Shown piece by piece: positions 1 to 64,000 of a DNA stretch of 64,000 nucleotides (its first letter is position 1; each line of letters begins with the position of its first letter). The DNA comes from Catellatospora methionotrophica (GTDB lineage: Bacteria; Actinomycetota; Actinomycetes; Mycobacteriales; Micromonosporaceae). Under the pieces are notes generated by a model. It was not told where the DNA came from and ran no database searches. It worked only from the letters and a program-made list of their open reading frames with translations. A program made the position numbers and the translations under genes. The DNA is taken from positions 147,737 to 211,736 of the forward strand of contig NZ_JAAOTJ010000013.1 of the NCBI RefSeq assembly GCF_011297335.1. Reading direction: 5' to 3'.

Positions 1-467
1 TCGGCGTCCTCGGTGCTGGCCTGCTCGCTGATCTCGCAGCGATACCAGCGTGCCCCGCTCGTCCAGGTGTCGACCTTGGGGGTGGACAGCCGCAGCTCCA
101 GCTTCGCCGCGTGGCCCCAGGCCCGGCCCAGGTACAGCATGGCCTTGAGGTCGCACTCGTAGAGCGCGGCGGCCTTCTCCTTGGGCCCGGGGTAGGTGTC
201 GCCGGGGAACTTCCCGACGTGCACCACCTCGCCGTAGTGGGGTTCGGCGCAGTCCTTCACGGCGGCGCTGCGCAGGGCGATGTCGACGGACACCGTGGCC
301 AGGCACGCACCGGCCTCGGGCGTCCAGCCGGTGACCTCGGCGACCGGCTTCCAGTCGTCGACCAGCGCCGCGTCGACCTCCGCGGGCAGCGCCTGCCCGC
401 AGCCCGCCAGCGCCAGCGTCGCCAGCAGCGCGACCAGCGTCGCACCGGCCGTGAGGCGTCCCCGCAT
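1..467 (-). CDS. Septum-formation-domain lipoprotein, 3' part outside the window
   Basis: A coding frame runs off the left edge with no stop inside the window. The ATG at 467 is preferred over the one at 473 because GGGAGGT (474-480) lies at normal spacing only for the inner start. Residues 1-22 form a lipoprotein signal ending in LALAG with C23 as the likely lipidated cysteine. The mature part contains a stretch reading GACLATVS, followed by CAEPHYGEVVHVG, which resembles the C-x-x-PH-x-EVV core of the actinobacterial Septum_form domain. The role is inferred from that match only; members are extracytoplasmic and poorly characterised. At least 155 residues are present. Confidence 0.7.
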   Translation of the reverse strand, partial: MRGRLTAGATLVALLATLALAGCGQALPAEVDAALVDDWKPVAEVTGWTPEAGACLATVSVDIALRSAAVKDCAEPHYGEVVHVGKFPGDTYPGPKEKAAALYECDLKAMLYLGRAWGHAAKLELRLSTPKVDTWTSGARWYRCEISEQASTEDA

Positions 468-571
468 CGCCATACCTCCCAGGTCGTGAACCCGCGAAAG
501 CGTAAATGATCTCGGGTGTACGCGGATCGGCCTAACGGTCCGGGTGATCATCCTCGCGGGTGAGCCCGTCG

Positions 572-611
572 TGTCAGCGGCCGTGTCAGAGCCATGTCAG
601 AGGGGTGACAG
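572..611 (+). promoter_or_regulatory. Four TGTCAG direct repeats, probable SARP/AfsR operator
   Basis: TGTCAG occurs at 572, 584 and 595 and TGACAG at 606, giving spacings of 12, 11 and 11 bp. Hexamer/heptamer direct repeats at one-helical-turn spacing are typical SARP-family binding sites. The same 12-11-11 arrangement occurs at 5507-5546 beside the regulator gene. The last repeat ends 23 bp before the exporter start. Confidence 0.7.
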
Positions 612-634
612 GCCGGCTCTCGATAGTTGCCGTC

Positions 635-1576
635 ATGACAGCTGCAGCGATCGCGGTCTCGGGACTGCGTAAGGCGTACAAGGACAAGGTCGTGCTCGAC
701 GGCATCGACTTCGAGGTCCGCGCGGGAACGGTGTTCTCCCTGCTCGGCCCGAACGGTGCGGGCAAGACGACGACGGTAAACGTGCTCACCACCCTGATGA
801 AGGCCGACGGCGGCACGATCCGGGTCGCGGGCCACGACATCGCGACCGAGGCGAAGGCGGTGCGGGCGGCGATCGGGGTCACCGGCCAGTTCGCGGCGGT
901 CGACGAGCTGCTGACGGGCCAGGAGAACCTGCAGCTGATGGCGGACCTGAACCGCGCGGTCACCGGCGACGGCAAGCGGATCGTCGCGGACCTGCTGGAG
1001 CGGTTCGAGCTGACCGCGGCGGCGGGCAAACCCGCCGCGACCTACTCCGGGGGTATGCGGCGCAAGCTCGACCTGGCGATGACGCTGGTCGGCAACCCGC
1101 AGATCATCTTCCTGGACGAGCCGACGACCGGGCTGGACCCGCGCAGCCGCCGCACCATGTGGGAGATCATCCGCGGCCTGGTCGCCGACGGCGTGACGGT
1201 CTTCCTGACCACCCAGTACCTGGAGGAGGCCGACCAGCTCGCGGACCGGATCGCGGTCCTCGACGCCGGGCGCCTGGTCGCCCAGGGCACCGCCGACGAA
1301 CTCAAGCGGCAGATCCCCGGCACCCACATCCGGCTGCGGTTCTCCACCGCCGCCGAACTCGACGCCGCCGCGCGGGTGCTGACCGACGCGACGCGCGACG
1401 ACGAGGCGCTGGCCCTGCGGGTGCCCAGCGACGGCGGCACCAAGTCGCTGCGGGCCCTGCTCGACCGGCTCGACGAGTACTCCCTCAGCGCCGAGGAGTG
1501 CTCGGTGCACACCCCCGACCTCGACGACGTTTTCCTCGCCCTGACGGGCCACACCACGGAGGTGGACGCGAAATGA
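635..1576 (+). CDS. DrrA-like ABC transporter ATP-binding protein
   Basis: Cytoplasmic ATPase of a daunorubicin-resistance-type exporter, 313 residues, starting at ATG 635 (MTAAAIAVSGLRKAY). It has Walker A GPNGAGKTT with Lys44, the signature YSGGMRRKLDLA, Walker B IIFLDEPTTGLDP and an H-loop-like TTQYLEEADQLAD. The C-terminal third matches the extension typical of DrrA proteins. The next gene starts within its stop codon (ATGA), so the two are translationally coupled and should form one exporter. The substrate cannot be read from the sequence. The upstream direct repeats suggest control by the AfsR-type regulator at 2303-5437. Confidence 0.93.
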   Translation: MTAAAIAVSGLRKAYKDKVVLDGIDFEVRAGTVFSLLGPNGAGKTTTVNVLTTLMKADGGTIRVAGHDIATEAKAVRAAIGVTGQFAAVDELLTGQENLQLMADLNRAVTGDGKRIVADLLERFELTAAAGKPAATYSGGMRRKLDLAMTLVGNPQIIFLDEPTTGLDPRSRRTMWEIIRGLVADGVTVFLTTQYLEEADQLADRIAVLDAGRLVAQGTADELKRQIPGTHIRLRFSTAAELDAAARVLTDATRDDEALALRVPSDGGTKSLRALLDRLDEYSLSAEECSVHTPDLDDVFLALTGHTTEVDAK

Positions 1577-2319
1577 GCAAGTCACACGCGCTGGTGATGC
1601 TGCGCCGCAACTTCAAGCACATCGCCCGGAACCCGACCTCGGTCTTCAACGCCGTGCTCATGCCGATCATCATCATGCTGATGTTCGTGTACATGTTCGG
1701 TGACGCCTTCAGCGTCGGCGTCGACTACATCGACTACGCCACGCCGGGCCTGATCCTGCTGGCCGTGTGCTACGGGCTCGGCGGCACCGCGACGGCGGTG
1801 AACTCCGACATGACCAAGGGCATCATCAACCGGTTCAAGGTCATGGACGTGTCGCGCGGTGCGGTGCTGACCGGCCACGTCATCGCCAGCGTGCTGACCA
1901 ACGTGATCGCGATCGCGGCACTGGTCGGGGTGGCGTTCGCGCTCGGTTTCAGCCCGGCGGCGAACCTGGCGCAGTGGCTCGGCGTGGCCGGCATGGTCGT
2001 GCTGCTCGGCTTCGCGGCCGGCTGGCTCACGGTCGCCCTGGGACTGTCGGCGAAGTCGCCGGAGACGGCCGGTATGGCCGCCGTGCCGCTGGTCATGCTG
2101 CCGTTCTTCAGCAGCGCGATCGTGCCGGCCGAGAAGATGGGCCCAGGCCTGCGGCAGTTCGCGGAGTACCAGCCCTTCACGCCGATCATCGAGACGATGC
2201 GCGGGCTGCTCAACGGCACGCCGGACACCACCGCCACCATCGTGGCCGTCAGCTGGTGTGCGGCGATCGCGCTGGCCGGCTACCTGTGGGCGAGCTCCAC
2301 CTTCAAGAAGCGAGCGTGA
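1573..2319 (+). CDS. DrrB-like ABC-2 type permease
   Basis: Membrane partner of the preceding ATPase, 248 residues, about six hydrophobic helices. The start ATG overlaps the upstream stop by 4 bp. The N-terminal cytoplasmic segment (RRNFKHIARNPTSVF) followed by a helix beginning NAVLMPIIIMLMFVYMFG is characteristic of DrrB-family permeases. The region LPFFSSAIVPAEKMGPGLR near the C-terminus matches the conserved ABC-2 loop. The gene ends 17 bp inside the 3' end of the convergent regulator gene. Expected to export a small amphiphilic molecule; the actual substrate is unknown. Confidence 0.93.
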   Translation: MSKSHALVMLRRNFKHIARNPTSVFNAVLMPIIIMLMFVYMFGDAFSVGVDYIDYATPGLILLAVCYGLGGTATAVNSDMTKGIINRFKVMDVSRGAVLTGHVIASVLTNVIAIAALVGVAFALGFSPAANLAQWLGVAGMVVLLGFAAGWLTVALGLSAKSPETAGMAAVPLVMLPFFSSAIVPAEKMGPGLRQFAEYQPFTPIIETMRGLLNGTPDTTATIVAVSWCAAIALAGYLWASSTFKKRA

Positions 2320-5300
2320 CCTCGGCCAGCTGAGCCCAGCTCGTCGCAGCACCCTTCGCAGCCGCCTCGGCGAACCCCGGGTTCCCGAGGCGGCTGCGTG
2401 CCGCCAGCTCGATCCGGGCCGTGTCGGGCAGGGCGTGGTCGGCCAGCCCGCGCACCGCGTCACCCGCCGCCAGCAGTCGCGCGGCCTGCTCGGGCTGGTC
2501 GCGGCGCAGGGCCAGGTCGGCCAGCCCGACGAGCACCTGGGCGATCATCGGCAGGTGACCCGTCTCGGCCGCCGCCCGGTAGGCCGCGGCGCGGTGCGCA
2601 CGGGCCTCGGTCAGGTCGTCGGTGAGGTAGCCCAGCATGTCGTGGGTCAGCGCGCGCAGCTTGTCGGCCTTGTCGCCGAGCAGGGCCGTCGCCGTGTCGA
2701 GCTGGCGGCGGGCCTGCTCGGCGTCGCCCTGCCAGCGGGCCAGTTCCGCCTTCGTCAGGGCCAGCTCCGCCAGAGCCTCGGGCCAGGTGACCCGCGCGGC
2801 GTGGCGTTCCGCCTCGGCCATCGCGGCCGCGGCCGCGCCGTCGTCGCCGCGCAGCCAGTGCAGCTGGGCCTGCCGCGACCGCATCCGGATGACGTCCTCG
2901 ACCGCCCCGACCTCGGTGACGACCGCGACGGCCTGCTCGTAGTACGCGCAGGCCTGGGCGAAGTCGCCCCGGGTGGCGATGCGGTCGGCGAGCACGGTCA
3001 GCGCGAACGAGATCCCGAACCGCTCGCCGATCGCCTCGAACGCGGCCAGGGCGGTCCGCAGGTCGGTGTCCGCGTCGTCTCCGGCGTGGCCGAGCAGGAT
3101 CCGTGACTTGCCCAGGTGCAGCCGGGACAGGGCGCGTACCCACGGGTCCTCGTGGTCGAGCATCGACTCCCACGCGGGCAGCAGCGCGTCCGGCCCGGTC
3201 AGCTTGCGTTCCAGCGGGACGACCACGGCCAGCACGGGGTGGCGTGAACTGGTGCGTACGGCATACCGGTACGCCCGGTGGATCCAGTCCGCGACCTGGT
3301 GCTCGTCGGCGGCCCGCCCGGAGCTGGCGAATGTCACGGCGTGCCCGTACACGGTGGCCCGGATCTCGTCGTCGACCTCGCCGGGCAGGGCGGCGGCCGC
3401 GGTGATCAGCTCCAGGCCCTCGGCCCGGTGCCCGCTGAGCCACCAGTACCAGCCCGCTCCGGCCGCGAGCCGCATCGCCGCCTGCGCGTGCCCGGCCGCC
3501 AGCACGCCCCGCATCGCGGCGGTGAGGTTGTCGTGTTCGGCGTCGAGCGTGGCCAGCCAGGCCAGCTGCTCGGCGCGGCGCAGGTGCGGGTCGGCGGTCT
3601 CGGCGAGCGCGGTGAAGTACGCCAGGTGCGCCTGGCGGGCCGGGCCCGTCTCCCCGGCTTCGGCGAGGCGCTGCTCGGCGTACTCCTTGATGGTCCCGAG
3701 CATCCGGTAGCGCGGCGCGCTGCCGCCCGCGGCGACCAGCAGCGACTTCTCGGTCAGCGCGGTCAGCAGCTCCAGCACGTCCTCGGGTGCGACGGTCTGC
3801 CCGGCGCAGACCTGCTCGGCCGCCTCCAGTCCCGCGCCGCCGGAGAACACCGACAGCCTGCGCAGCACGGCCCGTTCGGCGTCGGTGAGCAGCTCCCAGC
3901 TCCAGTCGACCATCGCGCGCAGGGTCCGGTGCCGGGGCAGGGCCGTGCGGCTGCCGCCGGTCAGCAGCCGGAACCGGTCGTCGAGCCGGTTCGCGAGCTG
4001 CTCGATCGACATGGTGCGCAGCCGGGCCGCGGCCAGCTCGATGGCCAGCGGCATACCGTCCAGCACCCGGCAGACCCGCGCCATCGTCACCAGTGTGTGC
4101 GTGTCGACCACGAGATCGCTGCGGACCGCACCGGCCCGGTCCAGCAGCAGCCGCACGGACGGGGCGGCCGCGATCTCGTCGGGGCCGGCGTCCCGGCCGG
4201 GCACGGCCAGCGGCGCGACCGGCCACAGCGCCTCACCGGTGATGCCCAGCGGCTCCCGGCTGGTCGCCAGGATCCGCAGGTGGCGGCACTCGCCGAGCAG
4301 GCGGTGGGCGAGTTCGGCGGCCGGTGCCACGACGTGCTCGCAGTTGTCCAGGATCAGCAGCATCTCCCGGTCGCGGATCGCGGCGATGAGCCGTTCGCGC
4401 GGCTCCAGGCTCGACGGCTCGCCGAGCAGCGCGTCCCGCAGCCCCAGCGCGGCGAGCGTGGCCTGCGCGACGTCGCCGTCGCCGCCGATGGCCGCGAACT
4501 CCACCATCCAGGCTCCGTCGGGCAGGTCGCCGAGCAGCCTGTGGCCGGTCTCGGTGGCCAGCCGCGTCTTGCCCGAGCCGCCGGGGCCGATCAGGGTGGT
4601 GAGCCGGTGCTCGGCCACCAGCCCGGCGACGGCCGCCACGTCGGCGTCCTTGCCGACGTAGCTGGCCAGCTCGGCCCGCAGGTTGGTGGTCCGGTTGCCC
4701 TCCCGGCGGCCGGACTCGCCGCGCAGCAGCGCCACGTGCAGCGCGGACAGCTCGGGGGAGGGGTCGACGCCCAGCTCGTCGACCAGCGCCTCGCGGGTGC
4801 GCTGGTACACCTGCAGGGCCTCGGTGTCCTGCCCGGACGCCGCCAGCGCCCGCATCAGCGCGGCGGCGAGCCGTTCGCGCAGCGGGTGCGCGGCCACCAG
4901 GTCGCTCAGCTCCGTGACCAGCTGCGCGCCGTGGCCGAGCCGGATCTCCGCGTCGCACCGGTCCTCCAGCGCGTTGAGGCGCAACCGGTCGAGCCGGGTG
5001 ACGGCCGCGTCGAAGGCGGCGCTGTCGGGCAGGCCGACGTCCTGCATGGCCGCACCGCGCCACAGGGCCAGGGCCTCGCGCAGCCGCCGTACGCGCTGCG
5101 GGCCCTGTTCGTCACGGGCCAGGGCCACCAGGCGCTCGAAGCGCACCGCGTCGACGGCGTCAGGCGGCACGGCCAGCCGGTAGCCGTCGGTCAGCCCCTC
5201 GATCGCGCCGTCGGGCAGCACCTTGCGCAGCCGGGAGACCAGGCGGTGCAGGGCGTTCGTCGCCTCGGCGGGCGGCTGCTCGCCCCAGATCCAGTCGAGC

Positions 5301-5437
5301 AGGGTGCCTTTCGGCACGACCCGGCCCGGTTCGAGGGCCAGGGCGGCGAGCAGGCCGCGCAGCCGCGCGCCCGGCACGTCGGCGACGGTGCCGTCGTCCG
5401 TGCGCACCTCGAACGGTCCGAGCATCGCGATCTGCAC
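2303..5437 (-). CDS. AfsR/SARP-type regulator with BTAD, NB-ARC ATPase and TPR-like domains
   Basis: A 1044-residue transcriptional regulator. Residues about 1-95 form an OmpR-like DNA-binding domain (start MQIAMLGPFEV), 96-240 the bacterial transcriptional activator domain, about 255-560 an NTPase with Walker A GPGGSGKT (Lys290) and Walker B LLILDNCEH, and the rest is helical repeat. The GTG at 5437 is preferred because family members begin M-x-I-x-x-LGP; AGGA lies 9 bp upstream. It probably activates the adjacent exporter and the divergent small gene through the TGTCAG repeats. Its 3' end overlaps the exporter permease by 17 bp. Signal and regulon are unknown. Confidence 0.92.
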   Translation of the reverse strand: MQIAMLGPFEVRTDDGTVADVPGARLRGLLAALALEPGRVVPKGTLLDWIWGEQPPAEATNALHRLVSRLRKVLPDGAIEGLTDGYRLAVPPDAVDAVRFERLVALARDEQGPQRVRRLREALALWRGAAMQDVGLPDSAAFDAAVTRLDRLRLNALEDRCDAEIRLGHGAQLVTELSDLVAAHPLRERLAAALMRALAASGQDTEALQVYQRTREALVDELGVDPSPELSALHVALLRGESGRREGNRTTNLRAELASYVGKDADVAAVAGLVAEHRLTTLIGPGGSGKTRLATETGHRLLGDLPDGAWMVEFAAIGGDGDVAQATLAALGLRDALLGEPSSLEPRERLIAAIRDREMLLILDNCEHVVAPAAELAHRLLGECRHLRILATSREPLGITGEALWPVAPLAVPGRDAGPDEIAAAPSVRLLLDRAGAVRSDLVVDTHTLVTMARVCRVLDGMPLAIELAAARLRTMSIEQLANRLDDRFRLLTGGSRTALPRHRTLRAMVDWSWELLTDAERAVLRRLSVFSGGAGLEAAEQVCAGQTVAPEDVLELLTALTEKSLLVAAGGSAPRYRMLGTIKEYAEQRLAEAGETGPARQAHLAYFTALAETADPHLRRAEQLAWLATLDAEHDNLTAAMRGVLAAGHAQAAMRLAAGAGWYWWLSGHRAEGLELITAAAALPGEVDDEIRATVYGHAVTFASSGRAADEHQVADWIHRAYRYAVRTSSRHPVLAVVVPLERKLTGPDALLPAWESMLDHEDPWVRALSRLHLGKSRILLGHAGDDADTDLRTALAAFEAIGERFGISFALTVLADRIATRGDFAQACAYYEQAVAVVTEVGAVEDVIRMRSRQAQLHWLRGDDGAAAAAMAEAERHAARVTWPEALAELALTKAELARWQGDAEQARRQLDTATALLGDKADKLRALTHDMLGYLTDDLTEARAHRAAAYRAAAETGHLPMIAQVLVGLADLALRRDQPEQAARLLAAGDAVRGLADHALPDTARIELAARSRLGNPGFAEAAAKGAATSWAQLAEVTLAS

Positions 5438-5506
5438 GCTGCAGATCCTGCCACGAATGATGATCAGCCCGGAATCGGCCGACTTCCGCCGGGTTCGGCG
5501 TCGCCG

Positions 5507-5546
5507 TGTCAGCGCCCGTGTCAGCGCGGTGGCAGAGCCGTGTCAG
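5507..5546 (+). promoter_or_regulatory. Four TGTCAG-type direct repeats, probable SARP/AfsR operator
   Basis: TGTCAG at 5507, 5519 and 5541 and TGGCAG at 5530, with the same 12-11-11 spacing as the set before the ABC exporter. It lies in the 188-bp divergent region between the regulator gene and the small gene at 5626, so it may serve autoregulation, the small gene, or both. Confidence 0.7.
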
Positions 5547-5625
5547 GCGGGCCGCCGATGGTGGAGCCATGACAGACACCGGTTCCGCCGGTTCCGGCCA
5601 GATCCGTACGAAGGAGTGCACCGAC

Positions 5626-6027
5626 ATGACCATCACCCTCACCGAGCAGGACCAGAGCACGCTGCGGCTGGCCGCGTACGGCGCCGTGACGCTGCTGGCG
5701 GCGGCGGGCGCCGCGGGCGGTTCGCCTCACAAGATGGCCACGAACGGCAGTATCGCGCTCGGCGCGGCCACCGGCCTGGTCGGGCACGTGCTCGCCAAGC
5801 ACCCGAAGGCCAAGGACCTCAACGGCAAGTCCGTGGCGGAGATCGCCGACCGGGTGCTGCCGGCGCTGACCGCGTCGATGAGCCTGCTCAAGGGGCACTC
5901 TCCGGCGGAGGCGGACAACTTCCGGGGCGCCGTCGTCACCGCGATCGGGGCCGCCACCCACCGCAGCGAGCCCAGCCCGGTCGTGGCCGACATGATCACC
6001 AAGATCACCAAGGCCCTCGACGCCTGA
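5626..6027 (+). CDS. Small hypothetical protein, putative SARP target
   Basis: 133-residue protein that I do not recognise. The ATG at 5626 follows AAGGAG with 9-bp spacing; an in-frame ATG at 5569 has a GGAG only 2 bp away and is less likely. The N-terminal half has an Ala/Gly-rich weakly hydrophobic stretch (residues about 15-30 and 42-55), the rest is a soluble helical region ending DMITKITKALDA. There is no signal peptide or cysteine motif. It is transcribed divergently from the AfsR-type regulator and follows the operator repeats, which suggests co-regulation with the exporter. Confidence 0.75.
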   Translation: MTITLTEQDQSTLRLAAYGAVTLLAAAGAAGGSPHKMATNGSIALGAATGLVGHVLAKHPKAKDLNGKSVAEIADRVLPALTASMSLLKGHSPAEADNFRGAVVTAIGAATHRSEPSPVVADMITKITKALDA

Positions 6028-6058
6028 CGGCAAGGTGCCCCGGCTGACCGGCGAACCC

Positions 6059-6097
6059 GACGGCCAGGGGCAGGCAGAGCGCCTGCCCCTGGCCGTC
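6059..6097. terminator. Bidirectional hairpin terminator
   Basis: A perfect 17-bp inverted repeat (6059-6075 and 6081-6097) with a 5-nt loop lies between two convergent genes and touches the stop codon of the minus-strand gene. Confidence 0.75.
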
Positions 6098-7349
6098 AGC
6101 AGGCTTTCTGGAAAGGTTTGGGCATCGGCGGGCTGAACGCGGGCGCCAGGTACGCGCCGATCAGCCGGAACACGTGGTCGCTGGAGTCGGCGTAGTCTCC
6201 CTTGCAGTCGAACGCGCCCGGCAGGAACGTGACCGCCACCGAGATGCCGATCTTCTCCTGCGGCAGGTACGCCTCCGTCGCGCTGTATCCGCCCACCAGC
6301 GGGTTCTGCATGATCCAGTCCCCGGAGCGGATCACCCCGAGACCGAAGTTGTACCCGTCGACCTGCTGGAAGCAGGACGGCGCGCAGTCGGCCTGGGCAT
6401 GGCCGAAGCCCAGCAGGTGCGGGCCGGTCATCGCCTGGTAGCTCGCCTGTGACAGCAGCTTGCCGGTGCCGACGGCCACGGCCGTGGTGGCGAGGTCGTC
6501 GATGGTCGAGGTCTGGTTCGCGCCGGGCGGGGTGCCCCAGTCGGCGTTCCAGAACGTCTCCTCCTCGTAGAACGCGGTCTTCGGCGCGATGCCCAGCGCC
6601 GCGCGCCGCTCCGAGCCGTACGCGTGCAGGACCGGTTCGGCGATCGCCCCGGTCTGGCTGGCCGTGGTGGCCCGCAGGCCCATCGGGTCCAGGACCTTCT
6701 CCTTGAGCAGCACGTCCAGCGGCTTGCCGCCGATCTTGGCCAGGATCTCGCCGAGCACCATGAAGTTGGTGTGCGAGTAGCTCCAGTTCGTGCCCGGCGC
6801 GAACTGCATCGGGCGGGAGAACGCGTAGTCGAGCCTGCGCTGCACCGTCCAGGACTGGAACGGATCGGCGTTGAAGGCCGCGTTCCAGGCGGGGTCGGTC
6901 TCGAAGTCCGGGTAGCCCGAGGTCTGGTTCGCCAGCATCCTCAGGGTCACCTCGGCGGCCTCGGGCAGCGCGGGCATCCAGCGCTCGATGGTGTCGTCGA
7001 GGGTGACCCGGCGTTCGTCGACGAAGAGCATCAACAACGTGCCGAGGTACGCGAACACGACCGCGCCGTTGCGGAAGCGCATGTCCGTCGTGGCGGGCAC
7101 ACCCTCCACGGACTGGCCGAACGCCTGCGTCGTGACGACCTCGTCGCCCTTGGTCACCTTCACGATCACGGCGCGCAGCGACTGGGACCCCATCGCCTCG
7201 TTCACGATCTTCGCGATGGCCTCCGCCTGCGGCGACGGTGCCTGTACACGCGTGGACGCGTCCGCTGTCACGGTGCACGCTCCCAGCAGGAGCGCGGCCA
7301 CGACGGACACGGCCGTCACGGCGCGACGGCGGCGACTGCGCTCGGTCAT
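6096..7349 (-). CDS. Beta-lactamase-fold lipoprotein lacking the catalytic residues
   Basis: 417 residues, starting at ATG 7349; a lipobox LLLGAC follows a short signal. The fold is that of the class C beta-lactamase/serine hydrolase family: a conserved FRxG segment, LANQTSGYPDF, NWSYSHTNF and a C-terminal domain. The S-x-x-K motif, which should follow FRxG, reads A96-V97-V98-F99, so both the nucleophilic Ser and the general-base Lys are absent, and the usual Y-x-N is Y191-S-H193. The frame is otherwise intact. It is therefore probably a non-catalytic binding or sensing lipoprotein rather than a hydrolase. It follows the transporter gene by 17 bp and is likely in its operon. Confidence 0.85.
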   Translation of the reverse strand: MTERSRRRRAVTAVSVVAALLLGACTVTADASTRVQAPSPQAEAIAKIVNEAMGSQSLRAVIVKVTKGDEVVTTQAFGQSVEGVPATTDMRFRNGAVVFAYLGTLLMLFVDERRVTLDDTIERWMPALPEAAEVTLRMLANQTSGYPDFETDPAWNAAFNADPFQSWTVQRRLDYAFSRPMQFAPGTNWSYSHTNFMVLGEILAKIGGKPLDVLLKEKVLDPMGLRATTASQTGAIAEPVLHAYGSERRAALGIAPKTAFYEEETFWNADWGTPPGANQTSTIDDLATTAVAVGTGKLLSQASYQAMTGPHLLGFGHAQADCAPSCFQQVDGYNFGLGVIRSGDWIMQNPLVGGYSATEAYLPQEKIGISVAVTFLPGAFDCKGDYADSSDHVFRLIGAYLAPAFSPPMPKPFQKAC

Positions 7350-7366
7350 CGGTGCGTTCCTCTCGA

Positions 7367-8236
7367 TCAGGCTCGGCTGCCGGTGCGGCGGCGGCCCAGG
7401 GCCGCAGTGATGGGAATGGCCGCGCAGAGCCCGCTGAGCAGCAGCGCGGCGAGCGCGCCGAGCACCGCGGGCTGGTCGCTGAAGGCGAGCCCGATCGCGG
7501 CCAGGGCCGGGCCGACGTTGCGTACGGCCGACACGGCGCCCATCGTGGTGCGCCGCTCCGGCGAACCGGTCGCCAGCAGCGTGCCCACACCGAAGGCGAG
7601 CACGGAGAACAGGAAACCGGCCAGCAGCGTGCGCGAACCGAGCAGGGCGACGACGTCGCCCCAGTTGCCCAGCAGCATCCCGGCCAGCACGATCAGGAAC
7701 GTCACGTTGGAGACCTTGACCGCGCCCGGATGCCAGGCCAGCGCCGTGTCGGCGGCGTTGTGCCGCAGCAGCAACCCGATCGCGAACGGCACCAGCTGCA
7801 GGAGCACCACCGTACGGACCAGCGTGGCGACGTCCAGCGTGATGCCGCCGCCCACGTCGGCCGCGGTGAGCAGGGCGTTGGCCGTGAACGCGAACGTTAC
7901 GCTGCCGACCGCGGCCAGCAGCACCTGCATCGCGGCACCGGTGGTGACGTCGCCGCGCTGGATCATGCCGAGTTTGGCCCCGAACGGCCCGCCCGGCGAG
8001 CACGCCAGCAGGATCAGCGCGACGGCCGGCGCGGCGGCGAGGCTGAACAGGGCGGCCAGCCCCCAGCCCAGCAGCGGGACGACCACCAGGTTGGCCACCA
8101 GCACCAGCACCAGCAGCGGCACGTCGGTGAACGCCGAGCGCAGGGCGGGCAGGGTCGCGCCCAGCCCGGCGGCGAACATCGTCGCCGAGATGAAGATGAC
8201 GGTGACGGCGTTGAGCAGCAACTGCAGCGTGTCCAC
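7367..8236 (-). CDS. BASS (bile acid:sodium symporter) family transporter
   Basis: A 289-residue membrane protein with roughly nine or ten hydrophobic helices. The GTG at 8236 is chosen because AGGAG sits 5 bp upstream; longer frames have no such site. The segment LILLACSPGGPFG matches the conserved proline/glycine motif of the SBF/BASS family, and the late region beginning GAVSAVRNVGPALA also fits. These proteins move organic anions with sodium; the substrate here cannot be deduced. It is the first gene of a probable two-gene operon with the catalytically dead beta-lactamase-like lipoprotein. Confidence 0.8.
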   Translation of the reverse strand: MDTLQLLLNAVTVIFISATMFAAGLGATLPALRSAFTDVPLLVLVLVANLVVVPLLGWGLAALFSLAAAPAVALILLACSPGGPFGAKLGMIQRGDVTTGAAMQVLLAAVGSVTFAFTANALLTAADVGGGITLDVATLVRTVVLLQLVPFAIGLLLRHNAADTALAWHPGAVKVSNVTFLIVLAGMLLGNWGDVVALLGSRTLLAGFLFSVLAFGVGTLLATGSPERRTTMGAVSAVRNVGPALAAIGLAFSDQPAVLGALAALLLSGLCAAIPITAALGRRRTGSRA

Positions 8237-8697
8237 CTGGTCTCCTGCGGGTCCTTCGGCCGATGGGCCGGTACAGCCAGACGGCGTCACGTGTGCTGCC
8301 CAGCGTAGTAAGAATGTCCGTTTCGTGTAGCTATACGAGGTAATCCGAACGCGAGGAGCGAGGCCTGGACCCGGGCCTGCCGTACGGCAGTCGACGATGA
8401 TCGCTGTTTGAGGTCAGAAACCGCGGCTAGGCATCACTTTTTGTCCATAGACGACGATCATCACAAGGTGCCATCGTCGATGGTGGATGGAGTTTGGGGC
8501 GGTTCACCCTTTCTGGGTAATTCGCCTGGCGGCGGGTGGGTGCGTATTGGGGCTGTCGAGCTGCCGTAACTGTCGCCGATTACGCACCGTGTGCACTATG
8601 CCCCTTTCCGTGGCTGATGCGGCAGGGTTGTTCGCGTGGCCGCAACCGGACGCCCCCCGGCGATCCGCGCAGCGGCACCCGACACAGGAGGCAGCCC
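8237..8697. other. 461-bp intergenic region with palindromic element and leader hairpin
   Basis: Divergent region. It holds copy 1 of the dispersed palindromic element (8395-8463). It also holds a possible leader hairpin: GGTGCGTA at 8539-8546 pairs with TACGCACC at 8581-8588, about 110 bp before the downstream start. No convincing coding frame is seen. Confidence 0.5.
8395..8463. repeat. Dispersed palindromic element, copy 1 (degenerate)
   Basis: The left arm GATGATCGCTGTTTGAGGTC is nearly identical to the arms of copies at 25335, 37025 and 45536. The right arm has decayed except for its outer GATCATC. It lies in the divergent region before the gene at 8698. Confidence 0.65.
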
Positions 8698-9207
8698 GTG
8701 GCGCACCAGCCGCTGACCAGGCGAGGCCGGCGCACGCTCGCCTTCACGGGCGCGCTCGCCGCAGCCACCGTGCTGGTCACCGCCGGTGCCGTCGCTGCCT
8801 CGCCCGCCTGGCGGGGTGCCGCTCACGCGCCGGTCGACGGCCACGCCGGTCGGTGGCCGACGCCGAGCGCCGAGCCGACGGCGGACCCGGCCGCACCGAC
8901 GCCGACCCCCGCCCCCGCTGTGTCTGCCGACCCCTCCGCCTCCGGAGGGCCGTCGCCTTCCGGCACGCCGGGCGCGTCCGCCTCCTCGACGCCGACCGGC
9001 CCACCTGGCCCCGGGTCACCCGCCGACCCTGCTCCGGCACCGAGCGCGGCACCGGCCGAGCCACCGGCACCCGCACCCGCACCCGAGCCGCCCGCACCCG
9101 AATCCACGACGCCCGAATCCACGACACCCGAATCCACGACACCCGAACCCGCGCCGACCGAGCCGACACCGGCCGGAGGTGGCGCGGCCGAGCCCGCGAC
9201 GGGCTGA
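8698..9207 (+). CDS. Membrane-anchored Pro/Ala/Ser-rich low-complexity protein
   Basis: 169 residues, GTG start preceded by AGGAGG at 8-bp spacing. An N-terminal basic stretch (RRGRR) is followed by one hydrophobic segment (residues about 15-38) that is a signal peptide or anchor. Everything after it is Pro/Ala/Thr/Ser-rich with an internal PESTT repeat three times over. There is no folded domain, which suggests a cell-wall spacer or stalk. It precedes another exported protein gene in the same orientation, and a 14-bp tandem repeat begins just after its stop. Confidence 0.7.
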   Translation: MAHQPLTRRGRRTLAFTGALAAATVLVTAGAVAASPAWRGAAHAPVDGHAGRWPTPSAEPTADPAAPTPTPAPAVSADPSASGGPSPSGTPGASASSTPTGPPGPGSPADPAPAPSAAPAEPPAPAPAPEPPAPESTTPESTTPESTTPEPAPTEPTPAGGGAAEPATG

Positions 9208-9216
9208 CCCCGTCGC

Positions 9217-9314
9217 GGCGGCCGGACCTAGGCGGCCGGACCTAGGCGGCCGGACCTAGGCGGCCGGACCTAGGCGGCCGGACCTAGGCGGCCGGACCTC
9301 GGTGGCCGGACCTC
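9217..9314. repeat. Seven tandem 14-bp units
   Basis: The unit GGCGGCCGGACCTA occurs perfectly five times (9217-9286), then two variants end in CTC (9287-9314). Each junction makes the palindrome CCTAGG. It fills the gap between two exported-protein genes. Copy number is expected to vary by slippage. Confidence 0.9.
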
Positions 9315-9448
9315 GGCGGTCGAGCCGCCGTCACCATCCCCGCGACCTCCGGGTCCGCGGTACAGCACCACGTCACGTAACACCCGTCACCAGCAACCGG
9401 CGCGTCGTGTGGGCGCGCGGGCCGATGCAGCCTGTCCAGGAGGACACC

Positions 9449-9943
9449 ATGAAGCACGCCAGGAACAGCAAGCGGACCACCGCCATCGTCGGCGCGGCCC
9501 TGATCGGCACCGTACTGGCCGCCACCGCGGCGTGGGCCGTCTTCGGTTCCACGATCGTCGCCGTGGCCAACGGCGGCGCCGAGACCGTCCAGGAGATCAC
9601 GGTCAGTGGGCAGCAGCAGAGTTCGCCGCTGCTGCCGGGGGAGGCCTCGCACGTGAAACTGGCCATCCGCAACCCGAACGGCAACGTGCGTGCCCTGATC
9701 ACCAGCATCACGCCGGGCGCGATCGTGATCGGCAACATCCCGGCCGCATCCGTCGACACCTGCGACGACTACGTCGTGGCCAGCAGTCAGAACACGGTCC
9801 CGGCCACGCTGCCGACTCTCGACAAGGACGCCAGCACCGACGTGTACGTCGTCGACGGGGTGCGGCTCGGCGACGCGCCGCTGATGTGCCAGGGCATGAC
9901 CTGGACGACGAACTGGAACGTGACGTTTCAGGCTGTTCGCTGA
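9449..9943 (+). CDS. Secreted hypothetical protein with two conserved-looking cysteines
   Basis: 164 residues; ATG 9449 follows AGGAGG with 5-bp spacing. Signal peptide at residues about 1-30 (MKHARNSKRTTAIVGAALIG, ending near AAWA). The mature region is beta-rich with motifs GGAETVQEITVSG, a central NPNGNVRALI and two cysteines (VDTCDDYV and MCQGM) that could form a disulfide. I do not recognise the family. A complete LPXTG-type sorting signal lies immediately downstream in the +1 frame (9963-10061), so the protein may once have been, or may still be by frameshifting, anchored to the wall. Confidence 0.8.
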   Translation: MKHARNSKRTTAIVGAALIGTVLAATAAWAVFGSTIVAVANGGAETVQEITVSGQQQSSPLLPGEASHVKLAIRNPNGNVRALITSITPGAIVIGNIPAASVDTCDDYVVASSQNTVPATLPTLDKDASTDVYVVDGVRLGDAPLMCQGMTWTTNWNVTFQAVR

Positions 9944-10061
9944 CCGGGCGGCGACCGGCGTACTCCCGGTGACGGGTGGTCCCGGCGTCGTGTCGCTGCT
10001 GCTGGTCGGTCTCACCTGCTTGCTGCTGGGGCTGAGCTGCCGCAGGTGGGCCAGGCGCTGA
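9924..10061 (+). pseudogene. Out-of-frame LPXTG cell-wall sorting signal
   Basis: In the frame +1 to the preceding gene, codons from 9963 read LPVTGG, then a hydrophobic helix VVSLLLVGLTCLLLGLSC, then RRWARR and a stop at 10059. This is the exact layout of a sortase substrate tail. The frame opens after a stop at 9921 and has no convincing start or ribosome site of its own. Possible explanations are a disrupted C-terminus of the upstream gene, a +1 programmed frameshift at CGC-TGA-C, or an assembly error. Confidence 0.6.
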
Positions 10062-10070
10062 GCGCCGCAG

Positions 10071-10120
10071 GAAAGGGCGTCTTCTCATCGATTCCGATGC
10101 GGAGGGCGCCCTTTCTGCTT
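10071..10120 (+). terminator. Hairpin terminator
   Basis: GAAAGGGCG (10071-10079) pairs with CGCCCTTTC (10107-10115), followed by a short T-rich tail. It separates the secreted protein gene from the convergent acetyltransferase. Confidence 0.6.
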
Positions 10121-10135
10121 TGTCCGCAGTCAGGT

Positions 10136-10819
10136 TCAGAGGGTCGGTGGGAGGTGGACCGCACCCATCGAGATCTCGCGGCGTATCCGGAACCCGAGCC
10201 GTTCGTACATGGCCAGCGCGCCGGGATTGTCGAGGCGTACGTGCAGGAAGGCCCTGTCGCCGCGCTCGTGCAGCACGGCGGTCATCGCCCGGACCAGCCG
10301 CGTGGCCAGGCCCTGCCGCCGGTGCGCGGGGTCGGTGCAGATCGCACTGAGTTCGCTCCAGCCCTGCGGCCGCAGCCGCTCCCCGGCCATCGCCACCAGC
10401 ACTCCGCCACGGCGGATGCCCAGGTAGACGCCCAGTTCCAGGGTGCGCGGCGTGAACACGCGGCCGTTACGGTGCCGGGCCACGAACGCCACGATCTCGG
10501 GGAGGTCGTCCGGCCCGAGTCGCACCGCGTCCGCGTCGGCGCGCGGCTCAGCGCCGTCCTCGACGAGTTGCAGCCCGGGACCGACGCCGGTGACCTTCCA
10601 GTCGTCGTGCGGGGCGACGACGATCCCGGCGACCGGGGCCTGTTCGGGGCCGACCAGCGCGGCGGCGTCGGCCCAGTCCCGGGCCGTGGTCGGGTGGGGG
10701 ATCGCGATGAACCGCGACAGCTCCGGCGGGTAGCGCATGACACGTCCCCGCCGCTGCGCCAGGTGGGCATGCGGCCCGGTCAGCGCGGACCGTACGGGGT
10801 CGTCGAGCGGATCGGCCAT
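10136..10819 (-). CDS. GNAT family N-acetyltransferase (FR47-like)
   Basis: 227 residues from ATG 10819. The C-terminal half is a GNAT domain: the acetyl-CoA loop reads ICTDPAHRRQGLATRL (R-R-x-G-x-A type), followed by FLHVRLDNPGALAMYERLGF, the usual motif B with N and Y. The N-terminal 100 residues are a less conserved alpha/beta region, as in FR47-like proteins that carry a second degenerate GNAT half. It would transfer an acetyl group to an amine on a small molecule or protein; the acceptor is unknown. It is 50 bp downstream of the DUF998 gene on the same strand. Confidence 0.85.
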   Translation of the reverse strand: MADPLDDPVRSALTGPHAHLAQRRGRVMRYPPELSRFIAIPHPTTARDWADAAALVGPEQAPVAGIVVAPHDDWKVTGVGPGLQLVEDGAEPRADADAVRLGPDDLPEIVAFVARHRNGRVFTPRTLELGVYLGIRRGGVLVAMAGERLRPQGWSELSAICTDPAHRRQGLATRLVRAMTAVLHERGDRAFLHVRLDNPGALAMYERLGFRIRREISMGAVHLPPTL

Positions 10820-10869
10820 GGGGCGTCCTCGGGTCGGCGTGAGCGCTGCGCCGACTCTAACCATGGCAA

Positions 10870-11514
10870 TCAAGACGGTGAATGGTTCCCGGCGGGTCGG
10901 GCACGCCAGACGATCACGCCGAGCACGACCGTCCAGACCGTGAGCGGGTCGAAGCCGAGCCGTTCGGCCCCGCCGACGCCCAGCCCCAGATGCTGCCCGC
11001 TGGCGAACAGCACACAGCCGACGATGCCGACGACGCCCATGGCCAGCGAGAAGGCGCGTTCGCGCCGCCGCTCGCGAGGTGTGGCCAGCCCGACCAGCAG
11101 CGGGCCGAGCGCGCCCGGAAACTGCAACCCGGCCCCGACCAGGTGCAGCGGCATGTTCACGTCGCCCGGAGCCAGGCCGACCAGCACCGCGCCGACGCCG
11201 CTGACCGCGATCAGCGCCAGGCCCGCCCCGGCCAGGCGCTGCGGCGGCCAGTAGCGCCGGGTCGCCAGCGCGCCGACCGCCGTACACACGCCGACGAGCA
11301 CGAAAGCCGCGTTCATGAGCGCGTGCCGGGGAGAGCACAGCATCGTGGCCTGCCGCCAGACGTCTGCGGACGGCTCGCACCGGGCGTAGCCGAGATCGCT
11401 GATCGTGTTGGCGCTGAAGCTGTACGCCGGATCCCAGGCCGCTGCGACGAACGGCTGCACCAGGAAGTAGACGATCGTCAGCATCCAGCAGAGCGCACCC
11501 AGCCGCTGTCTCAT
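10870..11514 (-). CDS. DUF998-like integral membrane protein
   Basis: 214 residues from ATG 11514. It has an N-terminal helix, then the diagnostic YSFSANTISDLG motif, then five or six more hydrophobic helices. A loop with MLCSPRHALMN and a later MPLHLVGAGLQF also fit the DUF998 family. Family members sit in the cytoplasmic membrane and have no established function. It probably forms a two-gene unit with the acetyltransferase. The divergent gene at 11615 lies about 100 bp away. Confidence 0.8.
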   Translation of the reverse strand: MRQRLGALCWMLTIVYFLVQPFVAAAWDPAYSFSANTISDLGYARCEPSADVWRQATMLCSPRHALMNAAFVLVGVCTAVGALATRRYWPPQRLAGAGLALIAVSGVGAVLVGLAPGDVNMPLHLVGAGLQFPGALGPLLVGLATPRERRRERAFSLAMGVVGIVGCVLFASGQHLGLGVGGAERLGFDPLTVWTVVLGVIVWRARPAGNHSPS

Positions 11515-11614
11515 CACATCGACAGTAGACGGGCCGTCCAGCACCGACCCGGCGCGCGGCCGCCGACGAAATTGTCCTGCCGCCGACGGCGCGGACGTGG
11601 TTACGGTCAGGCGC

Positions 11615-12394
11615 ATGGACCGACTTTCCGCGATCACTTTCCGGCTGCCCGCGACGGTGGAGTCGCGCGCGTTCCTCGACGGCCTGCGGCTGCTGCTCGC
11701 CGACGTCCTCTACGCCGACGCCGGTGACCCGGACCGGCTGACGCTGACCCCGCCGGTGCCCGAGGGCGCGCTGCCGGTGACGGTGTTCGCGCTAGCCGAT
11801 GTGCCCGGGCCCGAGGTCGCGCTGAACACGGGCCAGGTCATCGGCCTGAAAACCGGCCCCGGCACCGGGGCGGTCACCCTGCCGGGCCGGATCGAGCTGC
11901 CCGAGCTGGCCCGCCGCCTGGCCGGGCACGTGCGCCGGGTCGACCACACGGGCGTGAACCTGCCCGTCGGCACCGCCCCCGGCCAGTGGGACGACCTGCT
12001 CCGCGACGTCGCCGCGACGTCGGCGACCTACCGCTACCCGACCGGTGAGCCGTGGCCGTTCGTGCTGCCCGCGACGGCCGAGGAGTGCGACGCCGACATC
12101 ACCGACTTCGTCGTCGGCCGGGAACCGCGCTTCGAGCTGGTGTACGAGCAGCACCTCACCCAGACCTCGTGGCAGATCGCCCTGTTCACCGACCTGACGC
12201 GGGCCGAACTGGAGCTGATGTTCCCCGAGGGTCTGACCTTCCCCGGCCTGGACGACGTGTTCCGCGTCGTGCCGGTCCGCCACCCGTGGCCGGACCTGGG
12301 CATCCGCTTCGACCTCTGCTACCGCGGCGACGGCGGCCCCGACGACTGGGAGACGGGGCAGTGGCTGGTCACCGCAGGTGGCCGGATCCGCTGA
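11615..12394 (+). CDS. Hypothetical cytoplasmic protein
   Basis: 259 residues from ATG 11615. I do not recognise the family. There is no signal peptide or membrane segment; composition is acidic with many Asp, Glu and Trp, and a repeated theme of PWPFVLPATAEE and HPWPDLGIRFDL suggests two related alpha/beta halves. Codon use is typical of the neighbours, so it is a real gene. It converges on the nucleotidyltransferase-methyltransferase gene with a 9-bp gap. No functional inference is safe. Confidence 0.75.
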   Translation: MDRLSAITFRLPATVESRAFLDGLRLLLADVLYADAGDPDRLTLTPPVPEGALPVTVFALADVPGPEVALNTGQVIGLKTGPGTGAVTLPGRIELPELARRLAGHVRRVDHTGVNLPVGTAPGQWDDLLRDVAATSATYRYPTGEPWPFVLPATAEECDADITDFVVGREPRFELVYEQHLTQTSWQIALFTDLTRAELELMFPEGLTFPGLDDVFRVVPVRHPWPDLGIRFDLCYRGDGGPDDWETGQWLVTAGGRIR

Positions 12395-12403
12395 ACAGGG
12401 CCG

Positions 12404-13906
12404 TCACGAGTTCAGCGGCCGCCGCGCGACCAGCAGCAGGTGTGTCACGGGCCAGTCCAGCGGGGTGCCGTCCAGGTCGGTGAGTGTGGCGACCGGGGCG
12501 ATCCGGTTCGCGACGATCCAGTCGTTGCGGCTGGTCCGTGACGCCGGGTCCAGCTCGAAGCCCACGTCGTCCAGCAGCCGCCGCCAGTCGGCGTACGCCA
12601 GGCCGCAGAACTGCTCGCGGGTCTCCGACAGCCAGCTCGCGTGGTAGTCCTTGCGCGTCAGGTAGTCCATGGCGTCGCCGAGCGCCAGCCGGACCGTGTC
12701 GCCCTGAGCCGTGTGCGGCACCCCGAACGCGAAGTCGACCGTGAACTGGTCGAACCGGGCGCGGGTGGACAGCCCGGCGACGTACTCGGCGACCTGCGCG
12801 GACGGCAGCCTGGCGAGGTCGTGGCGCGGCCCGCCGGGGTTGGCTCCGTCGCCGTGCTCCAGGCGCAGCAGCACCTGCCGGTCGCGGTCGTCGGGGCCGC
12901 AGACGTCACTGTTGATCCAGACGCCACCGGGGGCGGTGTGCTCGTAGATGGCCTGGGCGAAGGCGCGCAGCGACTTCTCCTGGTCGCCGTACGACCAGAT
13001 CTCGTGGGTCAGCGCGAACGTCAGCGTCGTGTTGATCGAGCGGGCCGGGAACACGGCCCCGCCGAGCACGTTGCGGCGGTAGAAGAACACGTTCGGGTTG
13101 GCGAACACGCCCTGTGCCTTGCGGTGTACGCACTCGTCGAACAGGTGCCGGGCGACCTCGACGCCGATCAGGTCGCTCTCGCGCAGGGCCGGTTCCCGGT
13201 CGGCGAGCTCCAGCACCGCGCCCGCGCCGCAGCCGATGTCGACGACCCGGCCGGGCTGCACGTGCTCGCGGGCCACGGCCCACTTGCGGGCGGCGCTGTC
13301 GGCGAACGCCTCCACGTAGGCGCGGTAGTCGCGGGTCGCGGTCAGGCCGCCCTCGTCGCCGACGACCGGATCGTTGACGACGGTGCGTACGGTCTCGACG
13401 AGCCGGTAGCGGTCGAAGACGTCGACGGTGGCGGGATGGGCCAGCTCACGCCACGTCTCGTCGCCGGCGGCCAGGCGCAGCAGCACATCCCAGGGCCGTT
13501 CGGCGGCGGGCTCCTGCCCGGCCTCGACCGGGTCGATCGCGAAGCCGAGCCGCTCGTACATCGCGGCGACGTCGGGGGTGGAGCAGGCCACGACGGTGTC
13601 GTGCGGGGTCAGCTCGATACCGGTGGCCGCGGTGATGTTCTTCAGGGTCACCTCGGCGAAGCGCGGGGTCGGCGCGGCGTCGAAGACCGGCACGACCACA
13701 GAGCGCAGGCCGGTGACGGCGCTGAACCGCTCGATCGCGGCCTCGCGTCGGTGGTAGGGGACCGGGTTGCGGCGGGTGTTGTCGTGGTTTGCCGAGGTCA
13801 CCGCCCAGACGATGGTCGCGCCGTGCCGGGCGGCCAGCGCGACGAGCCGGTCCGCCTGGAAGCGGGTCAGCAGGTGATGGCGTCCGGGGAACAGCACGTA
13901 TCTCAT
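12404..13906 (-). CDS. Nucleotidyltransferase-like domain fused to SAM methyltransferase
   Basis: 500 residues from ATG 13906. Residues 1-165 resemble an adenylyl/cytidylyltransferase of the NMNAT (NadM) type: an opening MRYVLFPGRHHLLTRFQ in place of the G-R-x-P-x-H-x-GH loop, and NTRRNPVPYHRREAAI in place of the ENPF-type motif. From about 205 a class I methyltransferase begins, with SAM-binding motif VVDIGCGAGAVLEL near residue 221. Later text such as TLTFALTHEIWSYGDQEKSL suggests a large substrate pocket. The two activities in one chain suggest a modified-nucleotide or conjugate product, but neither substrate is known. Confidence 0.75.
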   Translation of the reverse strand: MRYVLFPGRHHLLTRFQADRLVALAARHGATIVWAVTSANHDNTRRNPVPYHRREAAIERFSAVTGLRSVVVPVFDAAPTPRFAEVTLKNITAATGIELTPHDTVVACSTPDVAAMYERLGFAIDPVEAGQEPAAERPWDVLLRLAAGDETWRELAHPATVDVFDRYRLVETVRTVVNDPVVGDEGGLTATRDYRAYVEAFADSAARKWAVAREHVQPGRVVDIGCGAGAVLELADREPALRESDLIGVEVARHLFDECVHRKAQGVFANPNVFFYRRNVLGGAVFPARSINTTLTFALTHEIWSYGDQEKSLRAFAQAIYEHTAPGGVWINSDVCGPDDRDRQVLLRLEHGDGANPGGPRHDLARLPSAQVAEYVAGLSTRARFDQFTVDFAFGVPHTAQGDTVRLALGDAMDYLTRKDYHASWLSETREQFCGLAYADWRRLLDDVGFELDPASRTSRNDWIVANRIAPVATLTDLDGTPLDWPVTHLLLVARRPLNS

Positions 13907-14087
13907 CGGGTCTTGATACCTCACGCGGCGGCGATCCCGCTCACCGCACGGTCGCCGTACCGCCGCGCGACTATGCTTTTCGGCATTTGCGTGTTTTGCG
14001 ACGCCGGGAAATTTCTCGGCCGCGGACCGATGAGTTTCGCGGGCCGGGGCGGTCTGCCTGTACATGACCCGAGAAGGAGTGGCACCG

Positions 14088-14945
14088 ATGACTGAGGCCA
14101 AGACGTACACCCTTGCTGTTCCCGGCGCGGTCCTGCACTACGACGTGCGCGAGGACGGCGGCACCACCGAACCGGCCCTGCTGCTGATCGGCTCGCCGAT
14201 GGGCGCCGAGGGCTTCGGCACGCTCGCCGGGTTCATTCCCGGCCGCACCCTGGTCACCTACGACCCGCGCGGGGTGTCCCGCAGTGTGCGCACCGACGGC
14301 GCGACGGAGTCGACCCCCGACGAGCACGCCGACGACCTGCACCGGCTGATCGCCGAGCTCGGCGGGCCGGTCGACATCTTCGCCAGCAGCGGCGGGGCGG
14401 TCAACGCGCTTGCCCTGGTCGCCCGGCACCCGGCGGACGTGCGCACGCTGGTCGCGCACGAGCCGCCGGCGGCCCAGGCGCTGCCCGACCGCGACCAGGC
14501 GCTGGCCGCGATCCGGTTCATCTCCGACCTGTACCACGCCAAGGGCTCCGGCGCGGGCATGGCCGCGTTCATCGCCGCGGTCGGCCACCAGGGCGAGTTC
14601 CCAGACGGCTACGCGGTCGCGCCGGACCCGGCCCAGTTCGGCATGCCCGCGCAGGACGACGGCTCGCGCGACGACGTGCTGCTGGGCCAGAACCTGATCA
14701 GCTGCACCCACTACGAGCACGACTTCGACGCCCTGCGCGCCGCGCCGACCCGGATCGTGCTCGCTGTCGGTGAGGAGTCCGCGGGCACGATGGCCAGCCG
14801 CGGCGGGGTCGCGGTCGCCGAGAAGCTGGGCACCACGGCGGTCGTGTTCCCCAGCAACCACGGTGGCTTCCTCGGCGACGAGTTCGGCATGCCGGGCAAG
14901 CCGGCGGAGTTCGCCGTCAAGCTGCGCGAGGTGCTGGCCGCCTGA
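14088..14945 (+). CDS. Alpha/beta hydrolase
   Basis: 285 residues. ATG 14088 follows AAGGAG at 8-bp spacing. The fold core is clear: an early LLLIGSPMGAEGF oxyanion segment, YDPRGVSRS, the nucleophile elbow ASSGGAV with Ser101, HEPPAAQ, and a C-terminal SNHGGF supplying the catalytic His. It is paralogous to the hydrolase at 30929-31741, sharing LLLIG-x-PM, DPRG, SSGGAV-x-AL and AHEPP. The substrate is unknown. Transcribed divergently from the fusion gene upstream. Confidence 0.87.
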   Translation: MTEAKTYTLAVPGAVLHYDVREDGGTTEPALLLIGSPMGAEGFGTLAGFIPGRTLVTYDPRGVSRSVRTDGATESTPDEHADDLHRLIAELGGPVDIFASSGGAVNALALVARHPADVRTLVAHEPPAAQALPDRDQALAAIRFISDLYHAKGSGAGMAAFIAAVGHQGEFPDGYAVAPDPAQFGMPAQDDGSRDDVLLGQNLISCTHYEHDFDALRAAPTRIVLAVGEESAGTMASRGGVAVAEKLGTTAVVFPSNHGGFLGDEFGMPGKPAEFAVKLREVLAA

Positions 14946-14952
14946 CGGCCGC

Positions 14953-14983
14953 GGGCGGGGCGGGCCACGGGGCCGCCCCGCCC
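14953..14983. terminator. GC-rich hairpin terminator between convergent genes
   Basis: GGGCGGGGCGG (14953-14963) pairs with CCGCCCCGCCC (14973-14983). A second small hairpin CCCGGACC/GGTCCGGG follows directly. Confidence 0.6.
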
Positions 14984-14999
14984 GGACCTGCGGTCCGGG

Positions 15000-15482
15000 T
15001 CACGCCGCGCGGGTGAATTCCATGATCCAGTTGGTGCGCCAGGTCGCGCCCTGGTCGTACGAGAACGACTGCTGCCAGCGGGCGGCGTCCGCGCCCTCGC
15101 GGGCCCACTCGAAGCGGACCCGGACCGGATGACCGCCGAGCACGTCCTCGCAGTCGAACACGCCGCGCCCGTCGCGCCACGCGCCCTCCACGGGCGGGTC
15201 GAGGTGGCCGGGGTTGCGGCTGGACGCCCACCAGATGCGCCACAGCCGGGCCTGCGGGTCGAACTGCCGCAGCGTGTATCCCTCGAACGGCTGTTCGCCG
15301 GGCGGGGCCTCGGTCCACATGCGGTCGACGTGGCCGAGTCCGCCGAGGACCGGCTCGACGTGCGAGCGGGCGTCGAACTCGACCCACTCGGCGCAGCCGG
15401 GATCGGTGACGTCGCGCAGTTTGCGGTTGCGCACCTGCCACCGGCCGAAGATGAAGTCGAAGTCGGCGCGGCCGTCGTCCAT
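15000..15482 (-). CDS. DUF1579-like protein
   Basis: 160 residues from ATG 15482, preceded by GGGGGAT. The start DFDFIFGRWQVRNRKL, with a central EPVLGGLGHVDRMW and WRIWWASSRNPGH, matches the lipocalin-like beta-barrel proteins annotated as DUF1579 in actinobacteria. It is soluble, with no signal. Function is not established for the family. It converges on the alpha/beta hydrolase and is divergent from katG, which starts 241 bp away. Confidence 0.7.
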   Translation of the reverse strand: MDDGRADFDFIFGRWQVRNRKLRDVTDPGCAEWVEFDARSHVEPVLGGLGHVDRMWTEAPPGEQPFEGYTLRQFDPQARLWRIWWASSRNPGHLDPPVEGAWRDGRGVFDCEDVLGGHPVRVRFEWAREGADAARWQQSFSYDQGATWRTNWIMEFTRAA

Positions 15483-15570
15483 CGAGATCCCCCTGTAGCG
15501 ATCGAGTCGGTCGCCGCATCATGCCGGTGACCACCGACATCGGGCGACACGCGGACACTCTTCCATATTC

Positions 15571-15600
15571 TTGACTCATTCCAGAAAGCGGACCAGACTA
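15571..15600 (+). promoter_or_regulatory. Possible katG promoter
   Basis: TTGACT at 15571-15576 followed after 18 bp by AGACTA at 15595-15600, in the gap before katG. The -10 match is weak. No furA gene precedes katG, unlike many actinobacteria. Confidence 0.3.
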
Positions 15601-15699
15601 CGGGACGTGGCCGCGCCCTCGGACGCCGAGCGGATGCGGCCCGAGCCGCCTGCCATGCGTCACCGGTGGGCGGCTAGCTGTCAGGGCCTGATCACCTGA

Positions 15700-17955
<2,256 letters not shown>

Positions 17956-17966
17956 TCGGTGACACG

Positions 17967-18003
17967 ACGAAGCCCGCCGGTGACACGCACCGGCGGGCTT
18001 CGT
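17967..18003. terminator. Strong bidirectional terminator after katG
   Basis: A perfect 16-bp stem (17967-17982 with 17988-18003) and 5-nt loop lies between katG and the convergent LppU-like gene. Confidence 0.85.
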
Positions 18004-18015
18004 CGTCGGGGTGCG

Positions 18016-18702
18016 TCAGTACTTCATGACGCAGTACACGACCGTCGGGTGGACGAACCGGTACCAGTGGTTCCACTTGTAGGCCTTGGTGCACTTGTCG
18101 CCGTCGGCCCCGCCGGGCACGACGTCGACGATGTGCACGGTGCCCTTGTCCTTGCACTTGGTCGCGGCGACGGCGAAATCGGTGTCCGTCGGGAGCTTGT
18201 AGCAGAAGTTCTTCACCAGATACAGCTCCAGGCAGAGCCGGTAGCCGGAGTTGGTGATCCACGGGCCGTCGGGGTCGGCGCAGGTGCCCTGGGCATTGTC
18301 GACCGACAGGACCCGGTAGGTTCCGCGCGAGCCGTTGCAGTTGCCGAGCCCCAGGAAGGTGCCCTTGACGTCGACGGCGATGCAGTCCCCGACGGCGGCG
18401 GGCGCGGGCAGCGCGGCCTCGCTCGTGGGGATCGGCTCCTCCGGGGAGTACAGGTCCGACGGCCTGGTGCGCTGCGCCGACGCCGACGGCGACGGTCCCG
18501 GCGTCGGGCTGGTGTCCCCGTTGAGGAGGTTGTAAGCAACTCCGCCGCCGCACAGGCCGATCACAGCCAGCACCACGACGCCGACGATCAGGCCGACGAT
18601 CAGCGGGGTGTTGCTCTTCTTCGGCGGTGGCGGCGGGGTGCCCGGCTGCCATGGCGCGGCGCCGGGGTAGCCGGAGGGATGCGGCGGTGGAGGCAGCGTC
18701 AC
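18016..18702 (-). CDS. LppU/SCO3897-like single-pass membrane protein
   Basis: 228 residues. Order: a Pro-rich cytoplasmic N-terminus (residues 1-29, including a run of prolines), one transmembrane helix (about 32-56), a Ser/Pro/Thr-rich linker, and an extracellular domain beginning VGDCIAVDVKG with eight or so cysteines. The C-terminal KCTKAYKWNHWYRF and YCVMKY resemble LppU/SCO3897 proteins of actinobacteria. The domain is likely disulfide-bonded outside the membrane. Function is unknown for the family. It converges on katG. Confidence 0.7.
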   Translation of the reverse strand: MTLPPPPHPSGYPGAAPWQPGTPPPPPKKSNTPLIVGLIVGVVVLAVIGLCGGGVAYNLLNGDTSPTPGPSPSASAQRTRPSDLYSPEEPIPTSEAALPAPAAVGDCIAVDVKGTFLGLGNCNGSRGTYRVLSVDNAQGTCADPDGPWITNSGYRLCLELYLVKNFCYKLPTDTDFAVAATKCKDKGTVHIVDVVPGGADGDKCTKAYKWNHWYRFVHPTVVYCVMKY

Positions 18703-19021
18703 CCCTGGAGTCTCACATGCGGGGGCAACGGGTCGCCAAATCGTTCCTCCACATCAGATGGTCGGCCGAGCGCCCGCCGAGGTCTGTCCCGCTGGCCGCC
18801 GTCCCGGGACCGGGGCACCCGCGGTTAGGTTCCGGCCTGCTCAGCGGGCACCCTTCGGGGTGTGACCGACTATTCCGCCGCGGTCGGCTGCCGGCACGGC
18901 TTCGGGCGACGACCTGCTGATCAACATGCGCCGCCCGTGTGCCGATTTGCGTCTGATATGCCCGAATCCGTCACTTAAGCGGCCGAGTCAGGGCAGATTG
19001 GTCGCAAGGAGAGGAGCCGGG
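18703..19021. other. 319-bp divergent intergenic region
   Basis: Separates the LppU-like gene from the esterase-like gene. I see a ribosome site (GAGAGGAG) before 19022 but no clear operator, hairpin or coding frame. Confidence 0.4.
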
Positions 19022-20614
19022 ATGGACAGGATTCTCGCCGACCGGACCAGGGCGGCCGACAGCACCGTGGACCAGCGTGACCAGGCCGGGAGTGCGCCGG
19101 TGGTCAGACGCTGGCACGCCGAGCACCCGCGGTGGGCGGCCGCCATCGCCGAGCGCGGCGTGGACTGGGACCACCCCCGCTCGGTCCACTGGAACGCGGC
19201 GTGCGGGGCCGAGGCCGCCGCCGACTTCGCCGCCATCCGCCGCCAGGCCCGCACCTACGACGCCATCGCGCCCGCGTTCGCGGCGACGGCCCGCCACCGC
19301 GAGGACCGGGCCCGCTCCGCCGAAGCCATGGGCGACCTGGTCACCGCGCGGGAGAACTACTTCATGGCGGCCGTGCACTGGAGCGCGGCGCAGTGGCCCG
19401 CGCACGCCGACGACGCCCCCAGCCGTGGCTACCACGAGCGCAAACGCGCCTGCTACCGCCGTTACGCCGAACTCGCCGACCACCACGTCGAAGCGGTGTC
19501 GATCCCGTTTCCGGGCACCCACCGCGGCTCGCTGCCCGCCTGGCTGCACCTGCCGCCCGGCTACCGTGGCGGCCGCCTGCCCGTGGCCGTCGTGCTCGCG
19601 GACCTGGACAGTTGCAAAGAGGCCACGGTGGCCCTGCACGGCGACCGGTTCCTCAGCCGCGGCTTCGCCGTGCTCGCGATGGAGGGGCCCGGCCAGTACG
19701 AGTGCGCCATGCTCGGCACCCACTTCAGCGTGCCCGCCTGGGCGCAGGTCGGCCCGGCGTGCATGGACTGGCTGGCCGGGCGCGACGAGATCGACCCGGA
19801 GCGGGTCGTGCTGACCGGCAGCGGCTTCGGCTCGTTCGCCGCGACCGTTGTGGCCGCCCACGAGCCCCGGTTCCTGGCCTGCGCGGTCGTCGAGGTCTGC
19901 CACGAGCCGGGCTGGACGACCGTGTTCGAGCAGGCGTCGCCGACGTACAAGATGCGGTTCATGTACATGACCGGGCACACCGACGAGGCCGAGTTCGACC
20001 GGTTCAGCCCCACGCTGACCTGGCAGGGCCGCGCCGAGCGGATCCGGATGCCCTTCCTGGCGGTCGCCGGTCAGCACGACGAGCTCAGCCCGCTCGACTG
20101 GACCCGTGACCTGCTCGACGCGGTGCAGGGCCCGCGCCTGCTGGTGATCTATCAGGACTCGCCGCACCACATCGGCGGCGTGCCGTCCGCGCGCCTGGGC
20201 CCGTCCGCGCCCGGCCTGGTCGCCGACTGGCTCGCCGCCCGCGTACGCGGCGACGCCTTCCCGACCGAGCAGTGGATCATCGACAGCGGCGGCCGGATCA
20301 ACCGCAGCCCGCTGCACGCGCTGGAGCCGCTCGACGAGGCCGACCCGATCGAGGAGCCGGTGACCGAGCTGTTCGCCGAGCCGCCGGCCGAGCCGCTGGT
20401 GCAGGCGGCAACGGAGCCGTCGGGTCAGCCGCGGTCCGGGCCGCCCGCGCCGGTCCCGCCCGCCGACCAGCCGGCGAAACCCGCGGGCCGGGCACGGGGG
20501 TCCCGCAAGAAGGGCAGCCCGCCGCCCGACCACCCGCAGCCCGCCGTCCGGCACGAGCCCGCCGCCTCGAACGGTTCCCACGGCCGGAGCAAGGTCCCGC
20601 GCCGACCCTCGTGA
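19022..20614 (+). CDS. Alpha/beta hydrolase of the dihydroxypseudooxynicotine-hydrolase/FrsA-like type with disordered tail
   Basis: 530 residues; ATG 19022 follows GAGAGGAG. An N-terminal helical cap (residues about 60-165, with YHERKRACYRRYAEL) precedes an alpha/beta hydrolase core, the arrangement of C-C bond hydrolases of this type. The nucleophile elbow is GSGFGSF; the acid and His are likely in AGQHDELSP and QDSPHHIGG. The last 110 residues are Pro/Glu/Ala-rich and basic at the end, unlike the usual family C-terminus, and are probably disordered. The substrate is unknown. Confidence 0.8.
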   Translation: MDRILADRTRAADSTVDQRDQAGSAPVVRRWHAEHPRWAAAIAERGVDWDHPRSVHWNAACGAEAAADFAAIRRQARTYDAIAPAFAATARHREDRARSAEAMGDLVTARENYFMAAVHWSAAQWPAHADDAPSRGYHERKRACYRRYAELADHHVEAVSIPFPGTHRGSLPAWLHLPPGYRGGRLPVAVVLADLDSCKEATVALHGDRFLSRGFAVLAMEGPGQYECAMLGTHFSVPAWAQVGPACMDWLAGRDEIDPERVVLTGSGFGSFAATVVAAHEPRFLACAVVEVCHEPGWTTVFEQASPTYKMRFMYMTGHTDEAEFDRFSPTLTWQGRAERIRMPFLAVAGQHDELSPLDWTRDLLDAVQGPRLLVIYQDSPHHIGGVPSARLGPSAPGLVADWLAARVRGDAFPTEQWIIDSGGRINRSPLHALEPLDEADPIEEPVTELFAEPPAEPLVQAATEPSGQPRSGPPAPVPPADQPAKPAGRARGSRKKGSPPPDHPQPAVRHEPAASNGSHGRSKVPRRPS

Positions 20615-20654
20615 CGCCCACGGCGTTGTCGGACGGGCTCGTTATCCTGGCCCG

Positions 20655-20942
20655 ATGGACATGGAGTTCAGCGGCGAGATCTGGTTCTGGAGAGGCCCCG
20701 CGCCCTGGTACTTCGTGACCGTGCCCGACGAGCAGTGCCAGGCGTTGCAGGACGCGTCGTCGCAGGTCAGCTACGGCTGGGGCATGATCCCGGTGACCGC
20801 CCGGATCGGCGCGACCGGCTGGACGACGTCGCTGTTCCCCAAGGACGGCCGCTACCTGGTGCCGGTCAAGGCGGTGGTGCGCCGCGCCGAGGGGCTGGAC
20901 GCCGGTGACACCGTGACGGTCCGGTTGGACGTCGACGCCTGA
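20655..20942 (+). CDS. DUF1905 protein
   Basis: 95 residues, MDMEFSGEIWFWRGPAPWYFV and VPVKAVVRRAEGLDAGDTV match the compact beta-barrel DUF1905 family, usually 90-100 residues. Cytoplasmic, no catalytic motif known. It precedes the reductase-like gene by 52 bp and may be co-transcribed with it. Confidence 0.85.
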   Translation: MDMEFSGEIWFWRGPAPWYFVTVPDEQCQALQDASSQVSYGWGMIPVTARIGATGWTTSLFPKDGRYLVPVKAVVRRAEGLDAGDTVTVRLDVDA

Positions 20943-20994
20943 GATCGCCCGCCCGGACCGATGACTTCCGGGCGGCCGGATCGTCATCACGGGT

Positions 20995-21609
20995 ATGAGA
21001 CTGACACTGACGGAGTTCGTGACCCTCGACGGCGTGTACCAGGGACCGGGCGGCCCCGAGGAGGACACCGACGGGGGCTTCGCGCACGGCGGCTGGGTGG
21101 TGCCGTTCTTCGAGGACACTCTGGGCGGGTTCATCCACGGGGTGTTCGGCCAGGCCGACGCGTTCCTGTTCGGCCGCCGCACCTACGACATCTTCGCGCA
21201 GGCCTGGCCCAAGTCGACCGACCCGGCCGACCCGGTCGCACGGGCCCTCAACACGCTGCCCAAGTACGTCGCCTCGCGCACGCTGGACCGCGCCGACTGG
21301 CACCACACCACCGTGCTCGGCGGGGACGTGGCCGCCGAGGTCGCCACGCTCAAGCAGCAGCCGGGCCGGGAGCTGCAGATCCACGGCAGCGGCGCGCTCG
21401 CCCAGACGCTGTTCGACGCGGGGCTGATCGACCTGGTGCGGCTCATCGTGTTCCCGGTCGTGCTCGGCTCCGGGACGCGGCTGTTCGCGCCGGGGCGTAC
21501 GCCGTCGGGCTTCCGGCTCGCCGACCTCACCTCGACCCCGACCGGGGTGACGGTGCAGACCCTCGAACTGGCCGGTGCGCCGGAATACGGCTCGATGGAG
21601 GTCGAGTGA
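20995..21609 (+). CDS. Dihydrofolate reductase/RibD C-terminal family protein
   Basis: 204 residues from ATG 20995. The start MRLTLTEFVTLDGVYQGPG, the FGRRTYDIF motif and the late LIDLVRLIVFPVVLGSGTRLF are typical of the RibD_C/YyaP family, which shares the DHFR fold and binds NADPH. The physiological substrate is not known for these stand-alone proteins. A second family member lies at 56226-56765. It converges on the methyltransferase gene with a 4-bp gap. Confidence 0.87.
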   Translation: MRLTLTEFVTLDGVYQGPGGPEEDTDGGFAHGGWVVPFFEDTLGGFIHGVFGQADAFLFGRRTYDIFAQAWPKSTDPADPVARALNTLPKYVASRTLDRADWHHTTVLGGDVAAEVATLKQQPGRELQIHGSGALAQTLFDAGLIDLVRLIVFPVVLGSGTRLFAPGRTPSGFRLADLTSTPTGVTVQTLELAGAPEYGSMEVE

Positions 21610-21613
21610 GCCG

Positions 21614-22474
21614 TCAGCCGCGGCGGCGCAGTTCGAGGAAGCGGTAGCTGAGCAGGTCGTGGATCAGCGCCCACTGCAGCGCGTCGCCGCCGACCAGCGA
21701 CTGCCAGTACAGGCCGCTCGGACGGAACACCCGGCCGGCCGCCAGCAGGGCGCTGATCGCACGGTCGCGGGGGCGGCGCAGTTCGAGATACGGCGTCAGG
21801 TCCAGGTCGCGTACCAGCTCCAGGCCGTGCGCCGCGGCCATGGTGCGCACCTGCCCGACGGTGAGCAGCGAGCCGACGTGCCAGCCGGTGCGGAACTCCG
21901 CCATCCGGCGTGCGACGCGCGGGGAGTCCGGCGCGGCGGCGGAGGTCAGGAAGTCGTCGCAGATCACCAGGCGGCCGCCGGGGCGCAGGGTGCGGGCGGC
22001 TTCGCGAAAGTAGCCGTCGGCGTCGGGACTGTGGATGAACGCCTCGATGGAGAAGGTGAGGTCGGCAGTCCCGTCGAGGTCTTCGGGCACGGCCAGGTAG
22101 TCACCCTCGCGGCAGCGTACGCGCGCGTCCATGCCCGCCTGGGTGATCAGCTCGGCGGCCCGCGCGGCCTGCAGCGGGCTGATGGTCAGGCCCTGCCCGG
22201 TCAGGCCGCTGCGCGACGCCAGGTAGAGCAGGCTCGCACCGAGCCCGCAGCCGAGGTCCACCACGGACGGCCGGTCCAGGTCCGGTGGCAGGGTGTCGAG
22301 CAGCAGCTCGTCGACGTGGTGGAAGGCCTGTTCCCGGTTCTCGACCCCGGGACCCCAGACGGCGCGGTGGATGGACGCGCCGCCCTGCCCGAGCCGCTCG
22401 AAAGCGGCGGCGTTGTTGTCGTAGTAGCGGCGCACCCGCTCGGCACCGGCTGCGGCATCGGCCTGGGAGGTCAT
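21614..22474 (-). CDS. Class I SAM-dependent methyltransferase
   Basis: 286 residues. Motif I reads VVDLGCGLGASLLYLASRSG, then GLTISPLQAARA, and a motif IV-like LTFSIEAFIHS. The N-terminus (RRYYDNNAAAFERLGQGG) and the overall layout resemble small-molecule C- or O-methyltransferases of the gamma-tocopherol/geranyl-diphosphate type. Substrate unknown. It lies 107 bp downstream of the MFS gene on the same strand, so it may belong to that transcript. Confidence 0.85.
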   Translation of the reverse strand: MTSQADAAAGAERVRRYYDNNAAAFERLGQGGASIHRAVWGPGVENREQAFHHVDELLLDTLPPDLDRPSVVDLGCGLGASLLYLASRSGLTGQGLTISPLQAARAAELITQAGMDARVRCREGDYLAVPEDLDGTADLTFSIEAFIHSPDADGYFREAARTLRPGGRLVICDDFLTSAAAPDSPRVARRMAEFRTGWHVGSLLTVGQVRTMAAAHGLELVRDLDLTPYLELRRPRDRAISALLAAGRVFRPSGLYWQSLVGGDALQWALIHDLLSYRFLELRRRG

Positions 22475-22581
22475 GGCCGCCTACACTAGACGGTCCCCAG
22501 CCGGCGCGGGTGGCATCGACGGTCTGCCAGGCCGTATGTCGCAAGCGGCGGGGAAGCGCGGGTGCCAGGGAGCGGAGGCCG

Positions 22582-23841
22582 TCAGGCCGCCACGGGCACA
22601 CGTGCGTCGCGGCGGCCCAGCCGGAGCTGGGTGAGCAGGCCCGCTGCGGCGACCAGCACCGCGATCCCGCTGTAGGTCAGCACGGTGGGCAGCAGGCCGA
22701 GCGACGCGACGCCCTGTCCGGCGACGATCAGCGGCAGCCCGAACGACAGGTACGCCACCAGGAACACGGCGGCGAACAGGCCGCCGCGCTGGTGCGGCTG
22801 GGCGTGCGGGCCGATCAGGCGCAGGGCCCCGCCGAACGCCGCTCCGAAGCCCGACCCGCTGACGGCCGCGCCGAGCCAGACCACGGGTAGCAGGCCCCCG
22901 GCGATCCCGGCCGCGACGATCAGCGTGCCGACGAGCACGCCGGTGGTGCCGAGCAGGGTCGCCCGGCGGCCGTGCAGCCGCCCGGTGAGCACGCCCGCGA
23001 CGGCGGCCGCGCCGGGGGCGAGGAACGCGGTCGCGCCGTTGACCAGGCCGCTGTCGAGGTGGAACACGCCCCGCACGATGGTCGGGCCCAGTCCCATGAA
23101 CAGCCCGGCCATCATCCAGGCCGACAGGTGTACGGGGACGGCGGCGGTGAACTCGCGGCGGGCCGGGTGCGGCACGGTCACCCGTGGCACCAGCGAGCCC
23201 AGCGCGCCCGGCCGCCGCGCGGACGTCTCTGCGGTCAGGTAGAGCACGACCGTGCCCAGCGCCATGATCACGGTCAGCGTGCTGAACACGATCACGTTGG
23301 CGGAGTGGGTGAACTGGACCGCGGCACCGGTGAGCAGCGCGCCCAGGCCCAGGCCGCCCGCCGGGGCGGCGCTGCCGATCAGGCCGCCCCAGCGGCGGAA
23401 GCGCGGCGGGGCGAGTTCGAGCAGTGCGGCGGTGAAGGCGCTGCTGGCCGCGCCGGTGGCCAGGCCCTGTACGACGCGGGCGGCGATGACCCAGCCGAGG
23501 TTCGGCGCGAACACGAACATGACCATGGACACCAGCTCGACGAGCAGCGCGCCGACGAGCACGGGACGCCGGCCGACGTGGTCGGACAGCGATCCGGCGA
23601 CCAGCAGGGCGGCGAGCAGCGCGAAGGCGTACGCGGCGAAGGCGACGGTCAGCATGGACGCCGGGAAGCCCCATTCGCGCTGAAACAGGACGAGCAGGGG
23701 GGTGGGCGCACCTGCGGCAAGGTAGAGCGACGCGTACGCGAGTGCGGCGCCGGTGAAAGCGGCCGTCGGTGACAGTGCCCAACGTGGCGCTGAGGCGGTG
23801 TGGCGGGCCTGGTATGGCGTGGTCCGCGCGGCGATCGTCAT
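22582..23841 (-). CDS. MFS transporter
   Basis: 419 residues, 12 predicted helices. The loop 2-3 motif reads GSLSDHVGRRPVL, the canonical MFS signature. It sits in the cytoplasmic membrane and probably exports a small molecule. It is transcribed divergently from the TetR-family gene, with two palindromic operators between them, which is the usual layout of a self-regulated drug-efflux pair. Confidence 0.9.
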   Translation of the reverse strand: MTIAARTTPYQARHTASAPRWALSPTAAFTGAALAYASLYLAAGAPTPLLVLFQREWGFPASMLTVAFAAYAFALLAALLVAGSLSDHVGRRPVLVGALLVELVSMVMFVFAPNLGWVIAARVVQGLATGAASSAFTAALLELAPPRFRRWGGLIGSAAPAGGLGLGALLTGAAVQFTHSANVIVFSTLTVIMALGTVVLYLTAETSARRPGALGSLVPRVTVPHPARREFTAAVPVHLSAWMMAGLFMGLGPTIVRGVFHLDSGLVNGATAFLAPGAAAVAGVLTGRLHGRRATLLGTTGVLVGTLIVAAGIAGGLLPVVWLGAAVSGSGFGAAFGGALRLIGPHAQPHQRGGLFAAVFLVAYLSFGLPLIVAGQGVASLGLLPTVLTYSGIAVLVAAAGLLTQLRLGRRDARVPVAA

Positions 23842-23855
23842 GACGTGGGCTCCCT

Positions 23856-23875
23856 AAGGCAAAAGTCTTTGCTTT
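23856..23875. promoter_or_regulatory. Palindromic operator 1 of the MFS/TetR pair
   Basis: AAGGCAAA-AGTC-TTTGCTTT, an 8-bp inverted repeat with one mismatch, 15 bp upstream of the MFS start. Likely bound by the divergent TetR protein. Confidence 0.6.
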
Positions 23876-23912
23876 TACGTCGCCAGGCGACCGTAGCCAC
23901 AGCGCCCGACTT

Positions 23913-23932
23913 AAAGCAAATATTTCTGCGTT
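23913..23932. promoter_or_regulatory. Palindromic operator 2 of the MFS/TetR pair
   Basis: AAAGCA...TGCGTT, a shorter imperfect copy of operator 1, ending 11 bp before the TetR start codon, fitting autorepression. Confidence 0.5.
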
Positions 23933-23943
23933 AGAGTGGAGTC

Positions 23944-24507
23944 ATGTCTGCCACATCCCGTCCCGCCACTCCTGGACCCGCCCGGCGCACCGGCGGCCGC
24001 AGTGCCGCCGTGCTGGCCGCGGTGCGCTCCGCGGTCGAGGACCTGGTGTCCGAGCGCGGCATAGCCCAGGTGACCATCCCGATGGTGGCCGAACGGGCCG
24101 GGGTCAACCCGACCAGCATCTACCGCCGGTGGGGCGACGCCGCCTCGATGATCAACGACCTGGCGACGTACCGGATCGCGCCGGACCGGCCCCTGCCCGA
24201 CACCGGCGATCTGCGCGCCGACCTGACCGGCTGGGCGCAGGAACTCGTCGAGCACTTCCGGCAGCCGGCCGCGGCGGCGCTGCTGCGCGGCGGGGCGGCC
24301 GCGGCGGGCGACGGCGACTCCGACTGCCTGCGCAACCGCCGTGCCGAGGCCACCATGCTGCTCGACCGGGCGGGCAGCGGGCTGCCGGTGGACGAGGTGA
24401 TCGACCACGTCATCGCGCCGGTCGTCTACCGCGTCCTGTTCCGACCGTGGACGCTCGACGACGATCTGGCGGCCCGGCTGGTGGACCGCCTGTTCGCAGG
24501 GCGCTGA
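23944..24507 (+). CDS. TetR/AcrR family regulator
   Basis: 187 residues from ATG 23944. The N-terminal HTH reads VAERAGVNPTSIYRRWGD, followed by a TetR_C-like ligand domain with an arginine-rich middle (CLRNRRAEATMLLDRAG). Probably represses itself and the divergent MFS pump through the AAAGCAAA-type palindromes. The inducer is unknown but is likely a pump substrate. Confidence 0.9.
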   Translation: MSATSRPATPGPARRTGGRSAAVLAAVRSAVEDLVSERGIAQVTIPMVAERAGVNPTSIYRRWGDAASMINDLATYRIAPDRPLPDTGDLRADLTGWAQELVEHFRQPAAAALLRGGAAAAGDGDSDCLRNRRAEATMLLDRAGSGLPVDEVIDHVIAPVVYRVLFRPWTLDDDLAARLVDRLFAGR

Positions 24508-24631
24508 ACAGCCATCCGATCACGACTGTCGGCCACCGGGCGACAGCTCCGATGTCGACGGTGGATATCCGAACGGATTGCTTCGCACCGTGGACTTTCG
24601 GGCTCGCGCCCGGAGGAGTATCGTCATAGAC

Positions 24632-24667
24632 GTTCCCCGCCGACTTCCCCCGTGGTCGGCGGGGAAC
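24632..24667 (+). terminator. Strong hairpin, 13-bp stem
   Basis: GTTCCCCGCCGAC (24632-24644) pairs perfectly with GTCGGCGGGGAAC (24655-24667). It is either the terminator of the TetR gene or a leader hairpin of the gene at 24763; no U-tract follows. Confidence 0.6.
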
Positions 24668-24762
24668 CTTCGTTTCCGCAGCGGTTTAGCCCACCGCCGG
24701 GCGGGTATCTGCGCGCCGTCACCACGAACCACCACCGCTGTCGGCACGCAGGAGGCACCACC

Positions 24763-25227
24763 ATGATTCTGCTCGGATTGCTGCTGGTCTTCGGCCTCGC
24801 CGGACTGGCGCTCGTGGCCTTCATGGACAATGACGGCCTGTTCTCCACCTCGGTGGGTGCGGTCGAGATGTTCGGCTACCAGGCGGACCTGTCCGTCGGT
24901 GAGGTCTTCCTCATCGGCGCGGGCGCGGGCGCGCTGGTGCTCGTCGGCCTGTTCATGCTGTTCGGCGGGGCTGGGCGCCGTGCCCGCCGCCGCATGGCGT
25001 CGCGTCGTGAGCTGCAGGCGCAGCGCGCCGAGAACCTCGACCTCAAGCGCAAGCACGACTCCATCGCCACGGAGCTGGCCGCGCAGCGTGCCGCCGAGGC
25101 CGGAGCCGCCGACGCCGAGCGCGAGATCGAGGCCGAGCGGGCTGCCCGCGACGCCAAGCTCGCCCGCGAGGCGAAGCTCGACCGCGAGGCCGAGATCGAG
25201 GCCGAAGAGCGCCTGTCCACCCGCTGA
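24763..25227 (+). CDS. Two-helix membrane protein with charged coiled-coil tail
   Basis: 154 residues; ATG 24763 follows AGGAGG at 7-bp spacing. Two hydrophobic segments (residues about 2-20 and 45-67) enclose a short extracytoplasmic loop. After an Arg-rich stretch (GRRARRRMASRR) the C-terminal 75 residues are a heptad-rich, Ala/Glu/Arg/Lys coiled coil in the cytoplasm with repeated AREAK-like units. It resembles small LapA-like or scaffold membrane proteins but I cannot name a family. The expressed role is unknown. Confidence 0.75.
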   Translation: MILLGLLLVFGLAGLALVAFMDNDGLFSTSVGAVEMFGYQADLSVGEVFLIGAGAGALVLVGLFMLFGGAGRRARRRMASRRELQAQRAENLDLKRKHDSIATELAAQRAAEAGAADAEREIEAERAARDAKLAREAKLDREAEIEAEERLSTR

Positions 25228-25300
25228 AACTGAGTTCGTCGGGGCCGCACCGTACATCGGTGCGGCCCCGACGCCGTTTCGGCCACGCCCCGCTCGGCCA

Positions 25301-25321
25301 CGACGGCGATCATCGCCGTCG
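25301..25321. repeat. 21-bp near-perfect palindrome
   Basis: CGACGGCGAT-C-ATCGCCGTCG, symmetrical about a single base, next to dispersed element copy 2. It may be an isolated outer-arm copy of the same element or a terminator. Confidence 0.5.
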
Positions 25322-25334
25322 CGCTTCCGCAGCC

Positions 25335-25399
25335 ATGATCGCCGTTTGAGGTCGAAAGGCGTGGTTCAGCCCCACATTCTGACCTCAAACGGCGATCAT
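25335..25399. repeat. Dispersed palindromic element, copy 2 (perfect arms)
   Basis: Arms of 19 bp (25335-25353 and 25381-25399) are exact reverse complements, starting ATGATCGCCGTTTGAGGTC, with a 27-nt loop. It sits between convergent genes. Best-preserved copy of the family with members at 8395, 37025 and 45536. Confidence 0.8.
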
Positions 25400-25440
25400 C
25401 ACCCGCGAACCGGGGTCTGGGGCGGCGGAGGTGGGGCGGG

Positions 25441-28248
25441 TCACGGGGTGTGGGGTGGGGCTAGTTTGGCGCGGATGCGTTCGGCGTCGGGGTGGGCCAG
25501 GTCCTCCATGATGCGGACCGCGTCCTGCCACAGGCCGTCGGCGGTCGGCCGGTCGCCCAGCGCCAGGTGCGCGTCGGCGAGGTGGTCGGCGATGAAGGCC
25601 TCCCAGTACCGGTCGCGGGTCTGGCGGACCAGGTCCAGTGCGTTGCTGAAGCCGGTCACCGCCTTGGCGTGGTCGCCGAGGTGGTGGTGGGCGTGGGCCA
25701 GGCTGTCCCAGGTCTCCCACTGCCCGGCCAGGTCGCCGACCTCCTGGTGCAGGGCGAGCGCCTCCTCGCAGGCGGTGATCGCCGCCGCGTGGTCGCCGAG
25801 CAGCGACTGGAACCAGCCCATCGTGTTGAGCGCCTTGGCCTGCCCCGACCGGTCCGCGGTCGCCCGGTGCAGCTGGTAGGCGCGTTCGGCGTACCCGTAG
25901 GCGTCGGCGTAGCGGGAGGTGCGCTCGCCGAGCCAGGTCAGCGCCAGCAGCGTGTTGGCCTGGCTGGCCGCGTCGTCCTCCTCGGCGAACAGCGACATGG
26001 CCTGGTCGTAGTGCTGCTGCGCCTCGTCGTAACGCTCCAGCCAGGTGCTGGACACGCCCAGGCCGTGGTAGACGTGCGCCTGGCCGGTGACGTCACCCGA
26101 GCGCAGCGCCGCGTCCAGTGCCACGCGCTGCGTGGCGGCCTGGTCCAGCCAGTGTCCCTGCCGGTCGAAGTAGGTGATCAGCGTCCAGGCCAGCTGCCAG
26201 GTGTGCCCGTCGCAGCCGAGCTCGTAGGCCTGCCGGATGACGGCCAGCAGCACCGCGTGCTCGGCGGCGAACCAGGCGTAGGCCTGGTCCCGGTCGGCGT
26301 GCACCTCCGGCGTGACGTGCTCGTCGCACGGCAGGATCGCGATGCGGTGCCGGTGCGGGTAGACCATCAGCGTGGCGCTGTTGGCGGTGTGCAGGTAGTG
26401 GTCGTAGGCCCGGCGCAGGGCGAGGAAGCGGTCCGGTTCCGGGTCGTGGTCGGCGACCAGTTCGGCGGCGTACGCCCGCATCAGGTCGTGCAGCAGGAAC
26501 CGCCCCGGCCCGTGCTCGACGGCCAGGTGCGCGCGGGTCAGCTCGGCCAGCAGCGGGCGCGCCTGCCGCACGGTCAGCCCGGCGGTGCTGGCTGCCGCCG
26601 CCAGTGACACGTCCGGCCCGGGGTGCAGCCCGAGCAGCCGGAACATCCGCGCCCCGCCGTCGCTGAGTTGCCGGTACGACCAGGAGAACACCGCGCGCAG
26701 GTCGGTGGCCGTGTCGTCGCCGCTGAACGCGTCGAGGTTGTCGCGCCCCTCGGCCAGCTCCGCGGCCAGTGCCGCCAGCGGCAGCGCGGGGCTGGTCGCG
26801 GCCCGTGCCGCCACGATCGCCAGGGCCAGCGGCAGCCCCCCGCAGCGCGCGATGAGGTCCCGGACCGCGCGGGCCTCGCGGGCGACCGCGGTGTCGCCGA
26901 GCCGGTGGGTGATCAGCTGCCGCGCCTCGGCGGCGGTGAACATCATCAGCGACACCGGCCGCGCGCCCTCCGCTGCGACCAGGCCGGACAGCTGGTTGCG
27001 GCTGGTCACCAGCACCATGCACCCGGGCGCGCCCGGCAGCAGCGGGCGCACCTGGTCGGCGTCGCGGGCGTTGTCGATCACCAGCAGCATCCGCCGCCCG
27101 GCCAGCAGGCTGCGATACAGCGCGGCCTGCTCGGCGAGGTCGGCGGGCACCCGCGTCGAGGGCACCCCCAGCGCGTCGAGGAAACCGCGCACCGCCTGTG
27201 ACGGGCTCGACGGCGGCCGGCCCGCGTCGAAGCCGCGCAGGTTGACGTGCAGCTGGCCGTCGGGGAACTGGTCGGCGACCCGGTGTGCCCAGTGCACCGC
27301 CAGGCAGGACTTGCCGACCCCGGCGCTGCCGGTGATGACGGCGACTCGGGCCGGGCCGGTCGTGGCGTCGGTGTCGAGCATCCGGTCCAGCTCCCGCAGC
27401 GGCTGCGTACGGCCGGTGAACCCGGCGACGTCGACGGGCAGCTGCCGGGGGACCGCCACCGGGTCGGCTTCGGGTGCGGGCTCGGGCGCGAAGGCGTACC
27501 GGCCGGGCAGGGTCAGCCGTTCGTCGTCGCGCAGGATCGCCTCGTGCAGCGCCCGCAGGTGCGGTCCGGGCTCCAGCCCGAGTTCGTCGCGCAGCAGCGT
27601 GCGGGTCTCGCGGAACAGCTCCAGCGCCTCGGCCCGGCGGCCGCTGCGGTAGCGGGCGAGCATGAGGCAGCAGCGGAAGAACTCGCGGAACGGCTGCTCG
27701 GCGACCAGCGCCTCCAGGGTCGCGGCGAGCTGCCGGTGCCGCCCCAGGGCCAGCTCGGCCTCGGCCCAGCCTTCGTACGCGGCCAGCCGCAGCTGGTCCA
27801 GGCGTGTCGCCTCGTCGGCCAGCGGCGGCCACCCGGTGAACTCGGCGTACGCCGGGCCGCGCCACAGGTCCAGGGCCGCTCGCCAGTCCCGGGCGGCGGC
27901 TTCGACGTCCCCGCCGTCCAGGGCCGCCGCCGCTGCGGCGCTGAGCTGGTCGAACCGGTCCGCGTCGAGCAGCTCGGCGGAGGGCACGGTGTAGCCGTCC
28001 CCGGCGTTCTGGACGCGTTCGGCGCCCAGCGCGCCGCGCAGCTGGCTGATGTACTGGTGCACGTTGCGCCGGGCCGACGCCGGCGGCTGGTCGGCCCACA
28101 GCGCCTCGACGAGGGTGTCCATGGCGACCGGCCGGCCCAGCCGGGACAGCAGGACGGCGAGCGCGAGCCGTGGTTTGCGGCCCGTGGGCAGGTAGGCCGG
28201 CTGTCCGCGCTGTACCGCCTGAAGGGGTCCCAGGACCTGGAACTCCAC
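25441..28248 (-). CDS. Second AfsR/SARP-type regulator with NB-ARC and TPR repeats
   Basis: 935 residues from GTG 28248 (VEFQVLGPLQAVQRG); longer frames start in non-conserved sequence. Residues 1-95 are the DNA-binding domain, 100-245 BTAD, about 290-560 an NTPase with Walker A GSAGVGKS (Lys313) and LLVIDNARDADQVRPLL, and the C-terminal part has tetratricopeptide repeats (GWFQSLLGDHAAAITACEEAL, then AHHHLGDHAKAVTGF). It activates transcription on ATP/ligand control in related proteins. The divergent MFS gene is the likeliest target. Confidence 0.92.
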   Translation of the reverse strand: MEFQVLGPLQAVQRGQPAYLPTGRKPRLALAVLLSRLGRPVAMDTLVEALWADQPPASARRNVHQYISQLRGALGAERVQNAGDGYTVPSAELLDADRFDQLSAAAAAALDGGDVEAAARDWRAALDLWRGPAYAEFTGWPPLADEATRLDQLRLAAYEGWAEAELALGRHRQLAATLEALVAEQPFREFFRCCLMLARYRSGRRAEALELFRETRTLLRDELGLEPGPHLRALHEAILRDDERLTLPGRYAFAPEPAPEADPVAVPRQLPVDVAGFTGRTQPLRELDRMLDTDATTGPARVAVITGSAGVGKSCLAVHWAHRVADQFPDGQLHVNLRGFDAGRPPSSPSQAVRGFLDALGVPSTRVPADLAEQAALYRSLLAGRRMLLVIDNARDADQVRPLLPGAPGCMVLVTSRNQLSGLVAAEGARPVSLMMFTAAEARQLITHRLGDTAVAREARAVRDLIARCGGLPLALAIVAARAATSPALPLAALAAELAEGRDNLDAFSGDDTATDLRAVFSWSYRQLSDGGARMFRLLGLHPGPDVSLAAAASTAGLTVRQARPLLAELTRAHLAVEHGPGRFLLHDLMRAYAAELVADHDPEPDRFLALRRAYDHYLHTANSATLMVYPHRHRIAILPCDEHVTPEVHADRDQAYAWFAAEHAVLLAVIRQAYELGCDGHTWQLAWTLITYFDRQGHWLDQAATQRVALDAALRSGDVTGQAHVYHGLGVSSTWLERYDEAQQHYDQAMSLFAEEDDAASQANTLLALTWLGERTSRYADAYGYAERAYQLHRATADRSGQAKALNTMGWFQSLLGDHAAAITACEEALALHQEVGDLAGQWETWDSLAHAHHHLGDHAKAVTGFSNALDLVRQTRDRYWEAFIADHLADAHLALGDRPTADGLWQDAVRIMEDLAHPDAERIRAKLAPPHTP

Positions 28249-28593
28249 TGCCGTCTCGCTTCCCCGACCGCGACTCCGATAACGACACGTGCCCAGGCGG
28301 TGACTTTCCGCTTTGTACATCGCCTGTACCGCCATCGGGCACGATGCGCGTTATCGGCGAGCGTACGGCACGGCGCACAAGCGCCTGTGACGAACCGTGC
28401 GTGTGCGTCGGCTGGCACGCCGGCGTGCCGATGCTCTCGGGGTTGGCCGAGATTCGGGGGACCTCGGCCGCCCCGAGACCATGGCTGGTGTGACCGTCGC
28501 CACCCGGCGGGGTGCGGCGGCATCGGGCACCCTGCCGCACATGCCGCATTGCCGTTGCGGACGCATGACGCCTGCCCGTAGGGTCCCGGCCTG
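28249..28593. promoter_or_regulatory. 345-bp divergent control region with inverted repeats
   Basis: CCGATAACG at 28276-28284 is matched by CGTTATCGG at 28349-28357, a perfect 9-bp inverted repeat 64 bp apart. Between them GTACA (28315-28319) and TGTAC (28325-28329) form a second small palindrome. These could be regulator sites shared by the AfsR-type gene and the MFS gene. No coding frame is credible here. Confidence 0.4.
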
Positions 28594-29838
28594 ATGCGCA
28601 AGGTGATGGAGTCCGTCGTGCCCGCCCGGCTGGGCAGCAGCTACCGCTGGCTGCTGGCCTCGTCATGGTCGAGCAACCTCGGCGACGGGGTCGCGCTGGC
28701 GGCCGGTCCGCTGCTGGTCACCTCGCTGACCGATGACCCGTTCCTGATCTCGCTGGCCGCCCTGCTGCGCTGGGCCCCGCCGCTGGTGTTCGGGCTGTAC
28801 GCGGGCGTGCTGTCGGACCGGCACGACCGCCGCCGCATCATGATCACGGCGAACGTGGCCCGGGTCGCCGTGCTGGCCGGGCTCGTCGCGGCGCTGCTGG
28901 CCGGGACGCTGTCGGCGACCGGCGCACTGGTGGCGCTGGGCCTGCTGACCGTGTGCGAGGTGTTCGCCGACAACACCGCGGGCACGCTGCCGCCGATGCT
29001 GGTCCGCCGCGACGACCTGGCGCTGGCCAACGCCCGCCTGCAGACCGGCTTCATCACGCTCAACCAGCTGATCGGCCCGCCGATCGGGGCGGCGCTGTTC
29101 GCCGCGGGCACGGCGTGGCCGTTCGCGGCCGAGGTCGTGCTCGTGGCCGCGGGCGTGGTGCTGGTGTCGCGGGTGCGGCTGCCGCTGCGCGAACGCCCGG
29201 ACGTCGAACGCGGCAGCCTGCGGCGTGACGTCGCCGAGGGCTGGCGCTGGACGGTCAACCACGCTGCGGTGCGTACGCTGGTGCTCACGATCTTGATCTT
29301 CAATGTGACGTTCGGGGCGGCCTGGTCCGTGCTCGTGCTCTACGCACAGGACCAGCTGGGACTCGGCGCGATCGGGTTCGGCCTGCTCACCACGGTCTCG
29401 GCGGTCGGCGGCCTGCTCGGCACCGCGCTGTACGGAGCGATCACCAAGCGGGTCAGCCTGGGCAACGTGATGCGGGTCGGCCTGATCATCGAGACGCTGA
29501 CCCACCTCGGCCTGGCCGTGACCACCTCACCGGTGCTGGCCTCGGCCATCTTCTTCGTGTTCGGGGCGCACGCGTTCGTCTGGGGCACCACCTCGGTCAC
29601 CGTGCGCCAGCGGGCCGTGCCCGAGCAGCTGCAGGGCCGGGTGAACAGCCTCAACACCATCTGCGTGTTCGGCGGGCTGGTCGTCGGCTCGGTGATCGGC
29701 GGCGTGCTGGCCACCCACTACGGCGTCACCGCGCCGTTCTGGTTCGCCTTCGCCGGGTCGGCGGCCTTCGTCGTGCTGCTGTGGCGCGAGCTGACCCGCA
29801 TCGCCCACGAGGACGAACCCGTCCCCGCACCCGCCTAG
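28594..29838 (+). CDS. MFS transporter, EntS-like
   Basis: 414 residues from ATG 28594. Twelve helices, with GVLSDRHDRRRIMI as the loop 2-3 signature; the ordering and the DNTAGTLPPMLVRRDDLALANARLQ segment are typical of the enterobactin-exporter-like MFS subgroup. Likely exports a small molecule. Divergent from the second AfsR-type regulator. Its last 4 bp overlap the convergent sigma factor gene. Confidence 0.9.
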   Translation: MRKVMESVVPARLGSSYRWLLASSWSSNLGDGVALAAGPLLVTSLTDDPFLISLAALLRWAPPLVFGLYAGVLSDRHDRRRIMITANVARVAVLAGLVAALLAGTLSATGALVALGLLTVCEVFADNTAGTLPPMLVRRDDLALANARLQTGFITLNQLIGPPIGAALFAAGTAWPFAAEVVLVAAGVVLVSRVRLPLRERPDVERGSLRRDVAEGWRWTVNHAAVRTLVLTILIFNVTFGAAWSVLVLYAQDQLGLGAIGFGLLTTVSAVGGLLGTALYGAITKRVSLGNVMRVGLIIETLTHLGLAVTTSPVLASAIFFVFGAHAFVWGTTSVTVRQRAVPEQLQGRVNSLNTICVFGGLVVGSVIGGVLATHYGVTAPFWFAFAGSAAFVVLLWRELTRIAHEDEPVPAPA

Positions 29839-30857
29839 GGCAGCGAACCGGGCAGGCCGAACCGGGCGAAGTGCTCCGCGCCGATGAACGAGGTGACTGC
29901 CGCGATACGGTCCCCGCGCAGGGTCAGCACGTTGACCGCCCAGGGCAGGTGCGCCCCGTCGGGGCCGGGGAGCAGGTAGCAGCCCACCGCGGGCTGCCCG
30001 TTGGCGCTGACCGGCAGGTGCCGCCAGGAGCCGCACACCAGCGGCACGCGTACGGCGAAGTCGGTGACCGCGGCCAGGCCGTGATACCAGTGCGGCAGCG
30101 GCGGCATGGACCAGGTCACGTCCTCGACCAGCAGCGTGATCAGGGCGTCGGCGTCGCCGCGCTCCAGGGCCCCGGCGAACCGGCCGACCAGGTCCCGCAC
30201 CCGCGCGTCGCCGATCTTGCGCAGGGTCTGCTGCTGGCTGGGGGAGGGGGCCTTGTCGGCGATGACCCGCCGGGCGCGGGCCAGCGCCGAGTTCACCGAG
30301 GTCGCCGACGTGTCCATGATCTCGGCGATCTCGGCGGCCGAGAAGCCCAGCACCTCGAACAGCAGCAGCGCCGCCCGCTGGTTGCCCGGCAGGTGCTGCA
30401 ACGCGGCCACGAACGCCAGCTCGACCGCCTCACGCTGCTCGTAGCGCGCGCCCGGCCCGGCCGGGCCCGCCCCCAGACCCGCGTCGGCGTACGGCCCGAG
30501 CCAGGCGACCTCGGTCAGCGGGGCCTCGCCGAGCACGGCGTGCGCGCTGGACGGCCCGAGATCCATCGGCAGCGCTCGCCGCCCCCGCGCCTGTACCAGG
30601 TCCAGGCAGGTCCGGGTGGCCACGGTGTAGAGCCAGGCCCGCAGCGTGCCGCGCCCGGTGAAGCCGTCCAGCCCCCGCCAGGCCCGCAGCAGCGCGTCCT
30701 GCAGCGCGTCGTCGGCGTCGTGGGCCGAGCCGAGCATCCGGTAGCAGTGCGCGTGCAGCTCCGCCCGCAGCGGCCCGACCAGCCGGGTGAACGCGGCGTC
30801 GTCCCCGCCCCGCGCCCGGACCAGGTCCTCTGTCACGGCGGAGAAAGGTTCGCTCAC
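29835..30857 (-). CDS. ECF sigma factor with C-terminal SnoaL-like domain (SigG/SigJ type)
   Basis: 340 residues. Region 2 contains HAHCYRMLGSAHDADDALQDALLRAWRG and TWLY-like RAWLYTVATRTCLDL; region 4 has LLFEVLGFSAAEIAEIMDTSATSVNSALARAR. From about residue 205 an NTF2/SnoaL-like domain follows, as in mycobacterial SigG/SigJ-type factors that lack a classical anti-sigma and may be controlled by this fused domain. It is divergent from an alpha/beta hydrolase, and the 71-bp gap probably holds both promoters. Confidence 0.92.
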   Translation of the reverse strand: MSEPFSAVTEDLVRARGGDDAAFTRLVGPLRAELHAHCYRMLGSAHDADDALQDALLRAWRGLDGFTGRGTLRAWLYTVATRTCLDLVQARGRRALPMDLGPSSAHAVLGEAPLTEVAWLGPYADAGLGAGPAGPGARYEQREAVELAFVAALQHLPGNQRAALLLFEVLGFSAAEIAEIMDTSATSVNSALARARRVIADKAPSPSQQQTLRKIGDARVRDLVGRFAGALERGDADALITLLVEDVTWSMPPLPHWYHGLAAVTDFAVRVPLVCGSWRHLPVSANGQPAVGCYLLPGPDGAHLPWAVNVLTLRGDRIAAVTSFIGAEHFARFGLPGSLP

Positions 30858-30928
30858 AGCGACGATTGTGCCGCACCGCGCCGGTCACATTCAGGTACTA
30901 GAGCCATCTCACCTGGTAGGGAGACCTG

Positions 30929-31741
30929 ATGAACGACTATTCGACCGGCGAACTGGCGGTGCCCGGAGCCCGGCTGCACTATGAGGTCCGGGGCAGCGGC
31001 CCGCTGCTGGTGCTGATCGGCGCGCCGATGGACGCGCGGGCCTTCACCCCGCTCGCCGAACTGCTCGCGGCCGACCACACGGTGCTCACCACCGACCCGC
31101 GGGGCATCTTCCGCAGCCAGGTCGACGACCGCGACTCCGACGCGACGCCCGAGCAGCGCGGCGACGACCTGGCCCGGCTGATCACCCACCTCGGCGCGGG
31201 CCCGGCCGTGGTGCTGGGCTCCAGCGGCGGGGCGGTCAGCGCGCTGGCCCTGGCCCAGACCCGGCCCGACCTCGTCAGCACCGTGATCGCGCACGAGCCG
31301 CCGCTGGACGAACTGGTGGAGGACCGTGCCGAGCTGCGCGCGCAGACCGACGACATGATCGCCACCTACCTCGCCGGGGACCACCGGGGCGCGTTCGCGC
31401 AGTTCCTGAGGATCGCGAACATCGAGCTGCCGCCGCCGGTGTTCGAGGCCATCGTCGGCGGGGAGCGCGACGAGCAGACGGTCGCCGACGAGCACTTCCA
31501 GTACGCCCACATGCTGCTGCCGACCGTCAGCTTCGTCCCGGACACCGACGCGTTGCGCGGCACGCGGGTGGTCGTCGGCATCGGGGAGGACTCCACCGGC
31601 CAGCTCTGCGACCGCACCTCGCGGGCACTGGCGGCGCGGCTGGGCATCGACCCGACGATGTTCCCCGGTGACCACGTCGGCTTCGCCGGGGACCCGGCGA
31701 AGTTCGCGGTGCGGCTGCGGGAGGTGCTGGCCGCGATCTGA
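30929..31741 (+). CDS. Alpha/beta hydrolase, paralogue of the 14088 gene
   Basis: 270 residues from ATG 30929, preceded by GGGAGA. Core motifs: LLVLIGAPMDARAF, TDPRGIFRS, nucleophile elbow GSSGGAVSAL with Ser99, IAHEPPLDEL, and GDHVGF with the catalytic His. Close to the hydrolase at 14088-14945 in every motif. Divergent from a SigG/SigJ-type sigma factor gene, a pairing that suggests this hydrolase belongs to that factor's regulon. Substrate unknown. Confidence 0.88.
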   Translation: MNDYSTGELAVPGARLHYEVRGSGPLLVLIGAPMDARAFTPLAELLAADHTVLTTDPRGIFRSQVDDRDSDATPEQRGDDLARLITHLGAGPAVVLGSSGGAVSALALAQTRPDLVSTVIAHEPPLDELVEDRAELRAQTDDMIATYLAGDHRGAFAQFLRIANIELPPPVFEAIVGGERDEQTVADEHFQYAHMLLPTVSFVPDTDALRGTRVVVGIGEDSTGQLCDRTSRALAARLGIDPTMFPGDHVGFAGDPAKFAVRLREVLAAI

Positions 31742-31761
31742 AGGTACCGTCGAGAATGGAC

Positions 31762-31796
31762 ACAGGGCCGCCCGGTTTTCAGCCGGACGGCCCTGT
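31762..31796 (+). terminator. Hairpin terminator after the hydrolase gene
   Basis: ACAGGGCCGCCCGG (31762-31775) pairs with CCGGACGGCCCTGT (31783-31796), one mismatch, loop TTTTCAG. Confidence 0.8.
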
Positions 31797-31897
31797 TGTC
31801 GTCCGTGCCGTTCATCCGTTCGTCGGCTCACGACTGTCGAACTGTTGACGTGTTCGTGACGTGTCGGTAACGTTGCCCCCGACGCAGTGCAAGATTT

Positions 31898-31923
31898 CGA
31901 CAAACGAATGTTTAGTTTTGTCG
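31898..31923. promoter_or_regulatory. A/T-rich imperfect palindrome, candidate operator of the glucanase gene
   Basis: CGACAAAC (31898-31905) and GTTTTGTCG (31915-31923) form arms around GAATGTTTA in an otherwise GC-rich region. The size suits a LacI- or GntR-family site. It is not a CebR box. Confidence 0.4.
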
Positions 31924-32205
31924 TTAGCTTGTGCAAGTTCCCTGCAGGCCGCTCACCTGCCGGTGTTCTCCATACGTTCAGGAGAGGCCCGGTATGACGT
32001 CGGCGTTCGTAAACACTGGTCGATCACCTCCGCGTGGTCCGGGCTGAGTCCACGCCCACACCACGTCACCGGTTACACCATGCCTGCAAAACATCAACCG
32101 CCCGGCCCCGCTCACCGTCGCGGCTGATCAGTCACACCCGTTCCACCGCACGCGTGCGGAACCCCCTCCACACGCGGAACCGTCCCTCCGTGACAAAGGA
32201 CAGCC

Positions 32206-35200
32206 ATGAGAACCTCGAATCCGATCAGGGCGGTGGCGACCGCGGTCGCCGCTGCCATGATCGCCACGGCCGGATGGGCAGCGGTCGCGCAAGCGGCCGG
32301 CGGGCCCAACCTCAGCCTCGGCAAATCCACCTCCGCGAGCTCGGTCAACGGCCCCTACGTGACCGGCAACCTCAACGACGGCAACCAGGGCAGCTACTGG
32401 GAGAGTTCCGGCTCCCTGCCGCAGTGGGCGCAGATCGACCTCGGCTCCGCCACCGCCATCGACCAGGTCGTGCTGAAGCTGCCCGCCGGCTGGGGCACCC
32501 GCACCCAGACCCTGGCCGTCCAGGGCAGCACCAACGGCTCCAGCTTCACCGACATCGTCGCGTCGCAGGGCTACACCTTCAACCCGTCGGTCGCCAACAA
32601 CGCGGTGACGATCAACTTCCCGGCGACCTCGCCGCGCTACGTGCGCGTGGCCGTCAGCGCCAACACCGGCTGGGCCGCCGCGCAGCTGTCCGAGCTGGAG
32701 ATCTACGGCACCGCCAGCTCGTCGACCAACCTCGCCCAGGGCCGCCCGACGACCGAGAGCGGCCACGCCGACGTCTACGACGCGGGCCGCACCGTCGACG
32801 GCAACCAGGGCACCTACTGGGAGAGCGTCAACAACTCCTTCCCCGAGTGGGCGACCATCGACCTCGGCGCGGCCGTGGCCGTCAACCGCGTCGTGCTGAA
32901 GCTGCCGACCTCCGGCTGGGGCACCCGCTCGCAGACCCTCGCGGTCCAGGGCAGCACCAACGGCTCGACGTTCACCGACATCGTCGGCTCGGCGTCGTAC
33001 ACCTTCAACCCGGCCGTGGCCGGCAACGCGGTGACGATCAACTTCACCCAGACCACCACCCGGTACGTGCGGATCAACATCACCGCCAACTCCGCGTGGC
33101 CGGCGGGCCAGCTCTCCGAGATCGAGGTGTACGGGCCCGGCACCGGCACCCCCGACACCACCGCCCCGACCGTGCCGTCGAACCTGACCCTCGGCACGTC
33201 CGGCACGACGATCACCCTCAACTGGGGCGCGTCGACCGACTCCGGCGGCAGCGGCCTGGCGGGCTACAACGTCTACCGCAACGGCACCCTCGCCGCGACC
33301 CTCGGCAACGTCACCACCTGGCAGGACACCCAGCCGACCACGGCGACCGTGTCCTACTACGTGCGGGCGCGCGACAACGCGGGCAACATCTCCGCCAACA
33401 GCAACACGGTGACCCGCAACGGCACCTCGCCCGACACCACCGCGCCCAGCGTGCCCGGCACGCTGAGCCACAGCACGTCCGGCACGACGATCACCCTCAA
33501 CTGGGGCGCGTCGACCGACAACTCCGGCGGCAGCGGCCTGGCCGGCTACGACATCTTCCGCAACGGCGCCCTCGCGGCGCAGGTGGGCACTGTTCTGACC
33601 TGGAACGACACCCAGCCCGCCACGGCCACGGTGTCCTACTACGTGCGGGCCCGTGACAACGCCGGCAACACCTCGGGCAACAGCAACACGGTCACCCGCA
33701 CCGGCACCACCACCGATGTCACCGCGCCGAGCATCCCCGGCACGCTGAGCCACAGCACGTCCGGCACGACGATCACCCTCAACTGGGGTGCGTCGACCGA
33801 CACCGGCGGCAGCGGCCTGGCGGGCTACGACATCTTCCGCAACGGCGCGCTGGCCACCCAGGTCGGTGCCGTCACCACCTGGAACGACACCCAGGCCGCC
33901 ACGACGACCGTGCAGTACTACGTGCGGGCGCGCGACAACGCGGGCAACGTCTCCGGCAACAGCAACACCGTCACCCGCACCGGCACCCAGCAGCCCGGCT
34001 GCGTCAACGTCGCGTCCGGCAAGACCATGTCCGCGAACGGGTCCATCTTCACGTTCACCCCGGACAAGGCCAACGACGGGCAGCTCGCCACCTACTGGGA
34101 GGGCGGGGCGCTCCCGGCGACCCTGACCGTGGCGCTGGGCGGCAACCACACCGTCACCCAGGTCAACGTCAAGCTGAACCCGGACTCCTCGTGGGGCACG
34201 CGTACCCAGAACTTCCAGATCCTGGGCCGCGAGCAGTCCTCCTCCACCTACACCAACCTGGTGTCGGCGGCGAGCTACCAGTTCACCCAGGGCAACAACG
34301 TGGTGAGCGTCCCCGTCTCGGCGACCACCGCCGACGTGCGGCTGTCCTTCAACTCCAACACCGGCGCCCCCTCGGGCCAGGTCGCCGAGTTCGAGGTCTG
34401 CGGCACCCCCGCGCCGAACCCTGACCTCACCGTCAGCAACGTGTCGTGGACCCCGTCCTCGCCGAACGAGGCGTCCAGCATCGCGCTGACCGCCACCGTC
34501 AACAACATCGGCGACCTGGCCGCCCCGGCCTCCAAGGTCGGCCTGTACCTCGACGGCGCGCTCAAGGGCACCGTCGACGTCGCCGCCATCGCGGCGGGCG
34601 GCTCGCAGTCGGTCAGCCTGCCGATCGGCAACCTCGGCCAGGGCACGTACGCCGTCAGCGCCCGCGCCGACAACGCCAGCACGGTGACCGAGAAGAACGA
34701 GAACAACAACACCGCCAACGCCGCGAGCAACCTCGTCGTGGCCCAGGCGCCCGGCCCTGACCTGCAGGTCACGGCCATCTCCACCAACCCGGCCAACCCG
34801 GCCGTCGGCGCGGCGGTCAGCTTCACGGTGACCCTCAACAACCGCGGCACCTCGGCCACCGGCGCGACCACGGTCACCCGGGTCACGGTCGGCTCCACCA
34901 CCCTCAACACCAACACCGCCTCGGTCGCCGCGGGCGCCACCGTCAACGTGGCCGTCAACGGCACCTGGACCGCCACTTCCGGCGGCGCGACCATCACGGC
35001 CAGCGCCGACGCGACCAACGTCGTGACTGAGACCAACGAGACCAACAACTCGCGGACCCAGTCGATCGTCGTCGGCCGGGGCGCGGCCGTCCCGTACACC
35101 TCGTACGAGGCCGAGTCCGCCGCCTACCAGGGCGAGCTGCTGCAGACCGACGCCCTGCGCACCTTCGGGCACACCAACTTCGCCACCGAGTCCTCGGGCC

Positions 35201-36816
35201 GCAAGTCGGTGCGTCTGACCAGCCAGGGCCAGTACGTCGAGTTCACCTCGACCAACCAGGCCAACTCGATCGTCGTCCGCAACTCGGTCCCCGACGCCGC
35301 CGGCGGCGGTGGCCAGGACTTCACGATCAGCCTGTACGTCAACGGCACCTTCAACCGCAAACTGACCCTGTCCTCGGTGCACAGCTGGCTCTACGGCACC
35401 ACCGACGACCCCGAGGGCCTGTCCAACACCCCGCAGACGAACGCCCGCCGCCTGTTCGACGAGTCGAACGCGCTGCTGGGCACCTCGTACCCGGCGGGCA
35501 CGAAGTTCAAGCTGCAGCGCGACTCCGGCGACAACGCCTCCTTCTACGTGATCGACATGATCGATCTCGAGCAGGTGGCCGCGCCGCTGAGCAAGCCCGC
35601 CGAGTGCACCTCGATCACCAACTACGGCGCGGTGCCCAACGACGGCCTCGACGACACGGCAGCCATCCAGGCCGCGGTGACCGCCGACCAGAACGGGCAG
35701 ATCAGCTGCGTGTGGATCCCCGAGGGCCAGTGGCGGCAGGAGCAGAAGATCCTGACCGACGACCCGCTGAACCGCGGCACCCACAACCAGGTCGGCATCA
35801 GCAACGTCACCATCAAGGGCGCGGGCATGTGGCACTCCCGCCTCTACACGCTGACCCAGCCGCAGAACGCGGGCGGCATCAACCACCCGCACGAGGGCAA
35901 CTTCGGCTTCGACATCGACAAGAACACCCAGATCTCCGACATCGCGATCTTCGGCTCCGGCCGGATCCGCGGCGGTGACGGCAACGCCGAAGGCGGCGTC
36001 GGCATCAACGGCCGGCTCGGTGTCGGCACGAAGATCACCAATGTCTGGATCGAGCACGCCAACGTCGGTGCCTGGGTCGGCCGCGACTACTCCAACATCC
36101 CCGAGCTGTGGGGACCCGGTGACGGGCTGGAGTTCAGCGGCATGCGCGTGCGCAACACGTACGCCGACGGCATCAACTTCACCAACGGCACCCGCAACTC
36201 CACCGTGTTCAACTCGTCGTTCCGCAACAACGGCGACGACGCGCTCGCGGTCTGGGCCAGCAAGTACGTGAAGGACACCTCGGTCGACATCGGCCACGAC
36301 AACCGCTTCCTCAACAACACGGTGCAGCTGCCGTGGCGGGCGAACGGCATCGCGGTGTACGGCGGCTACGGCAACAAGATCGAGAACAACCTGATCTACG
36401 ACACGATGAACTACCCGGGCATCATGCTGGCGACCGACCACGACCCGATCCCCTTCACGGGTCAGACGCTGATCGCCAACAACGCGCTGTACCGCACGGG
36501 TGGTGCGTTCTGGAACGAGGACCAGGAGTTCGGCGCGATCACGCTGTTCGCGGCGACCGTCGCGATCCCCGGTGTCACGATCCGCGACACCGAGATCTAC
36601 GACTCGACGTACGACGGCATCCAGTTCAAGGCCGGTGAGCTTCCGGGGGTGATCATCACCAACGTGAAGATCGACAAGTCGAACAACGGCGCGGGCATGC
36701 TGGCCATGGCCCAGGCGCGCGGTAGTGCGACGCTGACGAACGTCACCATCACGAACTCGGGTACGGGGAACATCGTCACCCAGCCGGGCTCGACGTTCAC
36801 CTTCTCGGGAAGCTGA
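32206..36816 (+). CDS. Secreted GH87-type alpha-1,3-glucanase (mutanase) with many accessory domains
   Basis: 1536 residues. Signal peptide 1-31. Then two F5/8 type C (discoidin) domains (about 35-305), three near-identical FN3 domains (about 318-595), a third discoidin domain (about 600-735), two CARDB domains (about 740-955), a carbohydrate-binding-like beta domain starting YTSYEAESAAYQGE (about 963-1130), and a right-handed beta-helix catalytic domain beginning ITNYGAVPNDGLDDTAAI. Asp1321 in YADGIN and Asp1344-Asp1345 in NNGDDA have the same 23/24-residue spacing as the catalytic aspartates I recall for characterised GH87 enzymes. It should degrade fungal-wall or biofilm alpha-1,3-glucan outside the cell. 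Confidence 0.85.
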   Translation: MRTSNPIRAVATAVAAAMIATAGWAAVAQAAGGPNLSLGKSTSASSVNGPYVTGNLNDGNQGSYWESSGSLPQWAQIDLGSATAIDQVVLKLPAGWGTRTQTLAVQGSTNGSSFTDIVASQGYTFNPSVANNAVTINFPATSPRYVRVAVSANTGWAAAQLSELEIYGTASSSTNLAQGRPTTESGHADVYDAGRTVDGNQGTYWESVNNSFPEWATIDLGAAVAVNRVVLKLPTSGWGTRSQTLAVQGSTNGSTFTDIVGSASYTFNPAVAGNAVTINFTQTTTRYVRINITANSAWPAGQLSEIEVYGPGTGTPDTTAPTVPSNLTLGTSGTTITLNWGASTDSGGSGLAGYNVYRNGTLAATLGNVTTWQDTQPTTATVSYYVRARDNAGNISANSNTVTRNGTSPDTTAPSVPGTLSHSTSGTTITLNWGASTDNSGGSGLAGYDIFRNGALAAQVGTVLTWNDTQPATATVSYYVRARDNAGNTSGNSNTVTRTGTTTDVTAPSIPGTLSHSTSGTTITLNWGASTDTGGSGLAGYDIFRNGALATQVGAVTTWNDTQAATTTVQYYVRARDNAGNVSGNSNTVTRTGTQQPGCVNVASGKTMSANGSIFTFTPDKANDGQLATYWEGGALPATLTVALGGNHTVTQVNVKLNPDSSWGTRTQNFQILGREQSSSTYTNLVSAASYQFTQGNNVVSVPVSATTADVRLSFNSNTGAPSGQVAEFEVCGTPAPNPDLTVSNVSWTPSSPNEASSIALTATVNNIGDLAAPASKVGLYLDGALKGTVDVAAIAAGGSQSVSLPIGNLGQGTYAVSARADNASTVTEKNENNNTANAASNLVVAQAPGPDLQVTAISTNPANPAVGAAVSFTVTLNNRGTSATGATTVTRVTVGSTTLNTNTASVAAGATVNVAVNGTWTATSGGATITASADATNVVTETNETNNSRTQSIVVGRGAAVPYTSYEAESAAYQGELLQTDALRTFGHTNFATESSGRKSVRLTSQGQYVEFTSTNQANSIVVRNSVPDAAGGGGQDFTISLYVNGTFNRKLTLSSVHSWLYGTTDDPEGLSNTPQTNARRLFDESNALLGTSYPAGTKFKLQRDSGDNASFYVIDMIDLEQVAAPLSKPAECTSITNYGAVPNDGLDDTAAIQAAVTADQNGQISCVWIPEGQWRQEQKILTDDPLNRGTHNQVGISNVTIKGAGMWHSRLYTLTQPQNAGGINHPHEGNFGFDIDKNTQISDIAIFGSGRIRGGDGNAEGGVGINGRLGVGTKITNVWIEHANVGAWVGRDYSNIPELWGPGDGLEFSGMRVRNTYADGINFTNGTRNSTVFNSSFRNNGDDALAVWASKYVKDTSVDIGHDNRFLNNTVQLPWRANGIAVYGGYGNKIENNLIYDTMNYPGIMLATDHDPIPFTGQTLIANNALYRTGGAFWNEDQEFGAITLFAATVAIPGVTIRDTEIYDSTYDGIQFKAGELPGVIITNVKIDKSNNGAGMLAMAQARGSATLTNVTITNSGTGNIVTQPGSTFTFSGS

Positions 36817-36836
36817 GCTGGTCGCTTAGGAACAGT

Positions 36837-36870
36837 GGAGGCCTGCCGGCGACATCGCCGGCAGGCCTCC
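36837..36870 (+). terminator. Very strong terminator after the glucanase gene
   Basis: A perfect 16-bp inverted repeat (36837-36852 and 36855-36870) with almost no loop, starting 20 bp after the stop codon. Confidence 0.85.
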
Positions 36871-37382
36871 ATCCGTCATTCAGGGCTGGCGTCAGGTAGC
36901 TCACCACGGGCAGGCTGGTACTGGGTGTGCCCAACGCTCCGCGCAAGTTGAACGGGGACCGGCGGTGCCCTCGGCTGCGCGGTGGGGCCGCTCGGCGGAG
37001 CGGTTCCGGGAGGGATGCGGGCGGAGATCACTGCTTGTGGTCAAAACCTGGGGTCACACCATACTTTGTGACCTCAAACAGCGATCTTCGCTAAGGCCGC
37101 GCTCCGGAAAGCCGGGCAGAGTGGACAAGCCGGGCACCAAAGGCGGCCCGCCTAGGGGCGAAGCTCCCCATTGCCGCCCACACCATGTGCTCCTGCTGCT
37201 GGTGGCAGGTGAGGTGGCGAGTGCGTGGCCCCCGGCTCGCAACCGCGGACGGCCCGCGCTAGCCACCGATCTCAGGTCGTCGCGCGTGGTGCCGCCTCAC
37301 GTCCCCTTCGGGCGGCAACACGCTGTGTCGTGACCTGCGCGGTTACCGAGCGGGGAAGGTTCGGGCGGGCAGGATCTACGGG
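36871..37382. other. 512-bp intergenic region
   Basis: Contains dispersed palindromic element copy 3 (37025-37087). Open frames here have no ribosome site or family resemblance and look spurious. The promoter for the ion channel gene must lie in the last 100 bp. Confidence 0.5.
37025..37087. repeat. Dispersed palindromic element, copy 3
   Basis: Left arm AGATCACTGCTTGTGGTCA (37025-37043) matches right arm TGACCTCAAACAGCGATCT (37069-37087) with three mismatches. Arms match copies at 25335 and 45536. Confidence 0.75.
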
Positions 37383-38243
37383 GTGAGAGCGACGGAGGAG
37401 GGGAGCGCGGGCAAGGTTCCTGCACGTGGCCAGCCCCGAACCGCTGCCGCTGCGGATGCCCTGGCGAGGTATGACCGCCGAGCCCGGCTTCCGATCATCC
37501 TGTCCGCCGTACTCCCGCTGATCATCGCCCCTCAGCAGGGGAATTGGGTCGCGGTCCTGATCGGCGTGGTCTCCTGGCTGGTGTTCGCGGTCGACTTCTT
37601 CGTGCACGAGCGGCTGCTCGTGAACTTCATGGGCACCCGCGTCGGCAAGTTCGACCTCACGATCGTCGTCCTCACCGCACCCTGGTTCCTGGTCGCCGGT
37701 GCGCACGCGGGCGGCTTCGTGGTGATCCTGCGGCTGGCCAGGCTCAGCCGCCTGCTGATCGCCACCAAGGGCGTCAGGCGCCTGTTCGCCCGGCTCGGCC
37801 GGGTCGCGATCGTCGCGGCGTCGGTCCTGTTCGTGGGCGGGACCATGGCCTACTTCGCCGAGCACCCGACGAACCCGGAGTTCGCCACCTTCGGCGACGC
37901 GATCTGGTGGGCCACCGTCACCCTGACCACCGTGGGGTACGGCGACATCGTGCCCATCACGACCGCGGGCCGCGTCGACGCGACCGCGATCATGTTCATG
38001 GGCGTCGCCCTGCTCGGCCTGCTCGCCGGTTCGCTCGCGAACTTCTTCGGCCTCCAGTCCGGCGAGCCCACGCCCCAGCAGCCCGCCACCACGGACGACG
38101 CGGTGCTCGCCGAGCTGGCCCAGCTCCGGGCAGAGGTGAAAGTACTGACCGACCTGCGCGTACAGCTGGCCGCACTGACCCGGCACCTCACCGACGGAAC
38201 GGGCGGCGGCGACACGTCACGAGCGCCGTCAGGTGACGCCTGA
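37383..38243 (+). CDS. Voltage-gated-type potassium channel
   Basis: 286 residues from a GTG start. Six-helix channel: an S4-like segment ILRLARLSRLLIATKGVRRLFARL-type with regularly spaced Arg/Lys (written here in part: RLARLSRLL), then a pore loop AIWWATVTLTTVGYGD whose TVGYGD is the potassium selectivity filter (near residue 185), and a final helix. The cytoplasmic C-terminus carries a short coiled coil (LAELAQLRAEVKVLTDLR). Acts in the cytoplasmic membrane to pass potassium. Its stop codon lies inside a terminator hairpin. Confidence 0.88.
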   Translation: MRATEEGSAGKVPARGQPRTAAAADALARYDRRARLPIILSAVLPLIIAPQQGNWVAVLIGVVSWLVFAVDFFVHERLLVNFMGTRVGKFDLTIVVLTAPWFLVAGAHAGGFVVILRLARLSRLLIATKGVRRLFARLGRVAIVAASVLFVGGTMAYFAEHPTNPEFATFGDAIWWATVTLTTVGYGDIVPITTAGRVDATAIMFMGVALLGLLAGSLANFFGLQSGEPTPQQPATTDDAVLAELAQLRAEVKVLTDLRVQLAALTRHLTDGTGGGDTSRAPSGDA

Positions 38244-38251
38244 CGGCGCTC
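38221..38251. terminator. Terminator overlapping the channel stop codon
   Basis: GAGCGCCGTCAGG (38221-38233) pairs perfectly with CCTGACGGCGCTC (38239-38251). It serves two convergent genes and is partly coding. Confidence 0.75.
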
Positions 38252-38260
38252 GGTCTGCCG

Positions 38261-38719
38261 TTAGTCGAAGTACTCGGACATCATCTGGTCCACCCACTCG
38301 GGCTGCCGGACGCCGCTGGGCACGAACTGTCGCATGACAGGTTTGATGTCCAGGACGGGGGTGCCGTCGATCGCGTCGAGCCCGCGTACGCGCAGCTCCC
38401 GGCCGTTCACCGCGATGATCTCGGCGATGGTGGTGCCGATGCGGTTCGGCCGCCGGGGTCCGCGTTCGGAGAAGACGCCGACGGCGGGCAGGTCGATGCG
38501 GCCGCGTGGGTGCAGCGGTTTGGCGTAGTCATCGCGTTCGGCGAGCCGGTCGAAGAAGAAGAGGACTTCGACGTGGGAGAACTCGGCCAGACCGGTCAGC
38601 CCGGCGTCACCGAAGCGCTCGTCGACCACGATGGTGCTCTCCTCGCCGCCCCAGTGGTCGGAGTCCTGGGGGTCGAGCCGTCTGTTGCGGACGGTACCGA
38701 CGGGGGTCATGTCGATCAT
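38261..38719 (-). CDS. trmO: TrmO/TsaA family tRNA methyltransferase
   Basis: 152 residues. Family members are small beta-barrel SAM-dependent enzymes that methylate the N6-threonylcarbamoyl group of t6A37 in certain tRNAs. The segments FSHVEVLFFFDR, GVFSERGPRRPNRIG and RVRGLDAIDGTPVLDIKP match the conserved motifs of the family, where GVFATRSPxRPNPIG is usual; the RPN-IG core is kept. The start at 38719 (MIDMTPVG) or at 38710 are both possible. It lies alone between convergent and divergent neighbours. Confidence 0.85.
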   Translation of the reverse strand: MIDMTPVGTVRNRRLDPQDSDHWGGEESTIVVDERFGDAGLTGLAEFSHVEVLFFFDRLAERDDYAKPLHPRGRIDLPAVGVFSERGPRRPNRIGTTIAEIIAVNGRELRVRGLDAIDGTPVLDIKPVMRQFVPSGVRQPEWVDQMMSEYFD

Positions 38720-38908
38720 CGTTTACTCCTGTGTGAGGTGGTGCCTGTTCGCCTCTACCCGAGACGAGCCTCCGGTAGAGGTAGGCCATTCCCGTCCAGT
38801 GGCAGGGCCCGCGCAGTCGCCGACCCGACCCGGCTCCGGGGCGAAGTCCCGTATCACCGCTCAGTGTTCCTCCTCTTAATCGGCGTCCGACCGACACAGG
38901 AGGCGCAG

Positions 38909-39559
38909 ATGCCCAGTCATTTCAGCTTCACCGGCGAGCAGTACGAGTACGAGGCGGGCGGCCAGGCCCATACCGGGGACAGTTTGTGGGCTGTCGCCGA
39001 CACCCTCGACGTGCTACTCCGAACCGCCCCGGACACGTACTACACCGTCACCGCCCCCGCGCTGCACCGGACGGCACTGCCCGGTGGCGCGTCCGGGAAC
39101 TCGCTGCTCGCCGGTCTGACCGTGGTCCGCACCGTCGGCGGGGCCATCGAGCAGGAGTCGGCTGCCGCGAAGGACACCGTCGAGCCGCACAAGCTCAAGG
39201 GCGTCTCCGGTGTCGCGCACTCCGAGTTCCAGGCGTTCCTGGCCTGGGTGGAGGCGGCAGCCGTGAATCTGAACCAGGCGTCGACGCTGGCGGTCGTCAT
39301 CGAGGCGCACCAGACCAACAGCCCGTGTTCGACCTGCCAGAAACTCATCGGCGGGGTGATGGTCCGGCTGGGCGCGCAGTACGGCAAGCCGGTCATCTTC
39401 CGGGGCTCGTCGTTGCAGGCGTACGAGACCGCGCCGGGCGCGCTCGGCCGGATGCTGCTGTCGGTGCGCTCCGGCACCGGCAAGTACGACACCGCGACCC
39501 CGCCGATCATGAACGATGTCCTCGGCACCCACCTGATGGTCCCCCTCATGCGCTCCTAA
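38909..39559 (+). CDS. Putative cytidine-deaminase-fold protein (toxin-like deaminase)
   Basis: 216 residues; ATG 38909 follows AGGAGG. The second half has the two zinc motifs of the deaminase superfamily: H104-S-E106 in GVAHSEFQAF, and P-C140-S-T-C143 in NSPCSTCQKLIGG, 36 residues later, flanked by a strand TLAVVIEAH. This layout is typical of nucleic-acid or nucleotide deaminases, and the SPCSTCQ form is closer to bacterial toxin deaminases than to housekeeping cytidine deaminase. There is no signal peptide or trafficking domain, so it acts in the cytoplasm or is delivered in trans. A small HTH protein gene follows 99 bp downstream. Target base unknown. Confidence 0.6.
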   Translation: MPSHFSFTGEQYEYEAGGQAHTGDSLWAVADTLDVLLRTAPDTYYTVTAPALHRTALPGGASGNSLLAGLTVVRTVGGAIEQESAAAKDTVEPHKLKGVSGVAHSEFQAFLAWVEAAAVNLNQASTLAVVIEAHQTNSPCSTCQKLIGGVMVRLGAQYGKPVIFRGSSLQAYETAPGALGRMLLSVRSGTGKYDTATPPIMNDVLGTHLMVPLMRS

Positions 39560-39600
39560 CCCCCCCAGTGCCCCGAAACTGCAGCGCCGAGCCTCGTGAA

Positions 39601-39628
39601 ACGAAGTGTTCAACACGAAGTGTTGACA
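39601..39628 (+). promoter_or_regulatory. Direct/inverted repeat with TTGACA, probable promoter-operator
   Basis: ACGAAGTGTT occurs at 39601-39610 and 39615-39624; GTGTT-C-AACAC (39606-39616) is also palindromic. A consensus -35 TTGACA (39623-39628) overlaps the second copy, so binding here would block transcription of the HTH gene. Confidence 0.5.
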
Positions 39629-39658
39629 ACGGCGAGTTGTGAAGGTTGACTGGGGGGT

Positions 39659-40084
39659 ATGGCTGAGAACGATGACCTCTTCACGCCGCCGGATGCGGGG
39701 CGGGCTCGCGCGATGCGGGACTTCGCCGCGCTGACGCGGATCGCCGAACGGCACGCCGCGACGGGCGGGCAGCGTGACCGCTGGCGCAACGCGATGGTGC
39801 TCGACCCGTACGAGGCGGTCTGCCTCACGGTGTCGCTCGCGGCCGGTTCCGCGCTGCCCGAGCCGGACGAGGCCGCGCTCGACGAGGCCGACCTGACCGC
39901 CGCGCTGACCCTGCTTCCCCGCGTACGCGCTGATCTCGACGCCCTGGAGATCGGCCTGCTCGACCTGGCCCGTGCCCGGGGCCTGACCTGGCAGGCGATC
40001 GCCTTCGGCCTCGGTCTAGGCACCCCGCAGGCCGCCCGGCAGCGTTACGAGCGCCTGACCGGCCGGACCCGTCCGGCGGACTAG
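39659..40084 (+). CDS. Small HTH-type DNA-binding protein, partner of the deaminase-like gene
   Basis: 141 residues from ATG 39659, with a GGGGGG site close upstream. The C-terminal third is a helix-turn-helix: ARARGLTWQAIAFGLGLGTPQAARQRYERL, here quoted in parts (LTWQAIAFGLG, then QAARQRYERL), which is the pattern of actinobacterial proteins that recognise DNA after a GLTW-x-IA-x-LG turn. The N-terminal part is acidic and helical. It is likely autoregulatory through the repeat at 39601-39628 and might control or neutralise the preceding deaminase-like gene, though that is inference. Confidence 0.7.
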   Translation: MAENDDLFTPPDAGRARAMRDFAALTRIAERHAATGGQRDRWRNAMVLDPYEAVCLTVSLAAGSALPEPDEAALDEADLTAALTLLPRVRADLDALEIGLLDLARARGLTWQAIAFGLGLGTPQAARQRYERLTGRTRPAD

Positions 40085-40119
40085 CCCGGCCCGGACCGGG
40101 CCGGGCTAGTCCGCTGTGG

Positions 40120-40989
40120 TCACGCCGCTTCGACGGGTAGCCACAGCTCGCAGGTCGCGGTGCTGAAGTCGTCGGCGTGGTCGAGGATCGCCACGATCGA
40201 CGGACCCGGCCGCAGCCGCCACGGGTTCGACGGGAACCACTCGGTGGCCGTCGCGGCCCAGGTCGTCTGCAGCGTCTGCGGGTGCGGTCCCGAACTGCTG
40301 AAGACCGCCCACCGCCCGGCCGCCACCTCGATGGCGTCGAGGTCGCCGGGCACCGGGGTGTCGGCGGCCACGGCGACGCCGTGCAGGTAGGTCAGCTCGG
40401 TGCCCTCGACCGCGTCGGGGTCGACGCCGTCGGTGACCTGGAGCAGACCGGCCGGGTCGGCGGCGCTCAGCGCCTTGAGCCGGGCGTGCTCGGTCACCGG
40501 CAGTCCGGCGATGTGCTGCTGGATGTGCGGGTTGACGCCGTGGTGGATCAGCGGCACCCGGGCGGCGTGCCCGATGAGGCGGAACGCGGGGCGCTCGACG
40601 ATGCGGGTTTCCATGGGGATGCTCCCTTCGACGGTCAGGCGGAACCTGAGCTGCGGTTGTGTACGAAGGGGGCCACCGTCGCGCCGGACGTCGCCGGGGC
40701 TCGCCCCGTGCACCGCCCGGAACGCCCGGCCGAACGCCTCGGTGGAGCCGTACCCGTGCCGGACCGCGATGGCCAGCAGGTCGTCCTCGCCCCGGACCAC
40801 GTCGGCGGCGGCGACGGTCATGCGGCGTCGGCGTACGTACTCCGACAGCGGCATGCCCGACAGCGACGAGAACATCCGGCGCAGGTGGTACTCGGTGGTG
40901 CCGAGCGACGCGGCCAGCCCGCCGAGGTCGAGTTCCTCGGTGAGGTGCTGTTCGACGACGTCGACGAGCCGGTTGAGTGCCGAGATCAT
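40120..40989 (-). CDS. AraC-family regulator with GyrI-like ligand domain
   Basis: 289 residues from ATG 40989, preceded by GGGAGG. N-terminal two-HTH AraC domain (residues about 8-105: LGGLAASLGTTEYHLRRMF and AIAVRHGYGSTEAFGRAF) followed by a GyrI-like/effector-binding domain (from METRIVERPAFRLIGHAAR) with a C-terminal CELWLPVEAA. Such proteins sense small cationic or aromatic compounds and act as activators of efflux or detoxification genes. No obvious target is adjacent. Confidence 0.9.
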   Translation of the reverse strand: MISALNRLVDVVEQHLTEELDLGGLAASLGTTEYHLRRMFSSLSGMPLSEYVRRRRMTVAAADVVRGEDDLLAIAVRHGYGSTEAFGRAFRAVHGASPGDVRRDGGPLRTQPQLRFRLTVEGSIPMETRIVERPAFRLIGHAARVPLIHHGVNPHIQQHIAGLPVTEHARLKALSAADPAGLLQVTDGVDPDAVEGTELTYLHGVAVAADTPVPGDLDAIEVAAGRWAVFSSSGPHPQTLQTTWAATATEWFPSNPWRLRPGPSIVAILDHADDFSTATCELWLPVEAA

Positions 40990-41086
40990 GTGGCCTCCCT
41001 TCGACGTCAAGCCTGGCCGGTCGACCCCTGCCCGCGCCCGATCGTGGCGGACCGATCCGATCATGCCGACGGGCGGCTGTCGCAGG

Positions 41087-41527
41087 CTAGCGGCTGTCGC
41101 CGCGCCGGGTGCGGCGGATCCGGACGGCCCGGTCGGCGAGCTCGTCGACGGCCGCGCCGATCTCGGGCGGCAGGCCGCCGTCCTCGCAGCACGGCGGTTT
41201 GGTGCGCGGGTCCGTCGGCGGTTTGACCCCGGCGAGTTCATACAGCACCGCGTACACGTCCAGGCCCGGGTCGGCGTCGTCGTGGCGGCCGATCAGGATC
41301 ACGCAGGCCCGGCTGCCGGACCGGAACGCGACCACGATACGCAGGTCGCCGACGTGCTTCACGCACAGCCGGTCCAGCGGGGCCCCGCCGGTGAGCCGGT
41401 AGCCGAGCGCCGCGCAGCCCTCAACCTCCAGGTGGCGCAGGAACTGGGCGACCTGGTGCTGCTGGCGGTTGCGCAGGCCGTGGAACTGCTGCTCGGCGCG
41501 GGGGGTCCAGTCGAGGGCGACGGGCAC
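41087..41527 (-). CDS. RelE/ParE-like toxin
   Basis: 146 residues. The first 95 residues follow the RelE/ParE fold: LDWTPRAEQQFHGL, LTGGAPLDRLCVKHVGDLRIVVAF and ACVILIGRHDDADPG, with the basic residues after the third strand. The remaining 50 residues (PPCCEDGGLPPEIGAAVDEL onward) are an extension not usual in ParE. It starts 13 bp after the upstream gene's stop on the same strand, so it forms an antitoxin-first operon. It would act on mRNA at the ribosome or on gyrase; the extension could alter that. Confidence 0.65.
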   Translation of the reverse strand: MPVALDWTPRAEQQFHGLRNRQQHQVAQFLRHLEVEGCAALGYRLTGGAPLDRLCVKHVGDLRIVVAFRSGSRACVILIGRHDDADPGLDVYAVLYELAGVKPPTDPRTKPPCCEDGGLPPEIGAAVDELADRAVRIRRTRRGDSR

Positions 41528-41540
41528 GTCGGCTACCTGC

Positions 41541-42014
41541 TTAGGCCTGGCTCGGGCGGGTGCGCGCGAGCAGTTCGCCGGTGTCGATGGCCCGGCCCTC
41601 GCCGCGGCGCATCTGGGCCAGGCTCTCCCGCACGTCGTCGCGCTCCAGCAACGCGGTGTCCTCCAGGTAGCGCCATACGGCGTCGAGCAGCCCTCGGGTC
41701 TGCCCGGCCGCGCGCAGGTCCCGGATCAGGTGCCAGACCTCGTGGAAGCGGCGCGGCTCCAGCCGTGGCTGCCCGTTGACCTCCACGATCGCGAAGATGC
41801 CGGTGCGGGCCCACTCCCGGATCGTCGGCTCGCTCAGGTCGAGCAGCTCGGCCGCGATCACGGGCCGGATGGGTTCGCAGGTCGCGAGCCACTGCCTGGC
41901 GACGCGCAGCAGCCGCGCCCGGCGCTCGTCGTCGAGCGTGCGGGCGATGTCCTCCAGCTCCTCGACAGACGCGAGCAGCGCGGCGATCTTCTCCCGGTCG
42001 GAGGCGACGGTCAT
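41541..42014 (-). CDS. Antitoxin-like DNA-binding protein
   Basis: 157 residues from ATG 42014. An N-terminal coiled helix (MTVASDREKIAALLASVEEL) precedes a winged-helix/excisionase-like HTH: RPVIAAELLDLSEPTIREWARTGIF and VNGQPRLEPRRF. The C-terminal segment (LLERDDVRESLAQMRRGEGR) could wrap the toxin. The gene lies directly before the RelE/ParE-like gene, which supports an antitoxin role; the sequence itself does not prove it. Confidence 0.65.
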   Translation of the reverse strand: MTVASDREKIAALLASVEELEDIARTLDDERRARLLRVARQWLATCEPIRPVIAAELLDLSEPTIREWARTGIFAIVEVNGQPRLEPRRFHEVWHLIRDLRAAGQTRGLLDAVWRYLEDTALLERDDVRESLAQMRRGEGRAIDTGELLARTRPSQA

Positions 42015-42359
42015 GGCAGGCTCCTGTCCCTCGATCCGAGCCCGGCGCTTACGAGTATGAACCACAAATCCACAAGTCGCACTCCATGGGCGGGTTGCGG
42101 TATCAGGCCGCTGCGGCGATGTCTCCGTTGTCGAAGTAGATCGCCTGGTGCAGTCGCCCGCCGAGGGCAGTGGCAAACCGGGCAAGGACTTGCTGACCAG
42201 AGATGTGCCCACCGAGACTCTCCGTGCGGGCTGCGGCAACGACGACAACGCGGGTGTACGTCGCGAGGCGGTCGGAGTTTCGCCGTTTCCGGTAAGAATC
42301 GGGGCCCCGGGCGCACTACCTGGTGACGGAACACCTTCGCAGCGAAGGAGCACGAACCA
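42015..42359. other. 345-bp region between the toxin-antitoxin operon and a sigma operon
   Basis: Divergent region. Its first half holds the remnant of an HTH antitoxin-like gene on the minus strand (42103-42255). The last 20 bp hold the AAGGAG site of the sigma factor gene. The palindromic layout of an autoregulated toxin-antitoxin promoter is not obvious. Confidence 0.5.
42103..42255 (-). pseudogene. Remnant of an HTH antitoxin-like gene
   Basis: Read on the minus strand to the stop at 42103-42105, this stretch encodes SGQQVLARFATALGGRLHQ followed by AIYFDNGDIAAAA, which resembles the C-terminus of XRE/HigA-type antitoxins (ALGG-R-L then V-x-FD). No start codon or intact HTH lies upstream. 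It suggests a decayed toxin-antitoxin gene beside the intact pair. Confidence 0.3.
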
Positions 42360-42902
42360 GTGACCCCAGGGGACCCGAACGGGCGGTTCACCGCCATCTA
42401 CCACCGACATCATCGCCAGGTGTACGCGTACGCCGTGAGCCGCGCCGGGCGCACGCTGGCCGACGACGTCGTCGCCGACACGTTCCTGGTGGCCTGGCGC
42501 AGGCTGGAGGCCGTGCCCGAGGGGCCGCTGCCGTGGCTGCTGGGCGTGGCCCGCAACGTCATCCGCGAACGTTTCCGCGACGACATCCGACAGGCCAGCA
42601 TCGCCGCCGAGCTGCGCGCCTGGGCGGTGGAAGCCGACGCCGACGTGGCCGACGGCGTCGCCGACCGGGCGACGATGCTGGCCGCGCTCGCGGGCCTCGG
42701 CGACGACGACCGGGAGGCGCTGACGCTGACCGCCTGGCAGGGCCTGTCCGCCAAGGACGCGGCCCGGGTCGTCGGCTGCTCGTCCGCGACGTTCTTCGTC
42801 CGCCTGCACCGGGCCCGCAAACGCCTGGAACAGGCCATGGTCGCGTCCCCGGTGGAACGCCGCCGCCCTGTCCGCCTCACCGCTCAGGAGTCCTCCCGAT
42901 GA
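42360..42902 (+). CDS. ECF sigma factor
   Basis: 180 residues from GTG 42360, with AAGGAG 9 bp upstream. Region 2: IYHRHHRQVYAYAVSR and VVADTFLVAWRRL; region 4: LTLTAWQGLSAKDAARVVGCSSATFFVRLHRARKRL. It directs RNA polymerase to a small regulon. Its stop overlaps the start of the next gene (ATGA), which encodes a membrane protein, the arrangement expected of a sigma factor with its membrane partner. Confidence 0.92.
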   Translation: MTPGDPNGRFTAIYHRHHRQVYAYAVSRAGRTLADDVVADTFLVAWRRLEAVPEGPLPWLLGVARNVIRERFRDDIRQASIAAELRAWAVEADADVADGVADRATMLAALAGLGDDDREALTLTAWQGLSAKDAARVVGCSSATFFVRLHRARKRLEQAMVASPVERRRPVRLTAQESSR

Positions 42903-43861
42903 GCCACCGCGACACCCTGCGGGCCCTGACCGCGGCCCGCCCGAACAGCCTCGACCCGACCGAGGCCGCCGACCCCGCCCTGATCATGGCGTACCCCCAG
43001 GAGAAGACCGTGACCCGCACCGCCCGCCGCCCGGTCGGCCGCCTCGTGCTCGCCGCCGGACTGCCCGCCGTCGCCCTCGCCGTGACCGGCGCGATCCTGC
43101 TGAACAACCAGTCCGGCCAGGCTCCGACGGCGCAGCCGTCCGCACCTCCTGCCAGCACGGCCGCCGAACTGCCCACCGACGCGGGCGGCGTGCTGCTGGT
43201 CGCCGCCCAGCGCAGCGAGTCCACGCCCGCGACCACCGGCCGGTACTGGGTGATCCGGCGCGGGCACGGCGAGAACTCCCGCCCCGGTGTCGAGGAGGAG
43301 CAGTGGCTGGCCACGGTGCAGGGCCTGCCGTCGAGTGGCTACTTCCGCAACGCGGACGGGTCGTGGACCGCCCGCCCGATGCAGGACCACAGCGCGGCGA
43401 ACAACTTCCTGCTCGCCGGGTCGCCCCGGACGGTCGCGGAACTGGCCGCCCTGCCCACCGACCCGGCACTGCTCCGCAAGAAGCTGCTCACCTGGTACGA
43501 CGGCAAGGACGGCGAGGCCGAGGGCGGCGACGTGTACCTGTTCCACGCGGGTATGGGCCTGGTCATCGATCTGCCGGTGCCACCCCGGGTGCGTGCCGCC
43601 GCATACCGGATGCTCGCGGCGCTGCCGGGCATGACGTCGCTCGGGCCGGTCACCGACCAGCACGGCCGTGCCGGTATCGCGATCGGGCTGACCCGCCAGG
43701 GCGACTTCGGCAAGTCGCAGGCCCGCCTCATCGTCGACCGGACTACCGGCCAGGCCCTGGCGCGTGAGTCGTGGGTCGGCAACCGGGCGGCCAGCTGGAC
43801 GGTGCTGCTCGGCGCCCGCTGGGCCGACGGCCCGCTGCCGCAGGCCTCGACCCTGAACTGA
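42899..43861 (+). CDS. CU044_5270-family membrane protein, probable sigma partner
   Basis: 320 residues. A cytoplasmic N-terminus of about 47 residues (MSHRDTLRALTAARPNSLDP), a single transmembrane helix (about 50-66), and a large extracytoplasmic domain with RYWVIRRGHGENSRPG and an AGMTSLGPVTDQHGRAG-like region typical of the CU044_5270 family. These proteins are commonly encoded directly after ECF sigma factors in actinomycetes and are thought to control them. Overlap of 4 bp with the sigma gene supports that. Confidence 0.87.
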   Translation: MSHRDTLRALTAARPNSLDPTEAADPALIMAYPQEKTVTRTARRPVGRLVLAAGLPAVALAVTGAILLNNQSGQAPTAQPSAPPASTAAELPTDAGGVLLVAAQRSESTPATTGRYWVIRRGHGENSRPGVEEEQWLATVQGLPSSGYFRNADGSWTARPMQDHSAANNFLLAGSPRTVAELAALPTDPALLRKKLLTWYDGKDGEAEGGDVYLFHAGMGLVIDLPVPPRVRAAAYRMLAALPGMTSLGPVTDQHGRAGIAIGLTRQGDFGKSQARLIVDRTTGQALARESWVGNRAASWTVLLGARWADGPLPQASTLN

Positions 43862-43874
43862 TCGGGGGTACGCA

Positions 43875-43904
43875 GGCGGCGCGGCCAGGATGGGTCGCGC
43901 CGCC
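43875..43904 (+). terminator. GC-rich hairpin after the sigma operon
   Basis: GGCGGCGCG (43875-43883) pairs with CGCGCCGCC (43896-43904). No U-tract. Confidence 0.5.
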
Positions 43905-44034
43905 CGTGTGTCGTCACCCGACAGGAGTTGGTCGATCGGCCGGGCAACTCTGCCCATGGCGGCGCTGCGACCGGCCCCCGCCACTCAGTAGGGTCATCGT
44001 CCGGTACTGCCCCCACACCGGACAGGGGAGCGTT

Positions 44035-44937
44035 GTGACGCTGCCGATCGATCCCTACGAGCGCCGCCCCGTGCCGGGCCCGCCGCAGCCGCCGAACCCG
44101 GTCGCGCGCCCGCCTATGAGCTGGTGGCGGCGGCACCGGGTGCTGCGCAACTGGCTCGCCGGGGTCGCGTCCGCGGTGGCCGTCTCGGTGATCAGCGGGG
44201 TCGTGCTCGCGTTCGTCACCCCGACGGCGGAGCCGCCCGGCGGCACCCAGTCGTCCCCTCCCGCGCCCGACCAGCCCTTCACGGTGAACATGCTGTCGCG
44301 CGGCGAGGTCTGCCTGCCGTACGTGGTCGACGCCGACCCGGCGACGCTGGCGAGCCCGCACCGCGACGCGAGCGCCGCCCGCGGTTCCCGGCCCAGTGAC
44401 GACGAGGTGGTCGCCTGGATGGGCAAGGTCGGCGCGACCCCGAGCAAGGGCAACCTCGTGCTCACCGTGCAGGGCGTGTCCGGCAAGGCCGTCGTTCTGC
44501 AGGGGCTGGACGTCGAGATCGTCGAGCGGTCGCCCGCCCCCGCCGCCCCGGCGGTGTTCATCATCGAGGACGGGTGCGGGGCCGAGGAGAGTCCGCGGCT
44601 GTTCAACATCGCCCTCGACCAGCCGAATCCGCAGGCCAAGCCGCAGGACGGCGTCGCCGTGGGTGGCGCGAAGATCCCGGCGGCGGCGTTCCCGTTCAGC
44701 GTCTCGGACAGCGATCCCGAGATCTTCCTCATCGAGGCGAACCCGGGCCGGTGCGACTGCACGTGGCGGCTGCGGCTGCGCTGGGTCGGCGACGGCCGCA
44801 GCGGCACCCTCGTCATCGACGACCACGGCAAGCCGTTCCGCACCAGCGGCTACGACGAGCCCGCCGCCCAGGTCTACTACGAGCGCACCGCCAACAACTG
44901 CCCCTCCGACGTCACCTGGTGCCTGCTCCCGTCCTGA
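44035..44937 (+). CDS. Single-pass membrane protein of unknown function
   Basis: 300 residues from GTG 44035 with a GGGGAG site. A Pro-rich cytoplasmic N-terminus, an RRHR-rich turn and one transmembrane helix (about 40-62, NWLAGVASAVAVSVISG) lead to an extracytoplasmic domain of about 220 residues with paired cysteines (RGEVCLPYV, EDGCGAEE, GRCDCTWRLR, NNCPSDVTWC). It probably folds as a beta sandwich. I cannot name the family. It converges on the hypothetical gene at 44950. Confidence 0.75.
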   Translation: MTLPIDPYERRPVPGPPQPPNPVARPPMSWWRRHRVLRNWLAGVASAVAVSVISGVVLAFVTPTAEPPGGTQSSPPAPDQPFTVNMLSRGEVCLPYVVDADPATLASPHRDASAARGSRPSDDEVVAWMGKVGATPSKGNLVLTVQGVSGKAVVLQGLDVEIVERSPAPAAPAVFIIEDGCGAEESPRLFNIALDQPNPQAKPQDGVAVGGAKIPAAAFPFSVSDSDPEIFLIEANPGRCDCTWRLRLRWVGDGRSGTLVIDDHGKPFRTSGYDEPAAQVYYERTANNCPSDVTWCLLPS

Positions 44938-44949
44938 ACCGTGAATTCG

Positions 44950-45474
44950 TCAGGCGGCCGTGCGGCGTGCGCGGCCGCCGTAGAGTTGCACCCGGTGGTC
45001 CGCCGTGTACTGCGGTGACCGGTGCAGGAACAGTTCCGGCGAGGCCGGGGCGTTCGCGACGCGTACGGTCCAGTCCTCGTACCACCAGGACGCCGAGCAG
45101 CAGCACTGTCCCCGGAACCGGAAGTTCGCCCGGTACAGCCCGACCTTGCCGGGGGCCAGGGTGAACAGCCGGGTCGCGCGATCGTGCGGCGGATACACCG
45201 CATCGCGTACGCACGCGCGGACCGTCACGCCCTGCTCGCTCTCGCTGAACTCCAGCGACGCCGCGTCCCCACCGGACCTGACCTGCTCGCTGAACCGGTA
45301 GCCGTCCGCGTGATCGGCGAACACGTCATGCACGACGACCGGCCCGTCCGGCAGCGCCTCGGGCATACGACGCGCCTCGGACAACCCGCGCCGCAGGTCA
45401 GCGTCGCCCGCCCCGCGCGCGTCCGCCGACCACCGCACCCTGACCCGCTGAACCACCACCACACCGCCGAGCAT
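44950..45474 (-). CDS. Hypothetical protein with a Cys cluster
   Basis: 174 residues from ATG 45474. The chain is soluble. Notable features are a CCC cluster in FRGQCCCSASWWYEDW and an otherwise beta-rich composition. I do not recognise the family. Codon use and the 12-bp convergent gap with the preceding gene are consistent with a real gene, but support is weaker than for its neighbours. Confidence 0.5.
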   Translation of the reverse strand: MLGGVVVVQRVRVRWSADARGAGDADLRRGLSEARRMPEALPDGPVVVHDVFADHADGYRFSEQVRSGGDAASLEFSESEQGVTVRACVRDAVYPPHDRATRLFTLAPGKVGLYRANFRFRGQCCCSASWWYEDWTVRVANAPASPELFLHRSPQYTADHRVQLYGGRARRTAA

Positions 45475-45535
45475 GCGCCACCTGGCTCCACCTCGGCGAC
45501 CCGGTTTCGCGGTCTCCCCGGACCCTTCCCCGGCG

Positions 45536-45600
45536 AAGATCGCTGTTTCGTGTCAAAACCTCTGGTGGAACCGCAGATCATGACCCGAAACGGTGATCAT
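45536..45600. repeat. Dispersed palindromic element, copy 4
   Basis: Left arm AAGATCGCTGTTTCGTGTCA (45536-45555) and right arm TGACCCGAAACGGTGATCAT (45581-45600) pair with a few mismatches, many of them compensated relative to the other copies. It lies between two minus-strand genes. Confidence 0.7.
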
Positions 45601-45655
45601 GAAGCGGGGGCCGCGCGGCCGCGCGGCGGCGCGGCGGGGCATGGGGGCGAGGCGG

Positions 45656-46324
45656 TCAGGCGGCGGCGGAGAGGTCGTTGTAGGTGTCGGCGGTGGGTTG
45701 GCCGGAGAGGGTCTGGATGGCTCGCATGATGTCGTCGGTGGTCTGGCGGCGGGCGCGGGCGACGCTGAGACCGGGGGGCTGGGTGAAGCGCAGTGGGGCG
45801 CCGAAGCGGATCGTGACGCGGCCGGGGCGGGGGAGTTTCGCGCCGACGGGCTGGATGCGGTCGGTGCCGAGGACGGCTACGGGTACGACCGGTGCGCCGG
45901 AGGCCAGGGCCAGCCAGGCGACGCCGGTGCGGCCCCGGTAGAGGCGGCCGTCGCGCGAGCGGCTGCCCTCGGGGTGGATGCCGAACGCGCCGCCGTCGTT
46001 GAGCACGCCGAGGGCCAGTTCCAGGGACTCCTGGGCGGCCCGGTGTCCGCCGCGCTGTACGGGGATGGCTTCGAGGCCGGTCATCAGCTCGCGGGTGAGC
46101 CGGCCCTTGAGGCCGGTGCCGGTGAAGTACTCGGCCTTGGCCAGGAACGCGACCGGGCGGGGTGTCATCAGCGGGATGATGAAACTGTCCAGGAACGACA
46201 GGTGGTTCGCGGCGAGGATCAGCGGTCCGTCCAGCGGGACGTGCTCGCGGCCTTCGACGATCGGCCGGAACGCCACCCGCGAGAGCGGGAGCAGCAGCAT
46301 CCGGGTGAGTGACTGGATCGACAC
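45656..46324 (-). CDS. 1-acylglycerol-3-phosphate O-acyltransferase (PlsC family)
   Basis: 222 residues. The two PlsC boxes are intact: NHLSFLD (H-x4-D) and FGIHPEGSRSRDGRLYRGRTG (quoted here as HPEGSRSRDG). It transfers an acyl group to a lysophospholipid or related acceptor at the membrane, in phospholipid synthesis or remodelling. It starts 14 bp after the stop of the TetR gene on the same strand, so it is probably regulated by it. Confidence 0.9.
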   Translation of the reverse strand: MSIQSLTRMLLLPLSRVAFRPIVEGREHVPLDGPLILAANHLSFLDSFIIPLMTPRPVAFLAKAEYFTGTGLKGRLTRELMTGLEAIPVQRGGHRAAQESLELALGVLNDGGAFGIHPEGSRSRDGRLYRGRTGVAWLALASGAPVVPVAVLGTDRIQPVGAKLPRPGRVTIRFGAPLRFTQPPGLSVARARRQTTDDIMRAIQTLSGQPTADTYNDLSAAA

Positions 46325-46338
46325 GTGTCCTCCGATGG

Positions 46339-46914
46339 TCAGGCCTGGCCCAGGTGGGCGTCGAGCGCGGCGCGCAGCAGCGGGTCGACGTCGTCGGTCT
46401 GCACGGTCATCTGCAGGCTGCCCCAGAGCCAGAGCTGCGCGATGCCGTGCAGGTTGGCCCAGAGTGCCCCGGCGACGACGACGGGCTCGGGCGGGGTCAG
46501 GCCCTGGCGGGCGCGGGTGACCAGGTCGACGAGTACGCCGAATAGCTGGCGGCTGGCGTCGCGCAGGCCGATCTGGTTGCCGCGCAGCAGTTCGTGGCGG
46601 AACATCAGCTCGAACATGCCGCGCTGGGTGCGGGCGAAGTCGAGGTAGGCGCGGCCGAGCAGGAGCAGCCCGTCACGCGGGTCGTGCTCGTCGCGCAGTC
46701 CGGCGATGCGCCCGCCCAGGTCCTGGTAGCCGACCTGGGCGATGGCGGACAGCAGCGACAGGTGACTGGGGAAGTAGCGGCGCGGCGCGCCGTGCGACAC
46801 CCCGGCCCGCCGGGCGATCTCGCGCAGTGTCAGGGATCCGGGCCCTTCCCGGGTGAGCAGGTCCACGCCCACCTCGATCAGACGGGCCCGCAGGGTGGTG
46901 TCCTGATCAGGCAT
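46339..46914 (-). CDS. TetR-family regulator
   Basis: 191 residues from ATG 46914 (a GTG at 46920 is also in frame). HTH: LREIARRAGVSHGAPRRYFPS, then a WHG-type ligand domain with MFELMFRHELLRG. There is no ribosome site before either start because the upstream bases are operator, so the message may be leaderless. It forms an operon with the acyltransferase gene. Likely autorepressor through the paired operators at 46914-46949. Confidence 0.9.
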   Translation of the reverse strand: MPDQDTTLRARLIEVGVDLLTREGPGSLTLREIARRAGVSHGAPRRYFPSHLSLLSAIAQVGYQDLGGRIAGLRDEHDPRDGLLLLGRAYLDFARTQRGMFELMFRHELLRGNQIGLRDASRQLFGVLVDLVTRARQGLTPPEPVVVAGALWANLHGIAQLWLWGSLQMTVQTDDVDPLLRAALDAHLGQA

Positions 46915-46949
46915 AGACACTGTCTACCAGACCCGGTAGACAGTGTCTA
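46914..46949. promoter_or_regulatory. Nested palindromic operators at the TetR start codon
   Basis: TAGACACTGTCTAC (46914-46927) and GTAGACAGTGTCTA (46936-46949) are perfect reverse complements, and each is itself palindromic about one base (TAGACA-C-TGTCTA). The left copy overlaps the start codon. Confidence 0.8.
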
Positions 46950-47029
46950 CTAGCCGACTCCGCTGCGATGCTGGAGTTCGACGGCCATCTACACTCCACA
47001 GTCCGACCGTCGGCGGGATGGGGAGCGTG

Positions 47030-48616
47030 ATGGCAGGCCGGTCCGTGCTGGCGGGGCAGCCCGCGTGGTGGCCGGTGGCGGGCGTCGCCGCCCTGGCCGT
47101 GGCGGTCGGCGTGGAGTCGGCGCTGCCGGGGCAGCCGATCGTGTCGGCCGTGCTGGTCGGGCTGTCGGCGCTGTGCGGCGCGGTATGGGGCGCGCGCGGG
47201 ATCGCGGCCGTGCTGGCCGGGTTCGTCGTGCTCGCCGTGTTCGGCCGTCCGGAGCCGGTGGTCGTCCTCGGTATGCCCGTGGCGGCGCTGGTCCTGGCCG
47301 GGGCGGCGGGGCTGTGGCGGATCGCGTCGGCCAGGGCGGCCCGCGACCGGCTGGCAGCGCGGGCCGAGGCGGTGGCGGCCGAGCGGGCACGGGTGGCCCG
47401 CGAGATGCACGACTCGCTCGGCAAGACCCTCGACGCGATCGCGCTGGGCGCGGCCGCGCTGCCGGACACGCTCGACGAACCCGACCGGGCCGGGCGGCTG
47501 GCCCGCGTACTGCGCGACGGGACGCTCGACGCGGCCCGGGACGCCCGCGCGATCATCGACGGCCTGCGCGCACACCCCGCCGACGCGCCGCTGCCAGACC
47601 TGGTCGGCGACATCGCGCGGGGGTGGTCGGCGGACACCGGAGTCGCGGTGGACCTGACGGTCGGCGCGGTCGAGGCCGACCCGCAGACCGCCGTCGACCT
47701 GTGCTGGATCCTGCGCGAGGCGCTGCGCAACGTCGCCCGGCACGCTGGAGCGGCCCGGGTCGGCGTGCTGCTGCTGCGCCGCGAGGGCGACGACGTGCTG
47801 CTGCGCGTCGCCGACGACGGCGTCGGGTTCGCGGTGACCGGCGGGCCGGGATCGTGGTCGGTGGCGGACCCGGGCCCCGTCCCGGAAGGCGGCCGATACG
47901 GGCTGGTGGGTATGGCCGAACGAGCCGCCGCCGGAGGTGGTGAGCTGGACGTGGTCAGCGCGCCGGGCCGGGGCACGGTAATCACGGCCCGGATGCCGAT
48001 CAGGCCACCGGGCGTCGTGGCCGTCGGCGCCGGTCGTGCCGCCAAGGTCGCGCTGCTGGTGACCGGTGCGCTCGTCGCGGCGGCGGTGAGCGTCGCGCTG
48101 AGTCCGGGGCAGCGGCCGCCCAGCGCCCTCCCGCCGGCCGTGCCGTCGCCGTCGGCGATGGTGACCCGGTCGCCGTCGCCGTCGCTCGGGGCGGGACCGT
48201 CCGCCTCGCCGGTGGCGGGGTCACCTCGGGCGACGAGCTCAGCCGCCGGTGGCGTACCGCCGAAGAGTTCGCGGCCGAGCGCGAAGCCGCAGCCGGACGC
48301 CGCCGCCTGCCGGGTGCGGTACAGCATCCGCAACCAGTGGGATCCGGGGTTCATCGCCGACATCACGGTCACCAACACCGGGGGCACGACCGTCGACGGC
48401 TGGACGCTGAGGTTCGCGTTCCCGGCCGACCAGCAGCTGATGAACGGCTGGTCGGCGACGGTGGGCCAGTCGGGGCGGGAGGTCACCGCCAACGACGGCG
48501 GCTACCACCCGCGGCTCGCGCCGGGCGAGGCCGTCACGTTCGGCATCCAGGGCACCTGGGGCGTCGCCAACCCCGCGCCGTCGGTGTTCACCCTGAACGG
48601 CCGCCGCTGCGGCTGA
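47030..48616 (+). CDS. Sensor histidine kinase with C-terminal CBM2 cellulose-binding domain
   Basis: 528 residues; ATG 47030 has GGGGAG 4 bp upstream (ATG 47018 is an alternative). Four transmembrane helices (about 15-32, 37-54, 57-72, 77-97) precede a HisKA_3 dimerisation domain with phospho-acceptor His127 in REMHDSLGKTLDAIALGAA, then a HATPase (ILREALRNVARH, VADDGVGF, GRYGLVGMAERA; to about 325). A fifth helix follows (about 337-357), then a Pro/Ser linker (about 358-422) and a complete CBM2 (about 425-528) bounded by Cys residues. Its surface Trp equivalents are kept: NQWDPGF, NGWSATVG and GTWGVANP. With four N-terminal helices, the fifth puts the CBM outside. It should bind cellulose and signal to a NarL-type regulator; the sensing role is inferred. 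Confidence 0.88.
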   Translation: MAGRSVLAGQPAWWPVAGVAALAVAVGVESALPGQPIVSAVLVGLSALCGAVWGARGIAAVLAGFVVLAVFGRPEPVVVLGMPVAALVLAGAAGLWRIASARAARDRLAARAEAVAAERARVAREMHDSLGKTLDAIALGAAALPDTLDEPDRAGRLARVLRDGTLDAARDARAIIDGLRAHPADAPLPDLVGDIARGWSADTGVAVDLTVGAVEADPQTAVDLCWILREALRNVARHAGAARVGVLLLRREGDDVLLRVADDGVGFAVTGGPGSWSVADPGPVPEGGRYGLVGMAERAAAGGGELDVVSAPGRGTVITARMPIRPPGVVAVGAGRAAKVALLVTGALVAAAVSVALSPGQRPPSALPPAVPSPSAMVTRSPSPSLGAGPSASPVAGSPRATSSAAGGVPPKSSRPSAKPQPDAAACRVRYSIRNQWDPGFIADITVTNTGGTTVDGWTLRFAFPADQQLMNGWSATVGQSGREVTANDGGYHPRLAPGEAVTFGIQGTWGVANPAPSVFTLNGRRCG

Positions 48617-49286
48617 CCGGCGCGTACGGCGACGGCCGTCCCTCCAGCCAGGACACGACCGCCTGGGCGCGGTTGCGCGCGCCGAGTTTGCCGTAGATGC
48701 GGCTGACCCGGTTGCGCACCGTCTTCTCGGCCAGCGCGAGCCGCACGGCGATCTGGCCGTTGGACTCCCCGGCGACCAGCAGCTCCATGATCTCGCGGTC
48801 GCGGCGGGACAGGTCCGGCCGGGCCGGGGGCGGTGCGGAGTCTCCGCGCCGCAGGTGGGCGACCACGTCGGCGACGGCGGCGGGGGACAGGCGGCTCTGG
48901 CCGTGCGTCGTGGCGTGCACCGCGTCGAGCAGCTCCCACCGGGTGAACTGCCCCTCGACCAGCACGCTGGTCGCCCCGGCGCGCAGGCAGGCGACCGTGT
49001 CCGCCGCGGCGGAGCGCGCGATCAGCAGGCAGGGCACGTGCGCGAGCAGGCGGCCCAGCGCGCCCAGGTCCCGCAGCGGCTGGGCGCTGTGCAGCAGCAC
49101 CAGGTCGGGCACGGCCAGCGGGCGTCCCGGCAGCAGGTCGGCGGGCGTGAGCTGGGCGGTCACCGCCGCCGCGGACCCGACCAGCGCGGCGATCTCGTCC
49201 GGCCGCGACGCGACCACCAGCATGCGTGGTGCGCCCGGCTGCGCGACGGCGGCCGGACGCACCACGCGCCCCTCCCACCCGGTCAT
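48588..49286 (-). CDS. LuxR/NarL-type regulator with degenerate receiver domain
   Basis: 232 residues from ATG 49286 (GAGGTGA upstream). A receiver-like domain (residues about 20-135) lacks its acidic pair (VVASRPD instead of VVDD) and has His66 in place of the phospho-acceptor Asp (PDLVLLH). The C-terminal LuxR HTH is intact: LSRRDREIMELLVAGESNG followed by IAVRLALAEKTVRNRV. Such atypical regulators act without phosphorylation. Its 3' end overlaps the convergent kinase gene by 29 bp, inside the CBM2 coding region. Confidence 0.85.
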   Translation of the reverse strand: MTGWEGRVVRPAAVAQPGAPRMLVVASRPDEIAALVGSAAAVTAQLTPADLLPGRPLAVPDLVLLHSAQPLRDLGALGRLLAHVPCLLIARSAAADTVACLRAGATSVLVEGQFTRWELLDAVHATTHGQSRLSPAAVADVVAHLRRGDSAPPPARPDLSRRDREIMELLVAGESNGQIAVRLALAEKTVRNRVSRIYGKLGARNRAQAVVSWLEGRPSPYAPVSRSGGRSG

Positions 49287-49538
49287 CCCGTCACCTCGTC
49301 CTGTCGGCACCACTTCACCGGCCCGGCGGAGTCGCGGGCGCCCACCCGTCCGGGGTGACCGCGTCGGGCGCGGGGCATCGAGAGCAGACCACGCCGCGCG
49401 CGGACCGGCGACGGTGCGCGGATGTGCGAGACGGGTGCGACTCGGCGCGTTACTGCTGCGGCGGTGCAGGTGGCGGCGCTGGCGGCACCCAGAGCCGCTG
49501 GGTGTCGGCGGGCCGGAATTGGGGGGTGAACCGCCGGG

Positions 49539-50180
49539 TCAGGCGCGGCGGCGGGGGCCGCGCCAGATGGCGGTGGCCTCGTCGCGGGTGCGCGCGCCGA
49601 GCTTGGCGAAGACGCGGTTCACGTGGTTCTCGACCGTCTTCACGGCGACGACCAGGCGGTTGGCGATGGCCCCGTTGGACAGGCCGCCTGCGATCAGCTC
49701 CATCACCTCGCGCTCACGGCGCGACAGGCCGTGCCGGTCGGCGGTGCGCGGCTCGGGCGCCCGGCGGACGCTGCTGACCAGCACCCGGGCGGCGGTGGGG
49801 GACAGGTGCGCCTCGCCACCGGCGACGGCCTGGATGGCCTGGCGCAGCTCGGCCGGTCCGAACTGGCCGTGTACGAGGTAACCGGCCGCGCCCGCGCGGA
49901 TCGCGGCGAGCACCACGTCCTCGTCGACGGTGCGGGTGAGCATGAGAACCCGGCTGTGCGCGCTGATCGAGGCGATCACCGACAGCCCGTCGCGCCGGGG
50001 CATGCGGTGGTCGAGCAGGGTGACGTCGGGGCGCAGGGTGCTGGCCAGCTCCAGGGCGCGCTCGCCGTCGCCCGCCTCGCCGACGACCGACAGCGGCCCC
50101 TGCCCGTGCAGCATCTCCCGCAGCACCGAGCGCACGACGCTGTTGTCGTCGGCGACCAGCACGGTGGTGGGCTCGTCCAT
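49539..50180 (-). CDS. NarL-family response regulator
   Basis: 213 residues from ATG 50180. Receiver domain with acidic pair Asp11-Asp12 (VLVADDNS) and phospho-acceptor Asp57 (VTLLDHRMP), then a LuxR HTH: LSRREREVMELIAGGLSNG and LVVAVKTVENHV. It is the natural partner for the HisKA_3 kinase at 47030, which is the only such kinase in the window. It is divergent from the cellulase at 50536, whose promoter region it shares. Confidence 0.92.
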   Translation of the reverse strand: MDEPTTVLVADDNSVVRSVLREMLHGQGPLSVVGEAGDGERALELASTLRPDVTLLDHRMPRRDGLSVIASISAHSRVLMLTRTVDEDVVLAAIRAGAAGYLVHGQFGPAELRQAIQAVAGGEAHLSPTAARVLVSSVRRAPEPRTADRHGLSRREREVMELIAGGLSNGAIANRLVVAVKTVENHVNRVFAKLGARTRDEATAIWRGPRRRA

Positions 50181-50368
50181 GGGCTCAAGGTAACGGCGTA
50201 TCCGCCCGTGGGCCAGAGATTGCGTGAACGGGCTGTCACCGGCGGCGACGTACGTCCCCGCGCGTCCGGGACATCCTTTCGCGACTGTCCCGGCTTTCCG
50301 GGGACATTGATGCCAACGATTGCCGGTGCGTTGCCCGCCGGTGAATTCCGCTCCTAGGCTCACCGCCA

Positions 50369-50382
50369 CGGGAGCGCTCCTT
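50369..50382. promoter_or_regulatory. Partial CebR-like box
   Basis: CGGGAGCGCTCCTT retains the GGAGCGCTCC core of the TGGGAGCGCTCCCA operator with three outer mismatches. Confidence 0.4.
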
Positions 50383-50491
50383 CCGGCGTATGGCCTGGTG
50401 GTCATGCCCGTGGAGCCGGTCCAGCGGACCGTACTCGCACCAGTGCCTGCGCCGTTGAGGCGGTGAAACGAGGAGGCAGCCTCGTGGGCAG

Positions 50492-50509
50492 ATTGGGAGC
50501 GCTCCCAAT
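50492..50509. promoter_or_regulatory. CebR operator before the GH6-GH5 cellulase gene
   Basis: ATTGGGAGCGCTCCCAAT, an 18-bp perfect palindrome containing the 14-bp CebR consensus TGGGAGCGCTCCCA known from Streptomyces cellulose-utilisation genes. CebR is a LacI-family repressor released by cello-oligosaccharides. The gene for CebR is not in this window. Confidence 0.85.
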
Positions 50510-50535
50510 ATCATCCGCTCCACTCGGAAGGCTCG

Positions 50536-53500
50536 ATGATGAGAGGCACCAGAAGAAGGCCGGGAGGTTGGCGTCTCGGCGCGGCCGCCCTGGCCGTGGC
50601 GACCGCGGCGGCCCTGGTCACCGCGGTGGCGAGCGCGGCTGAGGCCGCCGAAGCCCACATGGACAACCCGTTCGCGGGGGCCACCACCTACGTCAACCCC
50701 GACTACGCGACCCTGATCGACGGGTCCATCGCGCAGACGCCGGACGCGACGCTCAAGGCCAAGATGCAGACGGTCAAGTCGTACCCGACCGCGGTCTGGC
50801 TGGACCGGATCGCCGCCATCCACGGCGGGGCCGCCAACGCCGGGCGCAAGAGCCTGGCCGACCACCTGAACCTGGCCGTGGCGCAGAAGGGGACCGGCCC
50901 GATCACGGCCACCTTCGTCGTCTACGACCTGCCCGGCCGCGACTGCGCGGCGCTGGCCTCCAACGGCGAACTGCCGCTGACCGCGGCGGGCCTGGCCCGG
51001 TACAAGACCGAGTACATCGACGCGATCGCGGCCGAGTTCGCCAAGCCGGCGTACGCCAACGTGCGCATCATCGCGGTGATCGAGCCCGACGGCCTGCCGA
51101 ACCTGGTCACCAACGTGGCCAGTGACCCGGAGTGCCAGGCGGCGAAGACGTCCGGCCTCCAGGTGCAGGCGGTGCAGTACGCGCTGAACAAGCTGCACGC
51201 GATCTCGAACGTGTACACGTACATGGACATCGCGCACTCGGGCTGGCTGGGCTGGGACAACAACCTGACCGGGGTGGTGCAGCTCTACACCCAGACGGTG
51301 CAGGGCACCACGGCCGGGCTCGCCAGCGTCGACGGTTTCGTCACCAACGTGTCGAACTACACGCCGACCGCCGAGCCGTTCCTGACCGACCCGAGCCTGA
51401 ACGTGGGCGGCCAGCCGATCAAGAGCGGCACGTACTACGAGTGGAACCCGCAGTTCGACGAGTCGGACTTCACCGCGGCGCTGTACACGGCGTTCACCGG
51501 GGCGGGCTGGCCAGCGGGCATCGGCATGGTCGTCGACACGTCCCGCAACGGCTGGGGCGGTGCGGGACGGCCGACCGCCGTCTCCACCAGCACGAACCTG
51601 AACACGTACGTCACCGAGTCCAAGGTGGACCGACGGGTGCACCGGGGCCTGTGGTGCAACACGTCCGGAGCGGGGCTGGGCGCTCCGCCGCAGTCGGCGC
51701 CGGGCGGGTTCGCGGCCTCGCACCTGGACGCCTACATCTGGGTCAAGCCGCCGGGCGAGTCCGACGGCTCCAGCTCGACGATCCCGAACGACGAGGGCAA
51801 GCTCGCGGACCCGATGTGCAACCCGGACTTCAACGCCCCCGCCGGGGGCGGCAACAAGACCGGGGCGCTGCCGAACGCGCCGCTGGCCGGGCACTGGTTC
51901 CACGACCAGTTCGCGATGCTGGTCGCCAACGCCAACCCGGCGGTGCCGACCGCACCGGTCAACGACACCCAGGCGCCCAGCGTGCCGGGCGGGCTGACCG
52001 TCACCGGCACGACCGCCTCGAGCGTGGCGCTGGCCTGGACCGCGTCGACCGACAACATCGGCGTGACCGGCTACGACGTGTACCGGGGCACCACGAAGGT
52101 CGGCACGGCCACGGGCACGACCTACAGCGACACGGGCCTGACCGCTTCCACGGCGTACAGCTACACGGTGCGGGCGCGGGACGCGGCGGGCAACACCTCG
52201 GCGGCTTCGGCGTCCGTCACCGGCACCACGACCGCGGGCGGCGGTGACACCAGCGCGCCGACCGTCCCGGCGAACCTGCGCGCGGGTGCGGTCACCACCT
52301 CCAGCATCACGCTGGCCTGGGACGCCTCGACCGACAACGTCGGCGTGACCGGCTACGACGTGTACCGGGGCACCACCAAGGCCAACGCGAACCCGGTGGT
52401 CGGCACCAGCTACACCGACACGGGTCTGACCGCCTCCACGGCGTACAGCTACACGGTCCGGGCGCGCGACGCGGCGGGCAACGTCTCGGCGGCCTCGGCG
52501 GCGTTCAGTGCGACGACCTCGGGCACCGGCGGCGGCACCGGCAAGGACTGGCTGCACACCGTCGGCAACAAGATCGTCGACGAGAGCGGCAACGAGGTCT
52601 GGCTGACCGGTGTGAACTGGTTCGGCTTCAACGCCACCGAGAAGGTGTTCCACGGCCTGTGGTCGGGCAACATCACCTCGATCACCCGGTCGATGTCGCA
52701 GCGCGGCATCAACATCGTGCGCGTGCCGATCTCCACCCAGCTGCTGCTGGAGTGGAAGAACGGCCAGGCCGCGGTGCCCAGCGGCGTCAACACGTTCGCC
52801 AACCCCGAGCTGGTCGGCAAGACCACGCTGCAGGTGTGGGACTACTGGCTGGGGCTGTGCGAGCAGTACGGCATCAAGGTCATGATCGACGTGCACAGCG
52901 CCGAGGCCGACAACTCCGGGCACATCTACCCGGTGTGGTGGAAGGGCTCGGTCACCAGCGAGCAGTTCTACCAGGCGTGGGAGTGGGTCGCCGACCGGTA
53001 CAAGAACAACGACACGGTCGTCGCCATGGACGTCAAGAACGAGCCGCACGGCAAGCACAACGAGAGCCCGCGCGCCAAGTGGGACAACTCGACCGACCAG
53101 GACAACTTCAAGAACGCCTGCCAGGTCGCCGGCAACCGGATCCTCGCGAAGAACCCGAACGTGCTCATCCTCTGCGAGGGCATCGAGATCTTCCCGAAGA
53201 ACGGCACCAACTGGTCCTCGACCGTCGAGGGCGACTACCACTTCAACTGGTGGGGCGGCAACCTGCGCGGCGTCGCGAACTACCCGGTGAACCTGGGTGT
53301 CAACCAGGACCAGCTGGTGTACTCGCCGCACGACTACGGCCCGCTGGTCTACAACCAGCCGTGGTTCGACAAGCCGTTCGACAAGGCCTCGCTGACCACC
53401 GACGTGTGGGACCCGAACTGGCTCTACATCCACAAGCAGAACAAGGCTCCGCTGCTCATCGGCGAGTGGGGCGGCCGGCTGGGCATGGACGCCCGGCAGG

Positions 53501-54792
53501 ACAAGTGGATGCTGGCGCTGCGCGACACCATCGTCGAGCACCGGCTGCACCAGACGTTCTGGTGCCTGAACCCCAACTCCGGTGACACCGGCGGCCTGCT
53601 GCTCGACGACTGGGCCACCTGGGACGAGGCGAAGTACGCCATGCTCAAGCCGGCGCTGTGGTCCTCGGGCGGCAAGTTCGTCAGCCTCGACCACCAGGTC
53701 AAGCTCGGCGGTACGGGCAGCACGACGGGCATCAGCCTGACCGACCTGTACGGCGGCACCACCGACACCCAGGCCCCGTCGGTCCCAGGCGGCCTGACCG
53801 TCACCGGGACCACGTCGTCGACCGTGTCGCTGTCGTGGACCGCGTCCACGGACAACGTCGCGGTCACCGGCTACGACGTCTACCGGGGCACTGCCAAGGT
53901 CAACGCCAACCCGGTGGTGGGCACGACCTACACCGACGCGGGCCTGACCGCCTCGACCGCGTACACCTACACGGTCCGGGCACGGGACGCGGCGGGCAAC
54001 GTCTCGGCGGCGTCCGCCTCGGCGACCGGCACCACCACCGGCGGTGGCGGCGACACCCAGGCCCCGTCCGTCCCGGGCGGGCTGACCGTCACCGGCACCA
54101 CGCAGACCAGCGTGTCCCTGTCGTGGACGGCGTCGACCGACGACGTCGGCGTCACCGGCTACGACGTGTACCGGGGGTCGACGAAGGTCAACGCGAACCC
54201 GGTCACCGCGACGGCGTACACCGACGCGGGCCTGACGCCCGCGACGGCGTACAGCTACTCGGTGCGGGCGCGTGACGCGGCGGGCAACGTGTCGGCGGCC
54301 TCGTCGAGCGTGAGCGCGACGACGCAGCCGTCCACGCCGGCCGGCGGGCTCAAGGTGCAGTACCGCAACGGCGGCGGCAACGCCTCCGACGGGGAGATCC
54401 GCCCGGTCGTGCAGGTGCTCAACACCGGCACGTCGGCGGTCGCGCTGAACACGGTGAAGGTGCGCTACTACTTCACCCGCGACGGCTCGGCCCCGATCAG
54501 CGTGTACTGCGACTGGGCCGTGGTCGGCTGCGGCAACCTGACCGCGACCGTGGTCAGCATGGCCTCGCCGAAGAACGGCGCGGACGCGTACCTGGAGATC
54601 GCCTTCACCGGCGGCAGCCTCGCCGCCGGTGGCGGCACCGGTGACATCCAGGTCCGGATGAACAAGAACGACTGGTCGGCGTTCAACGAGAACAACGACT
54701 ACAGCTACGGCACCGGCAGCTCCTTCGCCGACGCCCCGAAGATCACCGCGCACGTGGGCTCGTCGCTCGCGTGGGGCGTGATCCCCTCCTGA
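50536..54792 (+). CDS. Secreted multidomain cellulase GH6-FN3-FN3-GH5-FN3-FN3-CBM3
   Basis: 1418 residues. Signal peptide about 1-39. GH6 catalytic domain (about 42-470) with general acid Asp136 in LPGRDCAAL and VIEPDGLPNL; it fits a cellobiohydrolase or endoglucanase. Two FN3 domains (about 476-660), GH5 (about 670-1060) with acid/base Glu836 in DVKNEPHG and nucleophile Glu977 in LIGEWGG, two more FN3 domains (about 1076-1262), and a CBM3 at 1269-1418 (GGLKVQYRNGGGNASDGEIR opening). It combines two cellulolytic activities in one chain for crystalline cellulose. Preceded by a perfect CebR box and adjacent to the cellulose-sensing kinase system. Confidence 0.93.
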   Translation: MMRGTRRRPGGWRLGAAALAVATAAALVTAVASAAEAAEAHMDNPFAGATTYVNPDYATLIDGSIAQTPDATLKAKMQTVKSYPTAVWLDRIAAIHGGAANAGRKSLADHLNLAVAQKGTGPITATFVVYDLPGRDCAALASNGELPLTAAGLARYKTEYIDAIAAEFAKPAYANVRIIAVIEPDGLPNLVTNVASDPECQAAKTSGLQVQAVQYALNKLHAISNVYTYMDIAHSGWLGWDNNLTGVVQLYTQTVQGTTAGLASVDGFVTNVSNYTPTAEPFLTDPSLNVGGQPIKSGTYYEWNPQFDESDFTAALYTAFTGAGWPAGIGMVVDTSRNGWGGAGRPTAVSTSTNLNTYVTESKVDRRVHRGLWCNTSGAGLGAPPQSAPGGFAASHLDAYIWVKPPGESDGSSSTIPNDEGKLADPMCNPDFNAPAGGGNKTGALPNAPLAGHWFHDQFAMLVANANPAVPTAPVNDTQAPSVPGGLTVTGTTASSVALAWTASTDNIGVTGYDVYRGTTKVGTATGTTYSDTGLTASTAYSYTVRARDAAGNTSAASASVTGTTTAGGGDTSAPTVPANLRAGAVTTSSITLAWDASTDNVGVTGYDVYRGTTKANANPVVGTSYTDTGLTASTAYSYTVRARDAAGNVSAASAAFSATTSGTGGGTGKDWLHTVGNKIVDESGNEVWLTGVNWFGFNATEKVFHGLWSGNITSITRSMSQRGINIVRVPISTQLLLEWKNGQAAVPSGVNTFANPELVGKTTLQVWDYWLGLCEQYGIKVMIDVHSAEADNSGHIYPVWWKGSVTSEQFYQAWEWVADRYKNNDTVVAMDVKNEPHGKHNESPRAKWDNSTDQDNFKNACQVAGNRILAKNPNVLILCEGIEIFPKNGTNWSSTVEGDYHFNWWGGNLRGVANYPVNLGVNQDQLVYSPHDYGPLVYNQPWFDKPFDKASLTTDVWDPNWLYIHKQNKAPLLIGEWGGRLGMDARQDKWMLALRDTIVEHRLHQTFWCLNPNSGDTGGLLLDDWATWDEAKYAMLKPALWSSGGKFVSLDHQVKLGGTGSTTGISLTDLYGGTTDTQAPSVPGGLTVTGTTSSTVSLSWTASTDNVAVTGYDVYRGTAKVNANPVVGTTYTDAGLTASTAYTYTVRARDAAGNVSAASASATGTTTGGGGDTQAPSVPGGLTVTGTTQTSVSLSWTASTDDVGVTGYDVYRGSTKVNANPVTATAYTDAGLTPATAYSYSVRARDAAGNVSAASSSVSATTQPSTPAGGLKVQYRNGGGNASDGEIRPVVQVLNTGTSAVALNTVKVRYYFTRDGSAPISVYCDWAVVGCGNLTATVVSMASPKNGADAYLEIAFTGGSLAAGGGTGDIQVRMNKNDWSAFNENNDYSYGTGSSFADAPKITAHVGSSLAWGVIPS

Positions 54793-54797
54793 AAGCG

Positions 54798-54831
54798 GCG
54801 GCCGGCGCGCGTCGCCCCGCGCGCCGGCCGC
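54798..54831. terminator. Bidirectional hairpin terminator
   Basis: GCGGCCGGCGCGCG (54798-54811) pairs with CGCGCGCCGGCCGC (54818-54831). It separates the cellulase from the convergent gene. Confidence 0.75.
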
Positions 54832-56073
54832 TCAGGACGGCTTCGGCTTCGGGGTGGGCTGCCCCGACAGCAGCTCGAACTGGGCGTTGTCGAGGGTGCC
54901 CTTGCCGGTTACCCGGTAGCCGGGGCCCATCGTGCCCAGGCTCAGCGCGATCTCGGCCTCGTTGCGGGTGTACCAGCGCTTGCGCGGGGCCTCGCTGGTG
55001 CGGGAGGCGGGCAGCACCGAGCCGGTCCCGTTGACGTACGGCCGTCCGGGCACCAGGCGCTCGGTCGCCGACATGGTCACGATCGCGGAGTTGTCGCCGG
55101 TGTAGTTCCACTGCACCTCGGCGAAGTCGTCGTCGCCCTCACCGGTCTGCATCTCGGTGGCGTTGAGCGTGTCGTCGTTGTACGCCGCGACCAGCCGCTT
55201 GCCCGCCTCGATGTCGTCGATGAGCAGCACCGTCAGGTCCGTCGAGTCGTACTTGCCGCGCAGGTGGATGTCGCGGGCGATCACCGAGTAGCGGTCGGCG
55301 ACGCCCATGCCGGTGCGCCACCGGTCGACGAACTGCGGCAGTGGCAGGTTTCCCCACGTGTGGTCGTGGTAGCCGGTGCCGATGAAGTCGCGCTTCTCGT
55401 TGTAGAACACGATGTGGCCCTCGGCCTTGCCCGACGGGACCGCGGCGAACCAGGCCTGGTACTGCTCCGGCCCGCCCAGGTAGACGTAGCCCGTTCCCGG
55501 CCGGAACGGCGCGGCGGTGCTGGTCAGGTTCAGGTTCAGGGTGATGTCGTTGGCCTTGCCCCGTAGCTGGTAGCTCTTCAGGTCGCCGGTGAGCGTGAAC
55601 GGCCCCACCTTGACGTTGCAGTGGTCCGGGGCGCTGGCGAACTCGCGCCAGTCGTAGGTCTGGAACACGCTGAACTCGTTGCCCCACGGGGTGGTGATCA
55701 GCAGGTTCACCGCCGGTCGCCGGTCGGATTCGGTGCCCAGCCCGTCGCCGGGGCGGGTCTTCAGCGTGAACGAGACCACGATGCCGTCGTCGCCGGTCAG
55801 CTCGGTGTGCCACCACTCGTACGTCCTGGGGTCCTCGTTGGTGGCGGCCGTGCGGAAGCCGTCCTCCCAGGCGTAGAACGTGTCAGGCTTGAGGTTGAGC
55901 AGCGCGTAGTCGTTCGGGGTGGTGCCGTAGCGGTTGAGCGTGGGGCCCTGGGCGGGCGGGCCGGTCGGCGCGGACCGGCTGCACGCGGACAGCCCGGGGA
56001 GCGCGACGAACGATCCTGCTGCCAGTGCCCGCAGCGCCGTGCGGCGGGAGAACCTTCCGGGAACCTCACTCAT
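54832..56073 (-). CDS. Tat-exported CrtC/AttH-like lipocalin lipoprotein
   Basis: 413 residues. N-terminal Tat motif GRFSRRTALRALAAGS followed by a lipobox ending LSAC, so probably a Tat-exported lipoprotein. Mature sequence has WWHTELTGDDGIVVSFTL and the hallmark TGYHDHTWGN of CrtC-type (hydroxyneurosporene synthase-like) and AttH lipocalins. It would bind or modify a hydrophobic ligand at the outer face of the membrane. Enzymatic activity cannot be assumed. Its position in the cellulose locus may be coincidental. Confidence 0.75.
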   Translation of the reverse strand: MSEVPGRFSRRTALRALAAGSFVALPGLSACSRSAPTGPPAQGPTLNRYGTTPNDYALLNLKPDTFYAWEDGFRTAATNEDPRTYEWWHTELTGDDGIVVSFTLKTRPGDGLGTESDRRPAVNLLITTPWGNEFSVFQTYDWREFASAPDHCNVKVGPFTLTGDLKSYQLRGKANDITLNLNLTSTAAPFRPGTGYVYLGGPEQYQAWFAAVPSGKAEGHIVFYNEKRDFIGTGYHDHTWGNLPLPQFVDRWRTGMGVADRYSVIARDIHLRGKYDSTDLTVLLIDDIEAGKRLVAAYNDDTLNATEMQTGEGDDDFAEVQWNYTGDNSAIVTMSATERLVPGRPYVNGTGSVLPASRTSEAPRKRWYTRNEAEIALSLGTMGPGYRVTGKGTLDNAQFELLSGQPTPKPKPS

Positions 56074-56225
56074 CGTGCTCGCCGTCCCATCACGCCGCAG
56101 CGCCGGCCTTTCAGGTGGATCACCCTATTGCCCTGGTTTGCGTAATGTAGCTCGCGTTCGACCTGCGTGTAGGCGAGATCGCCAACCTGGCCGTGAGCCG
56201 AGGTCAGGTGATCAAGGGGGCGGGG

Positions 56226-56765
56226 TCAGCGGGGGACGCGGAGCCAGATGTTGGTGCAGGCGGGGGTGTGGGTGACGCTGAGCTGCTCCAGGCGGGTGCC
56301 GTCGCCGCCGGGGCGGTCGAACAGTCGGGTGCCGTCGCCGAGCAGCGTGGGGACCACGTGGATGAGGACCTCGTCCAGCAGTCCGGCGTCCAGGCAGTCA
56401 CGGGCGATGGCCGCGCCGATCAGCACCGCGTACCCGTCGCCCGCGGCGGCCTTCGCGGTGGCCACGGCCTCGGCCAGGTCGTCGACGAAGATGTAGTCCG
56501 GGTCGGGGTCGTCGGGGGCGTCGCGGGTGTAGACCAGCTGCGGGCCGGTCCAGGCTCCGCCGTAGACCCGGCCCTCGTCGCTCGGCCCCTGCCCGTCGGG
56601 GCCGAAGTAGGTCCGGTGGCCGATCAGGACCGCGCCGATGCGCGACATCACCTCGTCGACGGCAGGGTTCGGGCCCTCGTATCCCGCCATCCACGACATG
56701 TCGCCGCCCGGTCCGGTGACGAAGCCGTCCAGCGACATCGTGATGTGCCACAGCACCTTGCCCAT
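56226..56765 (-). CDS. Dihydrofolate reductase/RibD C-terminal family protein
   Basis: 179 residues from ATG 56765. Opening MGKVLWHITMSLDGFVTGPG, RIGAVLIGHRTYFGPDG and LDEVLIHVVPTLLGDGTRLFD match the RibD_C/YyaP family. It is a second, diverged copy relative to the gene at 20995. It probably binds NADPH; the substrate is unknown. Confidence 0.87.
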   Translation of the reverse strand: MGKVLWHITMSLDGFVTGPGGDMSWMAGYEGPNPAVDEVMSRIGAVLIGHRTYFGPDGQGPSDEGRVYGGAWTGPQLVYTRDAPDDPDPDYIFVDDLAEAVATAKAAAGDGYAVLIGAAIARDCLDAGLLDEVLIHVVPTLLGDGTRLFDRPGGDGTRLEQLSVTHTPACTNIWLRVPR

Positions 56766-56912
56766 GCGTGTTCCTCCCGTGGTGCGGCGTATGCGCTACA
56801 TCCGATCACGACGAGACGTATTTCTGAAAGTTTCAGTGGCTCTGCGGCGATATGAGGCTTCGATGGATGCATATGTTGCGAAGGGATTACCGGAGCCTTA
56901 AGCTCTGGTCGA

Positions 56913-56926
56913 TGGGAGCGCTCCCG
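56913..56926. promoter_or_regulatory. CebR operator before the CBM2-GH5 gene
   Basis: TGGGAGCGCTCCCG, one mismatch to the 14-bp CebR consensus, about 90 bp before the endoglucanase start. Confidence 0.8.
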
Positions 56927-57016
56927 GTCGCTGGCCAGGGCGTTTGCTGCCCCCTTGTTGCCCGACGAGGGTCGCGTCTGCGCGCGCCCATGCCCGATCC
57001 CGACGAAAGGCTCGTC

Positions 57017-58465
57017 ATGAGACTCCTCCCGCGCGCGTCCCGGCGCGCCCTGATCGCGGCCGGCGCGGTCGGCGCGCTCGCCATGGGCGTCACCGTCGCG
57101 CTGCCCGTGGTCAACGCGATGGCCGCCAGCGGCTGCTCCGTCACCTACACCATCGCCAACCAGTGGCAGGGCGGCTTCACCGCCAACGTCACCGTCAAGA
57201 ACCTCGGCGACCAGCTCAACGGCTGGACGCTCGGCTTCACCTTCCCGAACTCCGGCCAGCAGGTCACCCAGGGCTGGTCGGCCACGTACGCCCAGAGCGG
57301 CGCGAACGTCACCGCGGCGAGCATGAGCTACAACGGCTCGCTGGCCACCAACGCCTCCACCGGCATCGGCTTCAACGGCAGCTGGACCAGCGCCAACCCG
57401 GTGCCGACGTCGTTCACGCTCAACGGCACGGTGTGCACCGGTTCGACGACCCCCAGCTCGCCCGCGCCGAGCAGCTCGGCGTCGCCCCGGCCGTCCGCCT
57501 CGCCGAGCCCGTCGCAGCCGGTCGGGCAGACGCCCGTCGCGATCAACGGCCAGCTGCGCGTCTGCGGGGTGAACCTGTGCAACCGGTTCAACCGCCCGAT
57601 CCAGCTGCGCGGCATGAGCACGCACGGCCTGCAGTGGTTCGCGAACTGCTACAACGACAACTCGCTCAACGCGCTGGCCGGCGACTGGCAGGCCGACCTG
57701 CTGCGGGTGTCGATGTACGTGCAGGAGCAGGGCTACGAGACCAACCCGGCCGGGTTCACCAACCAGGTGAACAACCTCGTCGAGGAGGCCACCGAGCGGG
57801 GCCTGTACGCGATGATCGACTTCCACACGCTGACGCCGGGTGACCCGATGTACAACCTGGAGCGGGCGAAGACCTTCTTCGCGGCCGTGTCGGCCCGCCA
57901 CGCGGCCAAGAACAACGTGATCTACGAGATCACCAACGAGCCGAACGGCGTGAGCTGGTCGACCATCAAGAACTACGCCGAGCAGGTCATCCCGGTGATC
58001 CGCGCCAACGACCCGGACGCCGTGGTCATCGTCGGCACCCGCGGCTGGTCGTCGCTGGGCGTCTCGGAGGGCGGCAACTCCACCGAGATCATCAACAACA
58101 AGGTCAACGCCACCAACATCATGTACGCGTTCCACTTCTACGCCGCGTCGCACAAGGACAACTACCGCGCCGAGGTCGAGCGGGCCGCCGCCGCGCTGCC
58201 GATCTTCGTCACCGAGTTCGGCACGGTCACCTACACCGGCGGCGGCGCGGTCGACCAGTCCAGCAGCACCGCCTGGCTGGACATGCTGGACCGGCTGAAG
58301 ATCGGCTACGCGAACTGGACCTACTCCGACGCGAGCGAGGGCAGTGCCGCGTTCAAGCCGGGCACCTGCAACGGCAGCCAGTACGCGGGCACCTCGGTGC
58401 TGACCGAGTCCGGCAACTTCATGCGCAGCCGGATCCGGACCGCCGACAACTTCCCGACCAGCTGA
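57017..58465 (+). CDS. Secreted endoglucanase, CBM2-GH5
   Basis: 482 residues from ATG 57017 with AAAGG upstream. Signal peptide about 1-37 (ends VVNAMAAS). CBM2 domain about 38-140 (CSVTYTIANQWQGGF, QGWSATYAQSG, GSWTSANPVPT), Ser/Pro linker 141-170, then GH5 (from VAINGQLRVCGVNLCNRF) with acid/base Glu308 in YEITNEPNG and nucleophile Glu400 in FVTEFGTV; the GH5_2 type. It cuts internal beta-1,4 bonds of cellulose. Its CBM2 is closely similar in layout to that of the kinase at 47030. Confidence 0.95.
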   Translation: MRLLPRASRRALIAAGAVGALAMGVTVALPVVNAMAASGCSVTYTIANQWQGGFTANVTVKNLGDQLNGWTLGFTFPNSGQQVTQGWSATYAQSGANVTAASMSYNGSLATNASTGIGFNGSWTSANPVPTSFTLNGTVCTGSTTPSSPAPSSSASPRPSASPSPSQPVGQTPVAINGQLRVCGVNLCNRFNRPIQLRGMSTHGLQWFANCYNDNSLNALAGDWQADLLRVSMYVQEQGYETNPAGFTNQVNNLVEEATERGLYAMIDFHTLTPGDPMYNLERAKTFFAAVSARHAAKNNVIYEITNEPNGVSWSTIKNYAEQVIPVIRANDPDAVVIVGTRGWSSLGVSEGGNSTEIINNKVNATNIMYAFHFYAASHKDNYRAEVERAAAALPIFVTEFGTVTYTGGGAVDQSSSTAWLDMLDRLKIGYANWTYSDASEGSAAFKPGTCNGSQYAGTSVLTESGNFMRSRIRTADNFPTS

Positions 58466-58480
58466 CCCGCCCCTGAACAG

Positions 58481-58521
58481 CGGCGCGGCCCCCTTCGTGC
58501 CCGGCGAAGGGGGCCGCGCCG
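58481..58521. terminator. Strong terminator after the endoglucanase
   Basis: A perfect 17-bp stem (58481-58497 with 58505-58521), loop 7 nt. Confidence 0.8.
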
Positions 58522-58639
58522 TGTCGTGTCGGGTTGTCGAGGCTGGCGCCGGACGCGTACTGTCGTCTGCCGCTGGGAAACACGACGGGTGTGCGCGTCG
58601 TTGCGTCACCAGAGGCCAATTCAACCGTGAGGAGCTGGT

Positions 58640-58978
58640 ATGGGCGAGCGCGTGCTGCGGGGAAGCCGACTGGGCGCCGTCAGCTACGAGTCTGACCGCA
58701 ACACCGAGTTCGCGCCCCGGCAGACCCGTGAGTTCTCCTGCGTCAACGGACACCGCTTCGAGGTGCCGTTCGCCGTGGACGCCGAGGTGCCCTCGACGTG
58801 GGAGTGCAAGTTCGACGGCGCGGTGGCGCGGCTGGTCGACGGCACCGAGCCGGAGCAGAAGAAGGTCAAGCCCCCGCGTACGCACTGGGACATGCTGCTG
58901 GAGCGCCGCTCCATCGAGGAGCTCGAGGAGATCCTGAACGAGCGCCTGGCCGAGGTGCGCACCAAGCGCGGCCGCTGA
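58640..58978 (+). CDS. rbpA: RNA polymerase-binding protein RbpA
   Basis: 112 residues from ATG 58640. The N-terminal core region, TREFSCVNGHRFEVPF, and the C-terminal sigma-interacting PPRTHWDMLLERRSIEELE are diagnostic of actinobacterial RbpA, which binds RNA polymerase and the principal sigma factor to stabilise open complex formation. Only the second of the usual cysteine ligands appears beside VPSTWECKFDG, as in the zinc-containing form with C and H residues. A stand-alone gene. Confidence 0.95.
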   Translation: MGERVLRGSRLGAVSYESDRNTEFAPRQTREFSCVNGHRFEVPFAVDAEVPSTWECKFDGAVARLVDGTEPEQKKVKPPRTHWDMLLERRSIEELEEILNERLAEVRTKRGR

Positions 58979-58995
58979 TCCCGGATACCGCCGAC

Positions 58996-59030
58996 GCCGG
59001 CGCAGGTCCTGCGGGACCGCGCCGGCTTTC
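58996..59030 (+). terminator. Terminator after rbpA
   Basis: GCCGGCGC...GGTCC (58996-59009) pairs with GGACC...GCGCCGGC (59014-59026), followed by TTTC. Confidence 0.7.
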
Positions 59031-59084
59031 GCGTGTCCGCCGCACGACGCGACCGGCGGTGCCGCTCGGGTAGCGTCCACCCGC

Positions 59085-59579
59085 ATGTACACGCTGCGGC
59101 GGCTGACCGCCGAACACGCCCCGGCGCTGCTGGCCTTCGAGACGGCCAACCGGGCCTGGTTCGCCCGGACCATCCCCGACCGGGGCGAGGACTACTTCAC
59201 GCACTTCGCGCAGCGGCACACCGCGATCCTCGCCGAGCAGGCGGCCGGGCTGCACCACTTCCACGTGGTCGTCGACCCGGCCGGTGAGATCGCGGGCCGG
59301 GTCAACCTCGTCGACGTCGCCGACGGCAGCGCGGAGCTCGGCTACCGGATCGCCGCGAGCGCCGCCGGCCGGGGACTGGCCACGGCGATGGTGGCGCAGG
59401 TCTGCGCGCTGGCCGCGAACGCGTACGGGCTGACCGGGCTCACCGCCGTGACCACCCTCGACAACCCCGCCTCGGCCGCGGTGCTCCGGCGCAACGGGTT
59501 CACCGTCGACGGCCCGATCACGCTCGGTGATCGGCCGGGCGAGCGGTACGTCCGTGACCTGGTGAATCCGGCAGAGTGA
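59085..59579 (+). CDS. GNAT family N-acetyltransferase (RimJ/RimL-like)
   Basis: 164 residues from ATG 59085. Acetyl-CoA motif A ELGYRIAASAAGRGLATAM, then VTTLDNPASAAVLRRNGF, the usual RimJ/L-type motif. Cytoplasmic. Likely acetylates an alpha-amino group or a small amine; the acceptor cannot be predicted. Confidence 0.87.
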   Translation: MYTLRRLTAEHAPALLAFETANRAWFARTIPDRGEDYFTHFAQRHTAILAEQAAGLHHFHVVVDPAGEIAGRVNLVDVADGSAELGYRIAASAAGRGLATAMVAQVCALAANAYGLTGLTAVTTLDNPASAAVLRRNGFTVDGPITLGDRPGERYVRDLVNPAE

Positions 59580-59749
59580 GGGTCCGATAGCGCTGCGCGG
59601 TCACGTACCGCGACCTCGAAGACTTTCCCGCGCCGCCGCATCGCGGTAATCTGCCAGGCGGCCGCGCCCGTGCAGAGTCCCCCTCACCCCTGGCGGCCGC
59701 CGCTGCGCGCCCCGGCTCCTGCGCGGCGGACGACGGAAGGATCCAGTAC

Positions 59750-60793
59750 GTGCCCACCCCGGTGCGCAGCCCCCGCCCCGCGTCCCTGTTCGCCCTGCTC
59801 GTGGCCGCCGTGCTGCTGATCACCGGCTTCGGGACGTCCGCCTACGCCGAGCCCAACGAGATCCCGTCGACCAAGGTCGGCCAGGCGCGCCAGGCGCTGG
59901 AGAGCGCCGCCGGGCAGTATCTGGAGGCCGAGGCGGCGCTGGCGAAGGCCAAAAAAGAGCAGAGCACCATGAACCAGACGCTGCTCGCGGCGGAGAACCG
60001 GTACACCCGCGTGCGGACCAGCGTGGCCAAGTACGCCGCCGAGGCGTACAAGTCGGGGCGTCTGGGCGTCGTCGGCGTCATGCTGAACGCGAACTCGCCC
60101 GACGAGTTCCTGACCCGCTCCGCCGCGCTGGAGAAGATGACCGCCCGCGACGAGGCCCGCATCAGCGAACTGGTCCAGGTCAAGGCCGAGATCTCCGCCG
60201 CCAAGGCGGCTGTGGACGCCTCCGTCAAGGAGCAGGCCAAGCACCTGGGCGAGATGGCGAAGCTGCGCAAGGCCGCCGACAAGGCGCTCAGCGCGCTGGG
60301 CGGCGGGGCCACCCTCGGCTGGGTCGACCCGGACTCGCCGCTGGCCATTCCTGCCAAACGCAACGCGGACGGCACCTGGCCCAAGGAGATCTGCAGCATC
60401 AACGACCCCACCCGGCCGTCGTCGAGCGCGTGCATCACCCCGCGCACCCTGCACGCCTACGAGCAGGCACGCGAGGACGGGTTCAAGCGCTACACCTCGT
60501 GCTGGCGACCCGGCGACATGTACGAGCACCCCAAGGGCCGGGCCTGCGACTTCTCGGCCGCGGCGGGCGGCTTCGGCGGCACGGCCGCGGGCGGCGACCG
60601 CACCTACGGCAACAAGCTCGCCGCATACTTCGTCAAGAACGCCAGGGCGCTGGGAGTCATGTACGTCATCTGGTTCTGCCAGGTGTGGACCGCCACCGGC
60701 GGCGGCTGGCACCGGTACTCCCCGACCGGGGCGAAGTGCGGGGACTCGCCGTCGGCCGACCACACCGACCACGTGCACCTGTCGGTCTACTAG
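59750..60793 (+). CDS. Secreted coiled-coil protein with M15-like peptidase domain
   Basis: 347 residues from GTG 59750 with GAAGG upstream. Signal peptide about 1-33 (ends TSAYA). A long Ala/Lys/Glu coiled coil (about 38-185), typical of secreted actinobacterial peptidoglycan-hydrolase partners, precedes a C-terminal domain with YTSCWRPGDMYEHPKGRACD and HTDHVHLSV. The H-x3-G-x-x-CD and H-V-H arrangement is that of zinc D,D-/D,L-peptidases of the M15/VanY fold. It probably acts on the cell wall. The regulatory gap before it is 170 bp and shows no clear riboswitch. Confidence 0.75.
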   Translation: MPTPVRSPRPASLFALLVAAVLLITGFGTSAYAEPNEIPSTKVGQARQALESAAGQYLEAEAALAKAKKEQSTMNQTLLAAENRYTRVRTSVAKYAAEAYKSGRLGVVGVMLNANSPDEFLTRSAALEKMTARDEARISELVQVKAEISAAKAAVDASVKEQAKHLGEMAKLRKAADKALSALGGGATLGWVDPDSPLAIPAKRNADGTWPKEICSINDPTRPSSSACITPRTLHAYEQAREDGFKRYTSCWRPGDMYEHPKGRACDFSAAAGGFGGTAAGGDRTYGNKLAAYFVKNARALGVMYVIWFCQVWTATGGGWHRYSPTGAKCGDSPSADHTDHVHLSVY

Positions 60794-60794
60794 C

Positions 60795-61310
60795 TCACGC
60801 GCCGGTCTGCCCGTCGAGGCTTTCGCGCAGCAGGTCGAGGTGGCCGCAGTGGCGTGCGGTCTCCTCGATCATGTGCGCGTACGCGTACCGCAGGCTGAAG
60901 GTGTTGCCCTCGGCCTTCGCCCGCTCGTCGAGCCCGGCGTCGCGTACCGCCTGCCGGGACCGCTCGCACTCGGCGAGGTAGCCCGCCACGATCCCGGCGA
61001 GCGTCTCTCCGTGCCGGACCGGGAACGCCCCGTCGGGCTCCTGCTCGGTCCAGGGCCAGGGCACGTCCAGCCCGGCGAAGTCGATGCTGAACCAGAACCG
61101 CTCCACCCCCGTCAGGTGGCGCACCAGCCCCGCCGGGGTCAGCGCGGACGGCTGCACCGGTCGGCTGAACGCCTGCTCGTCGGTCAGCCCGGCGACCTTG
61201 TTCACCACGGTCGCGCGCAGGAAGTCCAGCAACCCGGCCAGGGTCTCGCGCTCCGTGCCGTCTTCCGGCGGCCGGACTCGCGACACCACCGCCACCTCAT
61301 CGATCGTCAT
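60795..61310 (-). CDS. DinB-superfamily (DUF664) protein
   Basis: 171 residues from ATG 61310. The four-helix-bundle pattern is visible: RETLAGLLDFLRATVVNKV, LTPAGLVRHLTGVERFWF and YAYAHMIEETARHCGHLDLL. The three His residues (in VRHL and HMIEE/ARHCGH) are the metal ligands of the fold. Family members are thiol- or bacillithiol/mycothiol-dependent transferases in some cases. The exact substrate is unknown. It abuts the convergent secreted protein gene with no gap. Confidence 0.8.
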   Translation of the reverse strand: MTIDEVAVVSRVRPPEDGTERETLAGLLDFLRATVVNKVAGLTDEQAFSRPVQPSALTPAGLVRHLTGVERFWFSIDFAGLDVPWPWTEQEPDGAFPVRHGETLAGIVAGYLAECERSRQAVRDAGLDERAKAEGNTFSLRYAYAHMIEETARHCGHLDLLRESLDGQTGA

Positions 61311-61514
61311 CGCGACAGGGTATGGCGGGACACCGACACCGGCGGCCCCGCCGCCGCCCGGAACGATCCGCCGACGCAACGTCACCACGGCGATCTGATC
61401 CTCGTCACGCGAACGGACGGGCCGCTCGCGTGGACAGAATTTCTCGCGTTGGGTGTAATGGCGCGACGGGTGGCGGGACTTATCAGCGACACACCGCTAC
61501 CTCGGGAGGCAGTC

Positions 61515-62957
61515 ATGCGGTCAGACACGTCCCTCGCCAGGGCCGCCGCGGCAGGCGACCGTGAGGCGTTCGACCGGCTCTACCGCCTGTACCGGCCGGG
61601 CCTGCTCGGCTTCGTGTTCCGGCAGGTAGGCGACCGGCACACCGCCGAGGACGTGGTCCAGGAGACGTTCCTGGTGGCCTGGCGCGACCTGGCCAAGCTG
61701 CGCGATCCCGACGTGATCCGGACCTGGCTGTTCTCCATCGCGTACCGCCGGGCCATGTCGGTCGCGGCCCGGGTGGCTCCCGCGCCGCTGCCCGATCCGG
61801 CGCTGCTGGTCGACGACGCCCCCGGCCGCCACCCGGAGCAGGCCGCCGAGCAGCGGGAGGCGTACGAACTGGTCTGGGCCGCCGCCCACGGACTCGAACC
61901 GCGCCAGCGTGCGGTCCTGGAACTCAACGTGCGCTGGGACCTGTCGACCCGCGAGATCGGCGAAGTCCTCGGCGTCGGCACCGCCCACGCGGCGGTGCTG
62001 GTGCACCGGTCCCGTGCCGCGCTGGGCAGCGCGGTGCGCACCGTGCTCATCGCCCGCCGCCACGGCCGCTGCGCCGGGCTCGACGCCATCGTGCACGGCC
62101 GCAGGCGGCTGACCTCCCGCGAACGCTCCCAGGTCGACCGGCACGTACGCGGCTGCGACCAGTGCAGCCGCCTGTCCGCCCGCAACGGCGCGTACGCGGT
62201 GTTCGCCGCGCTGCTGGCGCTGACCGACGGCCCCGTGCCGGGCGGCTCGGCGCAGCAGAGCCCGGCCGCCGCGATCGCCGCCGCGGGTGGGCGCGGCCTG
62301 CGCCTGCCCGGCAAGCTGGCCCTCGGCTCGGCAGCCACCGTGCTGGCCGCGACCGGCGTGTACGCGCTGGTCCCCGTCATCGACCACAGCCCCGGCGCGG
62401 ACCGGCCGGGCGCCGCCGCTGTCGCCGCCGCGGCGGGTGCCGCCTCGGGCTCCGCCTCCCCGTCGGGCGCCGTGCCGGCCTCGGCCTCGCCCTCGACCGC
62501 CCCGGTCAGCCCGTCGGCCGCGCCGTCGCCGTCGCCCACCGCGTCGGTGCGGCCCAGCCCCACCAAGGCCGCCCCGGCGACGCTGGAGGCCCAGATGCTG
62601 GCCCTGGTCAACCAGGCCCGCAAGAGCGCCGGATGCGGCGCGCTGCGCGCCGAGCCGAAGCTGGACAAGGCCTCCCGCCTGCACAGCGCCGACATGGTCA
62701 AGCGCGACTACTTCTCGCACACCACCCCGGACGGGGTCACCCCGTGGGACCGGGCCAAGGCCGCCGGTTACACCCAGCCGTCGGCGGAGAACATCGCGGC
62801 GGGCAACGCCACCGCCAAGGCCAGCATGAACCAGTGGATGAACTCGCCCGGCCACAAGGCGAACATCCTGAACTGCTCGTACAAGGCCATGGGTGTCGGC
62901 CGGGCCACCGGCGGCGGCTACCGCTACTACTGGACCCAGATGTTCGGCTTCCGCTGA
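61515..62957 (+). CDS. ECF sigma factor fused to zinc-finger anti-sigma motif, transmembrane helix and extracellular CAP domain
   Basis: 480 residues; ATG 61515 follows GGGAGG at 5-bp spacing (an ATG at 61458 also exists). Order: sigma region 2 (about 8-75, FDRLYRLYRPGLLGFVFRQ, HTAEDVVQETFLVAWRDL), region 4 (about 110-165, TREIGEVLGVGTAHAAVL), then H210-x3-C214-x2-C217 (RHVRGCDQCSRL), the ZAS signature of zinc anti-sigma factors, a transmembrane helix (about 265-285), an Ala/Pro/Ser linker (about 290-355), and a SCP/CAP domain (about 357-480, MLALVNQARKSAGCGALR, KRDYFSHTTPDG, SAENIAAGN). The CAP domain should be outside. It looks like a one-chain, membrane-tethered sigma/anti-sigma system. 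Confidence 0.85.
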   Translation: MRSDTSLARAAAAGDREAFDRLYRLYRPGLLGFVFRQVGDRHTAEDVVQETFLVAWRDLAKLRDPDVIRTWLFSIAYRRAMSVAARVAPAPLPDPALLVDDAPGRHPEQAAEQREAYELVWAAAHGLEPRQRAVLELNVRWDLSTREIGEVLGVGTAHAAVLVHRSRAALGSAVRTVLIARRHGRCAGLDAIVHGRRRLTSRERSQVDRHVRGCDQCSRLSARNGAYAVFAALLALTDGPVPGGSAQQSPAAAIAAAGGRGLRLPGKLALGSAATVLAATGVYALVPVIDHSPGADRPGAAAVAAAAGAASGSASPSGAVPASASPSTAPVSPSAAPSPSPTASVRPSPTKAAPATLEAQMLALVNQARKSAGCGALRAEPKLDKASRLHSADMVKRDYFSHTTPDGVTPWDRAKAAGYTQPSAENIAAGNATAKASMNQWMNSPGHKANILNCSYKAMGVGRATGGGYRYYWTQMFGFR

Positions 62958-63112
62958 TCCTCTGCTCGCGCGCCGCGACACGGCCACGGTGACCTACGCC
63001 GCATCGTGGCGGGCCGTGCTGCCCGGCCGCCTAGGCTCTCGTCATCGGATCATGATGAACCGGGTGGCGGCGACCTGTCGGCGGCGACCGGCCCGGGGAA
63101 GGCGTGGCAAGG

Positions 63113-63877
63113 ATGCAGACGACACTGACCGTCGCCGAGGGCGTGGCGGTGCTGCTGGCGGGCATGGCCGCGGGCGGCATCAACGCGGTGGTGGGCTCCG
63201 GCACGCTGGTGACCTTCCCGGTGCTGCTGGCCCTGGGCTACCCGCCGGTCGTCGCGAACGTCTCCAACACGGTCGGCCTGGTGCCCGGTTCACTCTCCGG
63301 GGCGTACGCCTACCGCAAGGAGCTCGCCGGGCAGCGCCCGCTGCTGCTGCGCCTGGGCACCGCCTCCGCGCTGGGCGCGCTGCTGGGCGCGGTGCTGCTG
63401 CTGTGGCTGCCGCCGGGCGCGTTCAAGGCGATCGTGCCGGTGCTGATCGGACTGGCCCTGGTGCTGGTGATCCTGCAGCCGAGGCTGGCCAGGTCGCTGG
63501 CTACGCGCCGCCCCGAGCGGGACCGGCATGTGGGCCCGCTGCTGCTGCTCGGCGTCTTCGGTGCGGGCGTGTACGGCGGCTACTTCGGCGCGGCCCAGGG
63601 CGTGCTGCTGCTGGGGCTGCTCGGCGTGCTGCTGTCCACCGACCTGCAGTGGGTCAACGGCATCAAGAACCTGCTGGCCGCGCTGGTCAACGGCGTCGCT
63701 GCGGTGCTGTTCATCGCCCTGGGCATGGTCTCCTGGCAGCCCGCGCTGCTCATCGCCGCGGGTTCGGTCGTCGGCGGCCTCATCGGCGGCCGCTGGGGCC
63801 GCCGCCTACCCCCCGCCGCCCTGCGCACCCTGATCGTCATCATCGGCCTAGCCGCCATGCTCCAACTCCTCACCTAG
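63113..63877 (+). CDS. TSUP family transporter (TauE/SafE-like)
   Basis: 254 residues from ATG 63113 (GGGGAAGG 10 bp upstream; a GTG at 63104 is too close to it). Hydrophobic throughout, about eight helices. The opening GMAAGGINAVVGSGTLVTFP and VANVSNTVGLVPGSLSGAYAY, and the mid-protein GVFGAGVYGGYFGAAQGVLL, are diagnostic of TSUP proteins. They export or import organic or inorganic sulfonates and related anions; substrate unknown. Confidence 0.9.
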   Translation: MQTTLTVAEGVAVLLAGMAAGGINAVVGSGTLVTFPVLLALGYPPVVANVSNTVGLVPGSLSGAYAYRKELAGQRPLLLRLGTASALGALLGAVLLLWLPPGAFKAIVPVLIGLALVLVILQPRLARSLATRRPERDRHVGPLLLLGVFGAGVYGGYFGAAQGVLLLGLLGVLLSTDLQWVNGIKNLLAALVNGVAAVLFIALGMVSWQPALLIAAGSVVGGLIGGRWGRRLPPAALRTLIVIIGLAAMLQLLT

Positions 63878-63963
63878 TCCGAAAACTTGAGGGTGAGTGG
63901 GCAGGCGGCAGCGTCTCGGCGTAGCGCAGCGGAGCCGGGACAGGGTTTGTCGTTGTATCGCGG

Positions 63964-64000
63964 TCAGGCGGCTGCCGGTTCGATGGTGACCTTGTAGCCG
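63964..64000 (-). CDS. 3' end of an unidentified gene at the right edge
   Basis: On the minus strand the window edge reads GYKVTIEPAAA followed by a stop (63964-63966). The start and rest lie outside. Too short to identify; whether it is a real gene is uncertain. Confidence 0.35.
   Translation of the reverse strand, partial: GYKVTIEPAAA

Follow-up and report, generated by a model that had tools for sequence, protein, structure and literature searches.

A membrane histidine kinase of Catellatospora methionotrophica with a C-terminal CBM2 module, a probable sensor of insoluble cellulose

The gene at 47030..48616 (+) of the window, by which we mean the whole analysed stretch of 64,000 nucleotides, encodes a membrane histidine kinase of 528 residues (HK-CBM2) that carries a carbohydrate-binding module (CBM) of the CBM2 type at its C-terminus and that, on balance, probably detects insoluble cellulose and, via NarL-type regulators, activates the adjacent cellulase gene. 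It has long been asked how bacteria become aware of an insoluble food polymer of which they have not yet dissolved anything, and the usual answer in actinobacteria is that soluble cello-oligosaccharides act on CebR. If our reading is true, this small locus, where a CebR box and a predicted operator lie side by side, offers a way to test direct sensing of solid cellulose, and signals can enter a histidine kinase from the C-terminal side. The protein would also be a possible part for engineered cells reacting to cellulose contact.

Positions 47030-48616 form a single open frame without internal stop, running from ATG 47030 to the stop codon at 48614-48616. A further in-frame start, GTG, is found at 46943; ATG 47030 is the likely start, because it is preceded by GGGGAG and because P0002 and P0003, the nearest relatives, have N termini that align there. 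The N-terminal membrane region (residues 13-95; 47066..47314, +), whose length and number of transmembrane (TM) segments differ among relatives, is followed by a HisKA_3 or DHp domain (residues 118-181; 47381..47572, +) with the phospho-acceptor His127 (codon 47408-47410) and by a HATPase_c or CA domain (residues 222-325; 47693..48004, +) with intact N box and G boxes. Then come a fifth TM helix, TM5 (residues 336-357; 48035..48100, +; from hydropathy and AlphaFold2), a Ser/Pro/Ala-rich linker (residues 359-426; 48104..48307, +), which is predicted to be disordered and to lie outside the membrane, and the CBM2 (residues 427-527; 48308..48610, +). HisKA_3, HATPase_c, and CBM_2 all scored above their curated Pfam cut-offs (41.8 versus 24, 38.9 versus 26.4, and 101.7 versus 24 bits, respectively). 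Hydropathy analysis gave four TM segments N-terminal to the kinase and one more at 340-358 between HATPase_c and CBM2. In the AlphaFold2 model (mean pLDDT 74.8, pTM 0.47), a long helix leads from the fourth TM segment into the DHp domain and a separate helix spans 336-357; linker residues 359-422 have a pLDDT below 50, and the block means of the CBM2 are 88-97 from residue 431 onward. At this pTM, the model does not fix the arrangement of the domains. Taken together, open frame, Pfam, hydropathy, and AlphaFold2 bear out the first-pass annotation, which had read a kinase core, a fifth TM helix, a linker, and a complete CBM2 in one frame. Both terminal cysteines listed there are present as well (Cys427 and Cys527) and are invariant in all 32 aligned kinase CBM2s. 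A frameshift or assembly artefact behind the fusion was ruled out, since the identical fusion occurs in independent assemblies.

HK-CBM2 bears the marks of the HisKA_3 (NarX/DesK-type) kinases, namely the Pfam domains, the phospho-acceptor His, the N-box Asn, and the G-box Gly, and Foldseek matched its kinase part to DesK. Pfam found neither a receiver nor a DNA-binding domain in the chain, so this is not a hybrid two-component system; the regulators are separate genes.

A search over about 5.8 billion proteins returned 178 matches, 120 of which were listed. Homologous fusions in relatives had been proposed as a check on the architecture, and they were found: among the matches listed, the three domains occur together in P0001 and in at least 30 further protein clusters (P0002-P0031), and the fragmentary P0032 has two of them. 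Named sources of the fusion are Catellatospora, Dactylosporangium, Hamadaea, and Rhizocola. Databases hold such fusions, labelled for example 'cellulose binding domain-containing protein' or 'histidine kinase'. A tree of kinase cores, built with the plain kinases P0034-P0079, leaving out P0032, P0033, and P0080-P0120, and without placing the side of the root, put the 31 cores from CBM2 proteins on one side and the 46 plain cores on the other (branch support 100/94). As far as such a tree can tell, a single fusion event followed by retention fits. Among 74 plain kinase relatives from the loci of the genome scan, none has a C-terminal TM segment or a tail of more than 60 aa, and one of the 74 loci has a CBM2 match.

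Conservation is distributed unevenly along these proteins. Over 31 of them, mean pairwise identity is 78% in DHp, 57% in CA, and 52.5% in CBM2, the last with a gap fraction of 0.00 (single-residue gaps or inserts occur in 6 of 32). The phospho-acceptor His is present in all 31 proteins that reach it, and the N-box Asn and four G-box Gly are present in 32 of 32. The linker (29% identity, gap fraction 0.32) varies from 33 to 92 residues among relatives. TM5 and its inner flank (34% identity, gap fraction 0.06) are as variable as the N-terminal helices, and every one of the 32 aligned proteins has a hydrophobic segment between CA and CBM2; TM5 is therefore conserved as a helix and not as a sequence. 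In 26 of the 32 proteins, the inner flank of TM5 carries the more positive charge, in five both flanks are equal, and in one the difference is reversed; this favours an orientation that would put the CBM2 outside the cell. Identity is 35% and the gap fraction 0.48 in the N-terminal membrane part, to which hydropathy assigns anywhere from 0 to 5 TM segments, although a few proteins are possibly truncated. Because the constant part is DHp-CA-TM5-CBM2 and the N-terminal membrane part varies, we place the signal input at the CBM2. This pattern also bears on an alternative that we regard as unlikely, in which the CBM2 serves to anchor the kinase or the whole cell to cellulose and the signal, such as membrane state or a small molecule, enters via the N-terminal helices in a DesK-like manner. 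The sensor of DesK is indeed its N-terminal helices, the kinase part of HK-CBM2 resembles DesK, and flexible linkers of such lengths may transmit force poorly. But a sensor of such variable length and TM number beside a constant, nearly gap-free CBM2 speaks against this alternative, and 39 other CBM2 matches in the genome could provide attachment.

In the numbering of Cex, the surface tryptophans of the module are W17, W54, and W72. The first-pass annotation had claimed all three surface Trp. Two of them hold, Trp437 and Trp474 at the places of W17 and W54; the place of W72 is occupied by Tyr492. The equivalents of Trp437, Trp474, and Gly440 are present in all 32 aligned kinase CBM2s, and the third surface position is non-aromatic in 30 of them and aromatic in the remaining two. 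It is W, Y, or F in 29 of 38 other CBM2 domains of the same genome (Fisher p about 1e-9 versus the kinase CBM2s), where the 38 are those recovered of the 39 other matches and include five domains whose proteins are not obviously secreted enzymes (three in L134, plus L136 and L137). Sensor CBM2s therefore mostly present a two-Trp face. In CBM2a modules, three surface aromatics lie in one plane; the window protein has W437, W474, and Tyr492 at the corresponding positions, and few relatives share a third aromatic. The two-Trp face may reflect a shift to looser and reversible binding, or to another ligand; since the third aromatic, Tyr in HK-CBM2, is absent from most relatives, affinity or ligand may differ from those of cellulase CBM2s.

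This loss is also the first point in favour of another reading, in our view rather improbable, namely that the ligand is another polymer (xylan, chitin, or a cell-wall or matrix glucan) and that a different surface is reported. Xylan is bound by CBM2b and by at least one CBM2a module, as the consulted part of one study has it (PMC9996879), and Foldseek matched the module also to 2rtt, a CBM2-like chitin-binding domain of Streptomyces. However, the best sequence matches are cellulose-binding modules of C. fimi, and so are the best structural matches (TMt 0.91-0.92 in the best Foldseek rows), so that the C-terminus combines a CBM_2 score over the Pfam cut-off with the CBM2 fold. Gly instead of Arg at one place separates cellulose from xylan binders, according to the portion of PMC2914790 that we consulted, and at this place, assigned by our alignment, all 32 proteins have the cellulose-type Gly440, a mark of CBM2a. 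CBM2b modules lack an eight-residue stretch bearing a solvent-exposed Trp, in the same limited reading of PMC9996879; this deletion is absent in comparison with the C. fimi CBM2 and among the relatives, where a one-residue gap occurs there in P0021 and P0032 only. Furthermore, the neighbouring enzymes belong to the cellulase families GH5, GH6, and GH9, and CebR boxes lie at the promoter. That the kinase senses cellulose itself is thus the reading we infer to be best.

In the window, the kinase gene (+) is followed by two genes on the opposite strand, RR1 (48588..49286, -), a NarL-type regulator convergent with the kinase, and RR2 (49539..50180, -), a NarL-type response regulator, and then by a cellulase gene divergent from RR2 (50536..54792, +) with GH6, fn3, GH5, and CBM3 domains according to Pfam. 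A CBM2-GH5 cellulase, likewise assigned by Pfam, lies farther on (56852..58465, +), with a one-mismatch CebR box at 56913-56926. The 3' ends of the kinase and RR1 genes share 29 bp. All eight loci with an intact kinase, from five genera, have the kinase convergent with one or two NarL-type regulators, with kinase identities down to about 44%. The order kinase-RR1-RR2 recurs in L031, L032, L034, L036, and L129, and a single regulator is found in L033 and L035. Because the order is kept in 8/8 loci, a chance neighbourhood is unlikely. Whether cellulase genes lie near such fusions had been raised in the first-pass annotation, and a GH5 cellulase is indeed found beyond the regulators in six of the eight loci, with a fragment in one and none in another. 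By tblastn, GH6-GH5 enzymes are present in the window, L031, and L129 and the GH5 part in L032; L033 and L035 have GH5-CBM2 followed by GH9-CBM2 (tblastn and Pfam), and L036 (D. aurantiacum) has a fragment of GH5 only (tblastn). The Hamadaea locus (L034) kept kinase, regulators, and both boxes; neither tblastn nor Pfam found a GH5 cellulase there.

Two further genomes' copies are defective. In G107, which belongs to the genus of both Dactylosporangium loci, a related CA-TM-CBM2 protein is without DHp and its His, and G093 has a second kinase copy carrying two stop codons. Within the 19 and 16 kb examined around them, respectively, there were no matches to RR1, RR2, or the cellulase and no boxes. 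These copies without the regulators, together with a kinase gene that lies on the opposite strand, converges with RR1, and shares no operon with it, could speak for a kinase that targets regulators elsewhere, RR1 and RR2 answering another signal and the gene order being inherited by chance. Adjacency is no proof that the kinase acts on RR1 and RR2. Yet kinase and regulator(s) stayed adjacent in every intact locus across five genera and down to the lowest of the above identities, and we consider such a coincidence very improbable. A plasmid origin found no support: only 7 of 72,556 plasmid records matched by tblastn, none over 80% of the query, and the five listed matched the CBM2 part only.

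Between the RR2 and cellulase genes lies the candidate operator of RR1 and RR2, two TGTCCC-N9-GGGACA palindromes (50253..50306), of which that at 50286-50306 is exact and that at 50253-50273 has one mismatch. Downstream of them lie an imperfect CebR box, GGGAGCGCTCC (50370..50380), an 11-bp match just downstream of a promoter-like element TAGGCT, and an exact CebR box, TGGGAGCGCTCCCA (50494..50507). Read by eye in an alignment of the seven regions, the promoter-like element is either TAGGCT or TACGCT. The 14-mer TGGGAGCGCTCCCA is the site of CebR, whose signal is cellobiose or small cello-oligosaccharides, as given in the part of PMC4898821 seen by us. CebR boxes are present in the regulator/cellulase region of all seven loci compared; very likely, then, this promoter also answers to soluble cello-oligosaccharides through CebR. 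The first-pass annotation had set cellulose against soluble cello-oligosaccharides as the signal; for the pathway as a whole, this was too exclusive. The 12-bp CebR core is found in all six loci L031-L036 versus 3 of 104 other loci compared, and one of these three is the neighbouring cellulase of the same window. Exact CebR 14-mers number two in the genome; the second precedes, by about 40 bp, an ORF judged by eye to encode GH9.

A GTCCC-N9/10-GGGACA element upstream of the CebR box was found in all seven regions, versus at most one of seven in any of 20,000 base-shuffle sets. The full TGTCCC arm is present in five (the window, L031, L033, L034, and L035), and L032 and L036 have GGTCCC. The exact N9 palindrome has one copy in the genome of 8.39 Mb, and its regulon may for this reason be this locus only; a genome-wide palindrome regulon was rejected on the same ground. 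With up to one mismatch, the palindrome occurs at 37 places in the genome versus 18 for the reversed control. Palindrome and CebR box occur together in 8 of 354 genomes of the family, Micromonosporaceae, and in none of the 354 with the reversed control. A search for the kinase at a threshold of 1e-40 covered each of the 23 remaining genomes of the five box-positive genera. Eight matched, seven of them box-positive and the eighth being the G107 copy without DHp, so that all eight box-positive genomes, the window genome included, hold the kinase. Box and kinase belong to a single locus, and their association therefore reflects one conserved unit and not independent co-occurrence.

The likely start of RR1 is ATG 49286 (its frame is open from GTG 49313) and that of RR2 is ATG 50180 (ORF open from 50405). 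RR2 combines a Response_reg domain with phospho-Asp and a GerE HTH, as in the NarL/FixJ family, and acidic pair, phospho-Asp, and Thr are retained in 8 of 8 loci. Receivers usually carry a conserved Lys, and at this position RR2 has His in 8/8; its phosphorylation may therefore be unusual. The window RR1 gave no Response_reg match in Pfam; its acidic pair is gone, and His has replaced the phospho-Asp. Loss of the acidic pair is common to all six RR1 proteins, and the Asp place is occupied by His in four, Arg in one, and Asp in one. The loss of the phospho-site is thus not uniform, since the RR1 of G089 (L129) still has the Asp. The predicted fold of RR1 is NarL/LiaR-like; its domain arrangement is unsure, given a pLDDT of 73 and five sequences. 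In the single-regulator genomes, the alignment shows one protein that joins an RR2-type receiver with an RR1-type HTH, which suggests that a duplication split two jobs, taking the phosphate and reading the ancestral DNA site.

In our best reading, these observations fit together into the following mechanism; its boldest form, in which the kinase is read from behind and the cell measures physical contact with a solid polymer, we put forward tentatively, as one possibility. The CBM2 would reach out of the cell on a flexible tether via TM5, and the CBM2s of a kinase dimer on a cellulose surface would hold or pull this helix. Since TM5 lies about ten residues from the end of the ATPase domain, such a force could change the docking of the ATPase domain on DHp His127. 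The phosphate would then be passed to RR2, the keeper of the phospho-acceptor Asp. RR1, without the acidic pair for ordinary phosphorylation and with its site lost in most genomes, would have kept the ancestral DNA-binding domain and would join RR2 on the TGTCCC-N9-GGGACA palindromes. With both bound, the GH6-GH5 cellulase gene, and probably the regulator genes too, would be transcribed more strongly. The CebR boxes would impose a second condition, release by soluble cello-oligosaccharides at the same promoter, so that full expression would follow the logic of an AND gate and need contact with the solid substrate as well as soluble products.

No histidine kinase with a CBM2 was found in the titles and abstract openings of the open-access papers matched by our searches, and the parts of PMC2386152, PMC3656788, and PMC2914790 consulted describe none. 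The first-pass annotation had known of no described example of the reversed layout. As far as our searches reach, this stands for histidine kinases and not beyond them: the layout is known in RsgI and predicted in some ECF52/ECF53 sigma factors. The RsgI anti-sigma-I factors of Clostridium thermocellum consist of a cytoplasmic regulator, a TM segment, and an outer C-terminal CBM that binds insoluble polysaccharide, and they control cellulases (PMC4711584, in the part consulted). HK-CBM2 resembles them in layout, with a TM segment and then a C-terminal CBM (its membrane side being predicted), and in likely input. They differ in their anti-sigma output, in the CBM3, PA14, or GH10 modules of the RsgIs described there, and in their occurrence in Clostridia, and are not the same family; Pfam found no sigma-I-binding RsgI domain in HK-CBM2, which has kinase domains instead. 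Some actinobacterial ECF52/ECF53 sigma factors are predicted to have a C-terminal TM segment and carbohydrate-binding or GH domains (PMC10766802, likewise seen in part); their output is a sigma factor without phosphorelay, and Pfam found no sigma factor domains in the HK-CBM2 chain, which sets it apart from them. The principle of a regulator inside and a CBM outside at the C-terminus is thus known, and its use on a histidine kinase is new as far as our literature search reaches.

XydS/XydR and the SBP-linked systems of Clostridium cellulolyticum also lie beside genes for plant-polysaccharide enzymes. They have AraC-type regulators, their proposed signal is straw, its breakdown or soluble sugars, and the parts of the two papers at hand (PMC3572039, PMC3656788) describe no CBM on their sensors. 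CebR differs as a one-component repressor for cellobiose or small cello-oligosaccharides (PMC4898821, as above); its box lies at the promoter of the HK-CBM2 locus. DesK/DesR and other HisKA_3/NarL-type systems are alike in the folds of kinase core and regulator, and their sensor is N-terminal. We know of no C-terminal TM segment and no binding module in DesK. In the PASTA-type Ser/Thr kinases, the kinase is followed by a C-terminal binding module. Similarly, the Ser/Thr kinase-CBM2-like proteins P0109, L136, and L137 have a C-terminal CBM2-like module; unlike HK-CBM2, L136 and L137 are without the surface Trp at the second position, and in these two the module lies behind a hydrophobic segment.

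The whole genome of Catellatospora methionotrophica holds 40 CBM2 matches, a count that represents a large cellulolytic repertoire. Of these matches, 39 lie outside the histidine kinase with its C-terminal CBM2 (HK-CBM2). At locus L134 (contig C54, 1-6500), three neighbouring genes (670-4166) each encode a protein whose C-terminus is CBM2-like and which also contains a hydrophobic segment and a Ser/Pro linker. Pfam assigns AHSA1 and CBM_2 to the second and third of these genes, and gave no match for the first. Furthermore, two Ser/Thr kinases, each with a hydrophobic segment, carry a CBM2-like domain (L136, contig C12, 471000-475500; L137, contig C1, 353500-358000). In both, this domain is a weak match and lacks the second surface Trp. 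Protein cluster P0109, from a different source, likewise combines a kinase with CBM_2.

Degenerate relatives of HK-CBM2 were also observed. A Dactylosporangium genome (G107) encodes a CA-TM-CBM2 protein without the DHp region and its phospho-His (L147, 8903-10264), which is possibly a decoy or a remnant. The DHp regions are disturbed in protein clusters P0024 and P0029, and a second HK-CBM2 copy in G093, a genome matching Catelliglobosispora, is interrupted by two TAG stops (L148, contig C3).

Next to the kinase, an inverted repeat read by eye (TAGACACTGTCTACC / GGTAGACAGTGTCTA, 46915-46955) lies at the start of a TetR gene (46339-46920, reverse strand). It is likely the operator of the TetR gene itself. 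The palindrome TGTCCC-N9-GGGACA, with at most one mismatch, occurs at 37 places in the whole C. methionotrophica genome, compared to 18 for the reversed control. Common to both Dactylosporangium HK-CBM2 loci is a GGDEF-EAL gene immediately upstream of the kinase (L032, 7199-9580; L036, 7148-9613).
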